The notes below the pieces were generated by a model. That model had not been told where the DNA came from. It saw only the letters and a list, made by a program, of their open reading frames with translations, and made no database searches. Both the position numbers and the translations under genes were made by a program. Below are positions 1 through 64,000 of a DNA stretch of 64,000 nucleotides, piece after piece; positions within the stretch are counted from its first letter, which is position 1, and each line of letters begins with the position of its first letter. Origin of the DNA: Enterococcaceae bacterium (GTDB taxonomy: Bacteria > Bacillota > Bacilli > Lactobacillales > Enterococcaceae); assembly GCA_022649665.1 (NCBI GenBank), contig JALCOL010000003.1:1-64000 (forward strand). The letters are read 5' to 3'.

Positions 1-242
1 AACTGCTTAAAAGGATCCATTTTCTTGAAATAAAAAATCCCAAGCGGGTTTTTCTGCTCGCCTGGGATCCACTACATTTTATTCAGTTTGAAAGCTCACC
101 AACACTATTTGACGAAGAGCCTGAAAATTTTGATTTTCCAATCAATCTGATGTTTGCTTGCTCCATGGAGATTGTGGAAGGCGGAGCGGAAGAATGGATG
201 GACTACTTTTTAGAAAAGAAGTTGACTGCAAAGTTGGTTTAA
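1..242 (+). CDS. C-terminal fragment of an unidentified protein
   Basis: An open frame enters from the left edge (codons begin at position 3) and ends at TAA 240-242, giving about 79 residues. The tail is acidic, with the segments SPTLFDEEPENFDFP and EGGAEEWMDYFLEKK. No start is visible because the gene is cut by the window edge. I do not recognise the family. It could be the end of a regulator or enzyme preceding the yjbQ-ECF operon, but it lies 215 bp upstream with an operator-like palindrome between, so it is probably a separate transcription unit. Confidence 0.5.
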   Translation, partial: LLKRIHFLEIKNPKRVFLLAWDPLHFIQFESSPTLFDEEPENFDFPINLMFACSMEIVEGGAEEWMDYFLEKKLTAKLV

Positions 243-400
243 AAGAGTCGGCTTGTCTGGATAGTAAAAAAAATTATCAAAAATACGAACAATAGATGAC
301 TTATTCGCTAAAAATGTTTATGTTTTTACTGAATTTTTCAGGGATCAATGGTAATCTGGAAGTAGCTTTTTGATAGTGATCCTATATTTTTTCATCGTTT

Positions 401-414
401 CTTAAACGTTTAAG
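401..414. promoter_or_regulatory. 14-bp perfect palindrome, LacI-type operator candidate
   Basis: CTTAAACGTTTAAG is a perfect palindrome 44 bp before the TTG start of yjbQ. Its AAACGTTT core resembles LacI-family operators such as CcpA cre sites, although the outer bases do not fit the cre consensus. It lies where an operator for the following ECF operon would be expected. No convincing -35/-10 pair was found around it. Confidence 0.4.
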
Positions 415-457
415 TCTATGCTTCAAAAATTCGAATTCAATTAGAGGTGAGTACGAT

Positions 458-862
458 TTGTTTAAGCGATTTGAACTATGTACGGCCAAAAACGAAATGA
501 TCAAACTGAATGAAAAGATTTTAGCTGTTGTTGAAGAAAGCAAAATCCAAAATGGAAATTGTACTGTTTTTACACCGCATACTACTGCGGGGCTCATCAT
601 TACTTCTTTTTGGGATCCGCTTGGTTTAGAGGATTTTCAAGATGAGATGTCACGTTTGATACCAACAAAAGTTGATTTTAAACATCAACATGATACGCCA
701 ACCGATGCCGCTGGACACATCAAGTCTGCGATTACTGGGGTAAGCCAGCAATTGATCATTTACGAAGGGCGACTTATGCTGGGACACTCCCAAGGTATTT
801 ATTTTGCTGAATTTGATGGTCCGCGAAAAATACAATTTTTTGTAAACATTGTTGGAAACTAA
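458..862 (+). CDS. yjbQ: YjbQ/UPF0047 family protein (possible secondary thiamine-phosphate synthase), intact copy
   Basis: A 134-residue protein of the YjbQ (UPF0047) family, usually 130-140 residues. Family hallmarks are visible: TPHTTAGL around residues 39-46, DFKHQHDTPTDAAGHIKSAITG in the middle, and LGHSQGIYFAEFDGPR near the end. The conserved His residues are putative metal or phosphate ligands. Some members have weak thiamine-phosphate synthase activity, but the true role is unsettled. The start is TTG 458, chosen because GAGGTGA lies 7 nt upstream and no ATG fits. It is the first gene of a tight run with an ECF transporter, 21 bp ahead of the S component. A second, broken copy closes the operon at 5198. 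Confidence 0.85.
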   Translation: MFKRFELCTAKNEMIKLNEKILAVVEESKIQNGNCTVFTPHTTAGLIITSFWDPLGLEDFQDEMSRLIPTKVDFKHQHDTPTDAAGHIKSAITGVSQQLIIYEGRLMLGHSQGIYFAEFDGPRKIQFFVNIVGN

Positions 863-883
863 AAAAAGAAAAGAGGATTTCAA

Positions 884-1540
884 ATGAATATGATCAAAAA
901 AAATAGCTTCGCAGACAATTTCGCGTTGTTTCAATTATTGATTATCCCAATCGGTGTAGCCATCAACTATGTCGGCGGGAACTTAGCAATTTTACTGAAA
1001 TTGCCACTTTTTCTAGATGTGATCGGAACATGTTTTGCTGCAATGATTGCTGGTCCGTGGATCGGGATGTTGACCGGGATTCTGACGAACTCAATGATCG
1101 GCATCACACAACCGATGGCATTTATGAGTATTCATGTACAGATTGTAATTGCACTAACAGTAGCTATCTTATCCAAAAAGAAAATGTTGACCAAAGTTTG
1201 GAAATTCGCTTTATCTTGTCTCATTCTTGTGATCATGACTTTGTGCGCTTCTTTGCCGACGCAAATCTTTCTCTTAGGCGGAGTTACCGGATCGATGACC
1301 GATATCGTTACCGCAACGATCGTCAAAGCCGGATTACCGCTTTGGATGGGTGTTGCTGCAACCCAATTTGTCAGTAATATTTTCGATAAATCTTCAGCCT
1401 TGATCATCGCATTTTTGATTGTTCGAGCAATGTCACCACGCTTCTTATCTAAACTGCGGTATGGAGATATTTATATGAGCATGAAGAAAAAAACAAAAAA
1501 ACATGCTGTCCAAGAACCAAAAGAACCCAGCCAAAATTAG
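884..1540 (+). CDS. ECF transporter S component (substrate-binding membrane subunit), substrate unknown
   Basis: A 218-residue integral membrane protein with about five or six hydrophobic segments and a basic, lysine-rich tail (MSMKKKTKKHAV). Size, topology and position directly before EcfT and two EcfA genes identify it as the S component of an energy-coupling-factor importer. Segments such as FLDVIGTCFAAMIAGPWIGMLTG are typical of ECF S proteins, where a small-residue helix packs against EcfT. The substrate cannot be read from sequence. A GAGGA ribosome site precedes ATG 884. Since the operon encodes its own T and A subunits, this is a dedicated (group I-like) ECF system rather than one sharing a housekeeping module. 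Confidence 0.75.
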   Translation: MNMIKKNSFADNFALFQLLIIPIGVAINYVGGNLAILLKLPLFLDVIGTCFAAMIAGPWIGMLTGILTNSMIGITQPMAFMSIHVQIVIALTVAILSKKKMLTKVWKFALSCLILVIMTLCASLPTQIFLLGGVTGSMTDIVTATIVKAGLPLWMGVAATQFVSNIFDKSSALIIAFLIVRAMSPRFLSKLRYGDIYMSMKKKTKKHAVQEPKEPSQN

Positions 1541-1558
1541 CGGGGAGGTGCGGATCTG

Positions 1559-2380
1559 ATGGAATCATTCCTTACTGATAAAAAAGCAGATCGGAACTCA
1601 GAAGGTGGGAACAAGATGGAATCTTTTGTGAGCAGACGATATGGAGTAGAAAAGATCTATCCGACAACAAAATTGCTATTTGCCTTGGTTTTGTGCGCAG
1701 CCACATTTCTCTTGCCGTTCAAGGGTGCTGGATATTATATTTTTTTAATTAATATCGGATTAGCAGTGATGTCAAATAAATTTAAATCTTATGTTGCACT
1801 CGCTGGAAAAACATTGGTTCCGATCATTATGTTAATGTTTATTTTTCAACTGTTTGTTGTTTCTGGAACGCATGAGCTTTTTGGATTTGGACCATTTCGT
1901 GCGACACAAGAGAGTTTGACTTCAGCGATTGTCTTTTCTTCGAACATAGCTGGGATTGCCTCATCGATCATGCTGTTTTTTCAGTTAACGCCAACGAGAT
2001 CACTTATTAAAGCAATGGAAAATGCGAATATTCCTAAAACAGCCATCTTTGTGATCAATTCGACCCTCTTGCTCGTCCCTGAGGCAAGCAAGTTGTCAAA
2101 AACGATTATGGAAGCTCAGCAATCACGCGGGGTCGAAACAGAAGGATCACTTCTAATGAGGATCAAATCTTTTGTGCCGATGATCAGCCCATTAGTCTTG
2201 TCAACAATTTCTAATAATGAAGAAAAAGTATTGACTCTGGAAAGCCGCGGTTTTTCCTGCTCGAATAAACGAACCGTACTTTTTCCTTTGAAAAAAAATA
2301 AACGAGACCGTCTTTTAAACTGGGCTTCGGTATTTATTTTTGTTGGATTGATCATTTGGAGGGTTCTGCTATGGAAATAG
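1559..2380 (+). CDS. ecfT: ECF transporter transmembrane coupling subunit EcfT
   Basis: A 273-residue membrane protein with the two EcfT coupling motifs, SRG in AQQSRGVETEG and in LESRGFS; these helices dock on the ATPases. Two starts are credible. ATG 1559 has GGGGAGGTG 8 nt upstream. ATG 1616 has AAGGTGG 7 nt upstream and would give a 254-residue protein starting MESFVSRRYG. Both starts are followed by the near-repeat MESF, so the first 19 residues may be a duplicated leader. The gene starts 18 bp after the S component and overlaps the next ATPase gene by 10 bp, indicating translational coupling. Confidence 0.8.
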   Translation: MESFLTDKKADRNSEGGNKMESFVSRRYGVEKIYPTTKLLFALVLCAATFLLPFKGAGYYIFLINIGLAVMSNKFKSYVALAGKTLVPIIMLMFIFQLFVVSGTHELFGFGPFRATQESLTSAIVFSSNIAGIASSIMLFFQLTPTRSLIKAMENANIPKTAIFVINSTLLLVPEASKLSKTIMEAQQSRGVETEGSLLMRIKSFVPMISPLVLSTISNNEEKVLTLESRGFSCSNKRTVLFPLKKNKRDRLLNWASVFIFVGLIIWRVLLWK

Positions 2381-3258
2381 TTCATTTGGAAAATATTTCA
2401 TATAAATATCCGACTAGCAAAGAAGCCGTTCTCAAAAATATCTCGCTGTCGCTAGAAGCTGGAAAAGTATATGCTTTGATCGGTGAGAATGGAGGCGGGA
2501 AAAGCACACTTTGCAGCTTGATTCGCGGCTTCATTCCGCATGTTTTTAAAGGCGATCTTGAGGGCAAAGCAGTCGTTTTTGAGAAAGATATCGTGAAAAC
2601 GAGTTTGGGAGAATTTGCGGATATGATTGGCTATGTGGCTCAAAATCCCTTTACACAAATTACTGGGACAACCGAGTCTGTATATGAAGAAGTCGGATAT
2701 GGACTTGAAAGCTTGGGAAAAAAGCGGGAAGAGATCTTAGAAACGATCGATCAGGTTCTTGAAATCTTTCATATAGAAGATCTTGCTGAAAAAAAGCCGA
2801 ATGAACTTTCTGGGGGCCAAAAACAAAAAGTGGCATTAGCCTCGGTATATGCTATGAATCCTGATCTTTTTATTATTGATGAGCCGACTTCGCAATTGGA
2901 TCCAGTTGGAACGAATGAAATATTTTCAATTGTTTCACAGTTAAAGGAGTTTGGGAAAACCGTATTATTAGTTGAAAATAAAATTGAATTAGTCGCCCAG
3001 TATGCAGATGAAATTTTTTTGGTAAAAGATGGGAAAATAATCGATCATGGGACGCCGACCGACCTTCTGACTAAAAAAAGCACAGCGGAAAACGGATCAT
3101 TTTTACCACAATTTACGATGCTGGCGTGGAAATTGCATGAAGAGGGCTTCCCGATTGATGTTTACCCGGTTTTACAAGAAGAGGCAGTCGAGATGGTAAG
3201 TAAGCTGAGAATGCAAGGGAATGGAGGAGATCGATTTGGGATACATCGAAGTGAATGA
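2371..3258 (+). CDS. ecfA: ECF transporter ATPase EcfA (canonical signature)
   Basis: A 295-residue ABC ATPase. It has Walker A GENGGGKS (Gly where Ala/Ser/Cys is usual), Q-loop YVAQNP, signature LSGGQKQKVA, Walker B LFIIDEP followed by TSQLD, and a Glu for catalysis. The switch His is replaced by Asn in LVENKIE. The start is ATG 2371, with GGAGGG 8 nt upstream; an upstream TTG at 2356 would place the start inside this ribosome site. It powers import through EcfT together with the following ATPase. The C-terminal 60 residues are the EcfA-specific dimerisation region. Confidence 0.85.
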   Translation: MEIVHLENISYKYPTSKEAVLKNISLSLEAGKVYALIGENGGGKSTLCSLIRGFIPHVFKGDLEGKAVVFEKDIVKTSLGEFADMIGYVAQNPFTQITGTTESVYEEVGYGLESLGKKREEILETIDQVLEIFHIEDLAEKKPNELSGGQKQKVALASVYAMNPDLFIIDEPTSQLDPVGTNEIFSIVSQLKEFGKTVLLVENKIELVAQYADEIFLVKDGKIIDHGTPTDLLTKKSTAENGSFLPQFTMLAWKLHEEGFPIDVYPVLQEEAVEMVSKLRMQGNGGDRFGIHRSE

Positions 3259-4072
3259 TTTGGTATTTGAATATCCCAATGGGAATCGTGCGCTGGATCA
3301 AATCAATTTAGAGATTGATCGCGGCGAATCTGTCGCAATCATCGGTCAAAATGGCGCAGGGAAGACGACACTAGTCAAGATGTTGAATGGGTTGTTAAAG
3401 CCTTCCGAAGGGGAGGTAATCATCGATCATTGGAATACTAAAGATTATACAACGGCAAAATTAGCAAAGAAAGTTGGATATGTATTTCAAAATCCTGATG
3501 ATCAGATTTTTCACAGTAATGTTTATGATGAAATCGCTTTTGCCCCGAAAACAGCGGGCATTGCTGAAGACTTGATCGAGGAAAGGGTGCTAGAAGTTGC
3601 TAGAGTATCAGGTTTATCTGAATATTTAGATGATAATCCGTATGATCTTCCTTACTCGATCCGAAAATTTGTGGCGATTGCTTCGATCCTGGCATTGGAT
3701 TCTGATGTAGTAGTTTTGGACGAACCAACGGCTGGTCAAGATAAACGCGGAATTCAAGTAATAGAAAAAGTCATCAACTATTTGATCGATAAGAATAAGT
3801 CCGTAATTACGATTACCCATGATATGGAGTTCACCGTTCGAAATTTTGATCGCATCATCGTTATGGCGCATAAAAATAAAATCGCTGAAGGTACGCCAGC
3901 CGAGATCTTCTGGAAGTTTGATATTTTGGCTGATGCAAAGTTAATGCAACCTTATACGAGTCGTGTTGCTAAAGAAGTTGGCATGGAGGATAAAATTATT
4001 AATATTGAAGGGTTTTCCAATGCACTGAAAAATGAACAATTGCAGATTCCAGAAAGTGGTGAAGGAAAATAA
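3236..4072 (+). CDS. ECF transporter ATPase EcfA' with degenerate ABC signature
   Basis: A 278-residue ABC ATPase paired with the preceding one. Walker A GQNGAGKT, Q-loop YVFQNP, Walker B VVVLDEPTAGQD and switch His in ITHDME are intact. The ABC signature LSGGQ is replaced by LPYSIRKFVAIAS, so only one composite ATP site of the heterodimer should hydrolyse normally. I chose TTG 3236 because GGAGGAG ends about 7 nt upstream; the ATG at 3221 sits on that ribosome site. It overlaps the previous gene by 23 bp and the next by 1 bp. This degenerate form is known among Lactobacillales ECF ATPases. Confidence 0.8.
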   Translation: MGYIEVNDLVFEYPNGNRALDQINLEIDRGESVAIIGQNGAGKTTLVKMLNGLLKPSEGEVIIDHWNTKDYTTAKLAKKVGYVFQNPDDQIFHSNVYDEIAFAPKTAGIAEDLIEERVLEVARVSGLSEYLDDNPYDLPYSIRKFVAIASILALDSDVVVLDEPTAGQDKRGIQVIEKVINYLIDKNKSVITITHDMEFTVRNFDRIIVMAHKNKIAEGTPAEIFWKFDILADAKLMQPYTSRVAKEVGMEDKIINIEGFSNALKNEQLQIPESGEGK

Positions 4073-5184
4073 TGTATGAGAGTCCAATGAAAGACCAGGT
4101 GCTAAGTATTAACAGTCTTCTTCAAGAGCAATACGAAGACTTAGAACCAAAAGTCCGCAAGTTATTCCCTACTCCTGAAATTTTCAACTTTCAAAAGATT
4201 ATTTTGACAGGTGCCGGAGACAGTTATGCTGCTGCTTTGGTTGGCAAGTTTTATCTGGAGCGATTCGCTGGTCTTCAAACGGAAGTAGTCTCAGCGATTG
4301 ATCTCTCCAGAAACTATCAAAAAGAGACACTTTATTTTAGTCCGCAGAACCCGCTGGTAATTGCTATCAGCAATTCAGGAAATGTAGCTAGAATCGGTGA
4401 AGCTTTAGCGCGAACAAAAAATTGGGGAGCATATAATGTAGCTATCACAGCAAACATCGACTCAGCCGTCGGAAAACAATGTGAGCGGCATTTGGTAACA
4501 GAGATTCCAAAAATGGCCTCAAGTCCCGGAGTTAGAAGCTATTTAGTAAATGTGCTGGCACTTATATTATTAGCTATTCGTTTAGGCGAAGTTAAGGGAA
4601 AAATTACAATGGATCAGGCAAGTGAATTGCGGGAGAATCTCCACAATCTTTCATGTGATCTCCTCACTATTGAAAAAACGATCGATAGGCTGACGCCGAC
4701 ATGGGCGCAATACACTGGATATGATTTTATCGGGGACGGGTCGGACTTTGGAAATGTCCTATACGGAAGTGCGAAAATTCTAGAAGCAGCGGGGAAATAT
4801 TCAATGTATGTAAATACAGAAGAATGGCTTCATTTAAATTTCTTTTTGCGCAAGCACCAGACGACTGGTACGATTCTTTTTATCAATCAGCAAAATGCCG
4901 GATTTTCGCGGGAAAAGGAGGTCCTAGAATATATTGAGAAGCTAGAGCGCCCAGCATTAGTGATCACCGATACAGATCTTACTATAAGAAATGAAAAGAT
5001 CACAATTATAAAATTCGAAAAAAATATATTTCATCCACTGCTGCAGTGGGTACCCGCTGCGTTTTTAGCTAGCAACATCGCTGTTGAAATCGGAGAAGAA
5101 GATGGACGCGGAACAAAGGGACCATGGGCATTTGCTAGAAACGGCGCGGCAGTTCAAAAAAGCAAAATAGTAAAAATCGAATAA
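4072..5184 (+). CDS. Double-SIS-domain sugar-phosphate isomerase/deglycase-like protein
   Basis: A 370-residue protein with two SIS (sugar isomerase) domains, the architecture of the GlmS isomerase half, AgaS and FrlB. The first domain carries TGAGDSYAAALVGKFY (residues about 47-62) and ISNSGNVARIGEAL (about 101-114), the phosphosugar-binding loops. The second carries FIGDGSDFGNVLYGSAKILEA and NTEEWLH, similar to isomerase active-site segments. It probably acts on an aminosugar- or ketosamine-type phosphate. It overlaps the preceding ATPase stop by 1 bp, so it is translationally coupled to the transporter and may process what the ECF system imports. The exact substrate is unknown. Confidence 0.75.
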   Translation: MYESPMKDQVLSINSLLQEQYEDLEPKVRKLFPTPEIFNFQKIILTGAGDSYAAALVGKFYLERFAGLQTEVVSAIDLSRNYQKETLYFSPQNPLVIAISNSGNVARIGEALARTKNWGAYNVAITANIDSAVGKQCERHLVTEIPKMASSPGVRSYLVNVLALILLAIRLGEVKGKITMDQASELRENLHNLSCDLLTIEKTIDRLTPTWAQYTGYDFIGDGSDFGNVLYGSAKILEAAGKYSMYVNTEEWLHLNFFLRKHQTTGTILFINQQNAGFSREKEVLEYIEKLERPALVITDTDLTIRNEKITIIKFEKNIFHPLLQWVPAAFLASNIAVEIGEEDGRGTKGPWAFARNGAAVQKSKIVKIE

Positions 5185-5197
5185 GAAAGGGAAGCAT

Positions 5198-5605
5198 ATG
5201 CTGATCAATCATAAAATCAATACACACTTTAATGAAGTATATCCCGTTCATGATTTAATCAAAGCAGATATTAAAATGACGGGAGTAAAAGATGGACTAT
5301 GTGTCATCTATTGTCCGCATACTACAGCTGGATTGACGCTTACTTCGAAAATGGATCCGCTTGGCCATGAAGATCTGCAAGAGGAACTAACGCGGCTTGT
5401 CCCGACGCGAATCGACTTCAAGCATCAGGTCGATACTCCACAAGATGCTGCTTGACATATCAAAGCAAGTATAGCAGGGGATTCTTTGACATTAATCATT
5501 GATAATGGTGAGCTGTTACTAGGATCGTCTCAAGGAATCTATTTTCTAGAATTTGATGGACCGCGAAGTCGACAGTTTTTTGTTAAAGTAGTGTCTGATA
5601 CTTGA
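5198..5605 (+). pseudogene. Second yjbQ copy interrupted by one in-frame TGA
   Basis: The frame opens at ATG 5198 after AAAGGGA and encodes CPHTTAGLTLTSKMDPLG and FKHQVDTPQDAA, clearly YjbQ. It stops at TGA 5453-5455. The same frame continues with HIKASIAG and LGSSQGIYFLEFDGPR to TGA 5603-5605, the expected C-terminus. In the intact copy at 458 the corresponding codon is GGA (Gly of DAAGHIK), so a single G-to-T change explains the break. No frameshift is present. It lies 13 bp after the SIS gene, last in the operon. Likely a recent pseudogene; a sequencing error is the main alternative. Confidence 0.8.
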
Positions 5606-5634
5606 TTCATACTGCGCGAAGCTCCGTTATCAAA

Positions 5635-5681
5635 AAAAAGTTCTGCAGCGCTGATGTTGATCAGCGCTGCAGAACTTTTTT
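5635..5681. terminator. Strong bidirectional Rho-independent terminator
   Basis: A 20-bp perfect stem (5635-5654 with 5661-5680) around a 6-nt loop. It has A-runs on one side and T-runs on the other, so it can end both the ECF operon (plus) and the hydrolase gene at 5680 (minus), whose stop codon touches it. Confidence 0.9.
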
Positions 5682-6441
5682 AGACAAGATTGAACTTCGG
5701 TTTGGCGTTGAGCGATCCCGCGTGTTCCAAAAATCCGCGGAAAAGTTTTTTAGTTGCTTCTTTTTCTTGGAGCATTTCGGGATGCCACTGGACTCCTAAA
5801 AGAAAAGTATCGATCTCGCGGCTTTCGATTGCTTCGATGCCGTAATCGTCCGCGACTGCGGTGACCCGCAAGCCCTTTGCCAAACGCTTGATCGATTGAT
5901 GATGGAAGGAATTGACTTGCGTCTCAGTCGTCCCCAGCGTGCGGGAAAGAAAGGAGGCGGGGCGGAGTCGGATGGTCTGCGTGGAGTGTTGTGGTTCGTC
6001 TTCTTGAAAATGCGGCAAGATCGCGATATTGCGCTCTGAAAGGTCTTGATACAGCGTCCCGCCGAGCGTTACGTTGATCAGTTGTGCACCGCGGCAGATC
6101 CCGAGGACCGGCACATGATATTTCAAAGCATAGTGGAGGAGCATCGTTTCAAAATGATCGCGGAGCGGGCACAGTTTGCCGAGGAGCGCGTGCGGTTCTT
6201 CATTGTAGAGAGAAGGGTCGATATCTTGTCCGCCGGTCAAAACAAGGGCATCGAGGGCTCTGACTTGCGCCTCGATCAAGTGGGGCTGGGCGAGCATCGG
6301 CAAAACGAAAGGAACACCGCCGTTTTCTGCGACCGCGGTAATATACTGTTCGTTGGCGTAAGCCCGCGGACAGCGCATCACATTCTCCTGAGAATCTTCT
6401 AACGTATTGCCGGAAATGCCGACGATCGGCAAGTATTCCAT
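5680..6441 (-). CDS. Class-I glutamine amidotransferase-like (peptidase C26) gamma-glutamyl hydrolase
   Basis: A 253-residue protein of the PuuD/gamma-glutamyl-GABA hydrolase type. The nucleophile Cys is in LGICRGAQLINVTLGG, and the His-Glu pair in GVQWHPE completes the triad. TGGQDIDPSLY is the usual oxyanion region. The family cleaves gamma-glutamyl amides such as gamma-glutamyl-GABA in polyamine breakdown. I used ATG 6441 with AAAGGAG 8 nt upstream; the GTG at 6450 overlaps that site. The gene upstream of its promoter is an aldehyde dehydrogenase on the same strand, which fits a loose putrescine/amine catabolic pairing, but the two have separate terminator and promoter. Confidence 0.85.
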   Translation of the reverse strand: MEYLPIVGISGNTLEDSQENVMRCPRAYANEQYITAVAENGGVPFVLPMLAQPHLIEAQVRALDALVLTGGQDIDPSLYNEEPHALLGKLCPLRDHFETMLLHYALKYHVPVLGICRGAQLINVTLGGTLYQDLSERNIAILPHFQEDEPQHSTQTIRLRPASFLSRTLGTTETQVNSFHHQSIKRLAKGLRVTAVADDYGIEAIESREIDTFLLGVQWHPEMLQEKEATKKLFRGFLEHAGSLNAKPKFNLV

Positions 6442-6475
6442 TGCTCTCACTCCTTTATCATAAATTATTAATCAC

Positions 6476-6504
6476 AGTATAATCGAAGTATCGCTGAATG
6501 AAAA
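6476..6504 (-). promoter_or_regulatory. Promoter of the C26 hydrolase gene
   Basis: On the minus strand a TATACT -10 (6476-6481) follows a weak TTTTCA -35 (6499-6504) with 17-bp spacing, about 35 bp before the ATG. Confidence 0.45.
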
Positions 6505-6557
6505 GTATTCTTTTCTGATCACTCGCGACACATCGCACTTATCACGCACAAGCACCA

Positions 6558-6588
6558 AAAAAACCTTGCCTCCCAGCAAGGTTTTTTC
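6558..6588 (-). terminator. Rho-independent terminator after the aldehyde dehydrogenase
   Basis: AAAAAACCTTGC and GCAAGGTTTTTT flank a 6-nt loop (6558-6587). It is about 75 bp past the stop of the minus-strand aldehyde dehydrogenase and separates it from the next gene. Confidence 0.85.
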
Positions 6589-6661
6589 GGTGTGTGGTGT
6601 GTGTGAGAGTGAGAAAAGAAAATAAGGGAAGTAAAGAATCAATGAATACTTCTATATATGA

Positions 6662-8173
6662 TCAAGGGTAGAAGCCGCTTGGGGCGTCCCCTAAATCAAC
6701 CATGATATTTTTCGTCTGCGAGTAAGCGTCGATCATTGATTTATACGTTTCGCGCCCGATCCCAGATTTTTTATAGCCGCCGAATGGAGCACCGGCAGGA
6801 ATCTGATTGTATGTGTTGACCCAAACGCGGCCGGTCGCCATTCCTTGGCTGACTTTGAAAGCAGTCTGCAAGTTGGTCGTCCAAACACCGCCGCCTAAGC
6901 CGTATTCAGAATCATTAGCCAAACGGATCGCTTCATCAGCATCTTTGAATTTGATGACGACTGCAACGGGTCCGAAGATCTCTTCTTGGGCGATCCGCAT
7001 GTCGTTCGTCACATTGGTGATCAGCGTGGGTTCAAAGTAGCAGCCGTCCGCCAAATCGCCGGTTGTTGCGCGTTTGCCGCCAGTCGCGATCTTCGCGCCT
7101 TCTTCTTTAGCGATGTCCATATAGCCGAGGATCTTTTCAAGCTGCTTTTCGTTGATCTGTGCGCCCATTTGTGTCGCCGGATCCCAGGCATGGCCGACTT
7201 TGACATTTTCGAACGCTTTGATCAGTGCCGGTACAAATTTATCATAGACGCTCTCTTGGACAAAGATCCGCGAACCCGCACAGCAGACTTGACCTTGATT
7301 GAAGAGGATCCCGAGTTGCGCGCCATCGAGCGCTTTTTCAAACGGCATATCTTCAAAGAAGATGTTGGCGGATTTTCCGCCGAGTTCAAGGGTTGCCGGG
7401 ATCAAACGATCAGCAGCGGCTTCTGCGACATTGTAGCCGACTTCAGTCGAACCGGTGAAGGCTAATTTGTCAAAGCCGTCGTGGTGGAGCATATAGTCGC
7501 CGGATTTAGCGCCTTTGCCGGTAATGACATTCAAAACGCCTTTTGGCAGAATGTCTTGAACGAGCCGCGCAAATTCCAAAAGCGAAAGCGAAGTCGATGA
7601 GGATGGATGGATCACGATCGTATCCCCGCACGCGAGCGCCGGGGCGATCTTCCAAGCTGCCATCAAGAACGGGAAGTTCCATGGAATGATCTGGCCGACC
7701 ACGCCGATCGGTTCGCGCAATGTAATGGAAAGTGTTTTTTCATCGATCTGCTGAGCAGTCCCTTCTTCGCTGCGCAAAACACCGGCGAAGTAGCGGAAGT
7801 GGTCCGCCGAAAATGGAACATCGATCGCGGTAGTTTCGCGGATCGGTTTGCCGTTATCCATCGTTTCGACCATCGCCAAGTGCTCGGCGTTTTCTTCGAT
7901 CACGTCAGCGATCTTGAGCAAGATCAGGCTGCGTTCTTCTAAAGAGACTTTGCGCCAAGCCGGCAAGGCGGCACGTGCAGCTTTGACAGCAGCATCGACA
8001 TCTTCGTCGGCGGCATCGATGAATTCTGCTAATTGTTGTCCGTTAGCAGGACTTTTCGCGGCCAAATATTGTGAGCGAGCACCCGTAGTCCACTCGCCAT
8101 TGATGAAAAGACCGTATTTTTCTTGCAGATCCAATTGGATTTTTTCTTTTTCTTTTGTCATGATTTCTACCAT
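6662..8173 (-). CDS. NAD(P)-dependent aldehyde dehydrogenase
   Basis: A 503-residue ALDH superfamily enzyme of normal length, oxidising an aldehyde to the acid. Visible motifs: PWNFPFLMAAWKIAPALACG (cofactor entry), FTGSTEVG (dinucleotide loop), LELGGKS (general-base Glu), GQVCCAGSR (catalytic Cys) and EEIFGPV (cofactor ribose-binding Glu). It most resembles acetaldehyde/betaine-type dehydrogenases; the substrate is not fixed by sequence. The start ATG 8173 has GAGGGTG upstream on the minus strand. Its promoter carries a cre-like site, so carbon catabolite control is plausible. The downstream gene on the same strand is a C26 hydrolase, but with its own signals. Confidence 0.9.
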   Translation of the reverse strand: MVEIMTKEKEKIQLDLQEKYGLFINGEWTTGARSQYLAAKSPANGQQLAEFIDAADEDVDAAVKAARAALPAWRKVSLEERSLILLKIADVIEENAEHLAMVETMDNGKPIRETTAIDVPFSADHFRYFAGVLRSEEGTAQQIDEKTLSITLREPIGVVGQIIPWNFPFLMAAWKIAPALACGDTIVIHPSSSTSLSLLEFARLVQDILPKGVLNVITGKGAKSGDYMLHHDGFDKLAFTGSTEVGYNVAEAAADRLIPATLELGGKSANIFFEDMPFEKALDGAQLGILFNQGQVCCAGSRIFVQESVYDKFVPALIKAFENVKVGHAWDPATQMGAQINEKQLEKILGYMDIAKEEGAKIATGGKRATTGDLADGCYFEPTLITNVTNDMRIAQEEIFGPVAVVIKFKDADEAIRLANDSEYGLGGGVWTTNLQTAFKVSQGMATGRVWVNTYNQIPAGAPFGGYKKSGIGRETYKSMIDAYSQTKNIMVDLGDAPSGFYP

Positions 8174-8205
8174 ATACCAATCACCCTCTATCCTTGATTA
8201 GCCTT

Positions 8206-8233
8206 AGTATAGCGCTTTCAGAAAGTTTGGCAA
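8206..8233 (-). promoter_or_regulatory. Aldehyde dehydrogenase promoter overlapping a cre-like site
   Basis: On the minus strand TTGCCA (8228-8233), 16 bp, TATACT (8206-8211). The sequence TGAAAGCGCTATAC (8207-8220) lies in the spacer and -10 and fits the catabolite-responsive element consensus except at the last two bases. Confidence 0.6.
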
Positions 8234-8404
8234 GGCTTAAAAGGCGAACGAATAAGTTTAATAAGGAAGATACGTTCGTCAAATATTTATAGGTAATACG
8301 TAATACACGAGGGAAGCGGCGAGTAACTAGCCTTGTGAAAAAAATAATAAGACAAAGTGAAAGCCGTTGAATAGCAAAAATAAAATTAAAAAATAATTCA
8401 AAGT

Positions 8405-8434
8405 TTGTACTCTGCCCGCCGGAAAGCATATAAT
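8405..8434 (+). promoter_or_regulatory. Promoter for the hydrophilic protein gene at 8457
   Basis: A perfect TATAAT -10 at 8429-8434 with a weak TTGTAC -35 at 8405-8410 (18-bp spacer), 23 bp before the start codon. Confidence 0.55.
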
Positions 8435-8456
8435 GGATGAGGAAGGAGAGAGACCT

Positions 8457-8954
8457 ATGCAAAAATTCCACGGAAAAGATGAAAAATTATCTCCCAAAAG
8501 CTATCAGCCGACGCGCGCTGTTTTGGAAAAACGCGAACAGCTCTTTGATTTTCCGACACGCCCGCTGCATCGTTTTGATCCAATGCACCGTTTGAAAGAA
8601 CCGGATACATATACGCCGAGTGTTGATGAGCGCCGGTTTCAACCGACCCAAAGACTCCCGCAGCTCCGCACGAAAGATTCTTTTAATGAAGGAATCCGAT
8701 TTTCATCATGGATCACCAAGGCGGATCGCGATGTGCTGCTTTTTGGCGGTCCGGATGAAAAAATGGAGCAAGAAGATGGAAAAGAAGCAATGATCGCGCC
8801 TTACGCTTCTATAGAAGAAAAAGAAAAAGCGGAGCGGTTGGAGAGGATCCGAACGCGCAACAGCGGCAAGCACCGCGCCCTCGAAAAATCACTCAGTGGA
8901 CTGATGACGGAATCGAAACCGCAAGAAGCGGAAAACCCGTATTTTACTTCATGA
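8457..8954 (+). CDS. Hydrophilic charged protein of unknown function
   Basis: A 165-residue protein with no membrane segment or signal peptide. It is rich in Arg, Lys, Glu and Pro and likely partly disordered. It contains repeated short motifs of the type TRxLxxRxxLFDFPTRPLHRFD and LERIRTRNSGKHRALEKSLSGLM. I do not recognise a family. The start is ATG 8457 with AAGGAGAG 6 nt upstream; an earlier ATG at 8433 overlaps the -10 box and cannot be the start. It is immediately upstream of murC, separated by a weak hairpin and an inverted repeat. Its own promoter and ribosome site argue that it is real. Confidence 0.7.
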   Translation: MQKFHGKDEKLSPKSYQPTRAVLEKREQLFDFPTRPLHRFDPMHRLKEPDTYTPSVDERRFQPTQRLPQLRTKDSFNEGIRFSSWITKADRDVLLFGGPDEKMEQEDGKEAMIAPYASIEEKEKAERLERIRTRNSGKHRALEKSLSGLMTESKPQEAENPYFTS

Positions 8955-8978
8955 TAAGCGCTTGCTAGGGCGTTTTCT
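8955..8978 (+). terminator. Weak terminator-like hairpin
   Basis: AAGCGC pairs with GCGTTT (one G-T wobble) around a short loop, followed by TTTTCTT, right after the stop at 8954. Short stem, so termination is probably partial. Confidence 0.35.
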
Positions 8979-9010
8979 TGCATTATTTCTTGATTTATAG
9001 GATAATGCAA
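8979..9010. repeat. Inverted repeat upstream of murC
   Basis: TTGCATTAT (8979-8987) and ATAATGCAA (9002-9010) form a perfect 9-bp inverted repeat with a 14-nt loop, about 50 bp before the murC start. It may be an operator or a 5' leader hairpin. Confidence 0.45.
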
Positions 9011-9061
9011 AAGATATTATTTTGAAGCAATCCAATGAAAGATGAAAAGAGGAAATCAATA

Positions 9062-10405
9062 ATGAGCGGTTTTTTAAATAAAGACACCACATACTTCTTC
9101 GTCGGCATCAAAGGAACCGGCATGAGTGCACTTGCGACGGTTCTGTTTGAAGAGGGATATAAAGTCGAGGGATCGGATGTCGAGAAGTATTTCTTCACAC
9201 AGCGTGATTTAGAGCGTCTTGGGATCAAGATCTTCCCGTTCAATAAAGACAATATCAAACCCGGCATGGCCGTGATCCAAGGAAATGCTTTTTCTGATAC
9301 ACATGAAGAGATCGTTGCGGCGAAAAAGCTCGGCTTGCCGGTGATCCCTTATCCAGAATTTTTAGGGCGGTTCATCGAGCATTATACTTCGATCGCGGTG
9401 ACCGGCTCGCACGGGAAAACGTCGACGACGGGACTTTTAGCCCACGTCTTGAGCGGGGTCGCACCGACCAGCTATTTGATCGGCGACGGAACGGGACTTG
9501 GCAATCCGGATGCGCGTTTCTTTCCTTTTGAAGCGTGCGAATACCGCCGGCATTTCTTGTCTTATTCGCCTGACTATGCGATCATGACAAATATTGATTT
9601 CGATCATCCTGATTATTATCACGGGATCGAAGACGTCGCGGATGCTTTTCAGTCGCTTGCTAAACAAGTGAAAAAAGCGATTTTTGCCTACGGTGATGAT
9701 CCGTATCTGCGCAAGCTGAAAGCAGATGTGCCGATCTATTACTACGGCACGAGCGCCAAAGATGATATCCAAGTGCGCAATATCGACCGGACAACGAAGG
9801 GTTCCGACTTTGACGTGTACCATGATGATCACTTCATCGGGCATTTTTCTTTGCCGGCTTTTGGACAGCATAATATTTTGAATGCAGCAGCCGTGATCGC
9901 GGTCGCTTATTTCGAAAAGCTCGATATGAAGAAAGTTGCTGAAGAAATGCTGACATTCCAAGGCGTCAAGCGCCGCTTCAGCGAAAAAAATGTCAGCGAT
10001 ATGGTGATCGTGGATGATTACGCGCATCATCCGTCTGAAATTCGGGCAACGATCGATGCGGCGCGCCAGAAATATCCAGATAAAGAGATCGTGGCAGTTT
10101 TCCAGCCGCATACCTTCTCGCGGACGATCGCTTATATGGATGACTTTGCGAAGTCACTCGATTTGGCGGACCATGTCTTTTTGTGCGACATTTTCGGCTC
10201 CGCTCGTGAAAAAACCGGCAAAGTGAAGATCGAAGACTTGGCAGCGAAAGTCAAAAAGGGCGGTGAAGTGATCAAAGTCGACAATTTAGCGCCGCTGATG
10301 AACTATCACGATGCGGTGATGCTCTTTATGGGCGCCGGCGATGTCCAAAAATATGAAACGGCCTACGAAAAATTATTGAGCACTTCGACCAAAAATCGGC
10401 TATAA
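9062..10405 (+). CDS. murC: UDP-N-acetylmuramate--L-alanine ligase
   Basis: A 447-residue Mur ligase that adds L-alanine to UDP-MurNAc with ATP, in the cytoplasmic stage of peptidoglycan synthesis. The N-terminal Rossmann motif [11 protein letters not shown], the P-loop [10 protein letters not shown], the [12 protein letters not shown] metal/substrate segment, the HNILNAAA segment and [14 protein letters not shown] are all present, in the usual MurC order. The start is ATG 9062 with AAAGAGGA 8 nt upstream; ATG 9035 would add nine unconserved residues. It is monocistronic here, ended by a hairpin terminator. Confidence 0.97.
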
Positions 10406-10416
10406 GTGAAACGTTT

Positions 10417-10448
10417 GCGAACTGTCCAACAGGGCAGTTCTTTTTTTG
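10417..10448 (+). terminator. Rho-independent terminator after murC
   Basis: GAACTG (10419-10424) pairs with CAGTTC (10435-10440), extended by flanking bases and followed by seven or eight T. Confidence 0.85.
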
Positions 10449-10455
10449 GATAATA

Positions 10456-10488
10456 ATACTTGACTAGTCAAGTATATGTGATTAGAAT
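10456..10488 (+). promoter_or_regulatory. marR-MFS promoter with a 20-bp palindromic operator
   Basis: TTGACT (10460-10465), exactly 17 bp, TAGAAT (10483-10488). The -35 sits inside the perfect palindrome ATACTTGACTAGTCAAGTAT (10456-10475). A MarR dimer binding there would block RNA polymerase, giving autorepression of the regulator and efflux pump. Confidence 0.85.
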
Positions 10489-10521
10489 AGAAATGCTGAA
10501 AAAAACAAAGGAGGGCTTTTT

Positions 10522-10980
10522 ATGCCGCAAACCTTCAGTGAAGGAAAGAATATCGCTATTTTATTCCGCTTGACACAAAGAAATTATATTCGCGAATATG
10601 ACCGCTTCGGGATCGCGGCGCATGAGGCACCGATCCTTCTGCAGCTGATGGATTCCCGGCGGATCAATCAGCGGACACTCGCGGCGCGTCTCAATATGGA
10701 TGAAGGTTTTTTGACACGTACTCTGAATGCTTTAGGTAAAAAAGGTTTGATCAAAAAAACACGCGATAGCCAAGACCGCCGCAGTTTCCTCGTTGATTTG
10801 ACCGAAGAGGGGCGTACGCTGGTCCCGGAGCTGCGCAATGTTTTGAACCAATGGTGGAATCAGCTGTTTTCGACAGTTTCCGCCGAAGATCGTCAAAATT
10901 TCGATCAGACACTGATGCGTTTGGTCGCCGGCGCGAGCAAAGTCCAAGCCGCGCAAACAGAAGGGAAGATTTTCGAATGA
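10522..10980 (+). CDS. MarR-family transcriptional regulator
   Basis: A 152-residue winged-helix regulator. The recognition helix and wing are visible in TLAARLNMDEGFLTRTLNALGKKGLIKKTRDSQDRRSFLVDLTEEGRTL, the classic MarR signature with the DxRR wing. It probably represses its own operon by binding the 20-bp palindrome over the promoter -35 and is released by a small molecule exported by the downstream pump. Start ATG 10522 has AAGGAGGG 7 nt upstream. Its stop overlaps the ATG of the MFS gene (ATGA), so the two are translationally coupled. No redox cysteine is present, so it is not OhrR-like. Confidence 0.92.
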   Translation: MPQTFSEGKNIAILFRLTQRNYIREYDRFGIAAHEAPILLQLMDSRRINQRTLAARLNMDEGFLTRTLNALGKKGLIKKTRDSQDRRSFLVDLTEEGRTLVPELRNVLNQWWNQLFSTVSAEDRQNFDQTLMRLVAGASKVQAAQTEGKIFE

Positions 10981-12425
10981 ACAATTACTTAGAAGATGCG
11001 AAAGTCCAAAAAGACCGCTGGATGATCTTGCTTGCGGTCGGACTGTTCACATTTATGTCGACGCTTGACGGAAGCATCGTGAATATCGCGCTGCCGACGA
11101 TGATCAAAGAAATGCATATCCCGGCGAATCAGGCAGAATGGATCGTTTCGATCTATTTGATGGTCGTTTGTTCGCTGCTGCTGTTGTTCGGGAAGATTGG
11201 CGACTCCTACGGCAAAATCAAAGTCTTTCGGATCGGCACGTTTATTTTCGTCTTCGGTTCATTTTTGTGCGGATTGAATCTCGGACTGCCGTTTCTTTTA
11301 GGCGCGCGTTCGCTGCAGGCCTTGGGGGCGAGCATGACGATGAGCACGAACAATGGGATCATTACGGAGATCTTTCCGCTTTCTGATCGGGGGAAGGCGC
11401 TCGGCTTTATCGGGAGTTTCGTTTCGCTCGGCAGCATCGCCGGCCCCGGGATCGGCGGGATCCTTTTGGCTCATCTCGGCTGGAGCTACATTTTTTGGAT
11501 CAATGTGCCGATCGGCCTTTTGACGATCCTCTTAGGGAAATTCGTTCTGCCAAAAGACTTCAGCATGGACCGGATGAAAATCGATTACCAAGGCTTCCTG
11601 CTCTTTACTCTGTTTATTTTCTCCTTTTTCGCCGGGATCTTTATCGGTCAAGAGATCGGCTTCGGCAAGCCGGTTATTCTAGGGCTATTTGCGCTTGCGC
11701 TGGTCAGCATCGCGGCATTCATCCGGCTGGAACGCAAACTTCCCAATCCCTTGCTTTCGCTCCGGCTGTTTAAAAATATGGACTTTTCGGTCAGTCTGTT
11801 TACGGCGTTTCTGATCTTTGTCGTCATGTTCTTCTTCAATGTCATCGCGCCTTTCTACTTGCAAAATGCGCGCGGGCTGGCACCGAATACGGCGGGCTAT
11901 ATCTTGATGGTCTTCCCGATCTTGCAAGTCTTTGTCGCACCGATCGCCGGCGGAGTCTCGGATAAGATCGGTCCTGAGCTTTTGACGCTGCTTGGTCTGC
12001 TTTTGATGAGCGCCGGGCAATTGGGATTTGTGATCACGCAGGAAGGCACGCCGCTCTGGATCTTCATGATCTTCATCGCTTTGATGGGGATCGGCAATGG
12101 GATGTTTCAAGCGCCGAACAATACGATCGTCATGAGCACTGTTGAAAAGCAGGACTTGGGGATCGCCGGCGGTTTGAACGCTTTAGCCCGGAATTTTGGG
12201 ATGGTCAGCGGGATCTCGCTGGCAACGACGGCTCTTTTTCACCGAATGAGCCAAGTATACGGCAAGCATACAACGACTTATATCGATCACCGGCCGGATG
12301 TTTTCATGTCGGGGATGCATTATACATTCGGGATCGCGCTTGTCTTGTGTGCAGCAGCTCTTCTTTTGACGGGCTGGCGGATGTGGAAGATCCAGCGCTT
12401 GCGCAAGCAGAGTTTCTTGAAATAA
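10977..12425 (+). CDS. DHA2-family (14-TM) drug:H+ MFS efflux pump
   Basis: A 482-residue polytopic membrane protein with about 14 hydrophobic segments, as in EmrB/QacA. Motif D1-like LDGSIVNIALPTM lies in the first helix, motif A-like GKIGDSYGKIKVF follows helix 2, and motif C-like GPGIGGILLAHLGWSYIFWINVPIG is in helix 5. The function is proton-coupled export of a drug or metabolite. ATG 10977 overlaps the marR stop; longer upstream frames read back into marR. A MarR-controlled pump is a common detoxification pair. Substrate unknown. Confidence 0.92.
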   Translation: MNNYLEDAKVQKDRWMILLAVGLFTFMSTLDGSIVNIALPTMIKEMHIPANQAEWIVSIYLMVVCSLLLLFGKIGDSYGKIKVFRIGTFIFVFGSFLCGLNLGLPFLLGARSLQALGASMTMSTNNGIITEIFPLSDRGKALGFIGSFVSLGSIAGPGIGGILLAHLGWSYIFWINVPIGLLTILLGKFVLPKDFSMDRMKIDYQGFLLFTLFIFSFFAGIFIGQEIGFGKPVILGLFALALVSIAAFIRLERKLPNPLLSLRLFKNMDFSVSLFTAFLIFVVMFFFNVIAPFYLQNARGLAPNTAGYILMVFPILQVFVAPIAGGVSDKIGPELLTLLGLLLMSAGQLGFVITQEGTPLWIFMIFIALMGIGNGMFQAPNNTIVMSTVEKQDLGIAGGLNALARNFGMVSGISLATTALFHRMSQVYGKHTTTYIDHRPDVFMSGMHYTFGIALVLCAAALLLTGWRMWKIQRLRKQSFLK

Positions 12426-12438
12426 GTCTTAAGGCCAG

Positions 12439-12466
12439 TTGCGTATTTCGTGCGTTTTGGTAAAAT
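12439..12466 (+). promoter_or_regulatory. Promoter for the hotdog protein gene
   Basis: TTGCGT (12439-12444), 16 bp, TAAAAT (12461-12466), just before a CGGAGGTG ribosome site. Confidence 0.45.
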
Positions 12467-12488
12467 AAGGAAAACGGAGGTGTTTGGT

Positions 12489-12944
12489 TTGCTGGAAGAT
12501 TCGGATATCGGCAAGACGCTCGGCGAGATCGAAGAAGGCGAAACGCTCTATTTGACCGAAGAGATGAAAGAAAAGGATCTTTTGCTTTATTTAGGATTGA
12601 CGGGGGATTCCAATCCGCTTTTCATCCAAAAAGATTATGCGCGGCAAACGGAATATAAAAAGCCGCTCGTTCCGAGCATTATGCTGATGGGGATCATTAC
12701 CAGTGCGATCTCAAAGCATTTACCGGGACCCGGCAGCCATGTCACGAATTTTTCGGCGAATTTTATTCGGCCGGTCGTTCACGGGGAAACGCTGACCTTC
12801 AAATTTGAAGTGATCAAAGTCGATCAGATGAAAGACGTGATCACGCTGGATGTTGAAGCGATGAACCGCACCGATGAGCGGGCCTTGGACGCAGTCGTGA
12901 TGGTCGCGCCTCCGAAAGAGAAAGAAGGAGAACAGAATGAATAA
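12489..12944 (+). CDS. MaoC-like hotdog-fold dehydratase protein
   Basis: A 151-residue single-domain hotdog protein related to MaoC/(R)-hydratases. The segment YLGLTGDSNPLFIQKDYARQTEYKKPLVPSIMLMGIIT has the D...NP.(H/F).D hydratase pattern, but the usual His is Phe, so catalysis may be altered. HLPGPGSHVTNFSANFIRPVVHGETL is typical of acyl-CoA or acyl-ACP binding members. The start is TTG 12489, with GGAGGTG ending 6 nt upstream; no ATG fits better. It overlaps the start of the next gene by 8 bp. Role possibly in fatty-acid or acyl metabolism; not assigned. Confidence 0.75.
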   Translation: MLEDSDIGKTLGEIEEGETLYLTEEMKEKDLLLYLGLTGDSNPLFIQKDYARQTEYKKPLVPSIMLMGIITSAISKHLPGPGSHVTNFSANFIRPVVHGETLTFKFEVIKVDQMKDVITLDVEAMNRTDERALDAVVMVAPPKEKEGEQNE

Positions 12945-13617
12945 TGCAACTGCAGCACAAGCCGGCAGCTTGAACCGGTTTTTCGGCAAAGTATACGGCT
13001 TGATGGGAGTCGCACTGGCAATCAGCGGGCTCATCGCCTATCTGGCTGCCGTCCCTTTCCAAGCAGCAACGCTCAGCTTTTTAGGAAGATTCCCATTCGC
13101 GTTTCTGCTGGTTTGGATCTTTGAATTAGGGTTAGTCGTTTCGCTCAGCCGCCGTTCGCTGGAACAGCGCAAAGGCGCGGCCGCGATGTTCGTCGGATTT
13201 GCCGTGTTGAACGGCTTCACCCTCTCGATCACGCTCATGCAATACAGCATCGGTTCGATCGCCGGCGCGTTTTTCGTCACTTCGGCAACTTTCGTCGTGA
13301 TGGCGATCATCGGAACATTCACCAAACGCGACTTGTCGGGAATCGGACATGCGGCGATCTCGGCTTTGATCGGAGTCATCATCGCGATGCTCTTGAACAC
13401 GTTTTTACTCCACAGTTCACCCGTTGATCTTTTACTGATGATCTTGATGGTCGTGATCTTCTCAGGACTGATCGCTTATGACCATCAGCGGATCAAAGTC
13501 CTCTATCAAAAAGGCGCAGCGCATAACGGTGTGGCGATCTTCATGGCGCTTGAGCTGTATTTGGACTTTATCAACTTGTTCTTAGCGTTTATCCGGATTT
13601 TCGGACGCAACAATTAA
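12937..13617 (+). CDS. Bax inhibitor-1/YccA family membrane protein
   Basis: A 226-residue protein with seven hydrophobic segments, matching the BI-1 (UPF0005) family. The family C-terminal motif is seen as IFSGLIAYDHQRIKVLY and GVAIFMALELYLDFINLFLAFIRIFGRN. Bacterial members such as YetJ are pH-sensitive calcium-leak channels; YccA modulates FtsH. Start ATG 12937 has AAGGAG upstream and overlaps the preceding gene by 8 bp, so the two are co-translated. A clear terminator follows. Confidence 0.92.
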   Translation: MNNATAAQAGSLNRFFGKVYGLMGVALAISGLIAYLAAVPFQAATLSFLGRFPFAFLLVWIFELGLVVSLSRRSLEQRKGAAAMFVGFAVLNGFTLSITLMQYSIGSIAGAFFVTSATFVVMAIIGTFTKRDLSGIGHAAISALIGVIIAMLLNTFLLHSSPVDLLLMILMVVIFSGLIAYDHQRIKVLYQKGAAHNGVAIFMALELYLDFINLFLAFIRIFGRNN

Positions 13618-13626
13618 GCGATCTGC

Positions 13627-13660
13627 AAAGCTTGAGGCTTCCCAGTCTCAAGCTTTTTTT
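13627..13660 (+). terminator. Rho-independent terminator
   Basis: AAAGCTTGAG (13627-13636) pairs with CTCAAGCTTT (13647-13656) around a 10-nt loop, with a T-run to 13660. Confidence 0.9.
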
Positions 13661-13737
13661 GCCGGCTGCAATTTCTACAAATTCTGCCTTTTCTTTGTTA
13701 GAATAGAAGTGATACTAAAAAGGAGCGGTCTTAACCA

Positions 13738-16380
13738 ATGAAAAATAAATTATTGCTGATCGACGGCAATTCAGTCGCCTATCGGGCTTTCTTTGCCATG
13801 CACCAATCGCTGGAGCGTTTCATGAACGGCAACGGTCTGCATACGAATGCGATCTATGCCTTCAATACGATGCTCGACAATATTTTGACGAAAGAGAAAC
13901 CGACGCACGGCTTGGTCGCTTTCGATGCTGGCAAAACGACTTTTCGGAATGCGCTTTTTAAAGAATACAAGGCTGGACGGGCGAAAACGCCGCCGGAGTT
14001 CCGCGAACAGCTGCCTTATATCCGCGAACTCGTCAATGACTTCGGCTTGAAGACCTATGAATTGCCGGATTACGAGGCGGATGACATCATCGGGACACTT
14101 TCCAAAGCGGCACCGGCCGATTGGGAAGTCGTCGTTGTTTCCGGTGATAAAGATCTGACGCAGCTGGCGAGCGACAATATCACCGTGCAAGTCACGATCA
14201 AAGGCGTCAGTGAGCTGGAAGCTTACACGCCGAAACATATCGCTGAAAAGTACGACGGCCTCACGCCGACCCAGATCATCGACATGAAAGGGCTCGCAGG
14301 AGATAATTCAGACAACATCCCGGGCGTTCAGAGTGTCGGCCCGAAGACCGCGATCAAGCTGTTGAATCGTTTCCAAACAGTCGAAGGGGTCTACCAGCAT
14401 TTGGGAGAGATCAAACAGTCAAAGATGAAAGACAATCTCGTACGGGATAAAGAGCAGGCGCTTTTATCGAAAAAACTGGCGACGATCGATTTGCATGCGC
14501 CAGTCACGATCAAGCTTGAAGATCTGAATTATGAAGGAAAAAATCTTGATGAGCTGGTCGCTCTCTATCAAGAGCTCGATTTCAAAAATTTTCTTTCCAA
14601 ATTGAATCTGCCGCAAGTCGACACGAAAAAGCAAGAAGCGATCGAATTCAAAACGGTCGATACATTTGATGCGGCGCAGTTTGCAGAAGCGGACACGCTT
14701 TATATCGAGATGCTGGAAGATAATTACCATATCGGCAAAGTCGTCGGCGCGGCGTGGGGAAGCCCAACGAAGATCTACGCGACGGACAACTTGACGCTTT
14801 TTCAAAATGAAGCGTTCAAAGCGTGGCTCGAAAACGGGAACGGGGCGCTCAAATTGTTCGACGCCAAGCGCCAGCAGGTGATCCTTCACCGCGAAGGGAT
14901 CGCGCTTGCCGGGGTCGCCTTCGATGTGCTCTTGGGAGCGTATCTCTTGGATACAAATGACAACAGCAATGATATCGCGAATATCGCTTCATATTATGAT
15001 CTGCATGACATTTCGACAGACGAGGAAGTTTACGGCAAAGGGGCGAAAATGGCCGTTCCGGAAGACCGCAATGTTTTCCTGGAACATTTGTCCCGCAAAG
15101 TGAAAACGATCCAGCAGCTGACGCCGCTTTTGGAAAAAGATCTGCGCGCGAAAGACCAGTGGAAACTTTTCAAAGAGATCGAACTGCCGCTTTCGAAAGT
15201 GTTGGGTGAAATGGAGATCGCAGGGATCAAAGTCGATCCGGCCACGCTTGAAAAAATGCGCGGTGAATTTAAAGCGCGCTTAAAAGAAATCGAAAAGAAG
15301 ATCTATCAAGACGCCGGTCACGAATTTAATTTGAACTCGCCGAAACAGCTCGGGATCGTCTTATTTGAAGAAATGGGACTGCCGGTCATCAAAAAGACGA
15401 AGACCGGCTATTCAACGGCGGTCGATGTCCTTGAGAAATTGAAAGTACAAGCGCCGATCGTACAGGATATTTTGGACTATCGTCAGCTGGCAAAATTGCA
15501 GTCGACCTACGTCGAAGGCTTGCTGAAAATGATCTTGGCTGACGGACGCGTCCATACGCGCTATTTGCAGACGCTCACGCAGACCGGCCGTTTATCGTCA
15601 GTTGATCCCAATCTGCAAAATATCCCGATCCGGACGGCAGAAGGCCGGATGATCCGGCAAGCTTTCGTTCCGCGGGAAGCTGATTGGCTGATCTATTCGT
15701 CTGATTATTCGCAGATCGAGCTGCGCGTTTTGGCGCATATCAGCGGTGATGAGCATTTGCGCGAAGCGTTCATGGAAGGACAAGATATCCATACGTCGAC
15801 CGCGATGCGGATCTTCGGGATCAAAGATCCAAAAGACGTGACGCCTGATATGCGGCGTCACGCGAAAACGGTCAATTTCGGGATCGTTTACGGGATCAGC
15901 GACTACGGGCTTTCTCAGCGTCTCAACATCAGCCGCCAACAAGCGCAGCAGTATATCGATACGTATTTTGAAAAATATCCGGGCGTCAAGCGGTATATGG
16001 AAGACATCGTGCGTGTCGCCAAAGATCAAGGCTACGTGGAAACGCTGTTCCATCGCCGCCGCTATTTGAAAGATATCAACAGCCGCAATTTCAACTTGCG
16101 AAGTTTTGCGGAACGGACGGCGATCAATACGCCGATCCAAGGGAGTGCGGCCGACATTATCAAGATCGCGATGATCCGAATGCAGGACGCGCTCAAAAAG
16201 CGCAAGATGCAGGCAACGATGCTGCTGCAAGTCCATGATGAGCTGATCTTCGAACATCCGGAAAGCGAGTTGAAGGAGCTCGATACACTGGTAAAAGACG
16301 TCATGGAGCATTCGGTAGAGCTCGATGTGCCGCTCATCACCGATTCTAATTGGGGGAAAACCTGGTACGAAGCAAAATAA
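13738..16380 (+). CDS. polA: DNA polymerase I
   Basis: An 880-residue family A polymerase for Okazaki-fragment processing and repair. The 5'-nuclease domain occupies about residues 1-290 (DGNSVAYRAFFAM, DYEADDIIGT, SGDKDLTQL, GDNSDNIPGV). The central 3'-5' exonuclease-like domain lacks the DxE and YxxxD catalytic acids, as in other Bacilli, so no proofreading is expected. Polymerase motif A is DYSQIELRVLAH, motif B is RRHAKTVNFGIVYG, and motif C is VHDELIFE. The start ATG 13738 follows AAGGAGCGG. It leads a polA-mutM-coaE run, 15 bp before mutM. Confidence 0.98.
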   Translation: MKNKLLLIDGNSVAYRAFFAMHQSLERFMNGNGLHTNAIYAFNTMLDNILTKEKPTHGLVAFDAGKTTFRNALFKEYKAGRAKTPPEFREQLPYIRELVNDFGLKTYELPDYEADDIIGTLSKAAPADWEVVVVSGDKDLTQLASDNITVQVTIKGVSELEAYTPKHIAEKYDGLTPTQIIDMKGLAGDNSDNIPGVQSVGPKTAIKLLNRFQTVEGVYQHLGEIKQSKMKDNLVRDKEQALLSKKLATIDLHAPVTIKLEDLNYEGKNLDELVALYQELDFKNFLSKLNLPQVDTKKQEAIEFKTVDTFDAAQFAEADTLYIEMLEDNYHIGKVVGAAWGSPTKIYATDNLTLFQNEAFKAWLENGNGALKLFDAKRQQVILHREGIALAGVAFDVLLGAYLLDTNDNSNDIANIASYYDLHDISTDEEVYGKGAKMAVPEDRNVFLEHLSRKVKTIQQLTPLLEKDLRAKDQWKLFKEIELPLSKVLGEMEIAGIKVDPATLEKMRGEFKARLKEIEKKIYQDAGHEFNLNSPKQLGIVLFEEMGLPVIKKTKTGYSTAVDVLEKLKVQAPIVQDILDYRQLAKLQSTYVEGLLKMILADGRVHTRYLQTLTQTGRLSSVDPNLQNIPIRTAEGRMIRQAFVPREADWLIYSSDYSQIELRVLAHISGDEHLREAFMEGQDIHTSTAMRIFGIKDPKDVTPDMRRHAKTVNFGIVYGISDYGLSQRLNISRQQAQQYIDTYFEKYPGVKRYMEDIVRVAKDQGYVETLFHRRRYLKDINSRNFNLRSFAERTAINTPIQGSAADIIKIAMIRMQDALKKRKMQATMLLQVHDELIFEHPESELKELDTLVKDVMEHSVELDVPLITDSNWGKTWYEAK

Positions 16381-16395
16381 GAGGGGGAATAGCTG

Positions 16396-17253
16396 ATGCC
16401 GGAACTGCCGGAAGTTGAAACGATCCGTCAAGGACTGCGCCGTTTGATCTTGGATCAAAAGATCCAAGCGGTCGCAGTTGGCTGGCCCAAGATCATCCAA
16501 CGCCCCTCCGTCGATGAATTTATTCATGAACTGATCGGCGAGCATTTTCGTGAAGTCCGCCGCCGCGGAAAATACTTGATCCTTGAACTCGATCATTATG
16601 AATTGGTCTCGCACTTGCGGATGGAAGGCAAATATCTTTATGAAGCGCATGATGCGCCAAAAAATAAATATGTCCACGTGACGTTTGCACTCGACAGCGG
16701 CAACGATTTGCGATATCAAGATCTGCGCAAATTCGGGCGGATGTCGCTCGTCAAAAAAGGCGAAGCGCTGCATCTGCCGGAACTGGAAAAATTAGGCCCG
16801 GAACCGACGCCGGAGACTTTTGATTTTGATGTATTTTATCACGCACTTGCCCATCATCATCAAATGATCAAACCGCTTCTTTTGGGGCAAAGGATCGTTG
16901 CCGGGATCGGCAATATTTATGCCGATGAAGTACTTTGGCTGGCAAAGATCCATCCGATGTTTCCCGCTGAGCGCTTGACGAAGGCTGAAGCGGAAGCACT
17001 TCATGCGGCGATCCTTGAAGTGATCCACGACGCGGTCGAAGCGGGTGGAACAACGATCAGAAGTTATCAAAATGCACTTGGCGAAGCCGGAAAATTCCAG
17101 CTGGAGCTGCGCGCTTATGGGCAAACCGGCAAACCGTGTCTGCGCTGCGGGACACCGATCGAAAAGATCATCGTCGCCCAGCGGGGAACTCACCTTTGCC
17201 CGCACTGCCAGAAATTGCCGCGTCCTTTGCAGCGAAAGGGGCGTGGAAGATGA
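16396..17253 (+). CDS. mutM: Formamidopyrimidine-DNA glycosylase
   Basis: A 285-residue base-excision repair glycosylase/AP-lyase removing 8-oxoguanine and Fapy lesions. The mature N-terminus PELPEVE carries the catalytic Pro1 and Glu. SHLRMEGKY and NIYADEVLW are conserved, and the C-terminal zinc finger is C-x2-C-x16-C-x2-C (CLRCGTP ... HLCPHCQ). Start ATG 16396 has GAGGGGG upstream. The stop overlaps the coaE start as ATGA. Next to polA, it makes a small repair operon. Confidence 0.97.
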   Translation: MPELPEVETIRQGLRRLILDQKIQAVAVGWPKIIQRPSVDEFIHELIGEHFREVRRRGKYLILELDHYELVSHLRMEGKYLYEAHDAPKNKYVHVTFALDSGNDLRYQDLRKFGRMSLVKKGEALHLPELEKLGPEPTPETFDFDVFYHALAHHHQMIKPLLLGQRIVAGIGNIYADEVLWLAKIHPMFPAERLTKAEAEALHAAILEVIHDAVEAGGTTIRSYQNALGEAGKFQLELRAYGQTGKPCLRCGTPIEKIIVAQRGTHLCPHCQKLPRPLQRKGRGR

Positions 17254-17870
17254 TCTTGATCGGACTTACTGGCGGGATCGCGACCGGCAAATCAGCCGTT
17301 TCCAAAGCACTGCGGGTGCGCGGGATCCCCGTGATCGACGGCGACATCGTGGCGCGCGAGATCGTCGAAAAAGGCCAGCCGGCACTTGAAAAGATCAAAG
17401 AAGCGTTCGGCCCGGCGATCCTCCGTGCAGACGGAACACTTGACCGGCAAAAGCTCGGGAAAATCATTTTTCAAGAGCCGCACCAGCGCTATGTACTGAA
17501 CGGGATCATGCGACCCTATTTGCAAGATACTTTTAGAAAAAAAATCGCCGAAGTCGAAAAGACCGGCACATTTGCGGCGGTGCTCGATATTCCGCTGCTT
17601 TTTGAAGAAGGCTATCATCAATGGGTCGATGTGATCATGGTCGTATATGCACCGGTCGAAGTTCAGCGGGCGCGCTTGATGAACCGCGATCATCTGGACA
17701 AAGCAGAAGCCGATCGGCGGATCCGCGCGCAGATGCCGGTCAGCCGCAAAGCGCAGCTGGCCGATGTCGTGATCGACAATTCAGGCCGGCCGGAGACGAC
17801 TGAGCGCCAGATCGACCGCTGGGTGAAGAGATATTTAGATAAAAAAAGGCAGCAGCCGAATAAAGAATAG
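17250..17870 (+). CDS. coaE: Dephospho-CoA kinase
   Basis: A 206-residue P-loop kinase catalysing the last step of coenzyme A synthesis. Walker A is GLTGGIATGKS, followed by DGDIVAREIVEKGQPAL (the substrate Asp), LDIPLLFEEGY and the lid region NRDHLDKAEADRRIRAQ. The start is ATG 17250 inside the mutM stop (ATGA overlap); the longer frame from 17136 only reads through mutM. Downstream come ABC exporter genes instead of the nrdR-dnaB pair often found in related genomes, suggesting a local rearrangement. Confidence 0.96.
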   Translation: MILIGLTGGIATGKSAVSKALRVRGIPVIDGDIVAREIVEKGQPALEKIKEAFGPAILRADGTLDRQKLGKIIFQEPHQRYVLNGIMRPYLQDTFRKKIAEVEKTGTFAAVLDIPLLFEEGYHQWVDVIMVVYAPVEVQRARLMNRDHLDKAEADRRIRAQMPVSRKAQLADVVIDNSGRPETTERQIDRWVKRYLDKKRQQPNKE

Positions 17871-17878
17871 GTGAGCAG

Positions 17879-18580
17879 ATGAGTTATATCGAAGTAATCG
17901 ATGAAGTCAAAAAATACGGACAAGGCGACACAACGATCTTTGCCAATAACGAGATCAATTTTTCGATCGAAAAAGGCGAGTTCGCAGTGATTTTAGGGCC
18001 GAGCGGTGCCGGGAAGTCGACGGTGCTGAATATTTTAGGCGGGATGGACCGTTGCGATTCCGGACAGATCATCGTGGACGGCACTGACATTACGAAGCTT
18101 GATGACCGTCAGCTGACGACCTATCGCCGCAATGACGTTGGCTTTGTGTTTCAATTTTACAATCTGGTGCCGAACCTCACGGCACTTGAAAATGTGGAAT
18201 TAGCCAGTCAGATCGTAAAAGATGCACTCGATCCGAAAATGGTCCTTGAAGAAGTCGGGCTAGCGAAACGGATGGATAATTTTCCTGCCCAGCTTTCAGG
18301 GGGCGAGCAGCAGCGCGTCGCGATCGCTCGTGCATTGGCAAAAAAACCGAAGCTTCTTTTGTGCGATGAGCCGACCGGTGCGCTCGATGCGGAGACCGGC
18401 AAACAAGTTTTGGCTCTTTTGCAAGATGCAGTTCGCCAGTACGGAGCGACGGTCGTGGTAATCACGCATAATTCCAGCATCTCACTGATGGCCGATCGCG
18501 TGATCCGGATCAATGATGCGAAAGTCCGTGAAGAAACGCTGAACCCGGATCCGAAAACTGTTCAGGAAATCGAGTGGTGA
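17879..18580 (+). CDS. ABC transporter ATP-binding protein (MacB/LolD type)
   Basis: A 233-residue ATPase with Walker A GPSGAGKST, Q-loop FVFQFYNLVPNLTALENVELA (the hallmark MacB/LolD insert), signature LSGGEQQRVAIARAL, Walker B LLLCDEPTGALD and switch His ITHNSS. It pairs with the FtsX-type permease that starts 9 bp downstream. Such mechanotransmission-type complexes export peptides, lipids or antibiotics, or signal across the membrane, rather than use a channel. It begins 8 bp after coaE. Confidence 0.93.
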   Translation: MSYIEVIDEVKKYGQGDTTIFANNEINFSIEKGEFAVILGPSGAGKSTVLNILGGMDRCDSGQIIVDGTDITKLDDRQLTTYRRNDVGFVFQFYNLVPNLTALENVELASQIVKDALDPKMVLEEVGLAKRMDNFPAQLSGGEQQRVAIARALAKKPKLLLCDEPTGALDAETGKQVLALLQDAVRQYGATVVVITHNSSISLMADRVIRINDAKVREETLNPDPKTVQEIEW

Positions 18581-18589
18581 GGAGGAAGT

Positions 18590-21500
18590 ATGGGGGAGAG
18601 AAAAACCGCATTTCATAAAAATATCTGGCGGGAGATCACCGGTTCAAAGGCCCGCTATTTATCGATCATGGGGATCATTTTCCTCGGCGTCGCATTTTTC
18701 ATCGGCTTAAAGGCGACCGGACCAGATATGCTGAAGACGGCTGATGAGTATGTCGCGCGCTATCAGCTTGCCGATGGCTACGTCCAGTCGACGATGGGGC
18801 TCACTGAGACCGATGTCAAACAAGCCCGCTCCGATGCGAATGTGAAGGGGGCTGAAGGAAAGCACCTGAAGGATGTCGATCTGCCCGAGCGCAACCAAGT
18901 GATGCGTCTTTTGAGTTATGATAAAGAGCAAAAGCTGGATCAGTTCAAAGTTGTCAAAGGACGCCTGCCGAAAAAAGCGGGGGAGATCGCACTGGATTCC
19001 CGCGCTTTTACTTTGGGGAAAAAGAAGCTGAAAATCGGCGATACTTTGAAAATCCCGACGGCAAATGCCGGCGAGCTGAAGCACACGAGCTATAAAATCG
19101 TCGGCAAAGTCAACAGTCCGCGCTATTTTGAAAAATTTGGGCGCGGCAATACGACGGTCGGCAAAGGCGCGATCGATTATTTCGGCGTTGTTCCTGTTAG
19201 CGACTTCGTTTCGCCGGTCTACGGCGAGATCGCGGTCACTTTCAAAAATCTGCCGCGCGATCCGTTTTCAAAAGAATACCGCACGCAAGTCGATGCCAAA
19301 TTAAAACGGCTGAAAAAAACCGTGCTGCGCAACCGGCCGAAAGTCCGCCAAAAAGAACTTTTGGATGAGGCGAAAACGCAGCTCGCCGCCCTTTCTGCCG
19401 AGATCGCCGCGGGCGAGAAAACACTGAATGACGGCGAGGTGCAGCTGGAAACCGCGCAAAAAGCGCTCACTGACGGGAGTGTCGCCCTTGATGAACAAAA
19501 GAAAAATTATTATGACGGGATCGCTAGCGGCCAAAATCAGCTGAACGAGCTGCAAAGTCAGATCACCGCAGCGCAAGATGCTGTAACGACCGGTCAAAAG
19601 TCGCTTGCTGAACAAAAGGATGCCGCAGCCGCACAAAAGACTCAGTCCGAGGCAAAGGCCCAAACTTCAAACACCGTAAAATCGCAGACTGATACAGAGA
19701 ATAGTCAACTGACGAGCCAGATCCAAGCGATCCAAGCTTTTGACGGCCAAATCAAAAGCGCCGCGGAGCTGACGAATCACGCGACTTTCGATACCGGCCA
19801 AGCGGCACAGATGTCTGCTCTTTTGACACAGCTCGGCGGGCTCGCAGATCTCGTAGGAAACAGCAGTTTAAAAAGCGAGCTGGCAAAGAGTCAAGAGCTT
19901 TTAAAAAATGCGGCGACTGCCGCTTCGACACTTGCGCAAGTCAAAGGAAGCGTCCAAACACTTTCGCAAAGTGCAGCCGGTGCCGTCTCGCAAAAACAAG
20001 CGCAAATCGCCAGCAATCAGAAAAAACTCGAAACCGCACAGCAGGAAGCGGCTGCTGCACAAACGCAAGCCGCGCAAACCGCGGCGCAAGCGGCACAGAC
20101 GGAGAGCGAATTAGCCAAAAAAAATCAAGAGATCGAATCGGCTAAAGGCCAGCTTGAGTCGAGCCAAACCAACTTTGAAAAACAAGAAAAGGATGGGAAA
20201 GCCGCGCTTGACAGCGCACAAAGCACTCTTGATCAAAAAAAAGCGGAATTTGCGAAACAGCAAACTGCTTTTGATCAGCAAAAAAATGAAAAAATGCCGC
20301 AGCTGACGCAAGCGGCAGCGGCCTTGAAAGAAAAACAAGCGCAAGTTTCTGCAATGCCGGTCCCAGAGTATCTCTATTCGACGCGGGAAGACTTGCCGGG
20401 ATACTCTGAATATAAAGACAATGCAAACCGCATCAGCAGCATCGCGACTGTTTTTCCAGTATTTTTCTTCTTGATCGCTGCACTCGTCAGTTTGACGACG
20501 ATGACGCGTCTCGTTGAAGAACGGCGCGGCGAGATCGGGACGTTTATGGCACTGGGATATCTGCCGCAGGAAATCGCCGAGAAATACTTGATCTATGCCG
20601 GAAGTGCCGCGCTGATCGGTTCGCTTTTCGGGACAGCACTCGGCTTATGGCTGTTTCCGTCGATCATCTTCGGCGCATACGGCTCACTTTACAATTTGGG
20701 GAAAGCCGCACTAGGCATTTATTCAAGCTACATTTTGCTTTCAACCGGGATCGCGCTGCTATGCACCGTCGGCAGCTCCAGCGTCTTCTTATACCGCGAA
20801 GTCCACCAAACACCGGCGATCTTGATGCGGCCGAAAGCGCCGAAAGCCGGCAAGCGGATTTTCTTAGAGCGCATCACGCCGCTTTGGAAACGGATGAGCT
20901 TTACGCAAAAAGTCACCGCCCGCAATCTGTTCCGCTATAAAGCGCGGATGCTGATGACGATCTTCGGCGTCGCGGGCGGTACCGCCTTGATGCTTGCCGG
21001 TTTTGGGATCCGCGACTCGATCGGCGACATCGTGAATTTGCAGTTTAATAAAATCGACCACTATCAGGCTACCGTGACTTTTAACGATAAGGCGTCGGCT
21101 GCCGACAAAGAAGCCGTAATGAAAGATCTGGAGAACCACAAAGCATTTAAAGAGGCACTGCCGGTCACGACCAAAGCGCTTGAAATCAGCGGCAAGGGTG
21201 TCAATCAGCAAGACGTCACGGCTTATGTGCCCGAAGAGCCGGATCAGATCGAAAAATTCATAAATTTGGAAAACCGCAAAACCGGTGAAAAATTCACTTT
21301 GAACGATTCAGGGGCGCTGGTGACGGAAAAACTCGCGCGGCTTTTTAATGTCGAGCGCGGCGATACGATGAAATTCAAGGATTCTGACGGGAAGTCTGTC
21401 ACGGTGAAGATCAATGGAGTGATCGAAAACTATGCCGGGCATTATCTGATGATGTCGCCGGATTATGCGAAGAAAGTGTTTGGCACGGCGCAAACATATA

Positions 21501-22045
21501 ATACGGAACTGCTGCGCTTCACGAAAACCCCAAATGCTTCGGAACGCGACAAATTGAGCAGCGAATTGATGAAAAAGGCTGGGGTGATCAACGTCACCTT
21601 CCTGACAGATCTTTCAAAAGCAATGGATGATACGATGGACAGTTTGAATATCATTGTCTGGGTCTTGATCATTTCCGCCGCACTTTTGTCCTTTATCGTG
21701 CTGTATAATTTGACGAATATCAATATTTCTGAGCGGATTCGCGAGCTTTCGACGATCAAAGTGCTCGGCTTCCACGATATCGAAGTTTCCGCTTATATCT
21801 TGCGGGAAAATGTCGTCTTGACGATTCTCGGGATCTTAGCCGGTTCGGTGCTCGGAATCTTTTTGCATCACTTTGTCTTGCAGACCGCTGAAGTCGATAA
21901 GATCATGTTCGGGCCGAATATCCACTGGCCGAGCTTCATTTATGCCGGTCTTTTGACACTGTTCTTCAGTCTCATTGTCATGCTCTTCATGCATTTGAAA
22001 TTGAAAAAGGTCGATATGATCGAAGCATTGAAAGGAAATGAATAG
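18590..22045 (+). CDS. FtsX-type ABC permease with long extracellular coiled coil
   Basis: A 1151-residue permease. One transmembrane helix lies near residues 24-42, then an extracellular MacB-like domain to about 230. Residues about 245-590 form a long, Ala/Gln/Lys/Glu-rich coiled coil with repeated QxAL/AQTAAQ segments. The first FtsX core (three helices) is near 610-750, with the family segment LTTMTRLVEERRGEIGTFMALGY. A second extracellular domain follows, then the C-terminal FtsX core (LSTIKVLGFHDIEVSAYILREN). This architecture is common in lactobacilli and related to bacitracin-type or lipid-handling exporters; substrate unknown. Start ATG 18590 has GAGGAAG upstream. Confidence 0.9.
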   Translation: MGERKTAFHKNIWREITGSKARYLSIMGIIFLGVAFFIGLKATGPDMLKTADEYVARYQLADGYVQSTMGLTETDVKQARSDANVKGAEGKHLKDVDLPERNQVMRLLSYDKEQKLDQFKVVKGRLPKKAGEIALDSRAFTLGKKKLKIGDTLKIPTANAGELKHTSYKIVGKVNSPRYFEKFGRGNTTVGKGAIDYFGVVPVSDFVSPVYGEIAVTFKNLPRDPFSKEYRTQVDAKLKRLKKTVLRNRPKVRQKELLDEAKTQLAALSAEIAAGEKTLNDGEVQLETAQKALTDGSVALDEQKKNYYDGIASGQNQLNELQSQITAAQDAVTTGQKSLAEQKDAAAAQKTQSEAKAQTSNTVKSQTDTENSQLTSQIQAIQAFDGQIKSAAELTNHATFDTGQAAQMSALLTQLGGLADLVGNSSLKSELAKSQELLKNAATAASTLAQVKGSVQTLSQSAAGAVSQKQAQIASNQKKLETAQQEAAAAQTQAAQTAAQAAQTESELAKKNQEIESAKGQLESSQTNFEKQEKDGKAALDSAQSTLDQKKAEFAKQQTAFDQQKNEKMPQLTQAAAALKEKQAQVSAMPVPEYLYSTREDLPGYSEYKDNANRISSIATVFPVFFFLIAALVSLTTMTRLVEERRGEIGTFMALGYLPQEIAEKYLIYAGSAALIGSLFGTALGLWLFPSIIFGAYGSLYNLGKAALGIYSSYILLSTGIALLCTVGSSSVFLYREVHQTPAILMRPKAPKAGKRIFLERITPLWKRMSFTQKVTARNLFRYKARMLMTIFGVAGGTALMLAGFGIRDSIGDIVNLQFNKIDHYQATVTFNDKASAADKEAVMKDLENHKAFKEALPVTTKALEISGKGVNQQDVTAYVPEEPDQIEKFINLENRKTGEKFTLNDSGALVTEKLARLFNVERGDTMKFKDSDGKSVTVKINGVIENYAGHYLMMSPDYAKKVFGTAQTYNTELLRFTKTPNASERDKLSSELMKKAGVINVTFLTDLSKAMDDTMDSLNIIVWVLIISAALLSFIVLYNLTNINISERIRELSTIKVLGFHDIEVSAYILRENVVLTILGILAGSVLGIFLHHFVLQTAEVDKIMFGPNIHWPSFIYAGLLTLFFSLIVMLFMHLKLKKVDMIEALKGNE

Positions 22046-22059
22046 GGAAAACAGAAGAA

Positions 22060-22094
22060 GGGTCCGTGACATAAAACTAGTCACGGACCCTTTT
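22060..22094. terminator. Terminator hairpin (part of dispersed repeat copy C)
   Basis: GGGTCCGTGAC (22060-22070) pairs perfectly with GTCACGGACCC (22080-22090), followed by TTTT. It ends the ABC exporter operon and, read from the other strand, lies about 40 bp past the flavodoxin gene. Confidence 0.85.
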
Positions 22095-22120
22095 GCATCA
22101 ACGGTGTTTCAAAAGCAGCT
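22060..22120 (-). repeat. Dispersed intergenic repeat, copy C
   Basis: Read on the minus strand: AGCTGCTTTTGAAACACCGT, a short linker, then a CCGTGAC...GTCACGG hairpin. The same block and hairpin layout recurs at 38949-39013 and, less completely, at 59846-59900. The copy lies directly after the stop of the minus-strand flavodoxin gene. Confidence 0.7.
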
Positions 22121-22128
22121 GCGATTGC

Positions 22129-22551
22129 TCACTCTTTCTGCTCGGCAATGATTTTTTTCGCAAACGCTGCGGCCGCTTTCAGATCAGCTTCATCAGGGTG
22201 TCCTTTGTGGAAGGCGGCAAAAGCGCCGTCGCAGCGGAAAGCGCTGCTTGCGACTTTGATCCCTTTTGCGCTCAGGAGCTTTGCGGCTTCGCGGTCCGGC
22301 TCTTTTTTTAGTGCGGAGGTCCCAAACGTCGCGACACATTTGACTTTGGCAGGGTCGAGGCTCTCAATGAAAGCGCGCAGGTTTTTATCGATACCGCCCC
22401 AGTAGACCGAACCGCCTAGAAATAAAAGATCGACCGGTTCGTTTACCGAAACAGCAGTCTCTTTGGCTTCGGTTCCGACTGCTTTTGCGATCGCTTCAGC
22501 GACCTTTTGGGTATTTCCGCTGCGGGAATAGAAACGAACAGCTATCTTCAT
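22129..22551 (-). CDS. Flavodoxin-like protein
   Basis: A 140-residue FMN-binding flavodoxin-fold protein. The phosphate loop is YSRSGNTQKVAEAIA near the N-terminus; LFLGGSVYWGGIDKNLRAFIESL and FGTSALKKEPD fit the isoalloxazine-contact loops. The start ATG 22551 has TAAGGAGG on the minus strand. It is divergent from a ferritin-like iron transporter, with two inverted repeats between them, so an iron-linked role such as electron supply under iron limitation is possible. The partner proteins are unknown. Confidence 0.85.
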   Translation of the reverse strand: MKIAVRFYSRSGNTQKVAEAIAKAVGTEAKETAVSVNEPVDLLFLGGSVYWGGIDKNLRAFIESLDPAKVKCVATFGTSALKKEPDREAAKLLSAKGIKVASSAFRCDGAFAAFHKGHPDEADLKAAAAFAKKIIAEQKE

Positions 22552-22577
22552 AAAAATTCCTCCTTAGGCAAAAATCA

Positions 22578-22605
22578 CCTGATTCTTATCATTTGTTTAA
22601 TCAGG
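22578..22605. promoter_or_regulatory. Inverted repeat in the flavodoxin/VIT1 divergent region
   Basis: CCTGATT (22578-22584) and AATCAGG (22599-22605) flank TTCTTATCATTTG, loosely Fur-like in composition. Candidate regulator site near the flavodoxin start. Confidence 0.35.
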
Positions 22606-22625
22606 CACCTTGTCATATACTCTTT

Positions 22626-22652
22626 AACATAACAATAATAATAGATTATGTT
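22626..22652. promoter_or_regulatory. Second inverted repeat in the flavodoxin/VIT1 divergent region
   Basis: AACATAA (22626-22632) and TTATGTT (22646-22652) with a 13-nt AT-rich centre, about 60 bp before the VIT1 start. Candidate operator for a metal-responsive regulator; the regulator is not in the window. Confidence 0.35.
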
Positions 22653-22690
22653 GGAAAATGACAGCAAAGACAATCGAAAGGATGTGAATG

Positions 22691-22705
22691 CCTCTTCCTT
22701 AGAGG
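22691..22705 (+). promoter_or_regulatory. Hairpin covering the VIT1 ribosome binding site
   Basis: CCTCT (22691-22695) and AGAGG (22701-22705) pair around TCCTT. AGAGG is the only Shine-Dalgarno before ATG 22713. The stem is short, so any translational control is speculative. Confidence 0.35.
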
Positions 22706-22712
22706 TTGAAAA

Positions 22713-23588
22713 ATGGCAGAAGAAAAAATCCCCATGAGCAAACTGCTTAGTTTTCAAAAAGATGAGCTGAATGGCCACCTTGTTTATCAAGATCTGGCAA
22801 AACGGATCAAAGATCCAAAAGACAGTGCAACCGTTTCGCAAATTTCAAAAGATGAGTTGAAACATTATAATGTGTGGAAAGGCTATACGAAACAAGATGT
22901 CAAACCAAATCAGCTGATGCGATTTGTTTTTAAAATTATTGCGTTCGTGCTGGGATATACATTCACGATCAAATTGATGGAAAACTCAGAAGCGATCGGT
23001 ATCAAAGATTATGAAGAATTATTAGGCACTTATCCCGAGATCCAAGCGGTTTTAGATGATGAAGAGCGGCACGAAGATGAACTATTGGGTATGCTTGATG
23101 AAGAACGTTTGAAGTATGTGGGTGCGATGATCCTCGGCTTGAATGATGCACTGGTCGAGCTGACTGGGACGATCGCCGGGCTGACATTCGCGATGAAGGA
23201 TAATCGGCTGGTCGCACTTTCGGCGATCATTACCGGGATCGCCGCGACGCTTTCAATGGGGGCGTCGAACTATTTGGCAGAAAAAGCAGACGGCAGCGAA
23301 GACCCGCTGAAGTCAAGTCTTTATACTGGCGGGACTTACCTTTTGGCCGTCGTTGTCTTAGTTCTGCCGTATCTTTTGTTTCCAGTCCATATGTATTTCG
23401 CGGCGTTTGTCACGATGCTCGTTGTCGTTGTTGTCTTGATCGCGTTCTTCAATTTTTATATCGCGATCGCCAAAGATCAGCCGTTTGCAAAACAATTCGG
23501 TCAGATGGCGGCAATCAGCTTCAGCGTGATGATCATTTCTTATTTGATCGGGATTTTGGCGAAACAATTGCTGGGTGTCCAGCTTTAA
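22713..23588 (+). CDS. VIT1/CCC1-family iron/manganese transporter with N-terminal ferritin-like domain
   Basis: A 291-residue protein. Residues about 1-125 form a ferritin-like (rubrerythrin-type) four-helix domain with metal-ligand patterns DELNGHLVYQDLAKR, DELKHYNVW and DDEERHEDELL. Residues about 135-290 are the VIT1/CCC1 membrane domain, with GLNDALVELTGTIAGLTFA, MGASNYLAEKADG and five hydrophobic helices. Such fusions (MbfA-like) export Fe2+/Mn2+ and protect from metal and peroxide stress. ATG 22713 has AGAGG 7 nt upstream; that site pairs with CCTCT (22691-22695) in a small hairpin that could hide it. Confidence 0.88.
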   Translation: MAEEKIPMSKLLSFQKDELNGHLVYQDLAKRIKDPKDSATVSQISKDELKHYNVWKGYTKQDVKPNQLMRFVFKIIAFVLGYTFTIKLMENSEAIGIKDYEELLGTYPEIQAVLDDEERHEDELLGMLDEERLKYVGAMILGLNDALVELTGTIAGLTFAMKDNRLVALSAIITGIAATLSMGASNYLAEKADGSEDPLKSSLYTGGTYLLAVVVLVLPYLLFPVHMYFAAFVTMLVVVVVLIAFFNFYIAIAKDQPFAKQFGQMAAISFSVMIISYLIGILAKQLLGVQL

Positions 23589-23592
23589 AACA

Positions 23593-23636
23593 AAAAAACA
23601 CGCTTCGCGCGAAATTTTGCGCGAAGTGTGTTTTTT
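23593..23636. terminator. Bidirectional Rho-independent terminator
   Basis: AAAAACACGCTTCGCGC pairs with GCGCGAAGTGTGTTTTT around GAAATTTT. It serves both the VIT1 gene (plus) and the PTS IIC gene (minus). Confidence 0.9.
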
Positions 23637-23645
23637 ATTTTCAGA

Positions 23646-25067
23646 TTAGTTTGCAGTTGGTTCAGCTTTTTCAGCAGCTTTGTAGGCGGCATTGCGTTTT
23701 TTCATTTGGAATGCGTACCAGATGAAGATCAAGAGATAAGCAGCTAATGCAAGTGCAGCCCAGATGATAAATTTGATTTCGCCTTGAGAAGCATGGCCAA
23801 CGAGGTAAGCCAAGAATTTTTCGATTGGACCTTCCATCGTACTATGGGAGATCAAAGTATCTTGAGAGATTCCTTTTGGAAAGGCGCCGACTTTTTTAGC
23901 GGTTTCGGTAACAAATGGGGCCATCAATGTGCCTGCCCAAAGGAAGATCGGCAGTTCAAGCGCTCCGATGATGATCATTCGCAAAACTTTCCCGCGAGTG
24001 ACAACTAAGAGGGCCGGAGTAACACCCATGGCGATGATCCCGCCGAGCGGCAAGAGTTTGTTTCCTGGAAGAACCAGCGCTTCAAACAGCATGATCGGTG
24101 CTAAGATGTTGGCAGCAGCCCACATTTCAGCGCGGCCGGCGATAAATGGCCAGTCAAGCCCGATATTGAGTTTGCGTCCATGTAATCTTTCATTGGCAAA
24201 GTTTGTGATCCCTTGAGAGAGCGGTTCAACAGCGGCGATAAACCATGCGCCGATCAGAGAGAACAATTCCAAACAGACAGCAGCGGTAAAGGCCAGTGCT
24301 GCGATTTGTTCAGGAGTTTGCCGTGCGAGAAGTCCAACGAAGATCCCAAGATAGATCCCGATCGCGAACTTGGATCCCCAGAAGCCGATTTTGCTGTTCA
24401 ATTTCGCCGCATCAAAGTCGAAGCGGTCGAGCCATGGGAACAAGAGATCAAAGATCTTATCGAAGACCATGATGATCGGATTCATCATGTAGTTCATGTG
24501 TGTCGTAGTCATCGGGTTAGAATCCGGTGCACTCAATAGATCGTTGAAGGTTGGTTTCATCAAATCAGAGTTGATGATCTTCAAGATCCCGATGAAGATG
24601 ACGAGGATCGTGGCGATGAATAGGTTTGCGCCGCAGAAGATACACATCAAACCGACAAAAGACAAATGCCAGATATCAAAGATATCGACGTCGAGCGTAT
24701 TGGTTTTGTTCAGGACGAGCATAATAATGTTAACGATAACCATGATGAGCAAGAAATAGAGGGTATATGGCGAACCCCAAGTGATCGTTGCCAGCGGTGC
24801 CCAGCCGACGTCGGTGATCGAAAGGTCGATCCCCGTCGATTTGACGAATGATTGCAGTGCAGAGGAGAATGAAGTCGTTAAAATGTTGATGACCGCGCCG
24901 ATCCCGGTCAAGGCGATCCCGAGTTTCAGCCCGCCTTCAAGCGCTTTGGAAAATTTTACTTTAAAAATAAGAGCGATAACTGTCAACACGATCGTCATAA
25001 CGGTGGCGGCGCCCATGTCGATGATTGGGGTGAAGAACTTATTCGCTAAGTCAATAATTGTACTCAT
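23646..25067 (-). CDS. gatC: PTS galactitol-type IIC membrane component
   Basis: A 473-residue permease of the PTS galactitol (GatC) IIC family, with about ten hydrophobic segments and the family-typical length. Recognisable stretches are VGWAPLATITWGSPYTLYFL and FANERLHGRKLNIGLDWPFIAGRAEMW. It is the sugar-translocating part of the PTS whose IIB and IIA genes lie upstream on the same strand. With LacABCD across the divergent promoter and no GatD dehydrogenase in view, galactose entering as galactose-6-phosphate is more likely than galactitol. Start ATG 25067 follows a minus-strand AAGGAG site. Confidence 0.88.
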   Translation of the reverse strand: MSTIIDLANKFFTPIIDMGAATVMTIVLTVIALIFKVKFSKALEGGLKLGIALTGIGAVINILTTSFSSALQSFVKSTGIDLSITDVGWAPLATITWGSPYTLYFLLIMVIVNIIMLVLNKTNTLDVDIFDIWHLSFVGLMCIFCGANLFIATILVIFIGILKIINSDLMKPTFNDLLSAPDSNPMTTTHMNYMMNPIIMVFDKIFDLLFPWLDRFDFDAAKLNSKIGFWGSKFAIGIYLGIFVGLLARQTPEQIAALAFTAAVCLELFSLIGAWFIAAVEPLSQGITNFANERLHGRKLNIGLDWPFIAGRAEMWAAANILAPIMLFEALVLPGNKLLPLGGIIAMGVTPALLVVTRGKVLRMIIIGALELPIFLWAGTLMAPFVTETAKKVGAFPKGISQDTLISHSTMEGPIEKFLAYLVGHASQGEIKFIIWAALALAAYLLIFIWYAFQMKKRNAAYKAAEKAEPTAN

Positions 25068-25106
25068 CTGTTTCTCTCCTTTATGATTTTTTCCTAAAAA
25101 GTTGAA

Positions 25107-25140
25107 CCTGCTCTGAGCGAAATGTTTTTGTCAGAGCAGG
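25107..25140 (-). promoter_or_regulatory. Intercistronic hairpin between PTS IIB and IIC
   Basis: CCTGCTCTGA (25107-25116) pairs with TCAGAGCAGG (25131-25140), a perfect 10-bp stem with a 14-nt loop and no clean T-run. Likely an mRNA processing or stability element, or an attenuator. Confidence 0.55.
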
Positions 25141-25158
25141 CAGCTTTATTGGCCTAGT

Positions 25159-25464
25159 CTACTTTTTCCCTAATTTTTTGATTTCTTTTTCAACAGCATC
25201 ATAAACCGGTTCAGCCATTGCGGGGACCCGGTAGAGGATCGGACCGGCATTGACGACTGGGATCGTAACCGGGAAGCCGAAGTTGGTTTTAGCGATCTCA
25301 GCAAAGATATCATAATGGGAGAGCATATCTTGGTTGATATCTTTGATCATCACGGCATCGCAATGAACATCGTACCCGCGTTTCTTCATTTCTGTTTCCA
25401 AGGCATCTTTGATTTGGTGGGAGGAATTGACTCCGGCACCACAAGCAGCTAAAATTTTAATCAT
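25159..25464 (-). CDS. gatB: PTS galactitol-type IIB component
   Basis: A 101-residue cytoplasmic phosphocarrier. The phospho-Cys loop is ILAACGAGVNSSHQIKDAL near the N-terminus, typical of the lactose/galactitol IIB superfamily. It takes phosphate from IIA and passes it to the sugar bound by IIC. I chose ATG 25464; ATG 25473 directly abuts the AAAGG ribosome site, leaving no spacing. It lies between IIA and IIC, flanked by a hairpin on each side. Confidence 0.88.
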   Translation of the reverse strand: MIKILAACGAGVNSSHQIKDALETEMKKRGYDVHCDAVMIKDINQDMLSHYDIFAEIAKTNFGFPVTIPVVNAGPILYRVPAMAEPVYDAVEKEIKKLGKK

Positions 25465-25500
25465 TTTTATCATCCTTTCTAATAATAAATAGTATCACTT

Positions 25501-25520
25501 TTCCCTCAATTTTGAGGGAA
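25501..25520 (-). promoter_or_regulatory. Palindromic hairpin at the end of PTS IIA
   Basis: TTCCCTCAA and TTGAGGGAA form a palindrome with 2 central bases, overlapping the IIA stop codon. It could act as an mRNA 3'-end or processing signal before IIB. Confidence 0.4.
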
Positions 25521-25997
25521 ATTAGTCTTCAAGAACTCGTAGATCTTTTGTTTATCTTCCAGTGCAAAGAATTTTAGCATCTGTTTGCGGTCGGTCGCAT
25601 TGCAGAAATCCATGATCCGGGCCAAAATGCCGGCTTGTTCTTCCCCTTTGCCATTCAAGATCATAAATAGATACGCAACCGGGAACTCCTCAGCGGGATT
25701 GATCATATTATGGAAGGGGATCGGATGGTTCAATTTAATGGGAACGATCCGCGTTGTTTTGACAAATTCCGCTTCGGTATGCGGGATCGCGATATTCGGA
25801 TAGCTGGTATCGATCGGACTCATGTCGAGTCCTGTCGGATAGTTTTGTTCGCGTTCAATGAGGTTATCCAAAAAATCGTCGGTGACCAGATCTTTTTCAT
25901 GCAGATCGAAATATACTTTTCTGAATACGTCTTCTTGGGTCTTTTCATTGGAAACGTAGATCGTGTCCAGATAAAATAGCTGATTGGATTCATCCAT
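25506..25997 (-). CDS. gatA: PTS IIA component, fructose/mannitol (galactitol) type
   Basis: A 163-residue PTS EIIA type-2 domain. The phospho-His is in NIAIPHTEAEFV (about residue 75), with LDNLIEREQNYPTGL preceding as usual. It accepts phosphate from HPr and passes it to IIB. Start ATG 25997 is preceded by AGGAGA on the minus strand. It is the first gene of the IIA-IIB-IIC operon, divergent from the DeoR regulator, with 8-bp tandem operator repeats in the shared 260-bp promoter region. Confidence 0.88.
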   Translation of the reverse strand: MDESNQLFYLDTIYVSNEKTQEDVFRKVYFDLHEKDLVTDDFLDNLIEREQNYPTGLDMSPIDTSYPNIAIPHTEAEFVKTTRIVPIKLNHPIPFHNMINPAEEFPVAYLFMILNGKGEEQAGILARIMDFCNATDRKQMLKFFALEDKQKIYEFLKTNFPQN

Positions 25998-26055
25998 TGT
26001 AATCTCTCCTTTGTCTCATGATAAACATCCCTTCTTTTTGATTTTGAACATAAAC

Positions 26056-26087
26056 ACAAACGGACAAACGAACAAACGAACGTTCGC
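26056..26087. promoter_or_regulatory. 8-bp tandem operator repeats in the PTS/deoR divergent promoter
   Basis: ACAAACGG, ACAAACGA, ACAAACGA and ACGTTCGC follow head to tail with exact 8-bp period, then AAATGTTCG. Direct TTTGT-type repeats are typical of DeoR/LacR-family binding. The array lies about 60-90 bp upstream of the IIA start. Confidence 0.65.
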
Positions 26088-26195
26088 AAATGTTCGATAT
26101 AGCGATTACATTTTTATTATAACCCCTTACAATTGTTTGTCAACAAATATCCATCAGATAAATCAAACAAATTCGAGGAGAAATAAACAATATAG

Positions 26196-26224
26196 TTGAT
26201 AAATGTTCGGAAATGTTTTATTAT
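26196..26224 (+). promoter_or_regulatory. Promoter of the deoR-lacABCD operon with operator in the spacer
   Basis: TTGATA (26196-26201), exactly 17 bp, TATTAT (26219-26224). The spacer holds two direct copies of AAATGTT, similar to the tandem array at 26056, implying autoregulation. Confidence 0.7.
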
Positions 26225-26257
26225 TTAAAGTGACATAAGAAAAAAAGGGTGGTGTAC

Positions 26258-27097
26258 ATGCATAAAAGCGAGCGGCAGCAGGAAATCTTGGATTTGTGTG
26301 CTGAACACGGCGTCATCACTGTGAAATTCGTCAAAAGCAAATTAGATGTTTCTGATATGACGATCCGGCGCGACTTGGATGAACTTGCCAAAAAAGGGGA
26401 ACTTGTCCGGATCCACGGCGGGGCACAAAGCAAAGATTATGCTGAAAAAAACAGTCCAAAAACAAATCAGGGAGCGTCTCTCAAGTATTCTGCTGAAGAA
26501 GATGCGCCGCATGAGTTGTCGCATATCGACAAAATGGCGATCAGTGTCAGCGAAAAGCGGCAAGCGGCCCAAAATGCAGCGAGCGTCGTTGAAACAGGCG
26601 ATACGATCTTCCTCGGCGTCGGCACGACCGTTGAAATGATCTGCGACTATTTGAAAGTGGATTATTTGCGGGTCATTACGAACAGCGATACTGTTTTTAA
26701 TCTATTGAAGGAAAAAGAAAATATCGATATTTACTTGATCGGCGGTTTTTATCGGCGGCGGACCGGAGCATTCGTTGGGTCAATGGCCAATGATATGATC
26801 GCGAAGATCGGGATCCAAAAAGCGTTCGTCGGCGTGAATGGGATCGAAGACGCCAATGTCTATACGTTCAGCATGGAAGAAGGCAAGTTCCAGCAGCTGG
26901 TCCTTGATAAAGCGAGCAAACGGTATCTCGTCGCTGATTCCCATAAGCTGGGAAGAAACGACTTTTATAATTTTTATAGTTTGAGTCATATCGATGCGCT
27001 GTTCACCGATCAAGCGATCGATCCGCAAACGCAGCATTATTATGAACAGTTCACAAAAGTCATCGATGAACCTATTAAGGGAGGAAAAGAAGAATGA
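26258..27097 (+). CDS. DeoR/GlpR-family sugar-phosphate-responsive regulator (LacR-like)
   Basis: A 279-residue regulator. The N-terminal DeoR helix-turn-helix is [35 protein letters not shown], and the C-terminal DeoRC sensor contains [14 protein letters not shown] and SDTVFNLL, binding a phosphosugar. By context the effector is likely tagatose-6-phosphate or galactose-6-phosphate. The start is ATG 26258 with AGGGTGG upstream; GTG 26249 overlaps that site. Its stop overlaps lacA (ATGA). It should repress both its own operon and the divergent PTS. Confidence 0.88.
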
Positions 27098-27522
27098 GAG
27101 TAGTACTCGGATCAGACACAGATGGAATGGAGCTCAAAGAGCATATCAAGGAAGTTTTGATCAGAGCCGGTCATGAAGTCGCTGACAAGTCGGAAAAACC
27201 GGCTGCCGACTTTGTTGACTCTGCACTCGCTGTCGCACATGATTTGAAGGAACATCCAGATTCTCTCGGCATCGCTTTTGATCAAACCGGTGCGGGCAGC
27301 TTTATCGCCGCTGTCAAAGTCAAAGGGATGGTCGTTGCGGAAATCTCTGACGAACGCTCCGCTTATATGACGCGCGAACACAATGGTGCCCAAATGATCA
27401 CGCTCGGCAACGGGATCGTTGGCAAAGAACTGGCAGAAAATATCGTCAAAGAATTTTTGAAAGCAGACTACGCCGGCGGACGCCACCAGATCCGTTTGGA
27501 TATGCTGAACAAGATGGCCTAA
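27094..27522 (+). CDS. lacA: Galactose-6-phosphate isomerase subunit LacA
   Basis: A 142-residue RpiB/LacAB-family subunit that, with LacB, converts galactose-6-phosphate to tagatose-6-phosphate. The segments [29 protein letters not shown] and [12 protein letters not shown] match LacA. The usual RpiB Cys is replaced by Asp/Gln here, as expected of the non-catalytic-type LacA chain. ATG 27094 overlaps the regulator stop. LacB follows after 33 bp. Confidence 0.93.
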
Positions 27523-27555
27523 ACGAAAACTGATCAATAAAGGAGAGAATCAAGC

Positions 27556-28071
27556 ATGAAAATTGCAATTGGCTGCGACCATATCGTGACAGATACAAAA
27601 ATGGCAGTTTCTGATTTTTTGAAATCAAAAGGATACGAAGTGCTGGACTGCGGGACATATGACTTCACGCGCACGCATTATCCGATCTACGGCAAAAAAG
27701 TCGGCGAAGCAGTGGCTAGCGGGAAAGCTGACCTAGGCGTCGTAATGTGCGGCACGGGTGTCGGGATCTCAAACGCTGTCAACAAAGTACCAGGGATCCG
27801 CGCAGCGCTTGTGCGCGACATGACGACTGCCGTGTATTCAAAAGAACAACTGAATGCGAATGTGGTTGCCTTTGGCGGGCGCATCACCGGCCAATTCCTG
27901 ATCCAGGACATCGCCGAAGCGTTCATTAAAGCAGAGTACAAACCAACAGATGCGAACAAAAAATTGATCGAAAAATTGGACAGTATCGAACATGCAAGTC
28001 CTGATCAAGCAGATCCGCATTTCTTCGATGAATTTCTCGAAAAATGGAAACAAGGCGCATACCACGATTAA
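27556..28071 (+). CDS. lacB: Galactose-6-phosphate isomerase subunit LacB
   Basis: A 171-residue partner of Lac[32 protein letters not shown] and [24 protein letters not shown] carry the active-site Asp/His and the proton-transfer Cys of the RpiB/LacAB fold. Start ATG 27556 has AAAGGAGAG upstream. Together with LacA it starts the tagatose-6-phosphate pathway. Confidence 0.95.
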
Positions 28072-28090
28072 ACGTGAGAGGATGTCTGAA

Positions 28091-29023
28091 ATGATTGTGA
28101 CATTGACAATGAACCCTTCGATCGATATCTCTTATCCTCTGGAGACATTCAAGCTCAATACGGTCAACCGAGTGAAAAATGTCAGCAAAACGGCAGGCGG
28201 CAAAGGATTGAACGTGACCCGCGTCTTGCATGAAGCAGGTGAAGATGTCGTTGCCAGCGGTCTATTAGGCGGTTTTCTAGGTGAAGAAATCAAATATGAT
28301 CTTGATCAAGCGGGAATCAAACATTCTTTTTCGCCGATCAGCGGACAGACGCGCAACTGCATCGCGGTCCTCCACGAAGGGAAACAAACAGAGATCTTAG
28401 AAGCCGGTCCAACGATTTCGAGCGAAGAGATCGAACAGTTCATCATTCATTATAAAGAATTACTCCAAAAAGCAAAAGTAATGTCCTTTTCGGGCAGTTT
28501 GCCGGCCGGTTTGCCGGTTGATTTTTACAGCCGCCTGATCGGTTTAGCAAAATCGGAAGATGTACCGATCGTTCTCGATGCTTCCGGTAAAACACTTGAA
28601 GCAGCCTTAAAGGGCTTCGCGAAGCCGACGGTCATCAAGCCGAATGCGGAAGAACTTTCGGCGCTTTTAGGACACGCAGTTACCGCCGATCCCGATGCCC
28701 TCAAAAAAGAACTGCAAGATCCACTTTTCCGCGGAGTGAAGTGGATCGTCGTCTCACTCGGGGCAGACGGTGCGTTCGCAAAAGTCGCCGACAAGTTTTA
28801 CAAAGTCGATATTCCAAAAATCGAAGTCGTGAATCCGGTCGGCTCAGGGGATTCGACAGTTGCAGGGCTTACTTCTGGCATTTTCCGCGAAGAATCAGTA
28901 GAATTGGTATTGAAGAAAGCGAACACCCTCGGCATGCTGAACGCACAACAAGCTGAGACTGGACATGTCGACATGGACAACTACCAGAAGCTGTTCGATC
29001 AAATCATCGTCAGAGAAGTGTGA
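28091..29023 (+). CDS. lacC: Tagatose-6-phosphate kinase
   Basis: A 310-residue PfkB-family kinase making tagatose-1,6-bisphosphate with [13 protein letters not shown] opens the fold; [14 protein letters not shown] binds the sugar phosphate; [16 protein letters not shown] holds the catalytic Asp and anion hole. The start is ATG 28091, with GAGAGG 9 nt upstream; ATG 28082 directly abuts that site. It lies 19 bp after lacB. Confidence 0.94.
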
Positions 29024-29049
29024 GTGTTTAAAAGGAGGAATATTTACCT

Positions 29050-30030
29050 ATGGCATTAACAGAAGGCAAAAAAGCATATTTGAAAACATTGAGCGATAAA
29101 AACGGTGTGATCAGCGCCCTTGCGATCGACCAGCGCGGTGCGCTCAAAAAAATGATCGGCAAATATCAAGACAAACCTGCTGAAGGACAACAGATCGTCG
29201 ATTTTAAAGTGATCATTTCTGAAGAATTGACGCCTTACGCTTCTGCGATCCTTTTAGATCCGGAATATGGTCTTCCAGCTGCCAAAGTGCGTGCTGAAAA
29301 CTCCGGTCTTTTGCTTGCTTATGAAAAAACCGGGTACGATGCCACTGAAGTCGGCCGCTTGCCGGACTGTTTAGCGGAATGGTCCGCTAAACGCTTGAAA
29401 GAAGCCGGTGCGGATGCTTGTAAATTCCTGCTGTACTATGATCCGGACGAAAGCGAAGAGATCAACAAACAAAAACATGTCTTTATCGAACGCGTCGGAG
29501 ACGAATGTGTTGCGGAAGACTTGCCGTTCTTCCTTGAAATCGTGACGTATGACGCTAATGATGCAGATTCCTCGACGAAAGCTTATGCGGAAAAGAAACC
29601 GCATAAAGTTTTGGAAGCGATGAAAGAATTCGCAAAACCGCGCTACAACATCGATGTGTTGAAGATGGAAGTGCCGGTCAATATGAAATTTGTTGAAGGT
29701 TATGCAGATGGCGAAACTGCTTATACAAAAGCGGAAGCTGCCAAATATTTCAAGGAGCAATCTGAGATCACTGATCTGCCGTTCATCTTCTTGAGCGCCG
29801 GCGTTTCAGCAGAACTCTTCCAAGAGACCTTGAAATTTGCTAAAGAAGCTGGTTCTACCTTCAACGGTGTCCTTTGCGGCCGCGCGACTTGGGCAAATGG
29901 TGTGGAACCATTCATCACGAAAGGCGAAAAAGCTGCGCGTGAATGGATGCAAACGGAAGGCAAGAAAAATATCCAAGAATTGGATGCGGTCTTGCAAAAA
30001 ACGGCAACACCGATCCCCGGTTTGAAATAA
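29050..30030 (+). CDS. lacD: Tagatose-1,6-bisphosphate aldolase
   Basis: A 326-residue class I aldolase (LacD family) splitting tagatose-1,6-bisphosphate to dihydroxyacetone phosphate and glyceraldehyde-3-phosphate. [26 protein letters not shown], and FKLLYY-like [11 protein letters not shown] with [10 protein letters not shown] (Schiff-base Lys region) are characteristic. Start ATG 29050 follows AAGGAGG. It is the last gene before a strong terminator and completes lacABCD. Confidence 0.95.
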
Positions 30031-30037
30031 TCATTAC

Positions 30038-30082
30038 AAAAAAAGCTTCAAGCAGATCGCGAAATCTGCTTGAAGCTTTTTT
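30038..30082. terminator. Bidirectional terminator after lacD
   Basis: A perfect stem from AAAAAAAGCTTCAAGCAGAT to ATCTGCTTGAAGCTTTTTT with a CGCGAA loop. It also lies just past the end of the minus-strand MFS gene. Confidence 0.92.
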
Positions 30083-30095
30083 ATTCGGGAATGCA

Positions 30096-31286
30096 CTAAA
30101 GGATCTCATCGGAATGTTCGACGGGTGTGTTTTTGATCACGAAGCTCAAAGTAACCAGGATCGCCGCTAAGATCACTGCGAGGATCAAGACGGGCTGCCA
30201 AGCCTCCATCATACCGTGGAATGCACCGAAAACGATCGGGCCGGTCGCCGCCAGCAAGTAGCCGGCAGATTGTGCCATCCCGGAGATCGCGGCAGTTTCG
30301 CGCGCGTTGGCGGCTTTCTGCGTAAAGAAGACGACCGACAAGTTGAACGCTGTCCCGGAGGCGACGCCGATCAGCGCAACCGCGATACAGGAAAGCGCGA
30401 AAGAATGGAGCGGCAAGATCGTTAACAGCAAACCGCCGACAAAGCCGAAGATCAAAAAGATGCAGATCGCCTTCAGACCCTTTTTGTGCGAAGCGATCGT
30501 CGGCACGAAAAACGAACAAGGCAGCGAGCCGAATTGGAAGATCGTCGCGAGCGTATTGACTTCTACGCTGGAATAGCTGAAAGCGTGATAGATCGAAGGG
30601 ATCCACGTCATCAGCGAGTAATAAAGCAGCGACTGGATCCCAAAGAAAAAGGTGATGAACCAAGCGACTTTGTTTTTCCAGACCGAGGAAGATTTTTCAC
30701 TTTGCAGCATCCTGCCGGGCGCGGCGATTTTTTCGGTGGTCCGGTTGATAAATGCCGGCAGCCAGCCGATGAGACTAATGACCGCTAAAAGCGCCAAAAT
30801 AAACATGACATTTTTGAGCGGCATCACCGCGATCAAACTGCCGGAAAAAGCAGTGCCGAGCGAAGCGACGAGGATCATCGAAGTCGAATAGACCGTGATC
30901 CCGGCAGTCGGATTTTTTGGAAAATGTTTTTTGATGAATGCCGGCAAAAGCACATTCGCACACGCGATCCCGATGCCGATCAAAATCGTCCCGCCGAACA
31001 GCATCGAAGTGCTTGGCAAGATCCGCAGGAAAGAGCCCGCGACGAGCGCCACCAGAAAGATCAGGATCGTCTGCTCGATCCCGAGGCGCTTGCTGAGCTG
31101 GGTGATGATCGGCGAAGCGACCGCAAAAGCCAAGAGCGGGATCGTCGTCAGCCACCCGACCGTGCTTCCGGCTAGGCCGAGCGTTGACTGGAGCGCGGGG
31201 ATCAAAGGCGGGATCGCGGTGATCGGGAGCCGCATATTGAGCGCGACAGCAATGATACAAAATAAAAGCAATGTTCTTTTCTTCAA
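30096..31286 (-). CDS. CynX/NimT-type MFS transporter
   Basis: A 396-residue, 12-helix MFS protein of the cyanate/nitroimidazole-transporter (CynX) branch: N-terminal RLPITAIPPLIPALQSTLGLAGSTVGWLTTIPLLAFAVASP is typical. Substrate unknown. The start is TTG 31286 on the minus strand, since GAGGAGGG lies 7 nt upstream; longer forms starting up to 31448 would add a poorly conserved basic leader. It is divergent from the glutathione peroxidase gene. Confidence 0.85.
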   Translation of the reverse strand: MKKRTLLLFCIIAVALNMRLPITAIPPLIPALQSTLGLAGSTVGWLTTIPLLAFAVASPIITQLSKRLGIEQTILIFLVALVAGSFLRILPSTSMLFGGTILIGIGIACANVLLPAFIKKHFPKNPTAGITVYSTSMILVASLGTAFSGSLIAVMPLKNVMFILALLAVISLIGWLPAFINRTTEKIAAPGRMLQSEKSSSVWKNKVAWFITFFFGIQSLLYYSLMTWIPSIYHAFSYSSVEVNTLATIFQFGSLPCSFFVPTIASHKKGLKAICIFLIFGFVGGLLLTILPLHSFALSCIAVALIGVASGTAFNLSVVFFTQKAANARETAAISGMAQSAGYLLAATGPIVFGAFHGMMEAWQPVLILAVILAAILVTLSFVIKNTPVEHSDEIL

Positions 31287-31446
31287 AAAAACCCTCCTCA
31301 TCAATCGATTCCTCTTCATGCTAATCCAAAGTTTCACAAACAGCAACCGATTTTTGATTTCTAAACTTTTCGCTTGCCGAAAGCTGAAAAAAACGCTAGA
31401 CTGAAAAAGAGTTAATAATAATAATTCTAAAAAGGAAGTGCGTCGC

Positions 31447-31980
31447 ATGAATGTGTATGATTTTAAGGTAAAAAACCAAAAAGGCGAAGAAGTCTCTCTT
31501 GATCAGTACAAAGGAAAAGTCCTTTTGATCGTCAATACGGCGACCAAATGCGGTTTGACACCGCAATATGATGAGTTGGAAGCGTTGTATAAAGATCTTC
31601 ATGACAAAGGCTTTGAACTGCTCGATTTTCCTTCCAATCAATTTTTGGAACAAGCACCCGGCAGTGCCGATGATATCAATGCGTTTTGCAAGATGCATTT
31701 CGGGACGACTTTCCCGCGTTTCCAAAAGATCGATGTCAACGGCGAGGATGCTGATCCGCTCTTCAAATGGCTGAAGGAAGAAAAGCCGGAAGCAACTGAA
31801 AATGACGCAAGCTTGGCATTCGAAGAAAAAGTCAAACAATATACGCCGGATAATCAGCCGGCAGATATCAAATGGAATTTCAATAAATTCTTGATCGACA
31901 AGGACGGAGATGTCGTGGCACGTTTCGCACCGGCCTATGATCTGGATGAAGTCAAAAAAACGGTCGAAAAATATTTGTAG
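31447..31980 (+). CDS. gpx: Glutathione peroxidase-family (thiol peroxidase) protein
   Basis: A 177-residue GPx-fold peroxidase that reduces peroxides, in bacteria usually with thioredoxin. The peroxidatic Cys is in VNTATKCGLTPQY, followed by FPSNQFLEQAPGS (Gln of the catalytic tetrad) and KWNFNKFLID (Trp and Asn). It uses Cys rather than selenocysteine. Start ATG 31447 has AAAGGAAG 8 nt upstream; a GTG at 31438 overlaps it. Monocistronic, with its own terminator. Confidence 0.93.
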   Translation: MNVYDFKVKNQKGEEVSLDQYKGKVLLIVNTATKCGLTPQYDELEALYKDLHDKGFELLDFPSNQFLEQAPGSADDINAFCKMHFGTTFPRFQKIDVNGEDADPLFKWLKEEKPEATENDASLAFEEKVKQYTPDNQPADIKWNFNKFLIDKDGDVVARFAPAYDLDEVKKTVEKYL

Positions 31981-31998
31981 ATCGCTTAATCATGATAG

Positions 31999-32039
31999 GA
32001 AGAACTTTTGCTGAAACTTGGCGGGAGTTCTTCTTTTTT
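31999..32039 (+). terminator. Rho-independent terminator after gpx
   Basis: GAAGAACT (31999-32006) pairs with AGTTCTTC (32026-32033), followed by a run of T. Confidence 0.75.
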
Positions 32040-32108
32040 GCAGCCCGAATTAGTGATATGATAGTTCAAGTTGAACCAACGAATTTTTATATGAAAAGGA
32101 AGAAGAAA

Positions 32109-32633
32109 ATGCCGGAAATTTATATTAGACGGGCGAAACCAGCTGACGCTCCGCGAATCGTCGAGATCATCCATGCAGCAAAAAAAGTGCTGGCTGAAGA
32201 GAAGATCCCGCAGTGGCAGGGAGCTTATCCCGCGCTCGCAGATGTCGAGCATGATATCGCAGACGGCACGGCGTATCTGCTGATGGCCGGGACGCAGATC
32301 GCCGGGACTGCAACGCTGTTTCAAGAGCCTGATCCAAACTACACTGAGATCTATCAGGGAGCGTGGCAGCACCCAGGCGGCGCGTACGCTTCGATCCACC
32401 GCATCGCGATCGACCCGCACTATCAGGGCCGCCATCTGGGTGTACTTTTCTTCAGCAATTTAATGAGCGAAACGCTCCGCCGCGGCTTTGATGAGCTCAG
32501 GATCGATACCCACACAAAAAATGAACGAATGAAGCATTTGATCGAGAAGATGGGTTTTACTTATGCAGGGATCGTTCATCTTCATAAAGATCCGGCGGAC
32601 GCGCGCGTTGCCTATCAGCTCTTTTTTGAGTAA
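32109..32633 (+). CDS. GNAT-family N-acetyltransferase
   Basis: A 174-residue acetyltransferase. The acetyl-CoA binding motif A is SIHRIAIDPHYQGRHLGVLFFSNLM, followed by DELRIDTHTKNERMKHLIEKMGFTYAGI, a standard GNAT C-terminal half. The substrate is unknown. The start is ATG 32109 with AAAGGAAG 7 nt upstream; ATG 32091 sits before that site. The EamA gene starts 25 bp downstream and may be co-transcribed. Confidence 0.88.
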   Translation: MPEIYIRRAKPADAPRIVEIIHAAKKVLAEEKIPQWQGAYPALADVEHDIADGTAYLLMAGTQIAGTATLFQEPDPNYTEIYQGAWQHPGGAYASIHRIAIDPHYQGRHLGVLFFSNLMSETLRRGFDELRIDTHTKNERMKHLIEKMGFTYAGIVHLHKDPADARVAYQLFFE

Positions 32634-32658
32634 TTATCGCAGAAAGCAGGAAAATAAA

Positions 32659-33597
32659 GTGCAGGACACGAAACCAACAGTTTTATCAAAACGACTATTT
32701 GCCGACCGCAAATCGAAAGGGATCTTTTATGCGATCATCGGCTCGATCTTTTGGGGACTGTCCGGGACCGCCGCCCAGTACCTTTTCAGCGAACAAGGCG
32801 TCGAGTCGGTCTGGCTCGTCAGCATGCGCCTCGTTTGTGCGGGGATTTTGCTGCTTTTGTGGTATCTCGCTGAAAAAGGCTGGCATGAACTCTTGGTGGT
32901 CTGGAAGACGCCGCGTGCTCCGCTGCGTTTGGTGCTCTTCGCGTATTTTGGGATGCTGCCGTCGCAATTGACGTATTTTATGGCGATCAAATACGGAAAT
33001 GCTTCAACGGCAACGATCCTGCAGTTTCTCGGGCCGCTTTTTATTCTTTTGTATTTGACGATCGCCGATCGCCGCTTGCCGCGGCGGGTCGATGTGATCT
33101 CGATCGTGATGAGCCTTTTTGGAACCTTTCTCTTGGTCACCCAAGGGCGGCTCGATCATTTGGCGCTGGCTCCGCTCGCTTTGATCTGGGGCGTTGCAGC
33201 TGGCGTCAGCGCCGCGTCTTATACGCTTTTGCCGCGCCAGCTGCTGAAAACATTCGATGCGCGGCTGGTGATCGGCTGGGCGATGATGATCGGCAGCGTT
33301 CCTTTTCTGCCGTTTCTGAAAACGGCCGCGCCAGCAAAAATCACTGGTGGTTTGATCTTTGGGGTCCTGTTCGTGATCACGATCGGAACGATGTTTTCGT
33401 ACTTGCTCTATTTGAAAAGCATCCAGTTCATCTCGCCGAGTACGACCGGGATGCTGAATGCTTTTGAGCCGCTGACAGCAACGATCATGACGGTGCTTTT
33501 GCTGCACACTAAGATCACCCCGATCGAAGTCGCCGGCGCACTCTTTATCATCGGGACGACTTTTCTGCAGACAATGGCCAGCCGGCAAAAGACGTAA
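32659..33597 (+). CDS. EamA/DMT-family transporter
   Basis: A 312-residue protein with ten hydrophobic segments and two EamA repeats (GSIFWGLSGTAAQYLF in the first; SPSTTGMLNAFEPLTATIMTVLLLHTKITPIEVAGALFIIGTTFL in the second). These carriers export amino acids or metabolites. I chose GTG 32659, with weak GCAGGA upstream; earlier in-frame starts lie inside the acetyltransferase gene. A strong terminator follows immediately. Confidence 0.88.
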   Translation: MQDTKPTVLSKRLFADRKSKGIFYAIIGSIFWGLSGTAAQYLFSEQGVESVWLVSMRLVCAGILLLLWYLAEKGWHELLVVWKTPRAPLRLVLFAYFGMLPSQLTYFMAIKYGNASTATILQFLGPLFILLYLTIADRRLPRRVDVISIVMSLFGTFLLVTQGRLDHLALAPLALIWGVAAGVSAASYTLLPRQLLKTFDARLVIGWAMMIGSVPFLPFLKTAAPAKITGGLIFGVLFVITIGTMFSYLLYLKSIQFISPSTTGMLNAFEPLTATIMTVLLLHTKITPIEVAGALFIIGTTFLQTMASRQKT

Positions 33598-33640
33598 AAA
33601 AACCACGAACCAAATCATGATGATTTTGGTTCGTGGTTTT
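33597..33640. terminator. Bidirectional terminator between EamA and GT2 genes
   Basis: AAAAACCACGAACCAAA and TTTGGTTCGTGGTTTT pair closely around TCATGATGAT. The hairpin overlaps the last codons of the minus-strand glycosyltransferase, which ends at 33615. Confidence 0.88.
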
Positions 33641-34583
33641 CTTGTGTTTCGGAAACGGGCTTTTGTTCTTCGCGAACAATGTAGATCGGGCGATGTTTCG
33701 TTTCCAAAAAGATCTTGCCGATATATTTGCCGACGATCCCGAGGGAGAACAGCTGGACCCCGCTCGCGAACAAGATGATGCAGACCATCGAAGGCCAGCC
33801 GCTCGTCGGATCGCCAAACAGGATCGTACGGATGATGATCACGACGGCGAAGATCACCGCTAAAATACAGGCGAGGATCCCGAGAAAGGACGAGAGGATC
33901 AGCGGAAAATCAGAAAAATTGATGATCGCTTCCAACGAATAGCTGAAAAGCGACCAGAAAGACCAGGAACTTTCGCCGGCGACGCGCTCTTGATTTTTAT
34001 AAGGAAGATACGTCGTTTTAAAACCGACCCAGCTGAACAAGCCTTTTGAGAAGCGGTTGTATTCTTTCAGCTCAAGGATCGCATCGACGACTTGGCGCGT
34101 CATCATCCGGTAATCGCGGACACCGTTGACCATCGGGGTGTCGGAGATCTTATCCATCAAATGATAAAAGCGTTCGGCAAACCAGCTGCGGATCTTCGGT
34201 TCGCCAGTCCGGTCGGTGCGGCGCGTGCCGACGACATCATAGCCCTCTTCGATCAGATCATACATTTTCGGCAGATATTCGGGCGGATCTTGCAGATCGG
34301 CATCCATCACCGTGATGAGCTCACCCGTCGCTTCGCGCAAGCCGGCATAAAGCGCGGCTTCTTTTCCGAAATTGCGGGAGAAGGAGAGCCAGTGGATCTT
34401 CGCGGGCGACTTGGCGTACAATTTTTTCAGGACATCGAGCGTATGGTCGCTCGAGCCGTCATTGATAAAAATAAATTCAGGAATCATTTGAGTGCCGGCA
34501 AGAGCTTGTTCGACGGCCGGCAGAAAATAAGGCAATGCTTCTTCTTCGTTGTAACAAGGAACGATGATCGATAATTTTTTCAT
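33615..34583 (-). CDS. GtrB/DPM1-type membrane glycosyltransferase (GT2)
   Basis: A 322-residue GT2 enzyme. SIIVPCYNEEEALP and INDGSSDHT bind the nucleotide, and VMDADLQDPPEYLP is the metal-binding DxD region. Two C-terminal helices anchor it. It should charge undecaprenyl phosphate with a sugar (GtrB/DPMS type) for later transfer to a wall glycan. The start used is ATG 34583; its ribosome site is poor, and a TTG at 34622 is an alternative. It lies 51 bp after the gtrA-like gene with which it forms a functional pair. Confidence 0.88.
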   Translation of the reverse strand: MKKLSIIVPCYNEEEALPYFLPAVEQALAGTQMIPEFIFINDGSSDHTLDVLKKLYAKSPAKIHWLSFSRNFGKEAALYAGLREATGELITVMDADLQDPPEYLPKMYDLIEEGYDVVGTRRTDRTGEPKIRSWFAERFYHLMDKISDTPMVNGVRDYRMMTRQVVDAILELKEYNRFSKGLFSWVGFKTTYLPYKNQERVAGESSWSFWSLFSYSLEAIINFSDFPLILSSFLGILACILAVIFAVVIIIRTILFGDPTSGWPSMVCIILFASGVQLFSLGIVGKYIGKIFLETKHRPIYIVREEQKPVSETQENHEPKSS

Positions 34584-34634
34584 TGCTTGCTGCGGGAGAC
34601 CGCACACATCCTTTCTATTCAATGCTCACGCGCC

Positions 34635-35060
34635 TCAGTCAACAGGCGGCGTCGGATCATTTTCTTTAAAGATCAGAAATTTGCTGAAGAAGTAATTCAT
34701 CGCGATCACAACGATCTGTGTCAGTGTCTTCGCAGCAAAATCCGACCAATGCATCCCTGAGATCAACAGGATCATCATTCCCATATCGATCACGAAGGAA
34801 AGCGCGCGGTACCAGTAGAAGAGCAGGCCTTCTTTCAAAAAATGTTTGGCAGTCGTGGTTTTGCTTTGAAAAACGAAAAATTTATTCGTGAAAAAGGCGA
34901 ACAAGACCGATAAGAACCACGCTAAAACATTGCTCGGGCGATAGTCCCAATGAAGCCAGTCCAACGCGCCAAAATAGACGAGATAGTTGACGACCGTCGT
35001 TGCCGCGCCAAAAAAGAGATACAGCAGGACTTCGCGGTATTTATGGAATAATTTCAGCAT
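34635..35060 (-). CDS. GtrA-family flippase-like membrane protein
   Basis: A 141-residue protein with four hydrophobic helices; FGAATTVVNYLVYFGALDWL and NKFFVFQSKT are the GtrA family landmarks. GtrA proteins are thought to flip undecaprenyl-phosphate-sugars made by GtrB across the membrane for teichoic acid or polysaccharide decoration. It sits between a small membrane protein and the GtrB-like gene, all on the minus strand. Confidence 0.88.
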   Translation of the reverse strand: MLKLFHKYREVLLYLFFGAATTVVNYLVYFGALDWLHWDYRPSNVLAWFLSVLFAFFTNKFFVFQSKTTTAKHFLKEGLLFYWYRALSFVIDMGMMILLISGMHWSDFAAKTLTQIVVIAMNYFFSKFLIFKENDPTPPVD

Positions 35061-35069
35061 CTTGTCTCC

Positions 35070-35399
35070 TTATAAGACCAATGATCCCAAGAAGAAAAGG
35101 ATCACGACCGGCGGCAAGAGGGTGATGATGATCAACAGCCAGCTCATGATCAAATTGCGCTGCCGGAAGATCGAATAGATCCCGTATAATCCAAAGACGA
35201 GATTCAGCAGGATATTGATATAGAGCGGATTGAATGGAAGTGCGTCCAGCGAGATCAGCGGCGGGAAAACGCCGGCATTCATGAGGAAGATGCAGACATT
35301 GATGATCGCCAGCATGATCAAGATCACCAGCAGATTGAACTTTTTCTTTTGTGAATTTTCCTCGAGTTGTTTGCGGTTTGCTGCGCGTGAGGTAGCCAT
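35070..35399 (-). CDS. Small membrane protein of unknown function in the gtrAB unit
   Basis: A 109-residue protein with a charged N-terminus (MATSRAANRKQLEENSQKKK) and three hydrophobic segments. I do not recognise a family. ATG 35399 is used; ATG 35411 abuts AAAGG and is less likely. It is the first gene of the gtr-type operon, 9 bp before gtrA, so it may assist wall-glycan decoration. Confidence 0.7.
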   Translation of the reverse strand: MATSRAANRKQLEENSQKKKFNLLVILIMLAIINVCIFLMNAGVFPPLISLDALPFNPLYINILLNLVFGLYGIYSIFRQRNLIMSWLLIIITLLPPVVILFFLGSLVL

Positions 35400-35600
35400 T
35401 TTGATAAACATCCTTTCTAACGATTCATACCTGTCTAGTTTAGCATATCCGCACCCGGTTGTTGCGAAAAAAATAAAGAATTTCTAACTGCATGGGGAAA
35501 AGCGCTCATTGTCCGTGTGCTTTTCTTTGCCTTTTAAATGCCTTTGTGGAACAATATAGGTAGCAGTAATTATAAAGCTTTTTCGGGAAGGATGAGTATC

Positions 35601-36167
35601 ATGAATAAGAGAGTTATCGGATATTTCAAAAATAAAAAAGCTGCAGAAGAAGCAGTCAAACAGCTGCAAAAACAAGGAGTTAAGCCCGAAGAGATCATTC
35701 TGCTCACCAAAGAAAAATATGGCGATCTTGATACGCTGGGCTGTACACTAGTCACCAGTTATGACCCGACAGATGAAAAACTCAATGACGATAAAATGAA
35801 AAAAGCTTGGGATGCCGGGAAGATCATTTTAGCCGTTGATGAGCAAAAAGTGACGCCGGAACATTTGGATTACTTGCAAAAGCATGTGACCGAAGAGGAA
35901 ATGTATGACAATACTCTTTTGGACGACGATGGTTCGACCGTTGCGATGGGGAACACCTATGAAGATCAAAAAGTCATGAACCGCCCGCACGACGTCTTAG
36001 CACCGGATCCGATCACGAATGTCCGTGAGATCCCGGACGATCAGCGGAATGGTTTGGAGCCATGCACGATGCCGATGGAGTCCGACACGACACAGCCGTT
36101 GGAATTGGATGAAGACGACAATGATGACGATGCTGATACCGATACAAAAGAGCCAAAAAAGAAATAA
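35601..36167 (+). CDS. YflT/GSP17M-domain general stress protein with acidic tail
   Basis: A 188-residue protein. Residues 1-about 100 match the YflT (general stress protein 17M) domain: RVIGYFKNKKAAEEAVKQLQKQGVKPEEIILLTKE. The rest is low-complexity, and the final 25 residues are almost all Asp/Glu/Asn/Thr before a KKK end. Family members are stress-induced in Bacillus; biochemical role unknown. ATG 35601 has GGGAAGG 9 nt upstream. Monocistronic with its own terminator. Confidence 0.8.
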   Translation: MNKRVIGYFKNKKAAEEAVKQLQKQGVKPEEIILLTKEKYGDLDTLGCTLVTSYDPTDEKLNDDKMKKAWDAGKIILAVDEQKVTPEHLDYLQKHVTEEEMYDNTLLDDDGSTVAMGNTYEDQKVMNRPHDVLAPDPITNVREIPDDQRNGLEPCTMPMESDTTQPLELDEDDNDDDADTDTKEPKKK

Positions 36168-36188
36168 CTCGCGGCAATCGCGATAGTT

Positions 36189-36222
36189 AAAGACAGTGGT
36201 CAGCGCGACCACTGTCTTTTTT
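36189..36222. terminator. Bidirectional terminator between stress and sigma-factor genes
   Basis: AAAGACAGTGGTC (36189-36201) pairs with GACCACTGTCTTT (36207-36219) with T-runs. The minus-strand sigma factor gene ends at its right edge. Confidence 0.9.
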
Positions 36223-36719
36223 TATGCAGAAAAGGCTGCTTGCAGTTTTTCCGCGAGATTTTTCCGCATCCGCGAGATTTTGCTGATCGAACAGCCGAAG
36301 CAGGCGGCATGCTCGGCTAAGGTCGCCTCCGGAAAATGCAGCAGACGCAGCATAAGGGCGCGCTCCTTTTCGTCAAGCAGTTCGCAGAACTTGGAAAAGT
36401 CGAAAGAAGATCCAGCGGCCGCAGCGCTTCCCGAGCAGCTGATCAACTCTTCTTTTTCCATCAGCTGGTGGTGCGCTTGGTACTTGGCGGTCTTGCGCTG
36501 CATGTCGACAGTCCGCCATAAGAGAAAGCGAAACATTCTTTTTGCAAACGCTTCCACATCTTGTTCGCTCACAGCGGCTCTTTCAAATTCCTGCCAAAGG
36601 AGTAAAAGCAGCTCCTGCGAATACTCTTGATACCGGTCGGAACGCACGGAAACGTGGGCGTGCTTCAAAACACCGGGGATCAAACGCGGCTGTTTGGCTA
36701 AAAAAGATTCAAATTTCAA
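36222..36719 (-). CDS. Small sigma-70-like factor (ComX/SigH-like)
   Basis: A 165-residue sigma factor. The middle (YQEYSQELLLLLWQEFE ... FAKRMFRFLLWRTVDMQRKTAKYQ) resembles region 2, and the C-terminus (LDEKERALMLRLLHFPEATLAEHAACFGCSISKISRMRKNLAEKL) is a region 4 helix-turn-helix. Length and organisation fit the SigH/ComX competence-type factors of Lactobacillales. I chose TTG 36719 because AAGGAG lies 9 nt upstream on the minus strand; the frame stays open to 36809 but lacks a ribosome site. It is divergent from a ComK-like gene. Confidence 0.7.
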   Translation of the reverse strand: MKFESFLAKQPRLIPGVLKHAHVSVRSDRYQEYSQELLLLLWQEFERAAVSEQDVEAFAKRMFRFLLWRTVDMQRKTAKYQAHHQLMEKEELISCSGSAAAAGSSFDFSKFCELLDEKERALMLRLLHFPEATLAEHAACFGCSISKISRMRKNLAEKLQAAFSA

Positions 36720-36846
36720 AAAAGAAAACTCCTTGGACCGAAGATCTTCAGCAGTTAGTCTGATCAGCTTCACCCAAGGTAAACGAAACGAAAATTCCAT
36801 GCAAAACACAATTCCAAACAGAATAGCTAATATTCGCCAAATTCAG

Positions 36847-36887
36847 AAAGGAAGTGAAAAGCGGATCATTTGCTGATCCGCGAAACA
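36847..36887 (+). promoter_or_regulatory. Shine-Dalgarno separated from the ComK-like start by a hairpin
   Basis: AAAGGAAGTG (36847-36856) is 31 nt from ATG 36888. The interval contains GCGGATCA (36861-36868), TTTGC, TGATCCGC (36874-36881), a perfect 8-bp hairpin. Folding it leaves about 10 nt between ribosome site and ATG. Confidence 0.55.
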
Positions 36888-37670
36888 ATGGTGCAAAGTT
36901 TATTGGATACCCTGCAGATCAAAAATGCGTACTATGTCCTGAACAATGGGGAGAAAACCGAAGTCGGCGCCGATACATTGTATCTTGAATCTTCGCCGAT
37001 CAACCCTGCATACAGCCGCCTGGTTTCTCTCAATAGCGGCACAAACCACTATTCACTGAGTCTGGGGTCGCCTAAACAGCTGGTCAGCGAATATTGTGCG
37101 GAAAATTGCGATTTTTCCAAAAAGGCCCTCGATACGACACTGAACACCCTCTATGATTCTTTTCGCGAAGGGACATCGCTCTATAAGCTGAATGCGGGAA
37201 AAGGCCGCGAGCGTTTAGGATATTTTACGCCACACAGCTGCTTTTTGCCGCTGGAAGGCGCCAGCCGGAACGAATATGTGCCTTTTATCAATTTAACGCA
37301 TCTTTATGATATTCAGCGCGTGAAAATCGCGCGCCTTGAGCATACGCGCTATCTTTTCACAAATGGCCGCGAGTTCACGATTTCTGCGCGCTACCGCGGA
37401 CAATTCGATAAAGCGGTCGAGGCGAGCGTGACCGACTTGATCCTGCATCAAAATATCTGGCAATCGAAACTGCGTGCGATCCCGCAAGTCTCCGAAACGA
37501 AAACGATCACACCTTTCCAGCAAAAAGCGCTGAATAATGCGGACAAATATCAAGAAATGTACCGTTCGCTGACCGTCAAGCAGATCATTGAAGTATATGT
37601 TCGAATGTGTGCAGAAAAAATACAGGAACAAGAATTATCGGAAAACCGCTCGATCAACGAATGGCTGTAA
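36888..37670 (+). CDS. ComK-like competence transcription factor
   Basis: A 260-residue protein with a ComK-type layout: a central block FTPHSCFLPLEGASRNEYVPFINLTHLYDIQ followed by FTNGREFTISARYRGQFDKAVEASVTDLIL, comparable to the FLFPTLSST...W and FSNGK...Y stretches of ComK. The C-terminal 50 residues are Gln/Glu/Lys-rich. ComK activates late competence genes. Two starts are possible: ATG 36888, favoured by a hairpin-bridged ribosome site, or TTG 36870, which lies in the hairpin loop. Pairing with a ComX-like factor supports a competence role. Confidence 0.6.
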   Translation: MVQSLLDTLQIKNAYYVLNNGEKTEVGADTLYLESSPINPAYSRLVSLNSGTNHYSLSLGSPKQLVSEYCAENCDFSKKALDTTLNTLYDSFREGTSLYKLNAGKGRERLGYFTPHSCFLPLEGASRNEYVPFINLTHLYDIQRVKIARLEHTRYLFTNGREFTISARYRGQFDKAVEASVTDLILHQNIWQSKLRAIPQVSETKTITPFQQKALNNADKYQEMYRSLTVKQIIEVYVRMCAEKIQEQELSENRSINEWL

Positions 37671-38018
37671 AGCGCTTTCAATAACAAAAATGAAAAACAC
37701 GTACCTTAAATAAAGCTTAAATACTTAAGATTTATTAAAATCCACCGAGTATAAAATTACACAACCAAAAATAATGTAACTGGATGAATTATAAAATAAT
37801 CCTATGTAACAGCCTTTTAACAATGAAAAATCACAAATATTATTGAATGAATACAGCAATTCGTGGTATCCTCTATAAGGACCAAACGTAATTACAATCG
37901 TTTTAATCTGAAATAATAATATATATTATCAAACTCAAATGTTGATTTGATTGGATCATTCGAATAAACATTTTCTTTTGCAACCATCATCCAACGCAAA
38001 ACGTAAAGGAGAATTGGT
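37671..38018. other. AT-rich intergenic region before galU
   Basis: About 350 bp without a credible reading frame. It is markedly AT-rich. A weak promoter (TTGAAT near 37840, TATCCT about 18 bp on) and the galU ribosome site are the only signals I can see. It may hold the main promoter of the polysaccharide locus. Confidence 0.4.
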
Positions 38019-38900
38019 ATGAAAAAAGTGCGAAAAGCGGTCATTCCGGCAGCTGGGTTGGGAACCCGTTTTTTGCCGGCAACCAAGGCGATGGCCAAAG
38101 AAATGATGCCGATCGTCGATAAGCCGGTCATTCAATTTATCGTCGAAGAAGCGATCGCTTCAGGGATCGAAGATATTTTGGTAGTGACCGGCAAAGGAAA
38201 GCGGCCGATCGAAGACCATTTTGATTCGAATGCCGAACTGGAATACAATTTGCGCTCCAAAGGGAAGACCGAGCTGTTGAAATTGGTCGAAGAAACGACG
38301 GACATCAACCTCCACTTTATTCGGCAAAAACATCCGCGCGGTTTGGGGGATGCGGTGCTGCAAGCTAGAGCTTTTATCGGCAACGAACCGTTCATCGTGA
38401 TGCTGGGAGACGACGTGATGGTCGACCAGGTGCCGCTAACACGCCAACTGATCAATGATTACAATGAAACGCATTCTTCGATTTTATCCGTGATGGAGGT
38501 CGATCCAAAAGAAACGCGAAAATACGGAATCATAGATCCGGCGGGCGAAGTGTCGCCGGATCTATACAACGTCAAGTCCTTTGTTGAAAAGCCCGCCCCG
38601 GGAAAAGCACCGAGTAATCTGGCTATCGTGGGCCGCTACCTGCTCAAACCGGAAATCTTTGACATATTAGCGAAGTTAGCGCCGGATGCCGGCGGCGAAG
38701 TCCAGCTGACTGAAGCAATCAATCGCCTGAACGAAACCCAGCGCGTCTTCGCGCGTAAATTTGAAGGCCGCCGGTATGATGCAGGCGACAAACTGGGCTT
38801 GCTGGAGGCAAATATCCAATTTGGGTTAAAACATCCCGATATCAAAGATGGGCTGAAAAAATATTTGCAAGAGGTCGTGCTGCCGGAAATCAATAAGTAA
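38019..38900 (+). CDS. galU: UTP--glucose-1-phosphate uridylyltransferase, copy 1
   Basis: A 293-residue nucleotidyltransferase making UDP-glucose. [24 protein letters not shown] is the nucleotide-binding signature; [13 protein letters not shown] and [18 protein letters not shown] complete the family pattern. ATG 38019 has AAAGGAG upstream. A second, highly similar copy lies at 50614; the two bracket the AT-rich part of the polysaccharide locus. It heads the locus and supplies activated glucose. Confidence 0.95.
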
Positions 38901-38948
38901 AGATTTGGTTGGGGAGAGGCTGTGACAAAAGTGCCTTATTTCTGAAGA

Positions 38949-39013
38949 AGCTGCTTTTGGAACACCGTTTATTGGGATATCTGAACCGTGACAAGATGTA
39001 TGTCACGGTTCAG
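38949..39013 (+). repeat. Dispersed intergenic repeat, copy A
   Basis: AGCTGCTTTTGGAACACCGT, then a linker and a perfect 13-bp hairpin CTGAACCGTGACA (38981-38993) / TGTCACGGTTCAG (39001-39013). The block matches copy C (22060-22120, minus strand) and copy B (59846-59900). It sits about 50 bp after the galU stop; no T-run follows here. A GAGGCTGTGACAAAAG tract (38916 on) precedes it. Confidence 0.7.
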
Positions 39014-39060
39014 GAAGTTGCGCGTTGTATTTTGGAATGAAAAAGAAAAGGGGCTTTTGT

Positions 39061-40881
39061 GTGTTTGCATTAACGAGGAGAAGAAAGATTCTGATTTTGG
39101 TAGCATTAGACTGTTTCTTGATCGGGGGCGCGAATCTGGCGGCTTACCTGTTTATCAAGCCGTTTGTGCCGATCTCAGGGCAGAGTATGATCGCTGCGAC
39201 GCTTTTATCGATCGTGCTTTATTTGGTCTTTGGCGCGATTTTTAAAGTATTTACGCGGATCAACCGCTATACGAATCTGCAGGAGATGATCGCGATCTTT
39301 GCGGCGACGACCTCAGAAATGATCGCGGGGCTTGCGATCATGACCTTCTCTTGGTCGATGATTTTCAGCCGGCGGATGGAGTTGTTTACATATATTTTAT
39401 CGACTTTTTTGATCATCAGCAGCCGGCTCGTCTGGCGCTTGATTATCGAGCGCAGAAACATGCGGCAATCAGCTGAAGAATCGCCGAAACGTTTGCTGAT
39501 CGTCGGAGCAGGCGAAGGCGGCCGGATCCTTTATAATAGTCTGCTAGGTTCAAAGACTGCGGGTGAGATTTCAGTAGTCGGCTTCGTTGATGACGATCTG
39601 AATAAACAAAACACTTACTTGTCCGGCGTCAAAGTCCGCGGACGAGTAAAAGACTTGCCGGAATTGATCAAAACCTATCAAATCGACATGGTGACGATCG
39701 CGATCCCTTCGATCGGGGCAAAAAAACTGAAAAAAATCATCGATGTCGTGAAGCCAACGAAAGTCAAAGTCAACAAAATGCCGGCGATGGAAGAGCTCGC
39801 TTCCGGCAAAGTCAGTTTATCGCGCCTGAAAGAAATCGATGTCGTCGATCTCTTGGGCCGCGAAGAAGTCGAACTGGATATCGATTCGATCAAAGATCAG
39901 CTGACCGGGAAAGTGATCTTGGTGACCGGCGCCGGCGGATCGATCGGCTCAGAGATCTGCCGCCAAGTCGCAAAATTTAATCCAGCTAAAATTTTATTAC
40001 TTGGACATGGAGAAAACTCGATTTATCAGATCCACCGGGAGTTGCAGACGAGTTATCGCGAGAGCGTGACCGATTTTGTGCCGATCATCGCTGATGTCCA
40101 AGACCGAAAATTGATTTTTAAACTGATGGAAAAATATAAGCCGGACATCGTTTATCATGCAGCGGCCCACAAGCATGTTCCGCTGATGGAATACAACCCG
40201 CGCGAAGCGGTCAAAAACAATGTCTACGGGACGAAAAATGTTGCCGAAGCCGCTAAGGCAAATCATGCAGAGCACTTCGTGATGATCTCGACTGATAAGG
40301 CGAACAACCCGCCAAACGTAATGGGCGCCACCAAACGAATCGCGGAAATGGTCGTCACCGGATTGGATGAAAAAGGAAAAACGAAATTTTCAGCCGTACG
40401 GTTTGGCAATGTCCTCGGTTCGCGCGGCAGCGTGATCCCGCTTTTCCGCGAACAAATCGCAAAAGGCGGTCCGGTCACGGTCACTGATTTTCGGATGACA
40501 CGCTACTTCATGACGATCCCTGAAGCGAGCCGCTTGGCGATCCAGTCTGGCGCACTGGCCCGCGGGGGTGAAATTTTTGTCCTTGATATGAGCGAACCGG
40601 TCAAGATCGTTGATTTGGCAAAAAACATGGTCCGTTTAAGCGGCTATACTGAAGAAGATATCGATATCATTGAAACCGGGATCCGTCCAGGCGAAAAATT
40701 ATATGAAGAGCTTTTGCTGGATAAAGAGCGCAAAGATAAAGAAGTTTTTGAAAAGATCTTTATCGGGAACATCAAAGGATATGCGATCGATCATGTGATG
40801 AATTTTGTCAAAGGGCTGCCGGAGCAAGATGAAGAGTTGGCGACAAAAGTGGTCAAATTTGCACAAGATTCTGGCAAATAG
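39061..40881 (+). CDS. Membrane-bound UDP-sugar 4,6-dehydratase/epimerase (CapD/EpsC type)
   Basis: A 606-residue protein. Four N-terminal transmembrane helices are followed by a CoA-binding-like Rossmann domain (RLLIVGAGEGGRILYNSL) and a C-terminal SDR domain (ILVTGAGGSIGSEICRQVA; STDKANNPPNVMGATKR, where Met replaces the usual Tyr as in this subfamily). It makes an amino-deoxysugar precursor, likely the priming sugar. The start is GTG 39061, with AAAAGGGG 7 nt upstream; ATG 39037 would lack a ribosome site. It is 11 bp before the priming transferase. Confidence 0.88.
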   Translation: MFALTRRRKILILVALDCFLIGGANLAAYLFIKPFVPISGQSMIAATLLSIVLYLVFGAIFKVFTRINRYTNLQEMIAIFAATTSEMIAGLAIMTFSWSMIFSRRMELFTYILSTFLIISSRLVWRLIIERRNMRQSAEESPKRLLIVGAGEGGRILYNSLLGSKTAGEISVVGFVDDDLNKQNTYLSGVKVRGRVKDLPELIKTYQIDMVTIAIPSIGAKKLKKIIDVVKPTKVKVNKMPAMEELASGKVSLSRLKEIDVVDLLGREEVELDIDSIKDQLTGKVILVTGAGGSIGSEICRQVAKFNPAKILLLGHGENSIYQIHRELQTSYRESVTDFVPIIADVQDRKLIFKLMEKYKPDIVYHAAAHKHVPLMEYNPREAVKNNVYGTKNVAEAAKANHAEHFVMISTDKANNPPNVMGATKRIAEMVVTGLDEKGKTKFSAVRFGNVLGSRGSVIPLFREQIAKGGPVTVTDFRMTRYFMTIPEASRLAIQSGALARGGEIFVLDMSEPVKIVDLAKNMVRLSGYTEEDIDIIETGIRPGEKLYEELLLDKERKDKEVFEKIFIGNIKGYAIDHVMNFVKGLPEQDEELATKVVKFAQDSGK

Positions 40882-40892
40882 GAGCTGAAGGC

Positions 40893-41507
40893 ATGTATAA
40901 AAATGGGTTGAAACGTATATTTGATTTTGTTTTGGCACTACTCGGGATCATTATTTTGTCACCGATTTTACTGCTCCTTGCGCTTGCAATCAAACTAGAT
41001 TCCAAAGGACCAGTGATTTTCCAGCAAAAGCGTGTTGGTCAAAATAAGAAGCATTTTCAAATTTTGAAATTCCGCACAATGAAGATCGACACTCCAAAAG
41101 AAATGCCGACCCACTTGCTGAATGATCCAGATTTTTACATTACACGTGTCGGGAAATTTTTGCGGAAGACAAGTTTGGATGAACTACCGCAGATTTTCAA
41201 TATTTTAGCGGGAGATATGGCAGTGATCGGTCCGCGCCCAGCACTGTGGAATCAGTATGATTTGATCACTGAACGCGATCATTACGAGGCAAATAACGTC
41301 CGCCCGGGATTAACTGGATTGGCACAGATCAGCGGACGTGATGAACTGGAAATTCCAATCAAAGCTAAGCTTGACGGGGAATATATAAAAAATATCTCTT
41401 TCATGATGGATCTTAAGTGTTTTGTTGGGACGATCCAGGCAGTCACGAAAAGCGAAGGCGTTGTGGAAGGTGGAACGGGGACTTTGGGTAAAGAGGATAA
41501 AAAATGA
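40893..41507 (+). CDS. Priming undecaprenyl-phosphate sugar-phosphate transferase
   Basis: A 204-residue polyisoprenyl-phosphate hexose-1-phosphate transferase catalytic domain (WbaP/PglC/EpsL type). An N-terminal membrane helix is followed by KFRTMKID, RKTSLDELPQIFNILAGDMAVIGPRPAL and RPGLTGLAQISGRDELE, the family core. It starts the repeat unit on undecaprenyl phosphate. It overlaps the next gene by 4 bp. The composition begins to shift to AT-rich near its end. Confidence 0.93.
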   Translation: MYKNGLKRIFDFVLALLGIIILSPILLLLALAIKLDSKGPVIFQQKRVGQNKKHFQILKFRTMKIDTPKEMPTHLLNDPDFYITRVGKFLRKTSLDELPQIFNILAGDMAVIGPRPALWNQYDLITERDHYEANNVRPGLTGLAQISGRDELEIPIKAKLDGEYIKNISFMMDLKCFVGTIQAVTKSEGVVEGGTGTLGKEDKK

Positions 41508-42364
41508 AAAAAATCTTGATAACAGGTGCTAATAGCTATATCGGCACCTCATTTGAAAAATATATGCAGCAATTTGGAGAAGAGTATCAAATTGATACGA
41601 TCAGCCTAAAAGATGAGTCCTGGAAAGTAAAAGACTTTTCAAAATATGACAGTTTGATTCATTTAGCAGCGATTGTTCATCGAAAAGAAACGAATGAAAA
41701 AATATATTATGATGTAAACCGTGACCTTGCTATAAAGGTTGCTGAAAAGTCAAAAAATGAAGGCATACAACAGTTTATTTTTTTTAGTACGATGGCTGTT
41801 TTTGGAGTAGAGAATGGAATTATTACAAATGAAACTCCGTTAAACCCCAAAAATGCCTATGGGAAATCTAAATTAGAAGCAGAAAAACTTATATATAATC
41901 AACGTACAAAGGAGTTTAAAGTAGCTGTTCTAAGACCACCAATGATTTATGGACCTGATTGTGCTGGAAATTACCCTAAGTTAGCCAAATTAGCTAGAAC
42001 TACACCAATATTTCCAAAATTAATTAATAAAAGAAGTATGCTTTTTGTTGGCAATCTTCATTCCTTACTAAAAAAACTTGTTGATGAAGGTAGTGGAGGT
42101 TTTTATCATCCTCAAAATAATGAGTATGTAAATGTTTCAGACTTAGTTCGCACAATTGCAGATGTAAACAATCATCGGATAATAATTATTCCAGGATTTA
42201 ATCGCGCCTTAATGCTTCTCAGTAAAGTATTCCCAACATTAAACAAAATATCTGTTTCTCTTTATTATAATATTTCTTTATCAAAAAATATTAAGGACTT
42301 AAATTTAAACGAAAGAAAAACCTTTTATGAATCAATAAGAGAAACGGAAGGGTTATACAAATGA
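41504..42364 (+). CDS. NAD-dependent sugar-nucleotide epimerase/dehydratase (SDR)
   Basis: A 286-residue extended SDR enzyme. TGANSYIGTSF is the NAD motif, and YGKSKLEAEKLIY holds the YxxxK catalytic pair. It acts on a nucleotide sugar for the repeat unit; the exact reaction is unclear. It overlaps both neighbours by 4 bp, in a tight operon. Codon use is strikingly AT-rich compared with genes before 41 kb, a sign of transfer. Confidence 0.85.
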   Translation: MKKILITGANSYIGTSFEKYMQQFGEEYQIDTISLKDESWKVKDFSKYDSLIHLAAIVHRKETNEKIYYDVNRDLAIKVAEKSKNEGIQQFIFFSTMAVFGVENGIITNETPLNPKNAYGKSKLEAEKLIYNQRTKEFKVAVLRPPMIYGPDCAGNYPKLAKLARTTPIFPKLINKRSMLFVGNLHSLLKKLVDEGSGGFYHPQNNEYVNVSDLVRTIADVNNHRIIIIPGFNRALMLLSKVFPTLNKISVSLYYNISLSKNIKDLNLNERKTFYESIRETEGLYK

Positions 42365-43503
42365 ACAGGGTTTTGATGGTAGCATCGATGGGTTCGATGA
42401 TAGCACAGTTTAATATGGAAAATATCTTTTTGTTGCAAGAGCTGGGTTTTAAAGTTGAAATTGCTTGCAATTTAAGTGATATTGATCCGATGAGTGAAGA
42501 GAGAAGAAAAAAATTTCTTGGTACTTTAGAGGAAAATCAAATTGTTTATCACCATATTGACTTTCAAAGAAAAATTGGAGACCCATCAAAAAATAAAAAA
42601 AGTTATACTCAGTTGGATCAACTTTGTAAAAAAACGAATTATAAATTTATTCATACCCATTCGCCCTTGGCAAGTATAATTTCTCGATTAGTAGCAAAAA
42701 AAAATAAAATTCCAGTAATATACACTGCACATGGATTCCAATTCTTTAAAAATGGACCAAAAAAAGATTGGCTGCTTTATTATCCAATCGAGTTTTTTTT
42801 CTCGCGAATTACAGATTCTGTCATTACAATAAATAAAGAGGACTATGCGATCTCAAAAAAAATGTTTTTTAAGAATTCGTACTATGTTCCAGGCGTAGGA
42901 ATTGATTATGCAAAATTCAGGGGAGCTGACAATGAAAGTGGAAACTTACGAAAAAAGCTTGGATTTTTAGAAAAAGATTTTTTGATTTTATCAGTAGGAG
43001 AGTTGTCAAAAAGAAAAAATCACGCGACGATTATGAAAGCCATAGCAAAATTAGATATCTCAAACGTCCAGTATTTGATTTGCGGTGTTGGAGATGAAGA
43101 AAAGAACCTAAAAAAGCTTAGTAAGGATCTAAATATTGAAGAGAAAGTTCATTTTTTGGGATATCGGACAAATATAAATGAAATAATGCAAATTTCTGAT
43201 ATTTTTGCGTTTCCTTCCAGGCGAGAAGGACTTGGATTAGCAGCTATTGAGGCTATGGCAAGTGGTTTACCTATAGTAACATCTAACATTAATGGGATTA
43301 ATGATTATTCGGTTGATGGAATAACGGGTTTTAAATATGCATCTGATGATGTCAATGGATTTGCTTATGGGATAAGTCATTTACAAGAAAATCCTCAATT
43401 ACGAGCTAAAATCAGTGATAATAATAAAAATAAGGCTAAAGAATTTGATAAATCTTATGTCAGAAGCATAATGGAGAAAGTCTATATAGAATATAGGGAG
43501 TAG
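42361..43503 (+). CDS. GT4-family glycosyltransferase
   Basis: A 380-residue GT-B enzyme. HTHSPLASIISRLVAK and YTAHGFQFF match the N-terminal acceptor side of EpsF/GT4 proteins, and FAFPSRREGLGLAAIEAMASGLPIV is the C-terminal nucleotide-sugar-binding E-x7-E motif. It adds one sugar of the repeat unit; specificity is unknown. It overlaps the epimerase gene by 4 bp. AT-rich. Confidence 0.88.
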   Translation: MNRVLMVASMGSMIAQFNMENIFLLQELGFKVEIACNLSDIDPMSEERRKKFLGTLEENQIVYHHIDFQRKIGDPSKNKKSYTQLDQLCKKTNYKFIHTHSPLASIISRLVAKKNKIPVIYTAHGFQFFKNGPKKDWLLYYPIEFFFSRITDSVITINKEDYAISKKMFFKNSYYVPGVGIDYAKFRGADNESGNLRKKLGFLEKDFLILSVGELSKRKNHATIMKAIAKLDISNVQYLICGVGDEEKNLKKLSKDLNIEEKVHFLGYRTNINEIMQISDIFAFPSRREGLGLAAIEAMASGLPIVTSNINGINDYSVDGITGFKYASDDVNGFAYGISHLQENPQLRAKISDNNKNKAKEFDKSYVRSIMEKVYIEYRE

Positions 43504-43509
43504 GAGATA

Positions 43510-44382
43510 ATGATTTTTGGGATAGGCGTCATTGTTTATAATCCAAATGTGCAAGTATTGGAACGAATAAAAAAATATCATCAGTTAACAAAATATGTGA
43601 TTATTTTTGACAATTCTGAAAATATTACAAATATAAATAAAAGAATTGAAGCGGTGTCTGATAAATATTATTTTCGTGCTGAAAACATCGGGATGTCAGG
43701 AGCATTGAATCAAATATTTAAAGTGTCAATCGAAATCAACTTGGATATTCTCTTAACAATGGATCAGGATAGTGAATTCGATAAAGAAGAGATTAAAAAA
43801 ATGCTTTACTATATTAGTAAATCGAAAGAGAAAAATATCGCAATTTTTTGTCCAAATTATAGAAAATTATACAAAGACACTTATGGAAATCCTGTTCCAG
43901 GAAAATTTTCTATAGCCCAAAAAGAAAATAAAAATGTAAGTTTTTCAATGACTTCAGGGAGTTTTATGAAGGTATCTTTGCTTGAGCAGTTACTGCCTTT
44001 GTCTGACCTATTCATTGGATATGTAGATCATGAAGTTTGCTATAAATTAGTTGAGAATAACAAACGAATTTTAATGGTTGGTAATATTTTCTTTGATCAA
44101 GAAGTGGGGGAGCTTGTTAACAACAACCTATTTAACCGATTTTTTAGAGTAATTCATCATAAAAAGATTAGATATGCATACATGTTTAGAAATAATATGT
44201 ACTTATCTGATGTTTACAAGAATAATAAACAGTTGAGAAACAAGCTCCGAATTAATCGAATCCGATTACTTATAAATATATTAGTTGGTGAAAATAAAAA
44301 AATAGAAAAGATTAAAGGTTGTTTGATGGGGATGAAGCTTTATAGGGAAGGGAAGTATGGAAAGATAGAAGAAATGGAATGA
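43510..44382 (+). CDS. GT2-family glycosyltransferase (rhamnosyltransferase-like)
   Basis: A 290-residue GT-A protein. GIGVIVYNPNVQVLERIKKY, NIGMSGALNQIFK and LLTMDQDSEFDKEEI (DxD) match the bacterial rhamnosyltransferase subgroup of GT2, and FIGYVDHEVCYKL is the acceptor segment. Starts 6 bp after the GT4 gene. AT-rich. Sugar specificity is inferred only by resemblance. Confidence 0.8.
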   Translation: MIFGIGVIVYNPNVQVLERIKKYHQLTKYVIIFDNSENITNINKRIEAVSDKYYFRAENIGMSGALNQIFKVSIEINLDILLTMDQDSEFDKEEIKKMLYYISKSKEKNIAIFCPNYRKLYKDTYGNPVPGKFSIAQKENKNVSFSMTSGSFMKVSLLEQLLPLSDLFIGYVDHEVCYKLVENNKRILMVGNIFFDQEVGELVNNNLFNRFFRVIHHKKIRYAYMFRNNMYLSDVYKNNKQLRNKLRINRIRLLINILVGENKKIEKIKGCLMGMKLYREGKYGKIEEME

Positions 44383-44863
44383 GCGGTAATTATTGTTTCT
44401 AGATAAAAACTATCAAAAAGTGAGTTTCTCAAATGTAATAGTAGCCACTTTATTATAGATTAATCGCACAAAAATAATTATATTAAGCCGAAAAATCACT
44501 ATAATGTTTTCATTTATCAAATACAAGGAGCACCCTTTTTACGGGTCAATCAACCAAAGAAACTTTTAGGCGATAGAATTTTTGTGCTGAAAAATTAAAT
44601 AAACATTCTTTATTTAATTATCGAATCTATATCAACCTTCGGACAGTAAAGAAAATTGTAAAGAGACAGGGAATATTGATTGAGATAATTTTTAGATTGA
44701 TGAAATCATGAAAGGAACGAATCTCTATCCCTATAGAAGATTTTAGAATAATTTCAAAATAATCAAAAGTAATAAAGATTTAATAGAGATTAATACTAAA
44801 CCAATGCGGGCTAGCTGTTCAATCGAGCAGCAAACCATAACTTAAGGAGATGAATAGATAAAA
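44383..44863. other. AT-rich gap inside the polysaccharide cassette
   Basis: About 480 bp without a convincing gene. It has no strong terminator and no recognisable inverted repeats of an insertion sequence. A short frame near 44625-44710 reads RTVKKIVKRQGILIE-like, but it has no recognisable match. It probably marks a recombination scar between modules. Confidence 0.35.
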
Positions 44864-46051
44864 TTGTTCTATCAAAAGATAAAGAATATTTTAAAAAATA
44901 ATTTTGTGATCTATTTAATATACTATTATTTTATTTCCTTTATTTTGAGAATCTTTGGGTTTTTTGTCAAAGTTGACGAAAACAAAATTCTTTTTGTTGT
45001 TTATGGAGGGCAAAGATTTGATGATAGTCCCAGAGTGATCTATGAACATCTAAAAAAGCAGTCCTCCAATTTTAAGTATATTTGGGCTTTTAAGGATCCA
45101 GAAGATTTCAAAAAATATTTGCCTAATCAAGAAATGGTGAGAATTGATTCTGTTTCCTATTTTTATCATGCATTATCCAGTCGCTATTGGATAACTAATT
45201 CATCAGCATCAAGAGGATTAAATTTTCTAAAAAAAGAAACAAAAAACATGATGTTCACACATGGAATGACTGGGATAAAGCACACAGGTTCGGATATCAA
45301 TGACGAAACAACACAGTATAATAGGAATATTTATAAAGAAAGACAAGATTTAGTTTTTTTGGAGGGAAACTCGAAAGAAGTAAATATACTAGCGAAAGCT
45401 TGGGACTTACCTAGAAAAGTCTTCAGGAACGTCGGTTTGCCTCGCAATGATGAATTATTTAAAATTAGCCAAGAAAAAATCATGAGTCTTCGAAAAAAAC
45501 TAAATATTCCAAATGGGAAAAAAGTTATACTTTATGCACCAACTTTTCGAGATTATATTAAAGATGAAAAAAATTCGGTTACTTTAAATCCACCGATTAA
45601 TTTTGAGTATTGGGAGAAAAGATTAGGCAGTGAATATGTTCTATTGTTTACAGCACATTATGAAATTGCTAATTTGATCGATATTCCAAAAACTGATTTT
45701 GTAATTAATGCATTTAAATATCCTCAGATTAATGATCTGCTCATTGTGTCTGATTTAATTATTTCAGATTACTCAAGTGTCTTTTTTGATTTTTCATTAC
45801 TGGAGAAGCCAATGTTCTCATTTGCATTTGACTTCGATGAATATAGCGAACGCAGGGGGCTGTATGATGGTTATGAACAATTGTTTCCAGATGGAGTGCA
45901 TAGAGGTGAAGAAAGTCTAATTACCTCTATTTTAAATATGAACTATGAAGATGCTTGCAGATATACAAAAGAAAATGTAAAGTATAAATATTTTGAACAC
46001 TTTGATCCTAGTGTAGAAAGATGTATCAAAAACATTTTTGAAGAATTGTAG
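44864..46051 (+). CDS. CDP-glycerol glycerophosphotransferase-family (TagB/TagF-like) protein
   Basis: A 395-residue protein. Its N-terminus has a hydrophobic anchor. VIYEHLKKQSSNFKYIWAF, MMFTHGMTGIKHTGSDIN and VSDLIISDYSSVFFDFSLLEKPMFSFAFD are the TagF/TagB family blocks, with the GxP(R)ND region GLPRNDELF. It would transfer a polyol-phosphate (glycerol or ribitol phosphate) to the glycan. The start is TTG 44864; AAGGAG lies 14 nt upstream, a rather long spacing. A phosphorylated wall polysaccharide is implied. Confidence 0.85.
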   Translation: MFYQKIKNILKNNFVIYLIYYYFISFILRIFGFFVKVDENKILFVVYGGQRFDDSPRVIYEHLKKQSSNFKYIWAFKDPEDFKKYLPNQEMVRIDSVSYFYHALSSRYWITNSSASRGLNFLKKETKNMMFTHGMTGIKHTGSDINDETTQYNRNIYKERQDLVFLEGNSKEVNILAKAWDLPRKVFRNVGLPRNDELFKISQEKIMSLRKKLNIPNGKKVILYAPTFRDYIKDEKNSVTLNPPINFEYWEKRLGSEYVLLFTAHYEIANLIDIPKTDFVINAFKYPQINDLLIVSDLIISDYSSVFFDFSLLEKPMFSFAFDFDEYSERRGLYDGYEQLFPDGVHRGEESLITSILNMNYEDACRYTKENVKYKYFEHFDPSVERCIKNIFEEL

Positions 46052-46061
46052 AGGTTAGCTT

Positions 46062-47225
46062 ATGCAAACGAGATATGGAACAATGTTAATATTTGCAATC
46101 AGTTTTACATTATTTTGGGTATTAATACTAATAATTTCGTTGATCATGAATAAAGGGGCTATTGGAAAAAGATTGTCGCTTTTATTTTTATTTATTACAA
46201 TCACGATTTTAGTGTCTATTCGATGCAATAGTGGTTCAGATTATTATAATTATTATTTAATGTATAATACTATTACTGATTTTTATTCAAGTGGAAGCCA
46301 GATCCTGATGTCTAACTATCAGTTTGGATATCCACTCCTTTGCTTTTTTATAAAAAAAATAACAGATAATAGTAATGCTATCTTTTTTGTGGTTTCAATT
46401 TTATCAATGATTGCTCCAGCTTGGTTAATAAGAAAATACTCACCTTTTCCTATTTTAAGCTATGCTATCCTTACATTAGGGGGATATTTACTAATAAGTA
46501 CAAATATTTTAAAACAAGTTTTAGCAATGTCTATAATCATGTTCGCAATAGATAGGCTATTGAAAAAAAAATACTTTTCATTCGTAGTGTGTACACTTAT
46601 TGCAAGCACATTTCATATCACTAGTCTGGTAGCATTTGCAGTATTGCCTTTCATAAAATTAATTAAGTTAAGAAAAAGTTTCATTTTTGGGGGAGGGGTA
46701 ATTAGTCTCATAGCAGGTTTTTTCTCATCATACTTGTTAACTCTAATTATCAGAATTCCATTATTCAGTCGATATCAAAGATATTTTTCGGAACAATCAT
46801 CAATTGGTAAAGAGGATTACAAGCTGATGATTAATGCTATTTTCTTAGCAATGACATTGGGTTTAATTATTATAATTATTCTAAAATTTTTCAATCATTA
46901 CCAAATAGATTATATGGAAATATTTTTCTTTAAACTTATTATTATCGCTTTTTTTATCGCAGTTTTTTCAATAAATTTTTTCTATGTACTAAGGATTTCT
47001 TTCTATTTCTCTCAGTTTCTAATAATATTTATTCCTATTATTTTGAATGATGTTAAGGATAGAATCAAGCTAAAAAAGTATTGGACTATGATTTTTATAG
47101 GATTAATATTTTTTTCAATAATTTTTTGTATTGTTTCTGGTGAAAACAATTATTATAATTATTCAACAATATTTGATGATATACCAATGAGTGTGCAAGA
47201 TTTTGTAACATTTAGAAATAAATAG
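46062..47225 (+). CDS. EpsG-like polysaccharide polymerase (Wzy)
   Basis: A 387-residue membrane protein with about ten helices. SIRCNSGSDYYNYYLMYNTI is the EpsG-type periplasmic loop (R..G.DY..Y), and NILKQVLAMSIIMFAIDRLLKKK is the second conserved block. It should polymerise the lipid-linked repeat unit outside the membrane. It lies 10 bp after the TagF-like gene and is very AT-rich. Confidence 0.8.
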   Translation: MQTRYGTMLIFAISFTLFWVLILIISLIMNKGAIGKRLSLLFLFITITILVSIRCNSGSDYYNYYLMYNTITDFYSSGSQILMSNYQFGYPLLCFFIKKITDNSNAIFFVVSILSMIAPAWLIRKYSPFPILSYAILTLGGYLLISTNILKQVLAMSIIMFAIDRLLKKKYFSFVVCTLIASTFHITSLVAFAVLPFIKLIKLRKSFIFGGGVISLIAGFFSSYLLTLIIRIPLFSRYQRYFSEQSSIGKEDYKLMINAIFLAMTLGLIIIIILKFFNHYQIDYMEIFFFKLIIIAFFIAVFSINFFYVLRISFYFSQFLIIFIPIILNDVKDRIKLKKYWTMIFIGLIFFSIIFCIVSGENNYYNYSTIFDDIPMSVQDFVTFRNK

Positions 47226-47286
47226 TTGATATATTCATTTAACTAGCGTAAATAATTTTTTTCAGACGGAATCGCGGAGGGATTTA

Positions 47287-48858
47287 ATGGCAAAGGGTAG
47301 AACTGAACAGGCGATGCAGAACATTATTTATTCCGTTGCAGGGCAGGCCATAAGTTTATTAGTATCATTTATACTGAGATGGGTTTTTATACGATACCTT
47401 ATTCAAGATTATCTCGGACTGGATTCGGTTCTGACAAATGTCGTTGCAATGTTCTCCTTGGCAGAGCTCGGGGTTGGCGCTGCAATTAATTATAGTTTAT
47501 ACGATCCATTGGCGAAGATGGATCATGAAAAAATCTTCATGCTAATGAAGTTTTATAAAACAATCTATCAGTTTATCGGAATCGCAATCCTTATAATTGG
47601 GTTGCTTATAACTCCGCTTGCACCATATATTGTTGGAAAATCCATCATTCCTCAGAAATCAATTTGCGTATACTTTGCATTATTTGTTATCACAACAGGG
47701 ATCTCTTATTTCTATTCTTATAAAAGAACGCTTTTGATAGCAGATCAATATAGATATATAGCATTAGTATACAGGTATCTTTTTTTTGTATTAATGTCCG
47801 TGGGACAATTACTAATTTTGATTTTTACAAAGAATTACACATTATTTTTGGTTATTAAATTGATTTTTACTTATCTTGAAAATTATTTTGTGTCGAAACG
47901 TGTCGATTCGATGTATCCTTTTTTAAAGGAAACAATTAATCGGAAACTGACCAAGAATGAGAAGACAGAAATTTGGAAGAATTCTTTCGCAATGAGTCTA
48001 CATAAAATAGGCGGAACAGTTTTAAATTCTACTGATTCACTCGTCATGACACATTTTGTTGGGTTAGCGATTACTGGGATCTATTCAAACTATATACTAA
48101 TAACATCTGCGATCACGATATTTGTAAATCAATTTTTCACCTCACTTGTTGCAAGTATCGGCAATCTGGCAGCTGAAAGCGAAAATAAACATAAACTAAT
48201 AGTAGTTTTTAACAAGACCTATTTACTAGGGACATGGGTATCATTGTTTTGTTCTGCATTTTTATATATACTTATAAATCCTTTTTTATCATTGTGGATT
48301 GGTACAAATATGACGCTGAATCAATCTACGGTTTTCCTCATTACTTTAAATTTTTACTTAATTCAAGTAAGAAGAACCTGCTTAACATTTAGAGATGCAT
48401 TAGGTTTATATTGGTATGATAGATATAAGCCTATTATAGAATCTGTTTTGAATCTTGGATTATCAATTATGTTAGCAAAAATAATTGGCATTAATGGAGT
48501 TCTTCTTGGAACTGCGATTAGTATGATATTGACAAGTGTGTGGGTTGAGCCATACATTCTATTCAGGCGGGGACTAGGTATTGGATTAAAAACGTATTTC
48601 CTTAAACTGTTGGTTTGGAGTACGTTAGGGATATCTGGTTATGTTTTTTTAGGAAAAATATTTTCAGATATATTACTATTAGATAATACAATTTTTGGAA
48701 TACTAATTAGGGGCATTCTAACCTTAATTTTATATGGATTATTTAGCTGCTTTGTATTTCATTTTGATGCTAGTTTTAAGGAAATCATTTTATTGATAAG
48801 AACATTTTTTAATAAAATAATTAGATTTAAAAAAATTGAAAATAATGTTGAGAAATAA
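47287..48858 (+). CDS. Oligosaccharide flippase (Wzx), AT-rich cassette
   Basis: A 523-residue MATE/MOP-superfamily protein with 12-14 helices. SLAELGVGAAINYSLYDPLAKMD and YKRTLLIADQYRY are typical Wzx blocks. It moves the undecaprenyl-linked repeat unit across the membrane for the Wzy above. ATG 47287 has CGGAGGG upstream. A second flippase occurs at 54506. Confidence 0.85.
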   Translation: MAKGRTEQAMQNIIYSVAGQAISLLVSFILRWVFIRYLIQDYLGLDSVLTNVVAMFSLAELGVGAAINYSLYDPLAKMDHEKIFMLMKFYKTIYQFIGIAILIIGLLITPLAPYIVGKSIIPQKSICVYFALFVITTGISYFYSYKRTLLIADQYRYIALVYRYLFFVLMSVGQLLILIFTKNYTLFLVIKLIFTYLENYFVSKRVDSMYPFLKETINRKLTKNEKTEIWKNSFAMSLHKIGGTVLNSTDSLVMTHFVGLAITGIYSNYILITSAITIFVNQFFTSLVASIGNLAAESENKHKLIVVFNKTYLLGTWVSLFCSAFLYILINPFLSLWIGTNMTLNQSTVFLITLNFYLIQVRRTCLTFRDALGLYWYDRYKPIIESVLNLGLSIMLAKIIGINGVLLGTAISMILTSVWVEPYILFRRGLGIGLKTYFLKLLVWSTLGISGYVFLGKIFSDILLLDNTIFGILIRGILTLILYGLFSCFVFHFDASFKEIILLIRTFFNKIIRFKKIENNVEK

Positions 48859-49156
48859 AACTCCTTTCTTAAAATAAAGGGTCTTTTGCCAGGATCATCG
48901 TCTATGCATTATCATAATTACTGTGAAAAATTATCCAATTATTTGGAAGTAAGGAGTAATAAACCAAATAAAAAGATTGTATCTGCTTTTTTGACATTAA
49001 GGATCTTAAATTGAAATTTTGATAATTTAACTAGAAAACTCAATTAAGAAAAATATGTATGGTAGAAAATGTAGCAATTGAAAAATTGAAATTGACATTC
49101 TATTAGTTTTTGTTCAAATCTAAATAAGTGGTTATTTACAGGGGAGGATCTATAAC
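48859..49156. other. AT-rich intergenic region in the polysaccharide locus
   Basis: About 300 bp with no reading frame of note. I see no strong terminator. A weak promoter for the following glycosyltransferase may be present near 49095-49135. Confidence 0.35.
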
Positions 49157-50227
49157 GTGAAAGTGATTCATTGTCTTCCGGGTGCTATGAAATATGGTGG
49201 TATTGAAAAGGTAGTAATGGAAATTATTAATGGACTAGGCCCACAAATAATGTTTGGAATCTTGGCCCAAGGCTTCATTGTTGATGAATATAAAGTGAAG
49301 TTAGACAATCATAAGATAGAACAGCACGTTTTACCCATTAAAAGTAAAAACTTTAAAGAGTATAGAAGTGGATTTTTTGAAGCGATAAAAGCATATGATG
49401 TTGTGCATATTCATGCAGTTTATTCTTTTTCTTTTTTTGAAGCAAAATGGGCTTTGTCAGCGGGTAAACAAGTTATCTTTCACTCTCACAATTCTAGTTC
49501 AACATGGAAAAGAAAGATGATTCACTATTTACTGCATTTTAGATTACAAAAACTCGAGAATGTCCAAAGAGTTGCTGTTTCCCAGTATGCTGGAAAGTGG
49601 ATGTTCGGAGAGGGAGATTTTGATATCGTTTTTAACGGAATGGATACATATAAGTATGTTTTTTCACAAGAAAAACGGAAGAGATTTCGTTATGAATATA
49701 GTTTCTCAAAAAAGCAAACCGTTATAGGGATAATAGGTAGATTAGATTTTCAAAAGGATCCTCTTTTTTCATATAAAATTGTTTCTACTCTGTGTAAGAA
49801 AAATAATAATTATTCGGCAATTTTTGTGGGCGATGGTAAATATCGGGATATGCTCGCAAAATCTATTGAATCCGATTCTTTGTCTAACCAAATATTTATG
49901 ATTAAAAACACTGACCAAATTGAAGGGTTGCTAAGTGGAATTGATATTTTTTTATTGCCTTCGCGCTTTGAAGGGTTGAGTATAGCAACAGTCGAAGCAC
50001 AAATCTCAGGCTTGCCCTGTTTATTATCAAATAATGTTGACCCCAGCACTGCAATAAATGAAAATGTATATTTTCTTTCTAAAAACAAAATAAATAATTG
50101 GGTAAATCATTTGCAGACTATTAATAAGCAGAGTATCTCCAGGACAATCGACCTTAACAAATATACTAAATTTAGTCACAGTACTTTTTCCGAGGAGATT
50201 TTTAATCTTTATAAAAACGTCCAATAA
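49157..50227 (+). CDS. GT4-family glycosyltransferase, end of AT-rich cassette
   Basis: A 356-residue GT-B enzyme. The N-terminal GAMKYGGIEKVVMEI is the GT4 acceptor loop; HSHNSSSTWKRK and the C-terminal LPSRFEGLSIATVEAQISGLP (E-x7-E) confirm it. Starts 299 bp after wzx, with a GGGGAGG ribosome site. The last AT-rich gene before composition returns to host-like. Confidence 0.85.
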   Translation: MKVIHCLPGAMKYGGIEKVVMEIINGLGPQIMFGILAQGFIVDEYKVKLDNHKIEQHVLPIKSKNFKEYRSGFFEAIKAYDVVHIHAVYSFSFFEAKWALSAGKQVIFHSHNSSSTWKRKMIHYLLHFRLQKLENVQRVAVSQYAGKWMFGEGDFDIVFNGMDTYKYVFSQEKRKRFRYEYSFSKKQTVIGIIGRLDFQKDPLFSYKIVSTLCKKNNNYSAIFVGDGKYRDMLAKSIESDSLSNQIFMIKNTDQIEGLLSGIDIFLLPSRFEGLSIATVEAQISGLPCLLSNNVDPSTAINENVYFLSKNKINNWVNHLQTINKQSISRTIDLNKYTKFSHSTFSEEIFNLYKNVQ

Positions 50228-50613
50228 ATACTGTGAGATTGTTCATTACGTCACTATACATTCTCACAGCAATGCTTCATAAATAATTAGACAAAATGAA
50301 GAGTAATTTTCTCAAAAGTCAGATGATTATAATCAGTTTAACAAATATAATTGTTTTTCATTAGGAATGCTGAAAAATCAAATGTTTTTCTGCTCCGCTT
50401 AAGCTTTCCCCGCTATACTTTTCCTATCGATACAAAATCCCGCTGCTCCATCTCGATTATGCAGCAAACAGGAATACATAACTGGGGTGGAAAAAGGACA
50501 TATCGGTAATCTGGGAATGAAAGCGGATAAGAAGACGCTTATTATTAAATGGATCGGGAAACATATGGTAATCTTGAAATGAGCGTTGAAATCAGATAAG
50601 CGAGGGGATCCAA
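50228..50613. other. Junction region with inverted repeat before second galU
   Basis: About 385 bp with no gene. CTGTGAGA (50231-50238) and TCTCACAG (50262-50269) form an 8-bp inverted repeat without a T-run, possibly a weak terminator. From about 50400 the sequence becomes less AT-rich, so the edge of the cassette lies here. Confidence 0.4.
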
Positions 50614-51501
50614 ATGAAAAGAGTACGTAAAGCTGTGATTCCGGCAGCAGGGCTGGGGACACGTTTTTTGCCGGCGACGAAAGCGATGGCCAAAGAGATG
50701 CTGCCGATCGTCGATAAGCCGGTGATCCAGTTCATCGTCGAAGAAGCGATCGCGTCCGGGATCGAAGATATTTTAGTAGTGACCGGCAAAGGCAAGCGGC
50801 CGATCGAAGATCATTTCGATGCGAATGCCGAGCTGGAGTACAACTTGCGCTCCAAAGGCAAGACCGATCTTTTGAAATTGGTCGAAGAGACTACGGATAT
50901 CAATCTGCATTTTATCCGACAAAAACATCCGCGCGGATTAGGCGATGCGGTGCTGCAAGCACGGGCATTTATCGGCAATGAGCCGTTTGTCGTGATGCTG
51001 GGAGACGATATCATGGTCGACGAAGTCCCGCTCACGAAACAGCTGATCAATGACTACGACCGGACGCGGGCTTCGATCTTGTCGGTGATCGAAGTCGAAA
51101 ACAAAGAGACCCGCAAATACGGGATCATCGATCCATTGGGTGAAAGCGAGCCGGGTCTATATCATGTCAAGTCATTCGTTGAAAAGCCGACGCCGGAAGA
51201 CGCGCCGAGCAATTTGGCGATCATCGGGCGCTATCTCTTGATGCCGGAGATTTTTGAAGTGTTGGCGAACCAAGCGCCTGGAGCAGGTGGAGAGATCCAG
51301 CTGACCGATGCAATCGATTCGTTGAACAAGGTCCAGCGGGTCTTCGCGCGCCAATTTACCGGGCAGCGCTATGATGTCGGCGACAAACTAGGACTTTTAG
51401 AAGCGAATATCCAGTTCGGTCTCAGGCATCCTGAGATCAAAGACGAACTCGCGGACTATTTACGGAAGCTGGAGATCCCAGATAAAGAACTCGAAAAGTA
51501 A
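50614..51501 (+). CDS. galU: UTP--glucose-1-phosphate uridylyltransferase, copy 2
   Basis: A 295-residue paralogue of the 38019 gene. The first 130 residues differ at only a few positions (such as MLP for MMP and DHFDANA for DHFDSNA); similarity falls toward the C-terminus. All active-site motifs are kept, so it should be functional. ATG 50614 has GCGAGGGG upstream. A terminator follows. Confidence 0.95.
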
Positions 51502-51504
51502 GAT

Positions 51505-51541
51505 CAGCGGAATTTTGCGGCGGCGAAATTCCGCTTTTTTT
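51505..51541 (+). terminator. Rho-independent terminator after galU copy 2
   Basis: AGCGGAATTT pairs with AAATTCCGCT around a GC-rich loop, followed by seven T. Confidence 0.9.
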
Positions 51542-51620
51542 GACCAGCCCTAAAAGATAAGGTTCGTTTAATGTTCACCCGCTACAGTGGAGGCAGTCGT
51601 TGGAAGCGAGGGTGTTGTCT

Positions 51621-52460
51621 ATGAAAATCTATATTTGTTCACACAAACGATTCGAGAAAAAAGTGCCAGAAATCTATCAGGTCATCTACGTCGGGCCTAA
51701 GAATTTTTCGACCGCCAATGGGATCACAGATGACACGGGACTCGAGATCGCCGCCAAAAATGAATTTTATTCAGAATTGACGGCGCTGTACTGGATCTGG
51801 AAAAATTCGTCGGAGGACATCGTCGGCTTGTGCCATTACCGCCGCTTTTTTGTCGGCCGCGGCGGCCGCTTGCTGGGCGAGGGGGCGATCCGCGAGATGC
51901 TGGCGGAGACTGATCTGATCGTGCCGCCCAAAATGTGGCTGCCGGAAAGCGTCGCGGCCCACTTCGCGGAGTATCATCATGCGGAGGATTTTGAGCTGAT
52001 GCGAAAAGTCGTTCGCCAAAATCATCCGGCGTATGCCGGGGCTTTTGAAAAAATGGCGACGCGCCACTGGCTGTATCCGCTGAATATGCTCATCGGGCAA
52101 AAAACACTGATCGATGAATACTGTGCATGGCTTTTCCCGCTGCTTTTTCAGCTGGAAGACGCGATCCGGCCGGACAAATATGAAGGCTATCAGCGGCGGC
52201 TCCTCGGCTTTTTGAGCGAACGCTTGTTCAATGTCTGGATCGAAAAAAATCAGATCGCACACCGCGAGGTTTATGTACGCTGGGCGGAAAAAAATCTGGC
52301 ACAGCGGCTCCATGCGATCGCGAGCCAAAAGGCGATCATGCTGAATCGTGAGTATCTCGCTTCATTATCAAAAAAAAACAATGCGTTTATGAGCAGGAGG
52401 GGCGAATATGAAGATCTTAGTAGTTGGTGCAGGGTTGTATGGTGCAGTAATGGCGCATGA
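51621..52460 (+). CDS. DUF4422-family capsular glycosyltransferase
   Basis: A 279-residue protein. ICSHKRFEKKVPEIYQVIYVG, ELTALYWIWKN and IVGLCHYRRFF are the DUF4422 landmarks; members act as hexosyl- or galactofuranosyl-type transferases in polysaccharide loci. ATG 51621 has CGAGGGTG about 9 nt upstream; a TTG at 51600 with GGAGG is possible. Its end overlaps glf by 53 bp in another frame, so the last 18 residues may not be original. Next to glf, it may handle galactofuranose. Confidence 0.8.
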   Translation: MKIYICSHKRFEKKVPEIYQVIYVGPKNFSTANGITDDTGLEIAAKNEFYSELTALYWIWKNSSEDIVGLCHYRRFFVGRGGRLLGEGAIREMLAETDLIVPPKMWLPESVAAHFAEYHHAEDFELMRKVVRQNHPAYAGAFEKMATRHWLYPLNMLIGQKTLIDEYCAWLFPLLFQLEDAIRPDKYEGYQRRLLGFLSERLFNVWIEKNQIAHREVYVRWAEKNLAQRLHAIASQKAIMLNREYLASLSKKNNAFMSRRGEYEDLSSWCRVVWCSNGA

Positions 52461-53508
52461 AGCCGCAAAAAAAGGAAACAAAGTCTTGGTCATCGATCAG
52501 CGCGACCATTTGGCGGGAAATATTTATACAAAAGAAATCAAGGGCATCCAAGTCCATCGATACGGTGCGCACATTTTTCACACATCGGATCGGCGGGTCT
52601 GGGAGTTTATCCAGCAATTCGCGGAATTCAACCGCTATACGAACAGTCCGATCGCAAATTACCACGGCAAAATCTATAATCTGCCGTTCAATATGAATAC
52701 TTTCAATGCTTTGTGGGGCGTCACGACGCCTAGTGAGGCGCAGGCGGTGATCGCAAAGCAGCGCGCGGTTCTCGGCGGGAAGACGCCGGCAAACCTCGAG
52801 GAGCAGGCGATCTCGCTGGTCGGCACCGATATTTATCAAAAACTGATCAAAGAATACACTGAAAAGCAGTGGGGCCGTCCGTGTAATGCGCTCCCCGCTT
52901 TCATTATCCGGCGTTTGCCGGTAAGATATACATACGACAACAATTACTTCAATGATCGTTATCAAGGGATCCCGCGCGGCGGCTATACGCCGATCGTGGA
53001 AAAAATGCTGGCCGACCCGCTGATCAAGATCGAATTGAATACGGACTTCTTTGCGAAGCGCAGGGAGTATTTGCAGCAGTTCGACCGGATCATCTATACC
53101 GGCATGATCGATCAGTATTTTGATTATCGCTATGGGGCTTTGGAGTATCGTTCGCTGCGCTTTGAAACGGAAATCAAAGATTGTCCCAATGCACAAGGGA
53201 ACGCGGTCGTGAACTATACTGACAAGGAGCACGCCTATACGCGGATCATCGAGCATAAACATTTCGAGTTCGGCACGCAGCCGCAGACCGTTTTGACGAA
53301 AGAATATCCGGCGGCGTGGGAGCCCGGGGCAGCCCCCTACTATCCGGTCAATGATGAGCGCAACACGGCGCTTTTTCAAAAATATGCGGTGCTCGCGGCA
53401 GCCCAAACGAAGACGCTGTTCGGCGGCCGTTTAGGGATGTACCGCTACTATAATATGGATCAAGTGATCGCTTCCGCCCTCGCTGCGGCGGAACAAATGA
53501 TGAATTAG
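52408..53508 (+). CDS. glf: UDP-galactopyranose mutase
   Basis: A 366-residue FAD flavoenzyme converting UDP-galactopyranose to UDP-galactofuranose. VVGAGLYGAVMAHEAAKKGNKVLVIDQRDHLAGNIYT binds FAD; HRYGAHIFHTSDRRVW and YTEKQWGRP are substrate-site segments. ATG 52408 has AGGAGGGG upstream and overlaps the preceding gene. It implies galactofuranose in the polysaccharide. Confidence 0.96.
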   Translation: MKILVVGAGLYGAVMAHEAAKKGNKVLVIDQRDHLAGNIYTKEIKGIQVHRYGAHIFHTSDRRVWEFIQQFAEFNRYTNSPIANYHGKIYNLPFNMNTFNALWGVTTPSEAQAVIAKQRAVLGGKTPANLEEQAISLVGTDIYQKLIKEYTEKQWGRPCNALPAFIIRRLPVRYTYDNNYFNDRYQGIPRGGYTPIVEKMLADPLIKIELNTDFFAKRREYLQQFDRIIYTGMIDQYFDYRYGALEYRSLRFETEIKDCPNAQGNAVVNYTDKEHAYTRIIEHKHFEFGTQPQTVLTKEYPAAWEPGAAPYYPVNDERNTALFQKYAVLAAAQTKTLFGGRLGMYRYYNMDQVIASALAAAEQMMN

Positions 53509-53521
53509 GACAGGTGAACTG

Positions 53522-54499
53522 ATGGATTTGAAGGAGAAACTGCGCACAGGCGGCGCGACACGCGCGCTCTATCAAAAACTGCGTACGGCGCGGGACAACC
53601 GCGAAGCCGTGCGGCGCATGCGTGATAAACAAATTAGGTTTGAAGATCGTCGCCAAAACCAAGAAAAGCTGGTAATGATCATTGCCGGCTACAAAGAGTT
53701 CCTCTGGCCGACTGTCTTTGCCCGCTTTCGGAAATTTATCCCGGCTGATTGCGATGTCTGCGTCGCTTCTTCCGGGAAATATGTGCCGGCCTTGAGCAAG
53801 CTCGCTAAAGAGGCGGGCTGGTCATATCTTGCGACTGACCGCAATAATGTCGCTCTTTTGCAGAATATCGTGATCACCCATTTTCCGGCGGCCCAGTTTA
53901 TTTTTAAAGTCGATGAGGACATTTTCGCGACCGAAGGGCTTTTTTCTTCGCTTTTGGCGACGTATCATGAAGCGGAACAAGAAAAGAAATATAATGTCGG
54001 CTTCGTTGCCCCGCTGATCCCGCTGAACGGCTATGGTCATGTGCGGGTGCTTGAAAAGCTGGGATTGGTCGATTATTATGCGCAGCATTTTGAAGAAGTC
54101 AAGTATGCGGCGGGACGGGACCGGGCGGTCGAAGACGATCTGCAAGTCGCGGAATTTTTCTGGGGCGCCGGCGGCTTCGTCCCGCCGATCGATGAGCTGG
54201 CAAGGCGCTTTAGGGACGAGCCGCGCGCTTACCGCGCCTGTCCGATCCGTTTTTCGATCGGGTGTATTTTGTTCACCCGTTCGTTTTGGAAATCGATGGG
54301 GATGTTTGCAGTGGCGAAAAACGGGCCGGGAATGGGGGCCGACGAGTCGCAGATCTGCGCTTTTTGTATCGAAGAATCAAAAGCGATGATCATCGATGAA
54401 AATGCGCTCGCTGGGCATTTATCATTCGGCAAGCAAAATGCGCCGATGAAGAAGTATTATTTGCAGCACGCTGATTCAAAATATTTTACGAACGGATGA
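53522..54499 (+). CDS. Putative polysaccharide glycosyltransferase (GT-A-like)
   Basis: A 325-residue protein. The basic N-terminus is followed by a GT-A-like core with FIFKVDEDIFATEGLF, a DxD-type metal site, and GMGADESQICAFC later. I cannot place it confidently in a family. Position between glf and a flippase supports transfer of galactofuranose or another sugar. Start ATG 53522 follows a poor GGTGAAC site. Confidence 0.6.
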   Translation: MDLKEKLRTGGATRALYQKLRTARDNREAVRRMRDKQIRFEDRRQNQEKLVMIIAGYKEFLWPTVFARFRKFIPADCDVCVASSGKYVPALSKLAKEAGWSYLATDRNNVALLQNIVITHFPAAQFIFKVDEDIFATEGLFSSLLATYHEAEQEKKYNVGFVAPLIPLNGYGHVRVLEKLGLVDYYAQHFEEVKYAAGRDRAVEDDLQVAEFFWGAGGFVPPIDELARRFRDEPRAYRACPIRFSIGCILFTRSFWKSMGMFAVAKNGPGMGADESQICAFCIEESKAMIIDENALAGHLSFGKQNAPMKKYYLQHADSKYFTNG

Positions 54500-54505
54500 C
54501 GCCGC

Positions 54506-55933
54506 TTGAAGATCTTAAAAAACTACCTTTATAATTCGTTTTATCAAGTGCTCTTGATCATTTTGCCGGTGATCACGATCCCGTACGTCACACGCGTCCT
54601 AGGCGAAGAAGGGTATGGGATCAACTCCTACACGAATTCGGTGATCCAATATTTCATCTTGTTCGGCACGATCGGGATCTCACTTTACGGGAGCAAGACG
54701 ATCGGCTATTTTGCCGATGATAAAATAAAGCGCAGCAAAGTCTTTTGGGAGCTCACGATCTTAAAAGCGGTCACGGTGACGCTGAGCATCCTCGCTTTTT
54801 TGCTGTTTTTATATGCTACCAGCCAATACCGCTTCTTTTATTTATGCCAGTCGCTCCTCTTAGTTGCTGGTCTTTTTGACGTCAGCTGGTATTTTATGGG
54901 ACGCGAGGATTTTAAGAAGACCGTTTTTCGAAATACACTGGTGAAGATCATTTCACTCATCTTGATTTTTACCTTGATCAAAACGCCGGCAGATCTGTGG
55001 AAGTATATTTTGATCAATTCGCTCTCGAACGTTTTCGGGCAATTGACGCTGTGGCCATATTTAAAGAATGAAATTATTTTCGTCAAATTTTCATTGGCGG
55101 ATTTTTTGGCGAGTTTCAAAGGCTCGCTCGCGCTTTTTATCCCGCAGATTGCGATCCAGATCTACAGCATTTTGAATAAGACGCTTTTAGGTATTTTTGG
55201 GACGATGGGCGACGTCGGAAATTTCGAAGCCGCGGACAAAGTCGTGACGATCGTGATGACCTTGATCACGTCGCTCGGTACGGTGATGCTTCCGCGGATC
55301 GCGAACAGTTTCGGCAAAAAAGATTTTGCAGCGATCGACCGCTATACGAAGCAGACCTTTCTATTGATCTCGGTCTTGGCGATCCCGATCTCATTTGGGC
55401 TGATCGCGATCGCTGAGCCGTTTTCGCACTTGTTTTTCGGCAGTAAATTTACGACTGCCGGCTTATTGATCCAGCTGATGAGCTTCAAGATCATCGGTGT
55501 CGCGTGGACGACGGTCATCGGCTATCAATACCTTTTGGCGACGAATCAGACCAAAAAGTATACGGTCTCAGTATTTTTAGGGGCGCTTGCGAGCATTTTG
55601 ATCAATCTGACGATCACGCCGCACTTGACCTATATCGGTGCTGGACTTTCCGTACTCATTTCCGAAGCAGTCGTCACGAGCTACCAGCTATACGCGGTGC
55701 GCCGCGAGCTGGATCTGAAAAATTACTTCTTTCCGGAGATCTTAAAATACTTTTTCGCGGCGGGCGTGATGTTTCTGGCCGTCGCCGCTTCGCTCAAATT
55801 CTTCGGGACTGGGATCTTGGGATTGAGTCTTGCGATCGGGGTCGGCGCGCTGATCTATGGCTGCATGATCCTGCTTTTAAAAACACAAGTTGTCAAGATC
55901 GCAAAAAGCGTTGGCGCCCAAATAAAACGATAG
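54506..55933 (+). CDS. Oligosaccharide flippase (Wzx), host-like module
   Basis: A 475-residue MOP-superfamily flippase, about 12-14 helices. NYLYNSFYQVLLIILPVITIPYVTRVLGEEGYGINSYTNSV is the classic RfbX/CpsJ N-terminus. Start is TTG 54506, 6 bp after the previous stop; the ribosome site is weak. It differs in sequence and base composition from the 47287 flippase, so the locus holds two flippases. A terminator follows. Confidence 0.9.
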   Translation: MKILKNYLYNSFYQVLLIILPVITIPYVTRVLGEEGYGINSYTNSVIQYFILFGTIGISLYGSKTIGYFADDKIKRSKVFWELTILKAVTVTLSILAFLLFLYATSQYRFFYLCQSLLLVAGLFDVSWYFMGREDFKKTVFRNTLVKIISLILIFTLIKTPADLWKYILINSLSNVFGQLTLWPYLKNEIIFVKFSLADFLASFKGSLALFIPQIAIQIYSILNKTLLGIFGTMGDVGNFEAADKVVTIVMTLITSLGTVMLPRIANSFGKKDFAAIDRYTKQTFLLISVLAIPISFGLIAIAEPFSHLFFGSKFTTAGLLIQLMSFKIIGVAWTTVIGYQYLLATNQTKKYTVSVFLGALASILINLTITPHLTYIGAGLSVLISEAVVTSYQLYAVRRELDLKNYFFPEILKYFFAAGVMFLAVAASLKFFGTGILGLSLAIGVGALIYGCMILLLKTQVVKIAKSVGAQIKR

Positions 55934-55941
55934 ACATATGC

Positions 55942-55996
55942 CAAAAAAGATTTCACGAAGCATTCAAAAGGAATGTCTCATGAAATCTTTTTTTTA
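55942..55996. terminator. Bidirectional terminator at the end of the polysaccharide locus
   Basis: AAAAAAGATTTCA pairs with TGAAATCTTTTTT, with an inner GCATTC/GAATG stem. Also faces the minus-strand hicB gene. Confidence 0.85.
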
Positions 55997-56028
55997 TTGC
56001 TTGAAGAAAACCAAGTCCAGCATTACCG

Positions 56029-56433
56029 CTAGACTCCGAGTTTTTCTTTGAGTGCTTCGGTTAAGGTTTGCGAAAAGTTGATACCAGCTTCATTTCCCAG
56101 CTCGTTCAAGTAGCTTGGAATCGACAGCGTCTTTTTGATCACTTTATTATCGCTCTGTGCTTTGAATTTTTTTAAATTGATATCAACTAAAGTCTTGATA
56201 TCATGAGGATCGATTTCAAATTTTACTGAATTGGGTTCAGGAAGCTTTTTTCCGGACCTTTCTAGTTCGATCAGCATGTTTCCAATATAATCGCGCGCCA
56301 TCTCAATTGCGTCAGCTAAATCTTTTCCTTGTGTAAATCCATCCAAATCAGGGATCGAGACGAAATAATCAAAACCAGAAGGATCTTTTTCGTGTGAGAT
56401 CACAATCGGATAAACGAGAATATTTTCCTTCAT
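56029..56433 (-). CDS. hicB: HicB-family antitoxin
   Basis: A 134-residue antitoxin. The N-terminal degraded-RNase-H domain shows YPIVISHEKDPSGFDYFVSIPDLDGFTQGKDLADAIEMARDYIG. The C-terminal TLSIPSYLNELGNEAGINFSQTLTEALKEKLGV is a ribbon-helix-helix DNA-binding domain. It neutralises HicA and represses the operon. ATG 56433 has AAAGGAG on the minus strand; hicA lies just upstream (57 bp). Confidence 0.88.
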   Translation of the reverse strand: MKENILVYPIVISHEKDPSGFDYFVSIPDLDGFTQGKDLADAIEMARDYIGNMLIELERSGKKLPEPNSVKFEIDPHDIKTLVDINLKKFKAQSDNKVIKKTLSIPSYLNELGNEAGINFSQTLTEALKEKLGV

Positions 56434-56490
56434 AAGCTTTCTCCTTTCAGACTAGCAGGTTTTCATATCGTAACCGTCAAATGAATGATT

Positions 56491-56661
56491 CTAGAGTTTG
56501 TGCTTTCGGATTAACGCTCTTGCAAGCTTTTCATTCGTTTCACGGTGCCTGACGATTTGTTCAGTATCTTTTCCGTTGGTGTAGATGTCATGATTGCTGC
56601 CATGTCTCTCAAACCACCAGCCTTTTTTCATAAAAAGTCTAATTAAATCCCGCGTTTTCAT
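56491..56661 (-). CDS. hicA: HicA-family mRNA interferase toxin
   Basis: A 56-residue double-stranded-RNA-binding-fold toxin, of the usual short length. MKTRDLIRLFMKKGWWFERHGSNHDIYTNG carries the HicA GSNH motif with the catalytic His. The start is ATG 56661, preceded by CAGGAGG on the minus strand; a longer frame to 56703 lacks support. It is first in the hicA-hicB operon, under a palindromic operator. Confidence 0.9.
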   Translation of the reverse strand: MKTRDLIRLFMKKGWWFERHGSNHDIYTNGKDTEQIVRHRETNEKLARALIRKHKL

Positions 56662-56685
56662 GCCGAGCCTCCTGACCGCACTTTT

Positions 56686-56746
56686 ATTATACGTAATATG
56701 CACGTAACTTTAAAGTTACGTATACATATGTTTACGTAACTTTAAA
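56686..56746 (-). promoter_or_regulatory. hicAB promoter with palindromic operator and extra half-site
   Basis: TATAAT on the minus strand (56686-56691) is the -10. ACGTAACTTTAAAGTTACGT (56702-56721) is a perfect 20-bp palindrome covering the -35, and ACGTAACTTTAAA recurs at 56734-56746. This fits HicB ribbon-helix-helix autorepression. Confidence 0.75.
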
Positions 56747-56829
56747 AAATATGCTTAATGCTCTGTGAAGAAAAATAGCAAAAGATCAGTTTTTTTGCAA
56801 AAAATCCGTCTTCGTTTCGTTAGTAGTGA

Positions 56830-56843
56830 TGTAACGCGTTACA
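56830..56843. promoter_or_regulatory. 14-bp palindrome before the DUF1659 gene
   Basis: TGTAACGCGTTACA, a perfect palindrome 22 bp before ATG 56866. It resembles cre at the outer bases but the centre is GC in place of CG, so a LacI-type operator rather than a canonical cre. Confidence 0.4.
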
Positions 56844-56865
56844 AAAACCCAAAGGAGGAATCATC

Positions 56866-57069
56866 ATGGAACGATTTGAAAGTGCGAAATTGGAACTCAA
56901 CTACTGGAAAGACGGAGCAGAAAAAGCAACGGCGGAAACATTGGGAGATCTGAAAGACGGCGCGACCGGCGAACAGCTGTACCAAGTGGCAGACGCTTTG
57001 ATGAGTCTGGCAGAAAATTGTGAACTGAGCCATGTCGCTACCGTGACCCGCGCACGCTTCGAGCGCTAA
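56866..57069 (+). CDS. DUF1659-family small protein
   Basis: A 67-residue acidic protein resembling the DUF1659 (YvlD-neighbour type) family: KLELNYWKDGAEKATAETLGDLKDGATGEQLYQVADALMSL. Function unknown. ATG 56866 has AAAGGAGG upstream. Followed 15 bp later by a DUF2922 protein, a common pairing in Firmicutes. Confidence 0.7.
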   Translation: MERFESAKLELNYWKDGAEKATAETLGDLKDGATGEQLYQVADALMSLAENCELSHVATVTRARFER

Positions 57070-57084
57070 GAGGAGGAGTAATCG

Positions 57085-57297
57085 ATGAAAAAACTATACT
57101 TGAGCTTTAAAAACGCTGAGAGCAAAACGACGCGCATCCAGCCGAAAACGGCGCGTGAAGGTTTGACGAAAGAAGAAGTCGTGAAAGCGATGGACAGCAT
57201 CATTGCTGCCGACGTCTTTGCCCAAGCAGGCGGGGCAAAGTATGTCTCTGCTGAAGACGCGTACTACGTTGAAACGATCCGGACTGATATCTTTTGA
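57085..57297 (+). CDS. DUF2922-family small protein
   Basis: A 70-residue protein starting KKLYLSFKNAESKTTRIQPKTAREGLTKEEVVKAMDSIIAADVF, matching DUF2922. Function unknown. ATG 57085 has AGAGGAGG upstream, and the gene follows DUF1659 directly. A hairpin lies 37 bp downstream. Confidence 0.72.
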   Translation: MKKLYLSFKNAESKTTRIQPKTAREGLTKEEVVKAMDSIIAADVFAQAGGAKYVSAEDAYYVETIRTDIF

Positions 57298-57334
57298 TCC
57301 CGTTCGGTAAATAATCAGGATTCCGGTTTGTCTG

Positions 57335-57365
57335 GGGGCTGTGGCGAGATCTTGGTCACAGTCCC
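57335..57365 (+). terminator. Hairpin after DUF2922, terminator-like
   Basis: GGGCTGTG (57336-57343) pairs with CACAGTCC (57357-57364) with one G-T pair; only a weak T-rich tail (ACATTTTAA). It loosely resembles the CTGTGACA hairpins of the dispersed repeat. Confidence 0.45.
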
Positions 57366-57372
57366 TGACATT

Positions 57373-57681
57373 TTAACCAGATAAAGGATGGGTGCGCAGA
57401 AATTCATGGAGCAGGCGTGCGAGATGCTGGAAGTGCTGCAATTTTTGATACGTTTTACGGGAAGCACGATATTTTCCGCTGCGGGCGTGATAAGTAAATC
57501 TGCTGAAAAGCTGTGAGGCTTCATCATGTTTCAAAAAAATGCGAATCGCTTCTTTTTCGCTTTCAAAAATGCTGACTGCATATTTTTGCAGCTGATAAGT
57601 GTGCCAATCCGCTGGAAGGCGCGCGAGATCGGCTTTCATTTCAGCCAATGTACCGGCAGTGATACTGATCCATGGAAACAA
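57373..57681 (-). CDS. Small basic protein of unknown function, opposite to the lysis cassette
   Basis: A 102-residue helical, basic protein (KYRASRKTYQKLQHFQHLARLLHEFLRTH). No family is recognised. Its ATG 57681 has AGGAGGTGG on the minus strand, a good ribosome site. It starts 26 bp from the opposite-strand membrane protein gene, so the two promoters overlap and may be co-regulated. Confidence 0.55.
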   Translation of the reverse strand: MFPWISITAGTLAEMKADLARLPADWHTYQLQKYAVSIFESEKEAIRIFLKHDEASQLFSRFTYHARSGKYRASRKTYQKLQHFQHLARLLHEFLRTHPLSG

Positions 57682-57707
57682 AGGGCCACCTCCTGGAAAG
57701 GGGAAAT

Positions 57708-57983
57708 ATGATCGAAGAACTGATCGCAGGACTCAACTTTAGTTATTCGCTGATCGTAAGTGTCTTGGCTTACCGCCAGTGGCAAAAGCTTCATCAAGCG
57801 AAACGGCGCGACATCGTGATCACGGAGCTCGAGTCGTGGATCCAAACGCTCAAAGAAGAGATCGCCGAACTGAAAGAGTGTCTGAAGCAATTGGAAAAAG
57901 ATTGTCAAACACTGACACAAATCAATCTTACGTTGAATCACGAATTGAAACAAGCACAGGAGGGAAAATATGAATATCGCTGA
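57708..57983 (+). CDS. Small membrane-anchored coiled-coil protein of the lysis cassette
   Basis: A 91-residue protein with one N-terminal hydrophobic segment (GLNFSYSLIVSVLAYRQW) and a coiled coil (SWIQTLKEEIAELKECLKQLEKDCQTLTQ). No family name is certain; it is placed like phage genes just before holins. ATG 57708 has AAAGGGG upstream. It overlaps the holin gene by 14 bp. Confidence 0.6.
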   Translation: MIEELIAGLNFSYSLIVSVLAYRQWQKLHQAKRRDIVITELESWIQTLKEEIAELKECLKQLEKDCQTLTQINLTLNHELKQAQEGKYEYR

Positions 57984-58278
57984 AGGGATCCAATTATTTT
58001 TCGCCGGGCTGGCTTCGCTTTTGCTGCGGAAAGTGCTGCAGTTTTTAGAAGTCAAAAAGTCGGAGCTGCTTTTAGCGGAACAGAGTCTCTGGCTGAAAGA
58101 GATCGTGGGCGGGGTCGAACAACTGTATGGCACAGGTCAAGGGAGCTTAAAGCTTGAGCGTGTCCAGCAGCTTTTGGAAGAACATGCCAAAGTACACGGC
58201 TGGCGTCTGACACCGGAAGAGGCCCGGCTTTTGATCGAAGAGCAAGTGGCTCTTTTGAGTGCAGAGGCGAGCCAATGA
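57970..58278 (+). CDS. Phage-type holin, LLH family
   Basis: A 102-residue protein with an N-terminal membrane segment (EGIQLFFAGLASLLLRKVLQFL) and a charged helical tail (LTPEEARLLIEEQVALLS), the pattern of LLH-type (Phage_holin_6_1) holins. It would open the membrane to release the endolysin. It overlaps the amidase start by 4 bp, in the holin-endolysin order of phage lysis modules. Confidence 0.75.
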   Translation: MNIAEGIQLFFAGLASLLLRKVLQFLEVKKSELLLAEQSLWLKEIVGGVEQLYGTGQGSLKLERVQQLLEEHAKVHGWRLTPEEARLLIEEQVALLSAEASQ

Positions 58279-59072
58279 AGATCGAGCGCTTGCTGACACC
58301 TTTTAATGCTTCAAGCCGCAACGGCGCGAAAATCAAGTATCTTGTGATCCATGATGTCGGGGTGCGCGGCCAGAGCGCCCGCGACAATGCCAAATATTTT
58401 GCCAGCGGCTATATCGGTGCGAGTGCGCATTATTTTGTCGACCGCACGAGCACCTGGCAAGTCGTTTTGGATGAACGCGCGAGCTGGCATTGCGGCGACG
58501 GTGCCGGAAAATACGGGATCACGAATGAGAATTCGCTTGGGATCGAGATGATCGTCGAACAGAACGGGACGATCCATTTTGAAACCCAAAACCGCACGCG
58601 CTGGCTGATCCAGACTCTTTTGGCGAAGCATCAGCTTTCGACAGCACAAGTCAAACGGCATTTTGATGCGAGCCGCAAAAACTGTCCGCAGCATTTGAAT
58701 AAAAACAGAAACTGGGCAGAGTGGCAAGCTTTTTTTAAGACGCTAGCGCTTCCGGCAGTCGGATGGGTCATCGAATCCGGAACATGGGTTTATTATCTTG
58801 ACGGGCAGAAGCAGCGCGGCTGGCTGCTCGACCCGAAAAATCAGGGCTGGTTTTATCTTGATCAATCAGGCGCGATGCGAGTCGGCTGGCAGAAGATCAG
58901 CGAGCACTGGTACTATCTAGACGCGAACGGCCGCATGCGGACCGGCTGGCTGCTTTCCGGCGGAAAATGGTATTATCTCGCGACGCCGAGCGGTGAAATG
59001 GTCACGGGCACGCAGCAGATCGAGGGCCGGCTATACCTGTTCGATGGCTCAGGCGCGTGGACTGAAAAGTAA
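58275..59072 (+). CDS. N-acetylmuramoyl-L-alanine amidase (endolysin) with cell-wall-binding repeats
   Basis: A 265-residue endolysin. Residues about 10-150 are Amidase_2: YLVIHDVG with the first zinc His, HYFVDRTS and KRHFDASRKNCPQH with the second His and Cys. The C-terminal 100 residues hold about five WYYLD..G-type cell-wall-binding repeats (NQGWFYLDQSGAMRVGW, HWYYLDANGRMRTGW). It cuts the MurNAc-L-alanine amide. It has no signal peptide, so it needs the holin. Prophage structural genes are absent nearby. Confidence 0.9.
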   Translation: MKIERLLTPFNASSRNGAKIKYLVIHDVGVRGQSARDNAKYFASGYIGASAHYFVDRTSTWQVVLDERASWHCGDGAGKYGITNENSLGIEMIVEQNGTIHFETQNRTRWLIQTLLAKHQLSTAQVKRHFDASRKNCPQHLNKNRNWAEWQAFFKTLALPAVGWVIESGTWVYYLDGQKQRGWLLDPKNQGWFYLDQSGAMRVGWQKISEHWYYLDANGRMRTGWLLSGGKWYYLATPSGEMVTGTQQIEGRLYLFDGSGAWTEK

Positions 59073-59146
59073 ATCTTTAAGCAGAGAAAGCGCTTTTTTG
59101 TTATACTGAAAGGGGAGGATCCGAAAAAAAGAGAGGGGGGAGCATC

Positions 59147-59362
59147 ATGTATAAAGTATCGATCAATGAAATCGTGATCCCATTTGAAGAATATGCCGAT
59201 GCGTTCTTGTTCTTTTCAGATGCCGTCCGCCAAGCTCGAAGCGAAGGCTTCGCCACGCATGAACTCTCTCATTTAGGAGAGAATATTTCGTTCGTGGGAT
59301 TGAATGATGATTTTGATCCCTTTGTGATCAAGCTGACGGTACTGACGCCGGAAGACGAATAA
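59147..59362 (+). CDS. Small acidic protein of unknown function
   Basis: A 71-residue acidic protein (IPFEEYADAFLFFSDAVRQARSEG). No family recognised. ATG 59147 has GAGGGGGG upstream, and TATACT (59102-59107) is a -10 candidate. Monocistronic. Confidence 0.6.
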   Translation: MYKVSINEIVIPFEEYADAFLFFSDAVRQARSEGFATHELSHLGENISFVGLNDDFDPFVIKLTVLTPEDE

Positions 59363-59392
59363 CGGACATTTTCTAAAATAACATAAAGTCCA

Positions 59393-59421
59393 TTGACAGC
59401 GTTCACGGCGCGCCGTATAGT
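59393..59421 (+). promoter_or_regulatory. Strong promoter with palindrome in the spacer, before the ArsD-like gene
   Basis: TTGACA (59393-59398), exactly 17 bp, TATAGT (59416-59421). The spacer holds ACGGCGCGCCGT (59405-59416), a perfect 12-bp palindrome likely to bind a repressor or activator. Confidence 0.8.
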
Positions 59422-59455
59422 AAGATTATATTCTGTGCAAAGGGGAGAAACACAC

Positions 59456-59839
59456 GTGAAATTAGAATTATTTGAAGCGTTTGACGATCAAACAGGCGCA
59501 GCAGCGCTTGATCCGACACTTAATCAAGATAAATGGATGGCAGCCGCCGCTTTTGAAGCGCTGGATGAACTGCAGCAATTCGATGCAAAGCGCTACCAAG
59601 CAAAAGATGCCACGAATTCGTTCGATAATGAAGCCGTCAAGGGATTGATGGCGCAAGAAGGAACGGCGATCCTCCCGATCATGATGCTTGATGGCGAAAT
59701 GGTCAAATCCGGCAGCTATCCTACGATCCAAGAAATCGGCAATTTTGCCGGGGTTCAATTCGTTGAAGACGAAGGATGCGGCGGCAGCTGCGGAAGCTCT
59801 TGCGGAGATTCTTGCGGCGGCAGCTGCGACCATTGTTAA
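59456..59839 (+). CDS. ArsD-like protein with cysteine-rich C-terminal tail
   Basis: A 127-residue protein. The segment NEAVKGLMAQEGTAILPIMMLDGEMVKSGSYPTIQEI matches the ArsD thioredoxin-like core. The usual N-terminal Cys pairs of ArsD are absent. Instead the last 22 residues are CGGSCGSSCGDSCGGSCDHC, seven cysteines in Gly/Ser, a probable metal-binding tail. No arsenic-resistance genes (arsA, arsB, arsR) are nearby. GTG 59456 has AAGGGGAG 8 nt upstream. Possible metal chaperone or scavenger. Confidence 0.65.
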   Translation: MKLELFEAFDDQTGAAALDPTLNQDKWMAAAAFEALDELQQFDAKRYQAKDATNSFDNEAVKGLMAQEGTAILPIMMLDGEMVKSGSYPTIQEIGNFAGVQFVEDEGCGGSCGSSCGDSCGGSCDHC

Positions 59840-59845
59840 TGAATT

Positions 59846-59900
59846 GAAACACCGTTTATTCGGATATCGAGGCCGTGACAAGTTTTGTCGCGGTCTTTTT
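59846..59900 (+). repeat. Dispersed intergenic repeat, copy B, acting as terminator
   Basis: GAAACACCGTTTATTCGGAT, then GGCCGTGACAA (59871-59881) paired with TTGTCGCGGTC (59885-59895) with G-T wobbles and a T-run. Same block and hairpin position as the copies at 22060 and 38949. Lies just after the ArsD-like stop. Confidence 0.65.
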
Positions 59901-59924
59901 ATTTGCAGGAAAGGAGGGTCGCTG

Positions 59925-62162
59925 ATGGAATATCAATTCGTGCTGCGCAAAGTGCAAAAAATGAGCGGGCGCCCCGAAGGCCGGCTGCTGTGTTTCTTAG
60001 TGCTGGAAGGCGCGGCGGAACTGCGGATCGCTGCCGAGAAAGTGCCGCTTCAGGCAAATGACTTTGCGCTTGTCAATCCATTTCAAAATTATGAGCTGAC
60101 CGGTAATGGAGAGAACCTGCTGATGCTGCTGCGCTTGCCGGCCGATGAACTATCTGCGTATTTTCCGGCGGGGCGGCTGCCGATTTTTCAAAATGTGCTT
60201 CCTGCGGCAGACAGCGAGATCAAGAAAAGCATCAGCGAAGTCCTGACGCGCTTGACGGTTGCCGAATTGACGCGGATTAAAAGCGGCAAAAGCTTAGAAG
60301 CTGAGCAATATTTATTCGCTTTTTTGCAGCTGATCGAAAAAGATTTTCCGAGCCGGGAAGCGCTGCAGCCGCCCGTGCTTTCTGAACGGCTGGCTGGCGC
60401 GCTTCAATACCTTCAGCAGCATTTCCGCGAAACGATCTCGCTTCAGACGATCGCCTCTGAGCTGAATATTTCTTATTACCATGCGTCGCATTTATTCACC
60501 GAAGAGCTGGGGATCAGTTTTTCTCACTATTTGAATCAGATCCGGCTGGAGCACGCGGCGGCTGACCTTTTGCATAGCGAAGCCCCAATCTTGCGGGTCG
60601 CACTGGAAAACGGCTTTGCGAATGTCAAAACATTCTATCGTTCATTTAAATCAGTTTATAAATTGACGCCGAAAGCTTACCGCGAACAGCACGAAACGGC
60701 GGAATTGCCGGCGGATTCTGCGGATGAGTATCACGATTTGTCGGCCAAAGAAGCGATCGAGCGCTTGGCGAACTATCTGGTTGGTCAAGATATTTCACTG
60801 GAACGCGCTGCTTCAAGCGAGGCGTTCCAACTGACGCTCGGCGATGCTGTTCCGGCCCAAACCGCTGCACTTAAGCGGATCGTCCGGCTCGGACAAGCTG
60901 AAAATGGTTTGCGGGCGAACGTCACACGCGAGCTGCGTCTCTTGCAGCAAACGCAGCATTTTGAATTTGCAGCGTTTCACGGATTTTGCCGGGAAGAATA
61001 TTTTGAAGGCGATGCTTCGCTGACAGGTGGCTATTTGCTGAACAATCAGTGGTTCGATTTTTTGCAGGAAGTCGGCTTGACGCCATTGATCGAGCTGGAG
61101 TTGCCGCGAGCGGAGGCCTTCAGCAGCTGGCTTGATCAGGTGGCGGCGCTGCTGCTCCACTTTCGGCGGCGTTACGGCCTGGCCGCGCTCGAACGCTGGC
61201 ATTTTCTTTTGACGGCTGACTTTTCAGTACCGGGAGCCCCGCAATACCGGACGTTTTACCGCCGGATCAAAAAGATCGCACCAGCCTGTGCGATCGGGAT
61301 CGACTGCTGGGAAGAAACTGATCTTCAGGCATTTCTGAGCGAGCAGCGCAATTACTTGCCAACCTTTTTTGGAATCGAAGCGGATCCTTACCGCGACCCA
61401 GAAACGAAAAAAGTGTATAGTCAGGATTTTCGGCGGCTGCAAAAAGAAATGGCGGATGCGGTCCAAACTGCTGCGCGCCAGTTCCCTGATTACCGGCCCG
61501 TGCTGTTTCTCTTAGATTGGAACACTTTAGCAGGAGAGGACGATGCACTTTCGGGGACCTTTTTCCGCTCTGCGCTGATTTTGGAGTCGCTTGCGGCTTA
61601 CGCTGCGGACTATTCGGCGATCTCTTTCTGGCTGGATGTCAAAGTCAAAGAGCAGCTGACCAACCAGCGGCAGGAACACAGTATGTCGCTTTTCCTTTAT
61701 GAAGGACTGAAACGGCCAGTCTACTTCGTTTTGGAATTTTTAAGCGCCGTTCAAGAAATCATCCAGACCGATTCGCGCGGCGTCATTTTCGGCCGCAGCG
61801 GCCATGAACTGGCGATCTTATTGTATAATTCCAGCTATATCGATCCCGAGTCTTCGATCAGCAGCATCGAGATCGAAAAAGTCACTAAGCAGTTCACGCT
61901 GCATCTCGCGGGACTTCCGGCAGGAACGTACCAAATCAGGCGCTGCCGGCTCGACAAAGACCACGGCGGGATCTATAATGATTGGCTGCGGACAGGCGGC
62001 GTGATGGATCTTACGCCTGAACTCTTTGCATATCTCGACGCGGTGATCCATCCCGCACTTGATTTTCAAAAGCGCAGTATTTCTGAGCGCGAACCGCTTC
62101 ATTTGGAAGCGACATTGACGCTCAATGCCTGCGAACTGATTCTGTTAACGAAACAAGATTGA
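59925..62162 (+). CDS. AraC-family regulator fused to a degenerate GH39-like domain
   Basis: A 745-residue protein. A cupin-like sensor (residues about 1-140) is followed by an AraC HTH domain (LQTIASELNISYYHASHLFTEELG ... VALENGFANVKTFYRSFKSVYKLTPKAYREQ). Residues about 325-745 resemble GH39 xylosidase folds (FAAFHGF, WFDFLQEVGLTPLIELELP). The acid/base WNEP is LLTAD, and the TEFNTS nucleophile segment is LDWNTL, so both catalytic Glu residues seem lost and it is likely a sugar-sensing pseudo-glycosidase. ATG 59925 has AAAGGAGG upstream. Confidence 0.8.
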   Translation: MEYQFVLRKVQKMSGRPEGRLLCFLVLEGAAELRIAAEKVPLQANDFALVNPFQNYELTGNGENLLMLLRLPADELSAYFPAGRLPIFQNVLPAADSEIKKSISEVLTRLTVAELTRIKSGKSLEAEQYLFAFLQLIEKDFPSREALQPPVLSERLAGALQYLQQHFRETISLQTIASELNISYYHASHLFTEELGISFSHYLNQIRLEHAAADLLHSEAPILRVALENGFANVKTFYRSFKSVYKLTPKAYREQHETAELPADSADEYHDLSAKEAIERLANYLVGQDISLERAASSEAFQLTLGDAVPAQTAALKRIVRLGQAENGLRANVTRELRLLQQTQHFEFAAFHGFCREEYFEGDASLTGGYLLNNQWFDFLQEVGLTPLIELELPRAEAFSSWLDQVAALLLHFRRRYGLAALERWHFLLTADFSVPGAPQYRTFYRRIKKIAPACAIGIDCWEETDLQAFLSEQRNYLPTFFGIEADPYRDPETKKVYSQDFRRLQKEMADAVQTAARQFPDYRPVLFLLDWNTLAGEDDALSGTFFRSALILESLAAYAADYSAISFWLDVKVKEQLTNQRQEHSMSLFLYEGLKRPVYFVLEFLSAVQEIIQTDSRGVIFGRSGHELAILLYNSSYIDPESSISSIEIEKVTKQFTLHLAGLPAGTYQIRRCRLDKDHGGIYNDWLRTGGVMDLTPELFAYLDAVIHPALDFQKRSISEREPLHLEATLTLNACELILLTKQD

Positions 62163-62272
62163 AGCAAAAAATGCCTCGGCAAATTTGCGGACATCTTGTT
62201 TTTATTTTGTCTTTTTTCCATATTGGGAATGATATCCGCAAAAAATGCCGTTAATGATTGGAAGCACTGTAT

Positions 62273-62300
62273 TATAATAGTGCTAACGTAAGCGTTTACT
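62273..62300 (+). promoter_or_regulatory. Promoter -10 with a downstream cre-like operator
   Basis: TATAAT (62273-62278) is followed by CGTAAGCGTTTACT (62287-62300), which matches the cre consensus except the first and last bases. A CcpA or LacI-type roadblock of the MFS-amidohydrolase transcript is plausible. Confidence 0.55.
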
Positions 62301-62325
62301 ACTAAGATAGAAAAGAGGAATCATA

Positions 62326-63519
62326 ATGGAAACTGATCTTGCAAAAGATCCTTCAAAAGGCCGCAGTATCAAAATCGTTTTTGCACTCATGGCGGGCTAT
62401 TCGATGGTCTACATGGACAAAAGCATGATCTCGACTGCGATTTTGCCGATCGCGAAGCAATTCTCGCTGAATGCCGGGCAGACCGGCTTGATCATGTCGG
62501 CATTTTTCCTGGGGTATTCATTGATGCAGATCCCGGGCGGCTGGCTGGCAGATAAGATCGGCGCGAAAAAAGTCCTGATGATCTCGCTGGCAACGATCTC
62601 GCTTTTCTCGTTTGCTTTCGGAGCGGTCAGCAGCTTGATGCTGTTCATGGTGATCCGCTTCTGCGCAGGGCTGGGACATGGGGGCTATCCGCCAAGTGTT
62701 TCAAAATCGATCGCGTCGAACTTTCCGTTGGAGCGACGGACGTTTATCCAATCGCTGATCCTGTCAACGTCAGGGATCGGCGGCATTTTAGCCTTTACGC
62801 TTGGCGCGAATCTCGTCGCTGCCAACTGGCGGTTTGCATATCTCGTATTGGGATCGCTCTTCGCCTTGGCACTCGTTATTGTCGGCTTGTTCGTGCCGAA
62901 CACGCCCGGTTCGCAAAAAAGCGATGCCCCGGGGATCCCGTTCAAAAAAGTCATTACCGATCGGAATGTGCTCGTGCTGTTTGCCGCAATGCTGCTCTTG
63001 AACTTTTTACTGTACGGCAATATGTCCTGGCTGCCTTCTTTCCTAGCGCATAAGTTTGGGCTCTCGATCACCCAAATCGGTTATTTATTAGCCGGCAATG
63101 CGATCTTCCAGACGCTTGCCACGATGTTCGCCGGCGTTTTGCTCTCGAAACTGTTTTTAGGAAAAGAGCGCGGCTTTATTTTGAGCGCGACGCTTCTATC
63201 AGCCGTACTGGTCTTGATCATGGTCAACTCCAGCAGCTTGGTTTTGGCAATGGTCGCACTGATTTTGGTCAGCATGATCTCGGTGAGTGCCTTCACCGCG
63301 ATTTTCACTCTGCCGCATAAAATCTTTGATCCGGCGATCATCGGCTCTTCGATCGGGATCATCAATACCGGCGGCACGCTGGGCGGCTTCTTAGCACCGA
63401 TGATCTTAGGGCAGCTGATCCAGCTCTCGGGCGGATCATTCACTTTGGCATTCGGTTTTATGGCCGCTGCGAGCGTCTTGTGCGGTTTGACCGTTCTCGG
63501 GGTGAAGCGCGAAGCATAG
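62326..63519 (+). CDS. MFS transporter of the ACS (anion:cation symporter) type
   Basis: A 397-residue, 12-helix MFS protein. MDKSMISTAILPIAKQFSLNAGQTGLIMSAFFLGYSLMQIPGGWLADKIGAKKVL is the ACS-type N-terminal pattern (hexuronate, phthalate and similar carriers). It is followed closely by an AbgB-type amidohydrolase, so it may import a conjugated acid. ATG 62326 has AGAGGAAT upstream. Confidence 0.85.
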   Translation: METDLAKDPSKGRSIKIVFALMAGYSMVYMDKSMISTAILPIAKQFSLNAGQTGLIMSAFFLGYSLMQIPGGWLADKIGAKKVLMISLATISLFSFAFGAVSSLMLFMVIRFCAGLGHGGYPPSVSKSIASNFPLERRTFIQSLILSTSGIGGILAFTLGANLVAANWRFAYLVLGSLFALALVIVGLFVPNTPGSQKSDAPGIPFKKVITDRNVLVLFAAMLLLNFLLYGNMSWLPSFLAHKFGLSITQIGYLLAGNAIFQTLATMFAGVLLSKLFLGKERGFILSATLLSAVLVLIMVNSSSLVLAMVALILVSMISVSAFTAIFTLPHKIFDPAIIGSSIGIINTGGTLGGFLAPMILGQLIQLSGGSFTLAFGFMAAASVLCGLTVLGVKREA

Positions 63520-63576
63520 TGATTGCAAAGAAGAATTGAGAAGAGTTGCAGCGATAGCAGAAAGCGAGGAAAACTG

Positions 63577-64000
63577 ATGACTCCAAAAGAAGAAATCACG
63601 CAAATCATTGAAGAGAAAAAACAAGAATTTATCGATGCCGCGGATCAAATCTGGGCTACTCCGGAAACGCGTTTTGCGACCGATCGATCCGTCGCAAACT
63701 TTTATCCGATCTTGGAACGGGAAGGCTTTCAAGTCGAAAAGGGCTTGGCGCATATGAAAAATGCGTTTGTCGCCACTTATGGCAGCGGCAAACCGGTGAT
63801 CGGGATCTTGGCAGAATATGACGCACTCGGCAACTTATCGCAAAAGGCGGACTGCGGCCAACATGATCCGCTGGTAAAAGGCGGCAACGGACACGGTTGC
63901 GGACATAACTTATTAGGGACGGGCTCGCTTGCCGGGGCAGTCGGGATCAAAGAATATATGAAGCGCCATGAACTCAAAGGCACGATCCAGCTTTTCGGCT
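63577..64000 (+). CDS. M20-family amidohydrolase (AbgB-like), 5' part
   Basis: The N-terminal 141 residues of an M20 metallo-amidohydrolase; the rest lies beyond the window. LAEYDALGNLSQKADC, GGNGHGCGHNLLGTGSLAGA and IKEYMKRHELKGTIQLFG match aminobenzoyl-glutamate hydrolase subunit B and relatives, with the HGCGHN metal site. ATG 63577 has CGAGGA upstream, 57 bp after the MFS carrier, so import and cleavage of an acyl-amino acid or similar conjugate is likely. Confidence 0.88.
   Translation, partial: MTPKEEITQIIEEKKQEFIDAADQIWATPETRFATDRSVANFYPILEREGFQVEKGLAHMKNAFVATYGSGKPVIGILAEYDALGNLSQKADCGQHDPLVKGGNGHGCGHNLLGTGSLAGAVGIKEYMKRHELKGTIQLFG

Follow-up and report, generated by a model that had tools for sequence, protein, structure and literature searches.

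A candidate nucleoside uptake and ribose-phosphate processing operon pairing an ECF transporter with SIS and YjbQ proteins

A seven-gene set at a contig end

The window, meaning the whole 64,000-nucleotide stretch of DNA analysed here, begins at the first base of its contig. Close to this end lie seven genes on one strand, yjbQ1, ecfS, ecfT, ecfA, ecfA', a double-SIS gene and yjbQ2, followed by a terminator hairpin:

3 to 242, + strand: 3' fragment of a gene like Nuc_deoxyrib_tr, the C-terminal 79 codons, cut by the contig end
458 to 862, + strand: yjbQ1 (UPF0047), TTG start, 134 aa; PF01894 113.5 bits, TIGR00149 119 bits
884 to 1540, + strand: ecfS, substrate-binding S component, 218 aa; NF045596 90.8 bits, cut-off 180
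1559 to 2380, + strand: ecfT, transmembrane coupling protein; PF02361 (CbiQ) 62.9 bits
2371 to 3258, + strand: ecfA, ATPase with canonical LSGGQ; TIGR04520 204.7 bits, below the cut-off of 315
3221 to 4072, + strand: ecfA', ATPase with degenerate LPYSIRK; TIGR04521 224.5 bits, below the cut-off of 330
4072 to 5184, + strand: double-SIS sugar-phosphate protein, 370 aa; PF01380 50 bits
5198 to 5605, + strand: yjbQ2 (UPF0047), 134 sense codons on read-through, with a TGA inside
5453 to 5455, + strand: in-frame TGA of yjbQ2; Gly or Ala at this site in relatives
5636 to 5679, no strand assigned: terminator-like 20-pair hairpin between yjbQ2 and a convergent gene

The original prediction of a one-directional gene set is confirmed, with spacing that is tight throughout and consists of overlaps or of gaps of at most 21 bp. 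Its description of the genes as overlapping holds for the junctions ecfT/ecfA (10 bp), ecfA/ecfA' (38 bp, with a TTG at 3236 as an alternative ecfA' start) and ecfA'/SIS (1 bp); elsewhere there are short gaps, of 21 bp between yjbQ1 and ecfS, 18 bp between ecfS and ecfT and 13 bp between the SIS gene and yjbQ2. Purine-rich runs seen by eye before most starts are putative ribosome-binding sites, and we infer that the operon is expressed as one unit. The shared terminator described earlier corresponds to the terminator-like hairpin at 5636 to 5679, which is listed on the - strand and whose + strand T run was read directly. A single Rfam match was returned for bases 1 to 9000, a plant miRNA model lying on this hairpin, and its score of 24.8 bits is so far under the gathering score of 100 that we take it as chance.

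Two details of the locus as first described required revision. Its extent had been given as 401 to 5605, and the gene set reaches further upstream, where bases 3 to 242 encode a deoxyribosyltransferase-like C-terminus. This fragment is 68% identical over 28 residues (E 5.8e-7) to a protein assigned to Nuc_deoxyrib_tr by Pfam in G949, a member of another Lactobacillales family, with the homology confined to the last part of the fragment. The second YjbQ gene is broken by the TGA, which is codon 86 and leaves only 85 codons open. Selenocysteine or other recoding was set aside, as relatives carry Gly or Ala at this position and none has Cys. Read through its 1 internal TGA, yjbQ2 scores 116.2 bits with PF01894 and passes the cut-off of that family both in this form and as a fragment, while the 85-residue fragment falls under the TIGR00149 cut-off (51.4 vs 67.75). 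Identity to the YjbQ of G949 is 61% in all, at 49/85 residues before the stop and 32/48 after it, so that the two parts are equally conserved.

Whether the gene order is peculiar to this strain had been named as decisive for a pathway. In the sets searched, the full seven-gene order had no second instance, the combination of SIS, YjbQ and ECF genes was not found beyond the window operon, and a megablast of the operon against plasmids gave no match; the SIS–YjbQ core, by contrast, recurs.

The transporter and its S component

ECF transporters are usually cited for the uptake of vitamins and metals. The S and T components and two ABC ATPases are encoded together here, as in a dedicated group I module, and the best matches of both ATPases are ECF ATPases. 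The LSGGQ signature is found in ecfA, with LPYSIRK in its place in ecfA'; signatures of the latter type also occur in the A' proteins of loci L036 to L039 and L032, with L053 fitting neither pattern, and we do not treat the degenerate signature as disqualifying.

The sole family match of ecfS is NF045596, the CD3073 family of putative ECF S components, at 90.8 bits against a cut-off of 180, and the protein is a relative of this family and is not filed here as a member. It has no match in Pfam, and no solved S component in the PDB matched it at E values up to 10. A search of genome contigs returned one fused MAG protein only, and a single-sequence AlphaFold model (mean pLDDT 50.4) was too poor for use. 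In a midpoint-rooted tree of 23 rows, ecfS groups with the S components of nucleoside hydrolase/ribokinase operons, within a seven-member clade (support 1.0) and a five-member clade (0.867). Its nearest relatives lie in nucleoside hydrolase operons, mostly with a ribokinase-like gene alongside, and a nucleoside phosphorylase is found upstream in four loci of the sister clade. Neither a nucleoside hydrolase nor a phosphorylase accompanies 11 of the 19 S loci inspected, one of which has BtpA–PfkB. Grouping with a known vitamin family had been named as the outcome that would count against a new pathway, and the tree places ecfS with no such family.

The operons closest to that of the window in this respect, on the Enterococcus raffinosus megaplasmid (L032) and in G329, G115 and G042, share the S-T-A-A' order, with S components 36–43% identical and an LPYSxRK signature in A' in all four. 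They differ in encoding a nucleoside hydrolase instead of SIS and YjbQ, with a ribokinase-like gene in three of the four (that of G115 recognised by eye). The sequences suggest that the CD3073-like S components of the ecfS clade may carry nucleosides, a class outside the usual ECF vitamins and metals. Neither the gene set nor a nucleoside ECF transporter is described in the titles and abstract openings listed by searches of open-licence papers, an absence that carries little weight.

The SIS–YjbQ pair and the wider YjbQ family

The double-SIS protein is GlmS-like across most of its length; at the ELKH region of the GlmS isomerase half it reads EEWxH, with both the Glu and the His retained. Its residues 6 to 342 score 89.3 bits against that half, where the cut-off is 418; this score, the length of 370 aa and the lack of a glutaminase domain led us to reject it as a GlmS. 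Alone it matched nothing in the PDB at 1e-10, a six-row SIS profile matched GlmS and other SIS proteins, and a single-sequence AlphaFold model (mean pLDDT 37.7) was too poor for use. In the SIS tree the protein forms a clade with those of G949 and Rhizobium (support 0.995). A place within the sampled Frl-like SIS proteins was rejected because the tree puts it in a clade separate from them (0.998), the Frl label on comparison loci L005 to L010 being our own reading and no database name. Members of the sister SIS clade are encoded with BtpA, and three of the four loci add a kinase together with an importer of either BMP or ECF type.

By score yjbQ1 is a member of the YjbQ/UPF0047 family, lying above the curated cut-offs of both TIGR00149 and PF01894, yet it belongs to a subfamily of its own that is linked to SIS and carries the motif FKHQxDTPxDAA[GA]H. 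It falls in one clade with the YjbQ of G949 and of Rhizobium plasmid pRL1 (0.995) in a tree of 113 rows, where G949 is counted twice and 30 short-locus rows from outside the gene-order search are included. A linked SIS–YjbQ pair was found in three genomes from two phyla, namely the window, G949 and Rhizobium leguminosarum Gr 12/7 (pRL1). Many of the neighbouring genes were named by eye and the key ones then checked with Pfam. In G949, two ADP-ribosylglycohydrolases (one scanned, the other named by eye), a PfkB kinase and a uridine-phosphorylase-like enzyme precede SIS and YjbQ, and a nucleoside hydrolase, a deoxyribosyltransferase and a purine-type phosphorylase follow. On pRL1 the order is SIS, YjbQ and phosphorylase, with an ATGA overlap and a PfkB gene nearby on the opposite strand. 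The uridine-phosphorylase-like enzymes of the two genomes are 52.6% identical. The Rhizobium PfkB matches a ribose-1-phosphate (R1P) kinase model weakly, at 30 bits, under ribokinase at 47.6, and this model is not among the matches of the G949 PfkB. Pseudomonadota relatives were sought among plasmids, where neither YjbQ nor the phosphorylase of Rhizobium, used as a query, brought up another copy of the module among the matches listed. Because the pair is linked in two phyla and each protein falls in a specific clade of its tree, the two appear to be dedicated partners, much as had been proposed.

Of 14 control genomes, 10 encode a YjbQ/UPF0047 protein, with bacteria and archaea both represented, and the motif pattern of the family gave 0 hits in viral contigs. 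We know of no reported activity for the family beyond one weak side activity. A class sample drawn for YjbQ does not list G949. Gene order around YjbQ was searched in 60 of 90 listed rows, over roughly 5 kb to each side unless the contig ended sooner; the ORF was resolvable in 56, the other four being failures of the picker and no evidence of absence. Near the long form, TIM-like genes occur in 38 and aldolase-like genes in 37 of 39 loci, which are mutually related and hence dependent cases. For the short form, 23 sugar or nucleoside genes served as references, and in 14 of 17 resolved loci none of them lay close by, some of the 23 having been derived from the three positive loci themselves; a role in sugar metabolism therefore need not hold for YjbQ at large.

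Substrate class and possible pathways

The relatives of ecfS and the neighbours of the SIS–YjbQ pair both point to nucleosides and ribose, which narrows the substrate class. The earlier view of one pathway acting on an unknown substrate is thus supported in part, the open-ended substrate giving way to this class. We consider it rather likely that the operon serves nucleoside uptake and ribose-phosphate processing, a pathway class that is fairly well supported. The ECF transporter would import a nucleoside or similar ribosyl compound, from which the base would be removed by the product of the truncated deoxyribosyltransferase-like gene or by nucleoside phosphorylases whose genes lie in other parts of the genome, so that the sugar is released either already phosphorylated or ready to be phosphorylated. 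Aldose–ketose isomerisation of the sugar phosphate by the double-SIS protein would come next, and YjbQ may act on the same phosphosugar, either handling its anomers or epimers or catalysing the following step. No intact kinase, phosphorylase or hydrolase is encoded in the operon, and no orthologue of the G949 and Rhizobium phosphorylase was found in the source genome (95% complete, 26 contigs), where the best match was 33% over about 200 residues.

An unlikely alternative is a ketosamine (Amadori) pathway, in which an aminated ketose would enter through the transporter and be phosphorylated by a PfkB kinase encoded elsewhere, with SIS as an FrlB-like deglycase assisted by YjbQ. PfkB with SIS follows the logic of FrlD and FrlB, the fructosamine 6-phosphate kinase and deglycase, and the likeness extends to the double-SIS make-up of the window protein, to PfkB in the operons of its relatives and to its C-terminal lysine, which all 16 sampled GlmS and Frl-like SIS proteins share. 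YjbQ also occurs with a fructoselysine 6-kinase and a SIS gene in one stretch of Enterococcus faecium DO plasmid 2, and with PfkB and SIS within 6 kb on one strand in G961. Against this, the window SIS clade is separate from the Frl-like proteins, and the lysine is absent from five of the six other members of that clade, which have T (G949), N (Rhizobium and G509) or H (G525 and Mesorhizobium) at this position; the sixth row, of Streptosporangium, ends before it. Moreover, both YjbQ-partnered SIS relatives adjoin nucleoside phosphorylases and not Frl genes. It is distinctly unlikely that the cluster is instead decaying or mixed, a transporter with chance neighbours and a yjbQ2 pseudogene that share no pathway: the stop codon, the truncated gene at the contig end and the sporadic distribution, with the full order found only here in the sets searched, would all fit, but the tight spacing and overlaps, the SIS–YjbQ linkage retained across phyla and the conservation of yjbQ2 beyond its stop do not. 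Uptake of a vitamin or thiamine precursor, in which YjbQ would be the secondary thiamine-phosphate synthase that its annotation names, is highly improbable and was rejected. It draws on the name of TIGR00149 and on the predominance of vitamin carriers among ECF importers in the portion of the literature consulted; bases 1 to 9000 hold no riboswitch by Rfam, ecfS matches neither a vitamin family nor, at E values up to 10, a solved S component, and YjbQ supplies, by its name, the only thiamine family among the operon proteins.

Within nucleoside uptake and ribose-phosphate processing, a more specific and decidedly speculative route can be drawn. Haloarchaeal operons of the non-carboxylating pentose bisphosphate pathway combine a PfkB-type ribose-1-phosphate kinase, a 'uridine phosphorylase' and a sugar-phosphate isomerase, the last being R15P isomerase, with the word SIS absent from the main text (PMC9700705). 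PfkB, a uridine-phosphorylase-like enzyme and SIS are likewise found together in G949 and Rhizobium, a likeness in gene content, whereas the window operon itself lacks the kinase and phosphorylase. To our knowledge the haloarchaeal pathway has no YjbQ counterpart. In a bacterial version, phosphorylase would yield ribose-1-phosphate and PfkB ribose-1,5-bisphosphate, SIS would stand in for the archaeal R15P isomerase to give ribulose-1,5-bisphosphate, and YjbQ would process the ketose bisphosphate before aldol cleavage.

One YjbQ subfamily is thus tied to a SIS subfamily and nucleoside enzymes, and a second form of YjbQ to TIM-like and aldolase-like genes. These ties make the function of YjbQ directly testable with named substrates, and the pentose-bisphosphate route, if true, would provide the first true function for UPF0047.

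Layout of the operon

The seven genes of the operon all lie on the plus strand in the first 5.6 kb of the window, separated by overlaps or by gaps of at most 21 bp:

458-862, plus strand, yjbQ1; Pfam or NCBIfam match
884-1540, plus strand, ecfS (substrate-binding component, S); relative of NF045596 only
1559-2380, plus strand, ecfT (transmembrane coupling protein); Pfam or NCBIfam match
2371-3258, plus strand, ecfA (ATPase); Pfam or NCBIfam match
3221-4072, plus strand, ecfA' (second ATPase); Pfam or NCBIfam match
4072-5184, plus strand, double-SIS sugar-phosphate gene; Pfam or NCBIfam match
5198-5605, plus strand, yjbQ2; Pfam or NCBIfam match, in-frame TGA at 5453-5455
5636-5679, strong hairpin between the operon and a convergent gene

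The one-directional seven-gene operon of the original prediction holds in strand, gene families and tight spacing; its intact second YjbQ does not, owing to the in-frame TGA. The S component scores 90.8 bits against NF045596 (CD3073-type putative ECF S components, cut-off 180) and gives no Pfam match. Rfam detected no riboswitch in window positions 1-9000, the sole match falling far under its family's gathering score.

The TGA position is occupied by glycine in yjbQ1 and in a Rhizobium leguminosarum YjbQ, and by alanine in the YjbQ of G949, a genome from another Lactobacillales family. Identities between yjbQ2 and the G949 protein amount to 49/85 before the stop and 32/48 after it; since the sequence beyond the TGA has not decayed, the stop would be recent, an assembly error or a site of readthrough. 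At the other end of the operon, bases 3-242 encode the final 79 residues of a gene product resembling, at its C-terminus, a deoxyribosyltransferase-family protein of G949 (68% identity over 28 residues), and because the contig starts at this fragment the operon may continue further upstream.

The SIS–YjbQ pair and its relatives

A SIS–YjbQ pair is found in G949 and on plasmid pRL1 of R. leguminosarum Gr 12/7 (L033), where its genes are:

L033 9974-11110, SIS gene, upstream of YjbQ
L033 11118-11522, YjbQ gene, its stop overlapping the start of a phosphorylase-superfamily gene

Genes for a PfkB kinase and an ABC transporter (the latter assigned by eye) lie on the other strand near the pRL1 pair. 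The G949 order begins with two ADP-ribosylglycohydrolases (one scanned, one by eye), PfkB, a uridine-phosphorylase-like gene, SIS and YjbQ, and continues with a nucleoside hydrolase, a deoxyribosyltransferase and a purine-type phosphorylase; upstream, by eye, are a sugar-type ABC importer and a regulator of LacI type. The window SIS is 47.4% identical to that of G949 and 32.6% to that of Rhizobium, and the G949 YjbQ is 60.9% identical to yjbQ2 and 53.0% to yjbQ1. Between G949 and Rhizobium, identity is 52.6% for the phosphorylase and 30.3% for PfkB.

In a tree of 23 SIS sequences, those of the window, G949 and Rhizobium form a clade (support 0.995) whose sister comprises G525, G509, Mesorhizobium and Streptosporangium; the joint clade (0.998) is separate from GlmS-like and Frl-like SIS proteins. 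The YjbQ tree likewise groups yjbQ1, yjbQ2 and the G949 and Rhizobium proteins (0.995). Sister-clade SIS genes are also near nucleoside- or sugar-kinase-type genes: ECF genes (by eye), PfkB, SIS, BtpA and DeoC in G525; SIS and BtpA with PfkB and a BMP-type ABC importer (importer by eye) in G509; and, from annotation, a kinase, SIS, BtpA and a BMP-type importer in Mesorhizobium. The Streptosporangium locus holds just BtpA and SIS.

In a check for co-occurrence across Lactobacillales, the window-type pair appears in G949 only among 56 resolved YjbQ contexts of the order, and G949 alone carries the SIS gene among the 29 genomes of its family. At 1e-10, SIS matches occur in 7 of 59 relatives (own genome counted), the best besides the own gene reaching 54 bits and 26% identity. 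At 1e-20 they occur in 7 of 398 phylum genomes: the own genome, G525, G509 and four with GlmS-length frames. Half of the genomes of G525's class (11/22) have matches at 1e-40, all of at most 151.2 bits, one G525 match aside. PF01894 is present in 79/345 genomes of the order, and yjbQ1 has matches in 80/398 class genomes; outside the own genome these are at most 42% identical among the matches listed, bar two short fragments in G068 (46%) and G231 (53%). Among the matches listed from 72,556 plasmid records, the nearest YjbQ by far is that of pRL1, adjoining its SIS gene, and the next is at most 42% identical; the window DNA has no near match in these records. The operon's families are known, and the available portions of the literature searched hold no description of the gene combination or the SIS–YjbQ module, which as far as they show are undescribed.

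Other YjbQ neighbourhoods in the order are mixed. Among their same-strand neighbours up to three genes away, long-form YjbQ genes (about 172 aa) have a TIM-like gene in 38/39 loci and a class-II aldolase-like gene in 37/39; the reference genes for this comparison are those of a third YjbQ locus in the window organism itself, where a Gat-type PTS and a ribulose-phosphate epimerase are also encoded:

L040 1847-8042 and L140-L178, long-form YjbQ loci

In 14 of 17 short-form loci no match was seen to a set of 23 reference genes, which derives in part from the three loci that do match. YjbQ is flanked by PTS genes and a SIS gene, then epimerase and hxlB, on a Lacticaseibacillus paracasei plasmid, and shares one stretch with frlD (fructoselysine 6-kinase) and a SIS gene on E. 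faecium DO plasmid 2; SIS is absent at four other plasmid YjbQ loci inspected. Such mixed neighbourhoods tie some YjbQ types, not all, to sugar phosphates. On the E. faecium plasmid (L104 5962-11448) YjbQ is also accompanied by amidohydrolases, near an IS1216 element and aph(3')-IIIa. In two further genomes of G949's family (L193, L199) it adjoins an amidohydrolase-2, a kinase of PfkB type and a TIM barrel resembling sugar isomerases (by eye), and two genomes of the order (L172, L195) have AgaS-like SIS-type proteins (by eye) at distances of about 2.7 and 3.8 kb from YjbQ.

The ECF transporter

Matches to S at 1e-5 occur in 38/299 class genomes, own counted. Its nearest relatives (G329, G115, G042 and E. 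raffinosus) belong to operons with a nucleoside hydrolase, joined in the first three by a ribokinase-like gene (by eye in G115). Phylogeny of the S component, proposed earlier as a check, places it with these nucleoside-hydrolase operons (support 0.867; 23 rows, midpoint-rooted), and support rises to 1.0 when a paralogue on own contig 12 and a G329 paralogue adjoining BtpA and PfkB are included. In the sister clade a nucleoside phosphorylase lies immediately upstream of S in four loci (L019, L021, L031, L056). Overall, 8 of 19 S loci inspected have a nucleoside hydrolase or phosphorylase, one has BtpA–PfkB, and none was seen in the other ten. The view spanned just 1.5 kb per side for ten of the 19, among them L030, whose S gene is absent from the ORF list; three more loci in the tree stand outside this count.

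The EcfA' proteins of the window, the E. raffinosus megaplasmid (L032) and L036-L039 carry LPYSxRK-like letters in place of LSGGQ, and that of L053 matches neither pattern. EcfA keeps LSGGQ in the window, in L037 and, from the printed sequence, in L036 and L038, making an asymmetric pair with EcfA' (window 3221-4072). A Dormibacterota MAG contig (L011 5802-6815) encodes a VTT/DedA-type domain to which an S-component-like part is fused at the C-terminal side; its best segment shares 43% identity with the window S.

A candidate route for nucleoside ribose

What transporter, upstream fragment and enzyme pair have in common is the nucleoside and its ribose. The ECF transporter would import a nucleoside, its base would be removed, and the ribose phosphate would then be handled by SIS and YjbQ. 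The window SIS has EEWxH where GlmS has its ELKH region, with Glu and His retained; these residues and a C-terminal lysine have presumed catalytic roles. The lysine is present in the window SIS and in 16/16 GlmS-like and Frl-like comparison sequences, its position being T in G949, N in Rhizobium and G509, and H in G525 and Mesorhizobium. Not being clade-wide, it is unlikely to carry the clade's common chemistry, and its loss in the relatives suggests that isomerisation fits somewhat better than Schiff-base amine chemistry, though the window protein may use the latter.

The boldest reading would make the SIS–YjbQ route an analogue of the haloarchaeal pentose bisphosphate pathway, whose operon pattern, as described in PMC9700705, combines a ribose-1-phosphate (R1P) kinase, guanosine phosphorylase and R15P isomerase. 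G949 and Rhizobium resemble that system in having PfkB, a uridine-phosphorylase-like enzyme and a candidate isomerase together; the window operon differs, having neither kinase nor phosphorylase. Against the analogy count this difference and the profiles, which give the G949 and Rhizobium PfkB proteins no R1P kinase assignment.

A second nucleoside-type operon lies beyond the window on the same contig (L091 2951-12458, C3:92951-102458), with, in a row, a BMP importer and ABC genes, then PfkB, a nucleoside phosphorylase, BtpA, an iron alcohol dehydrogenase and, by eye, a TIM-barrel gene. On contig 1 (L207 10609-11942) a nucleoside phosphorylase gene overlaps one for a class II (FucA-type) aldolase; such a pair would fit a route by way of ribulose-1-phosphate or a 5-deoxypentose. 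The former cluster and the contig 1 phosphorylase are further candidates for the kinase and phosphorylase missing from the operon, which we rate as an operon for nucleoside utilisation whose enzyme pair is uncharacterised.
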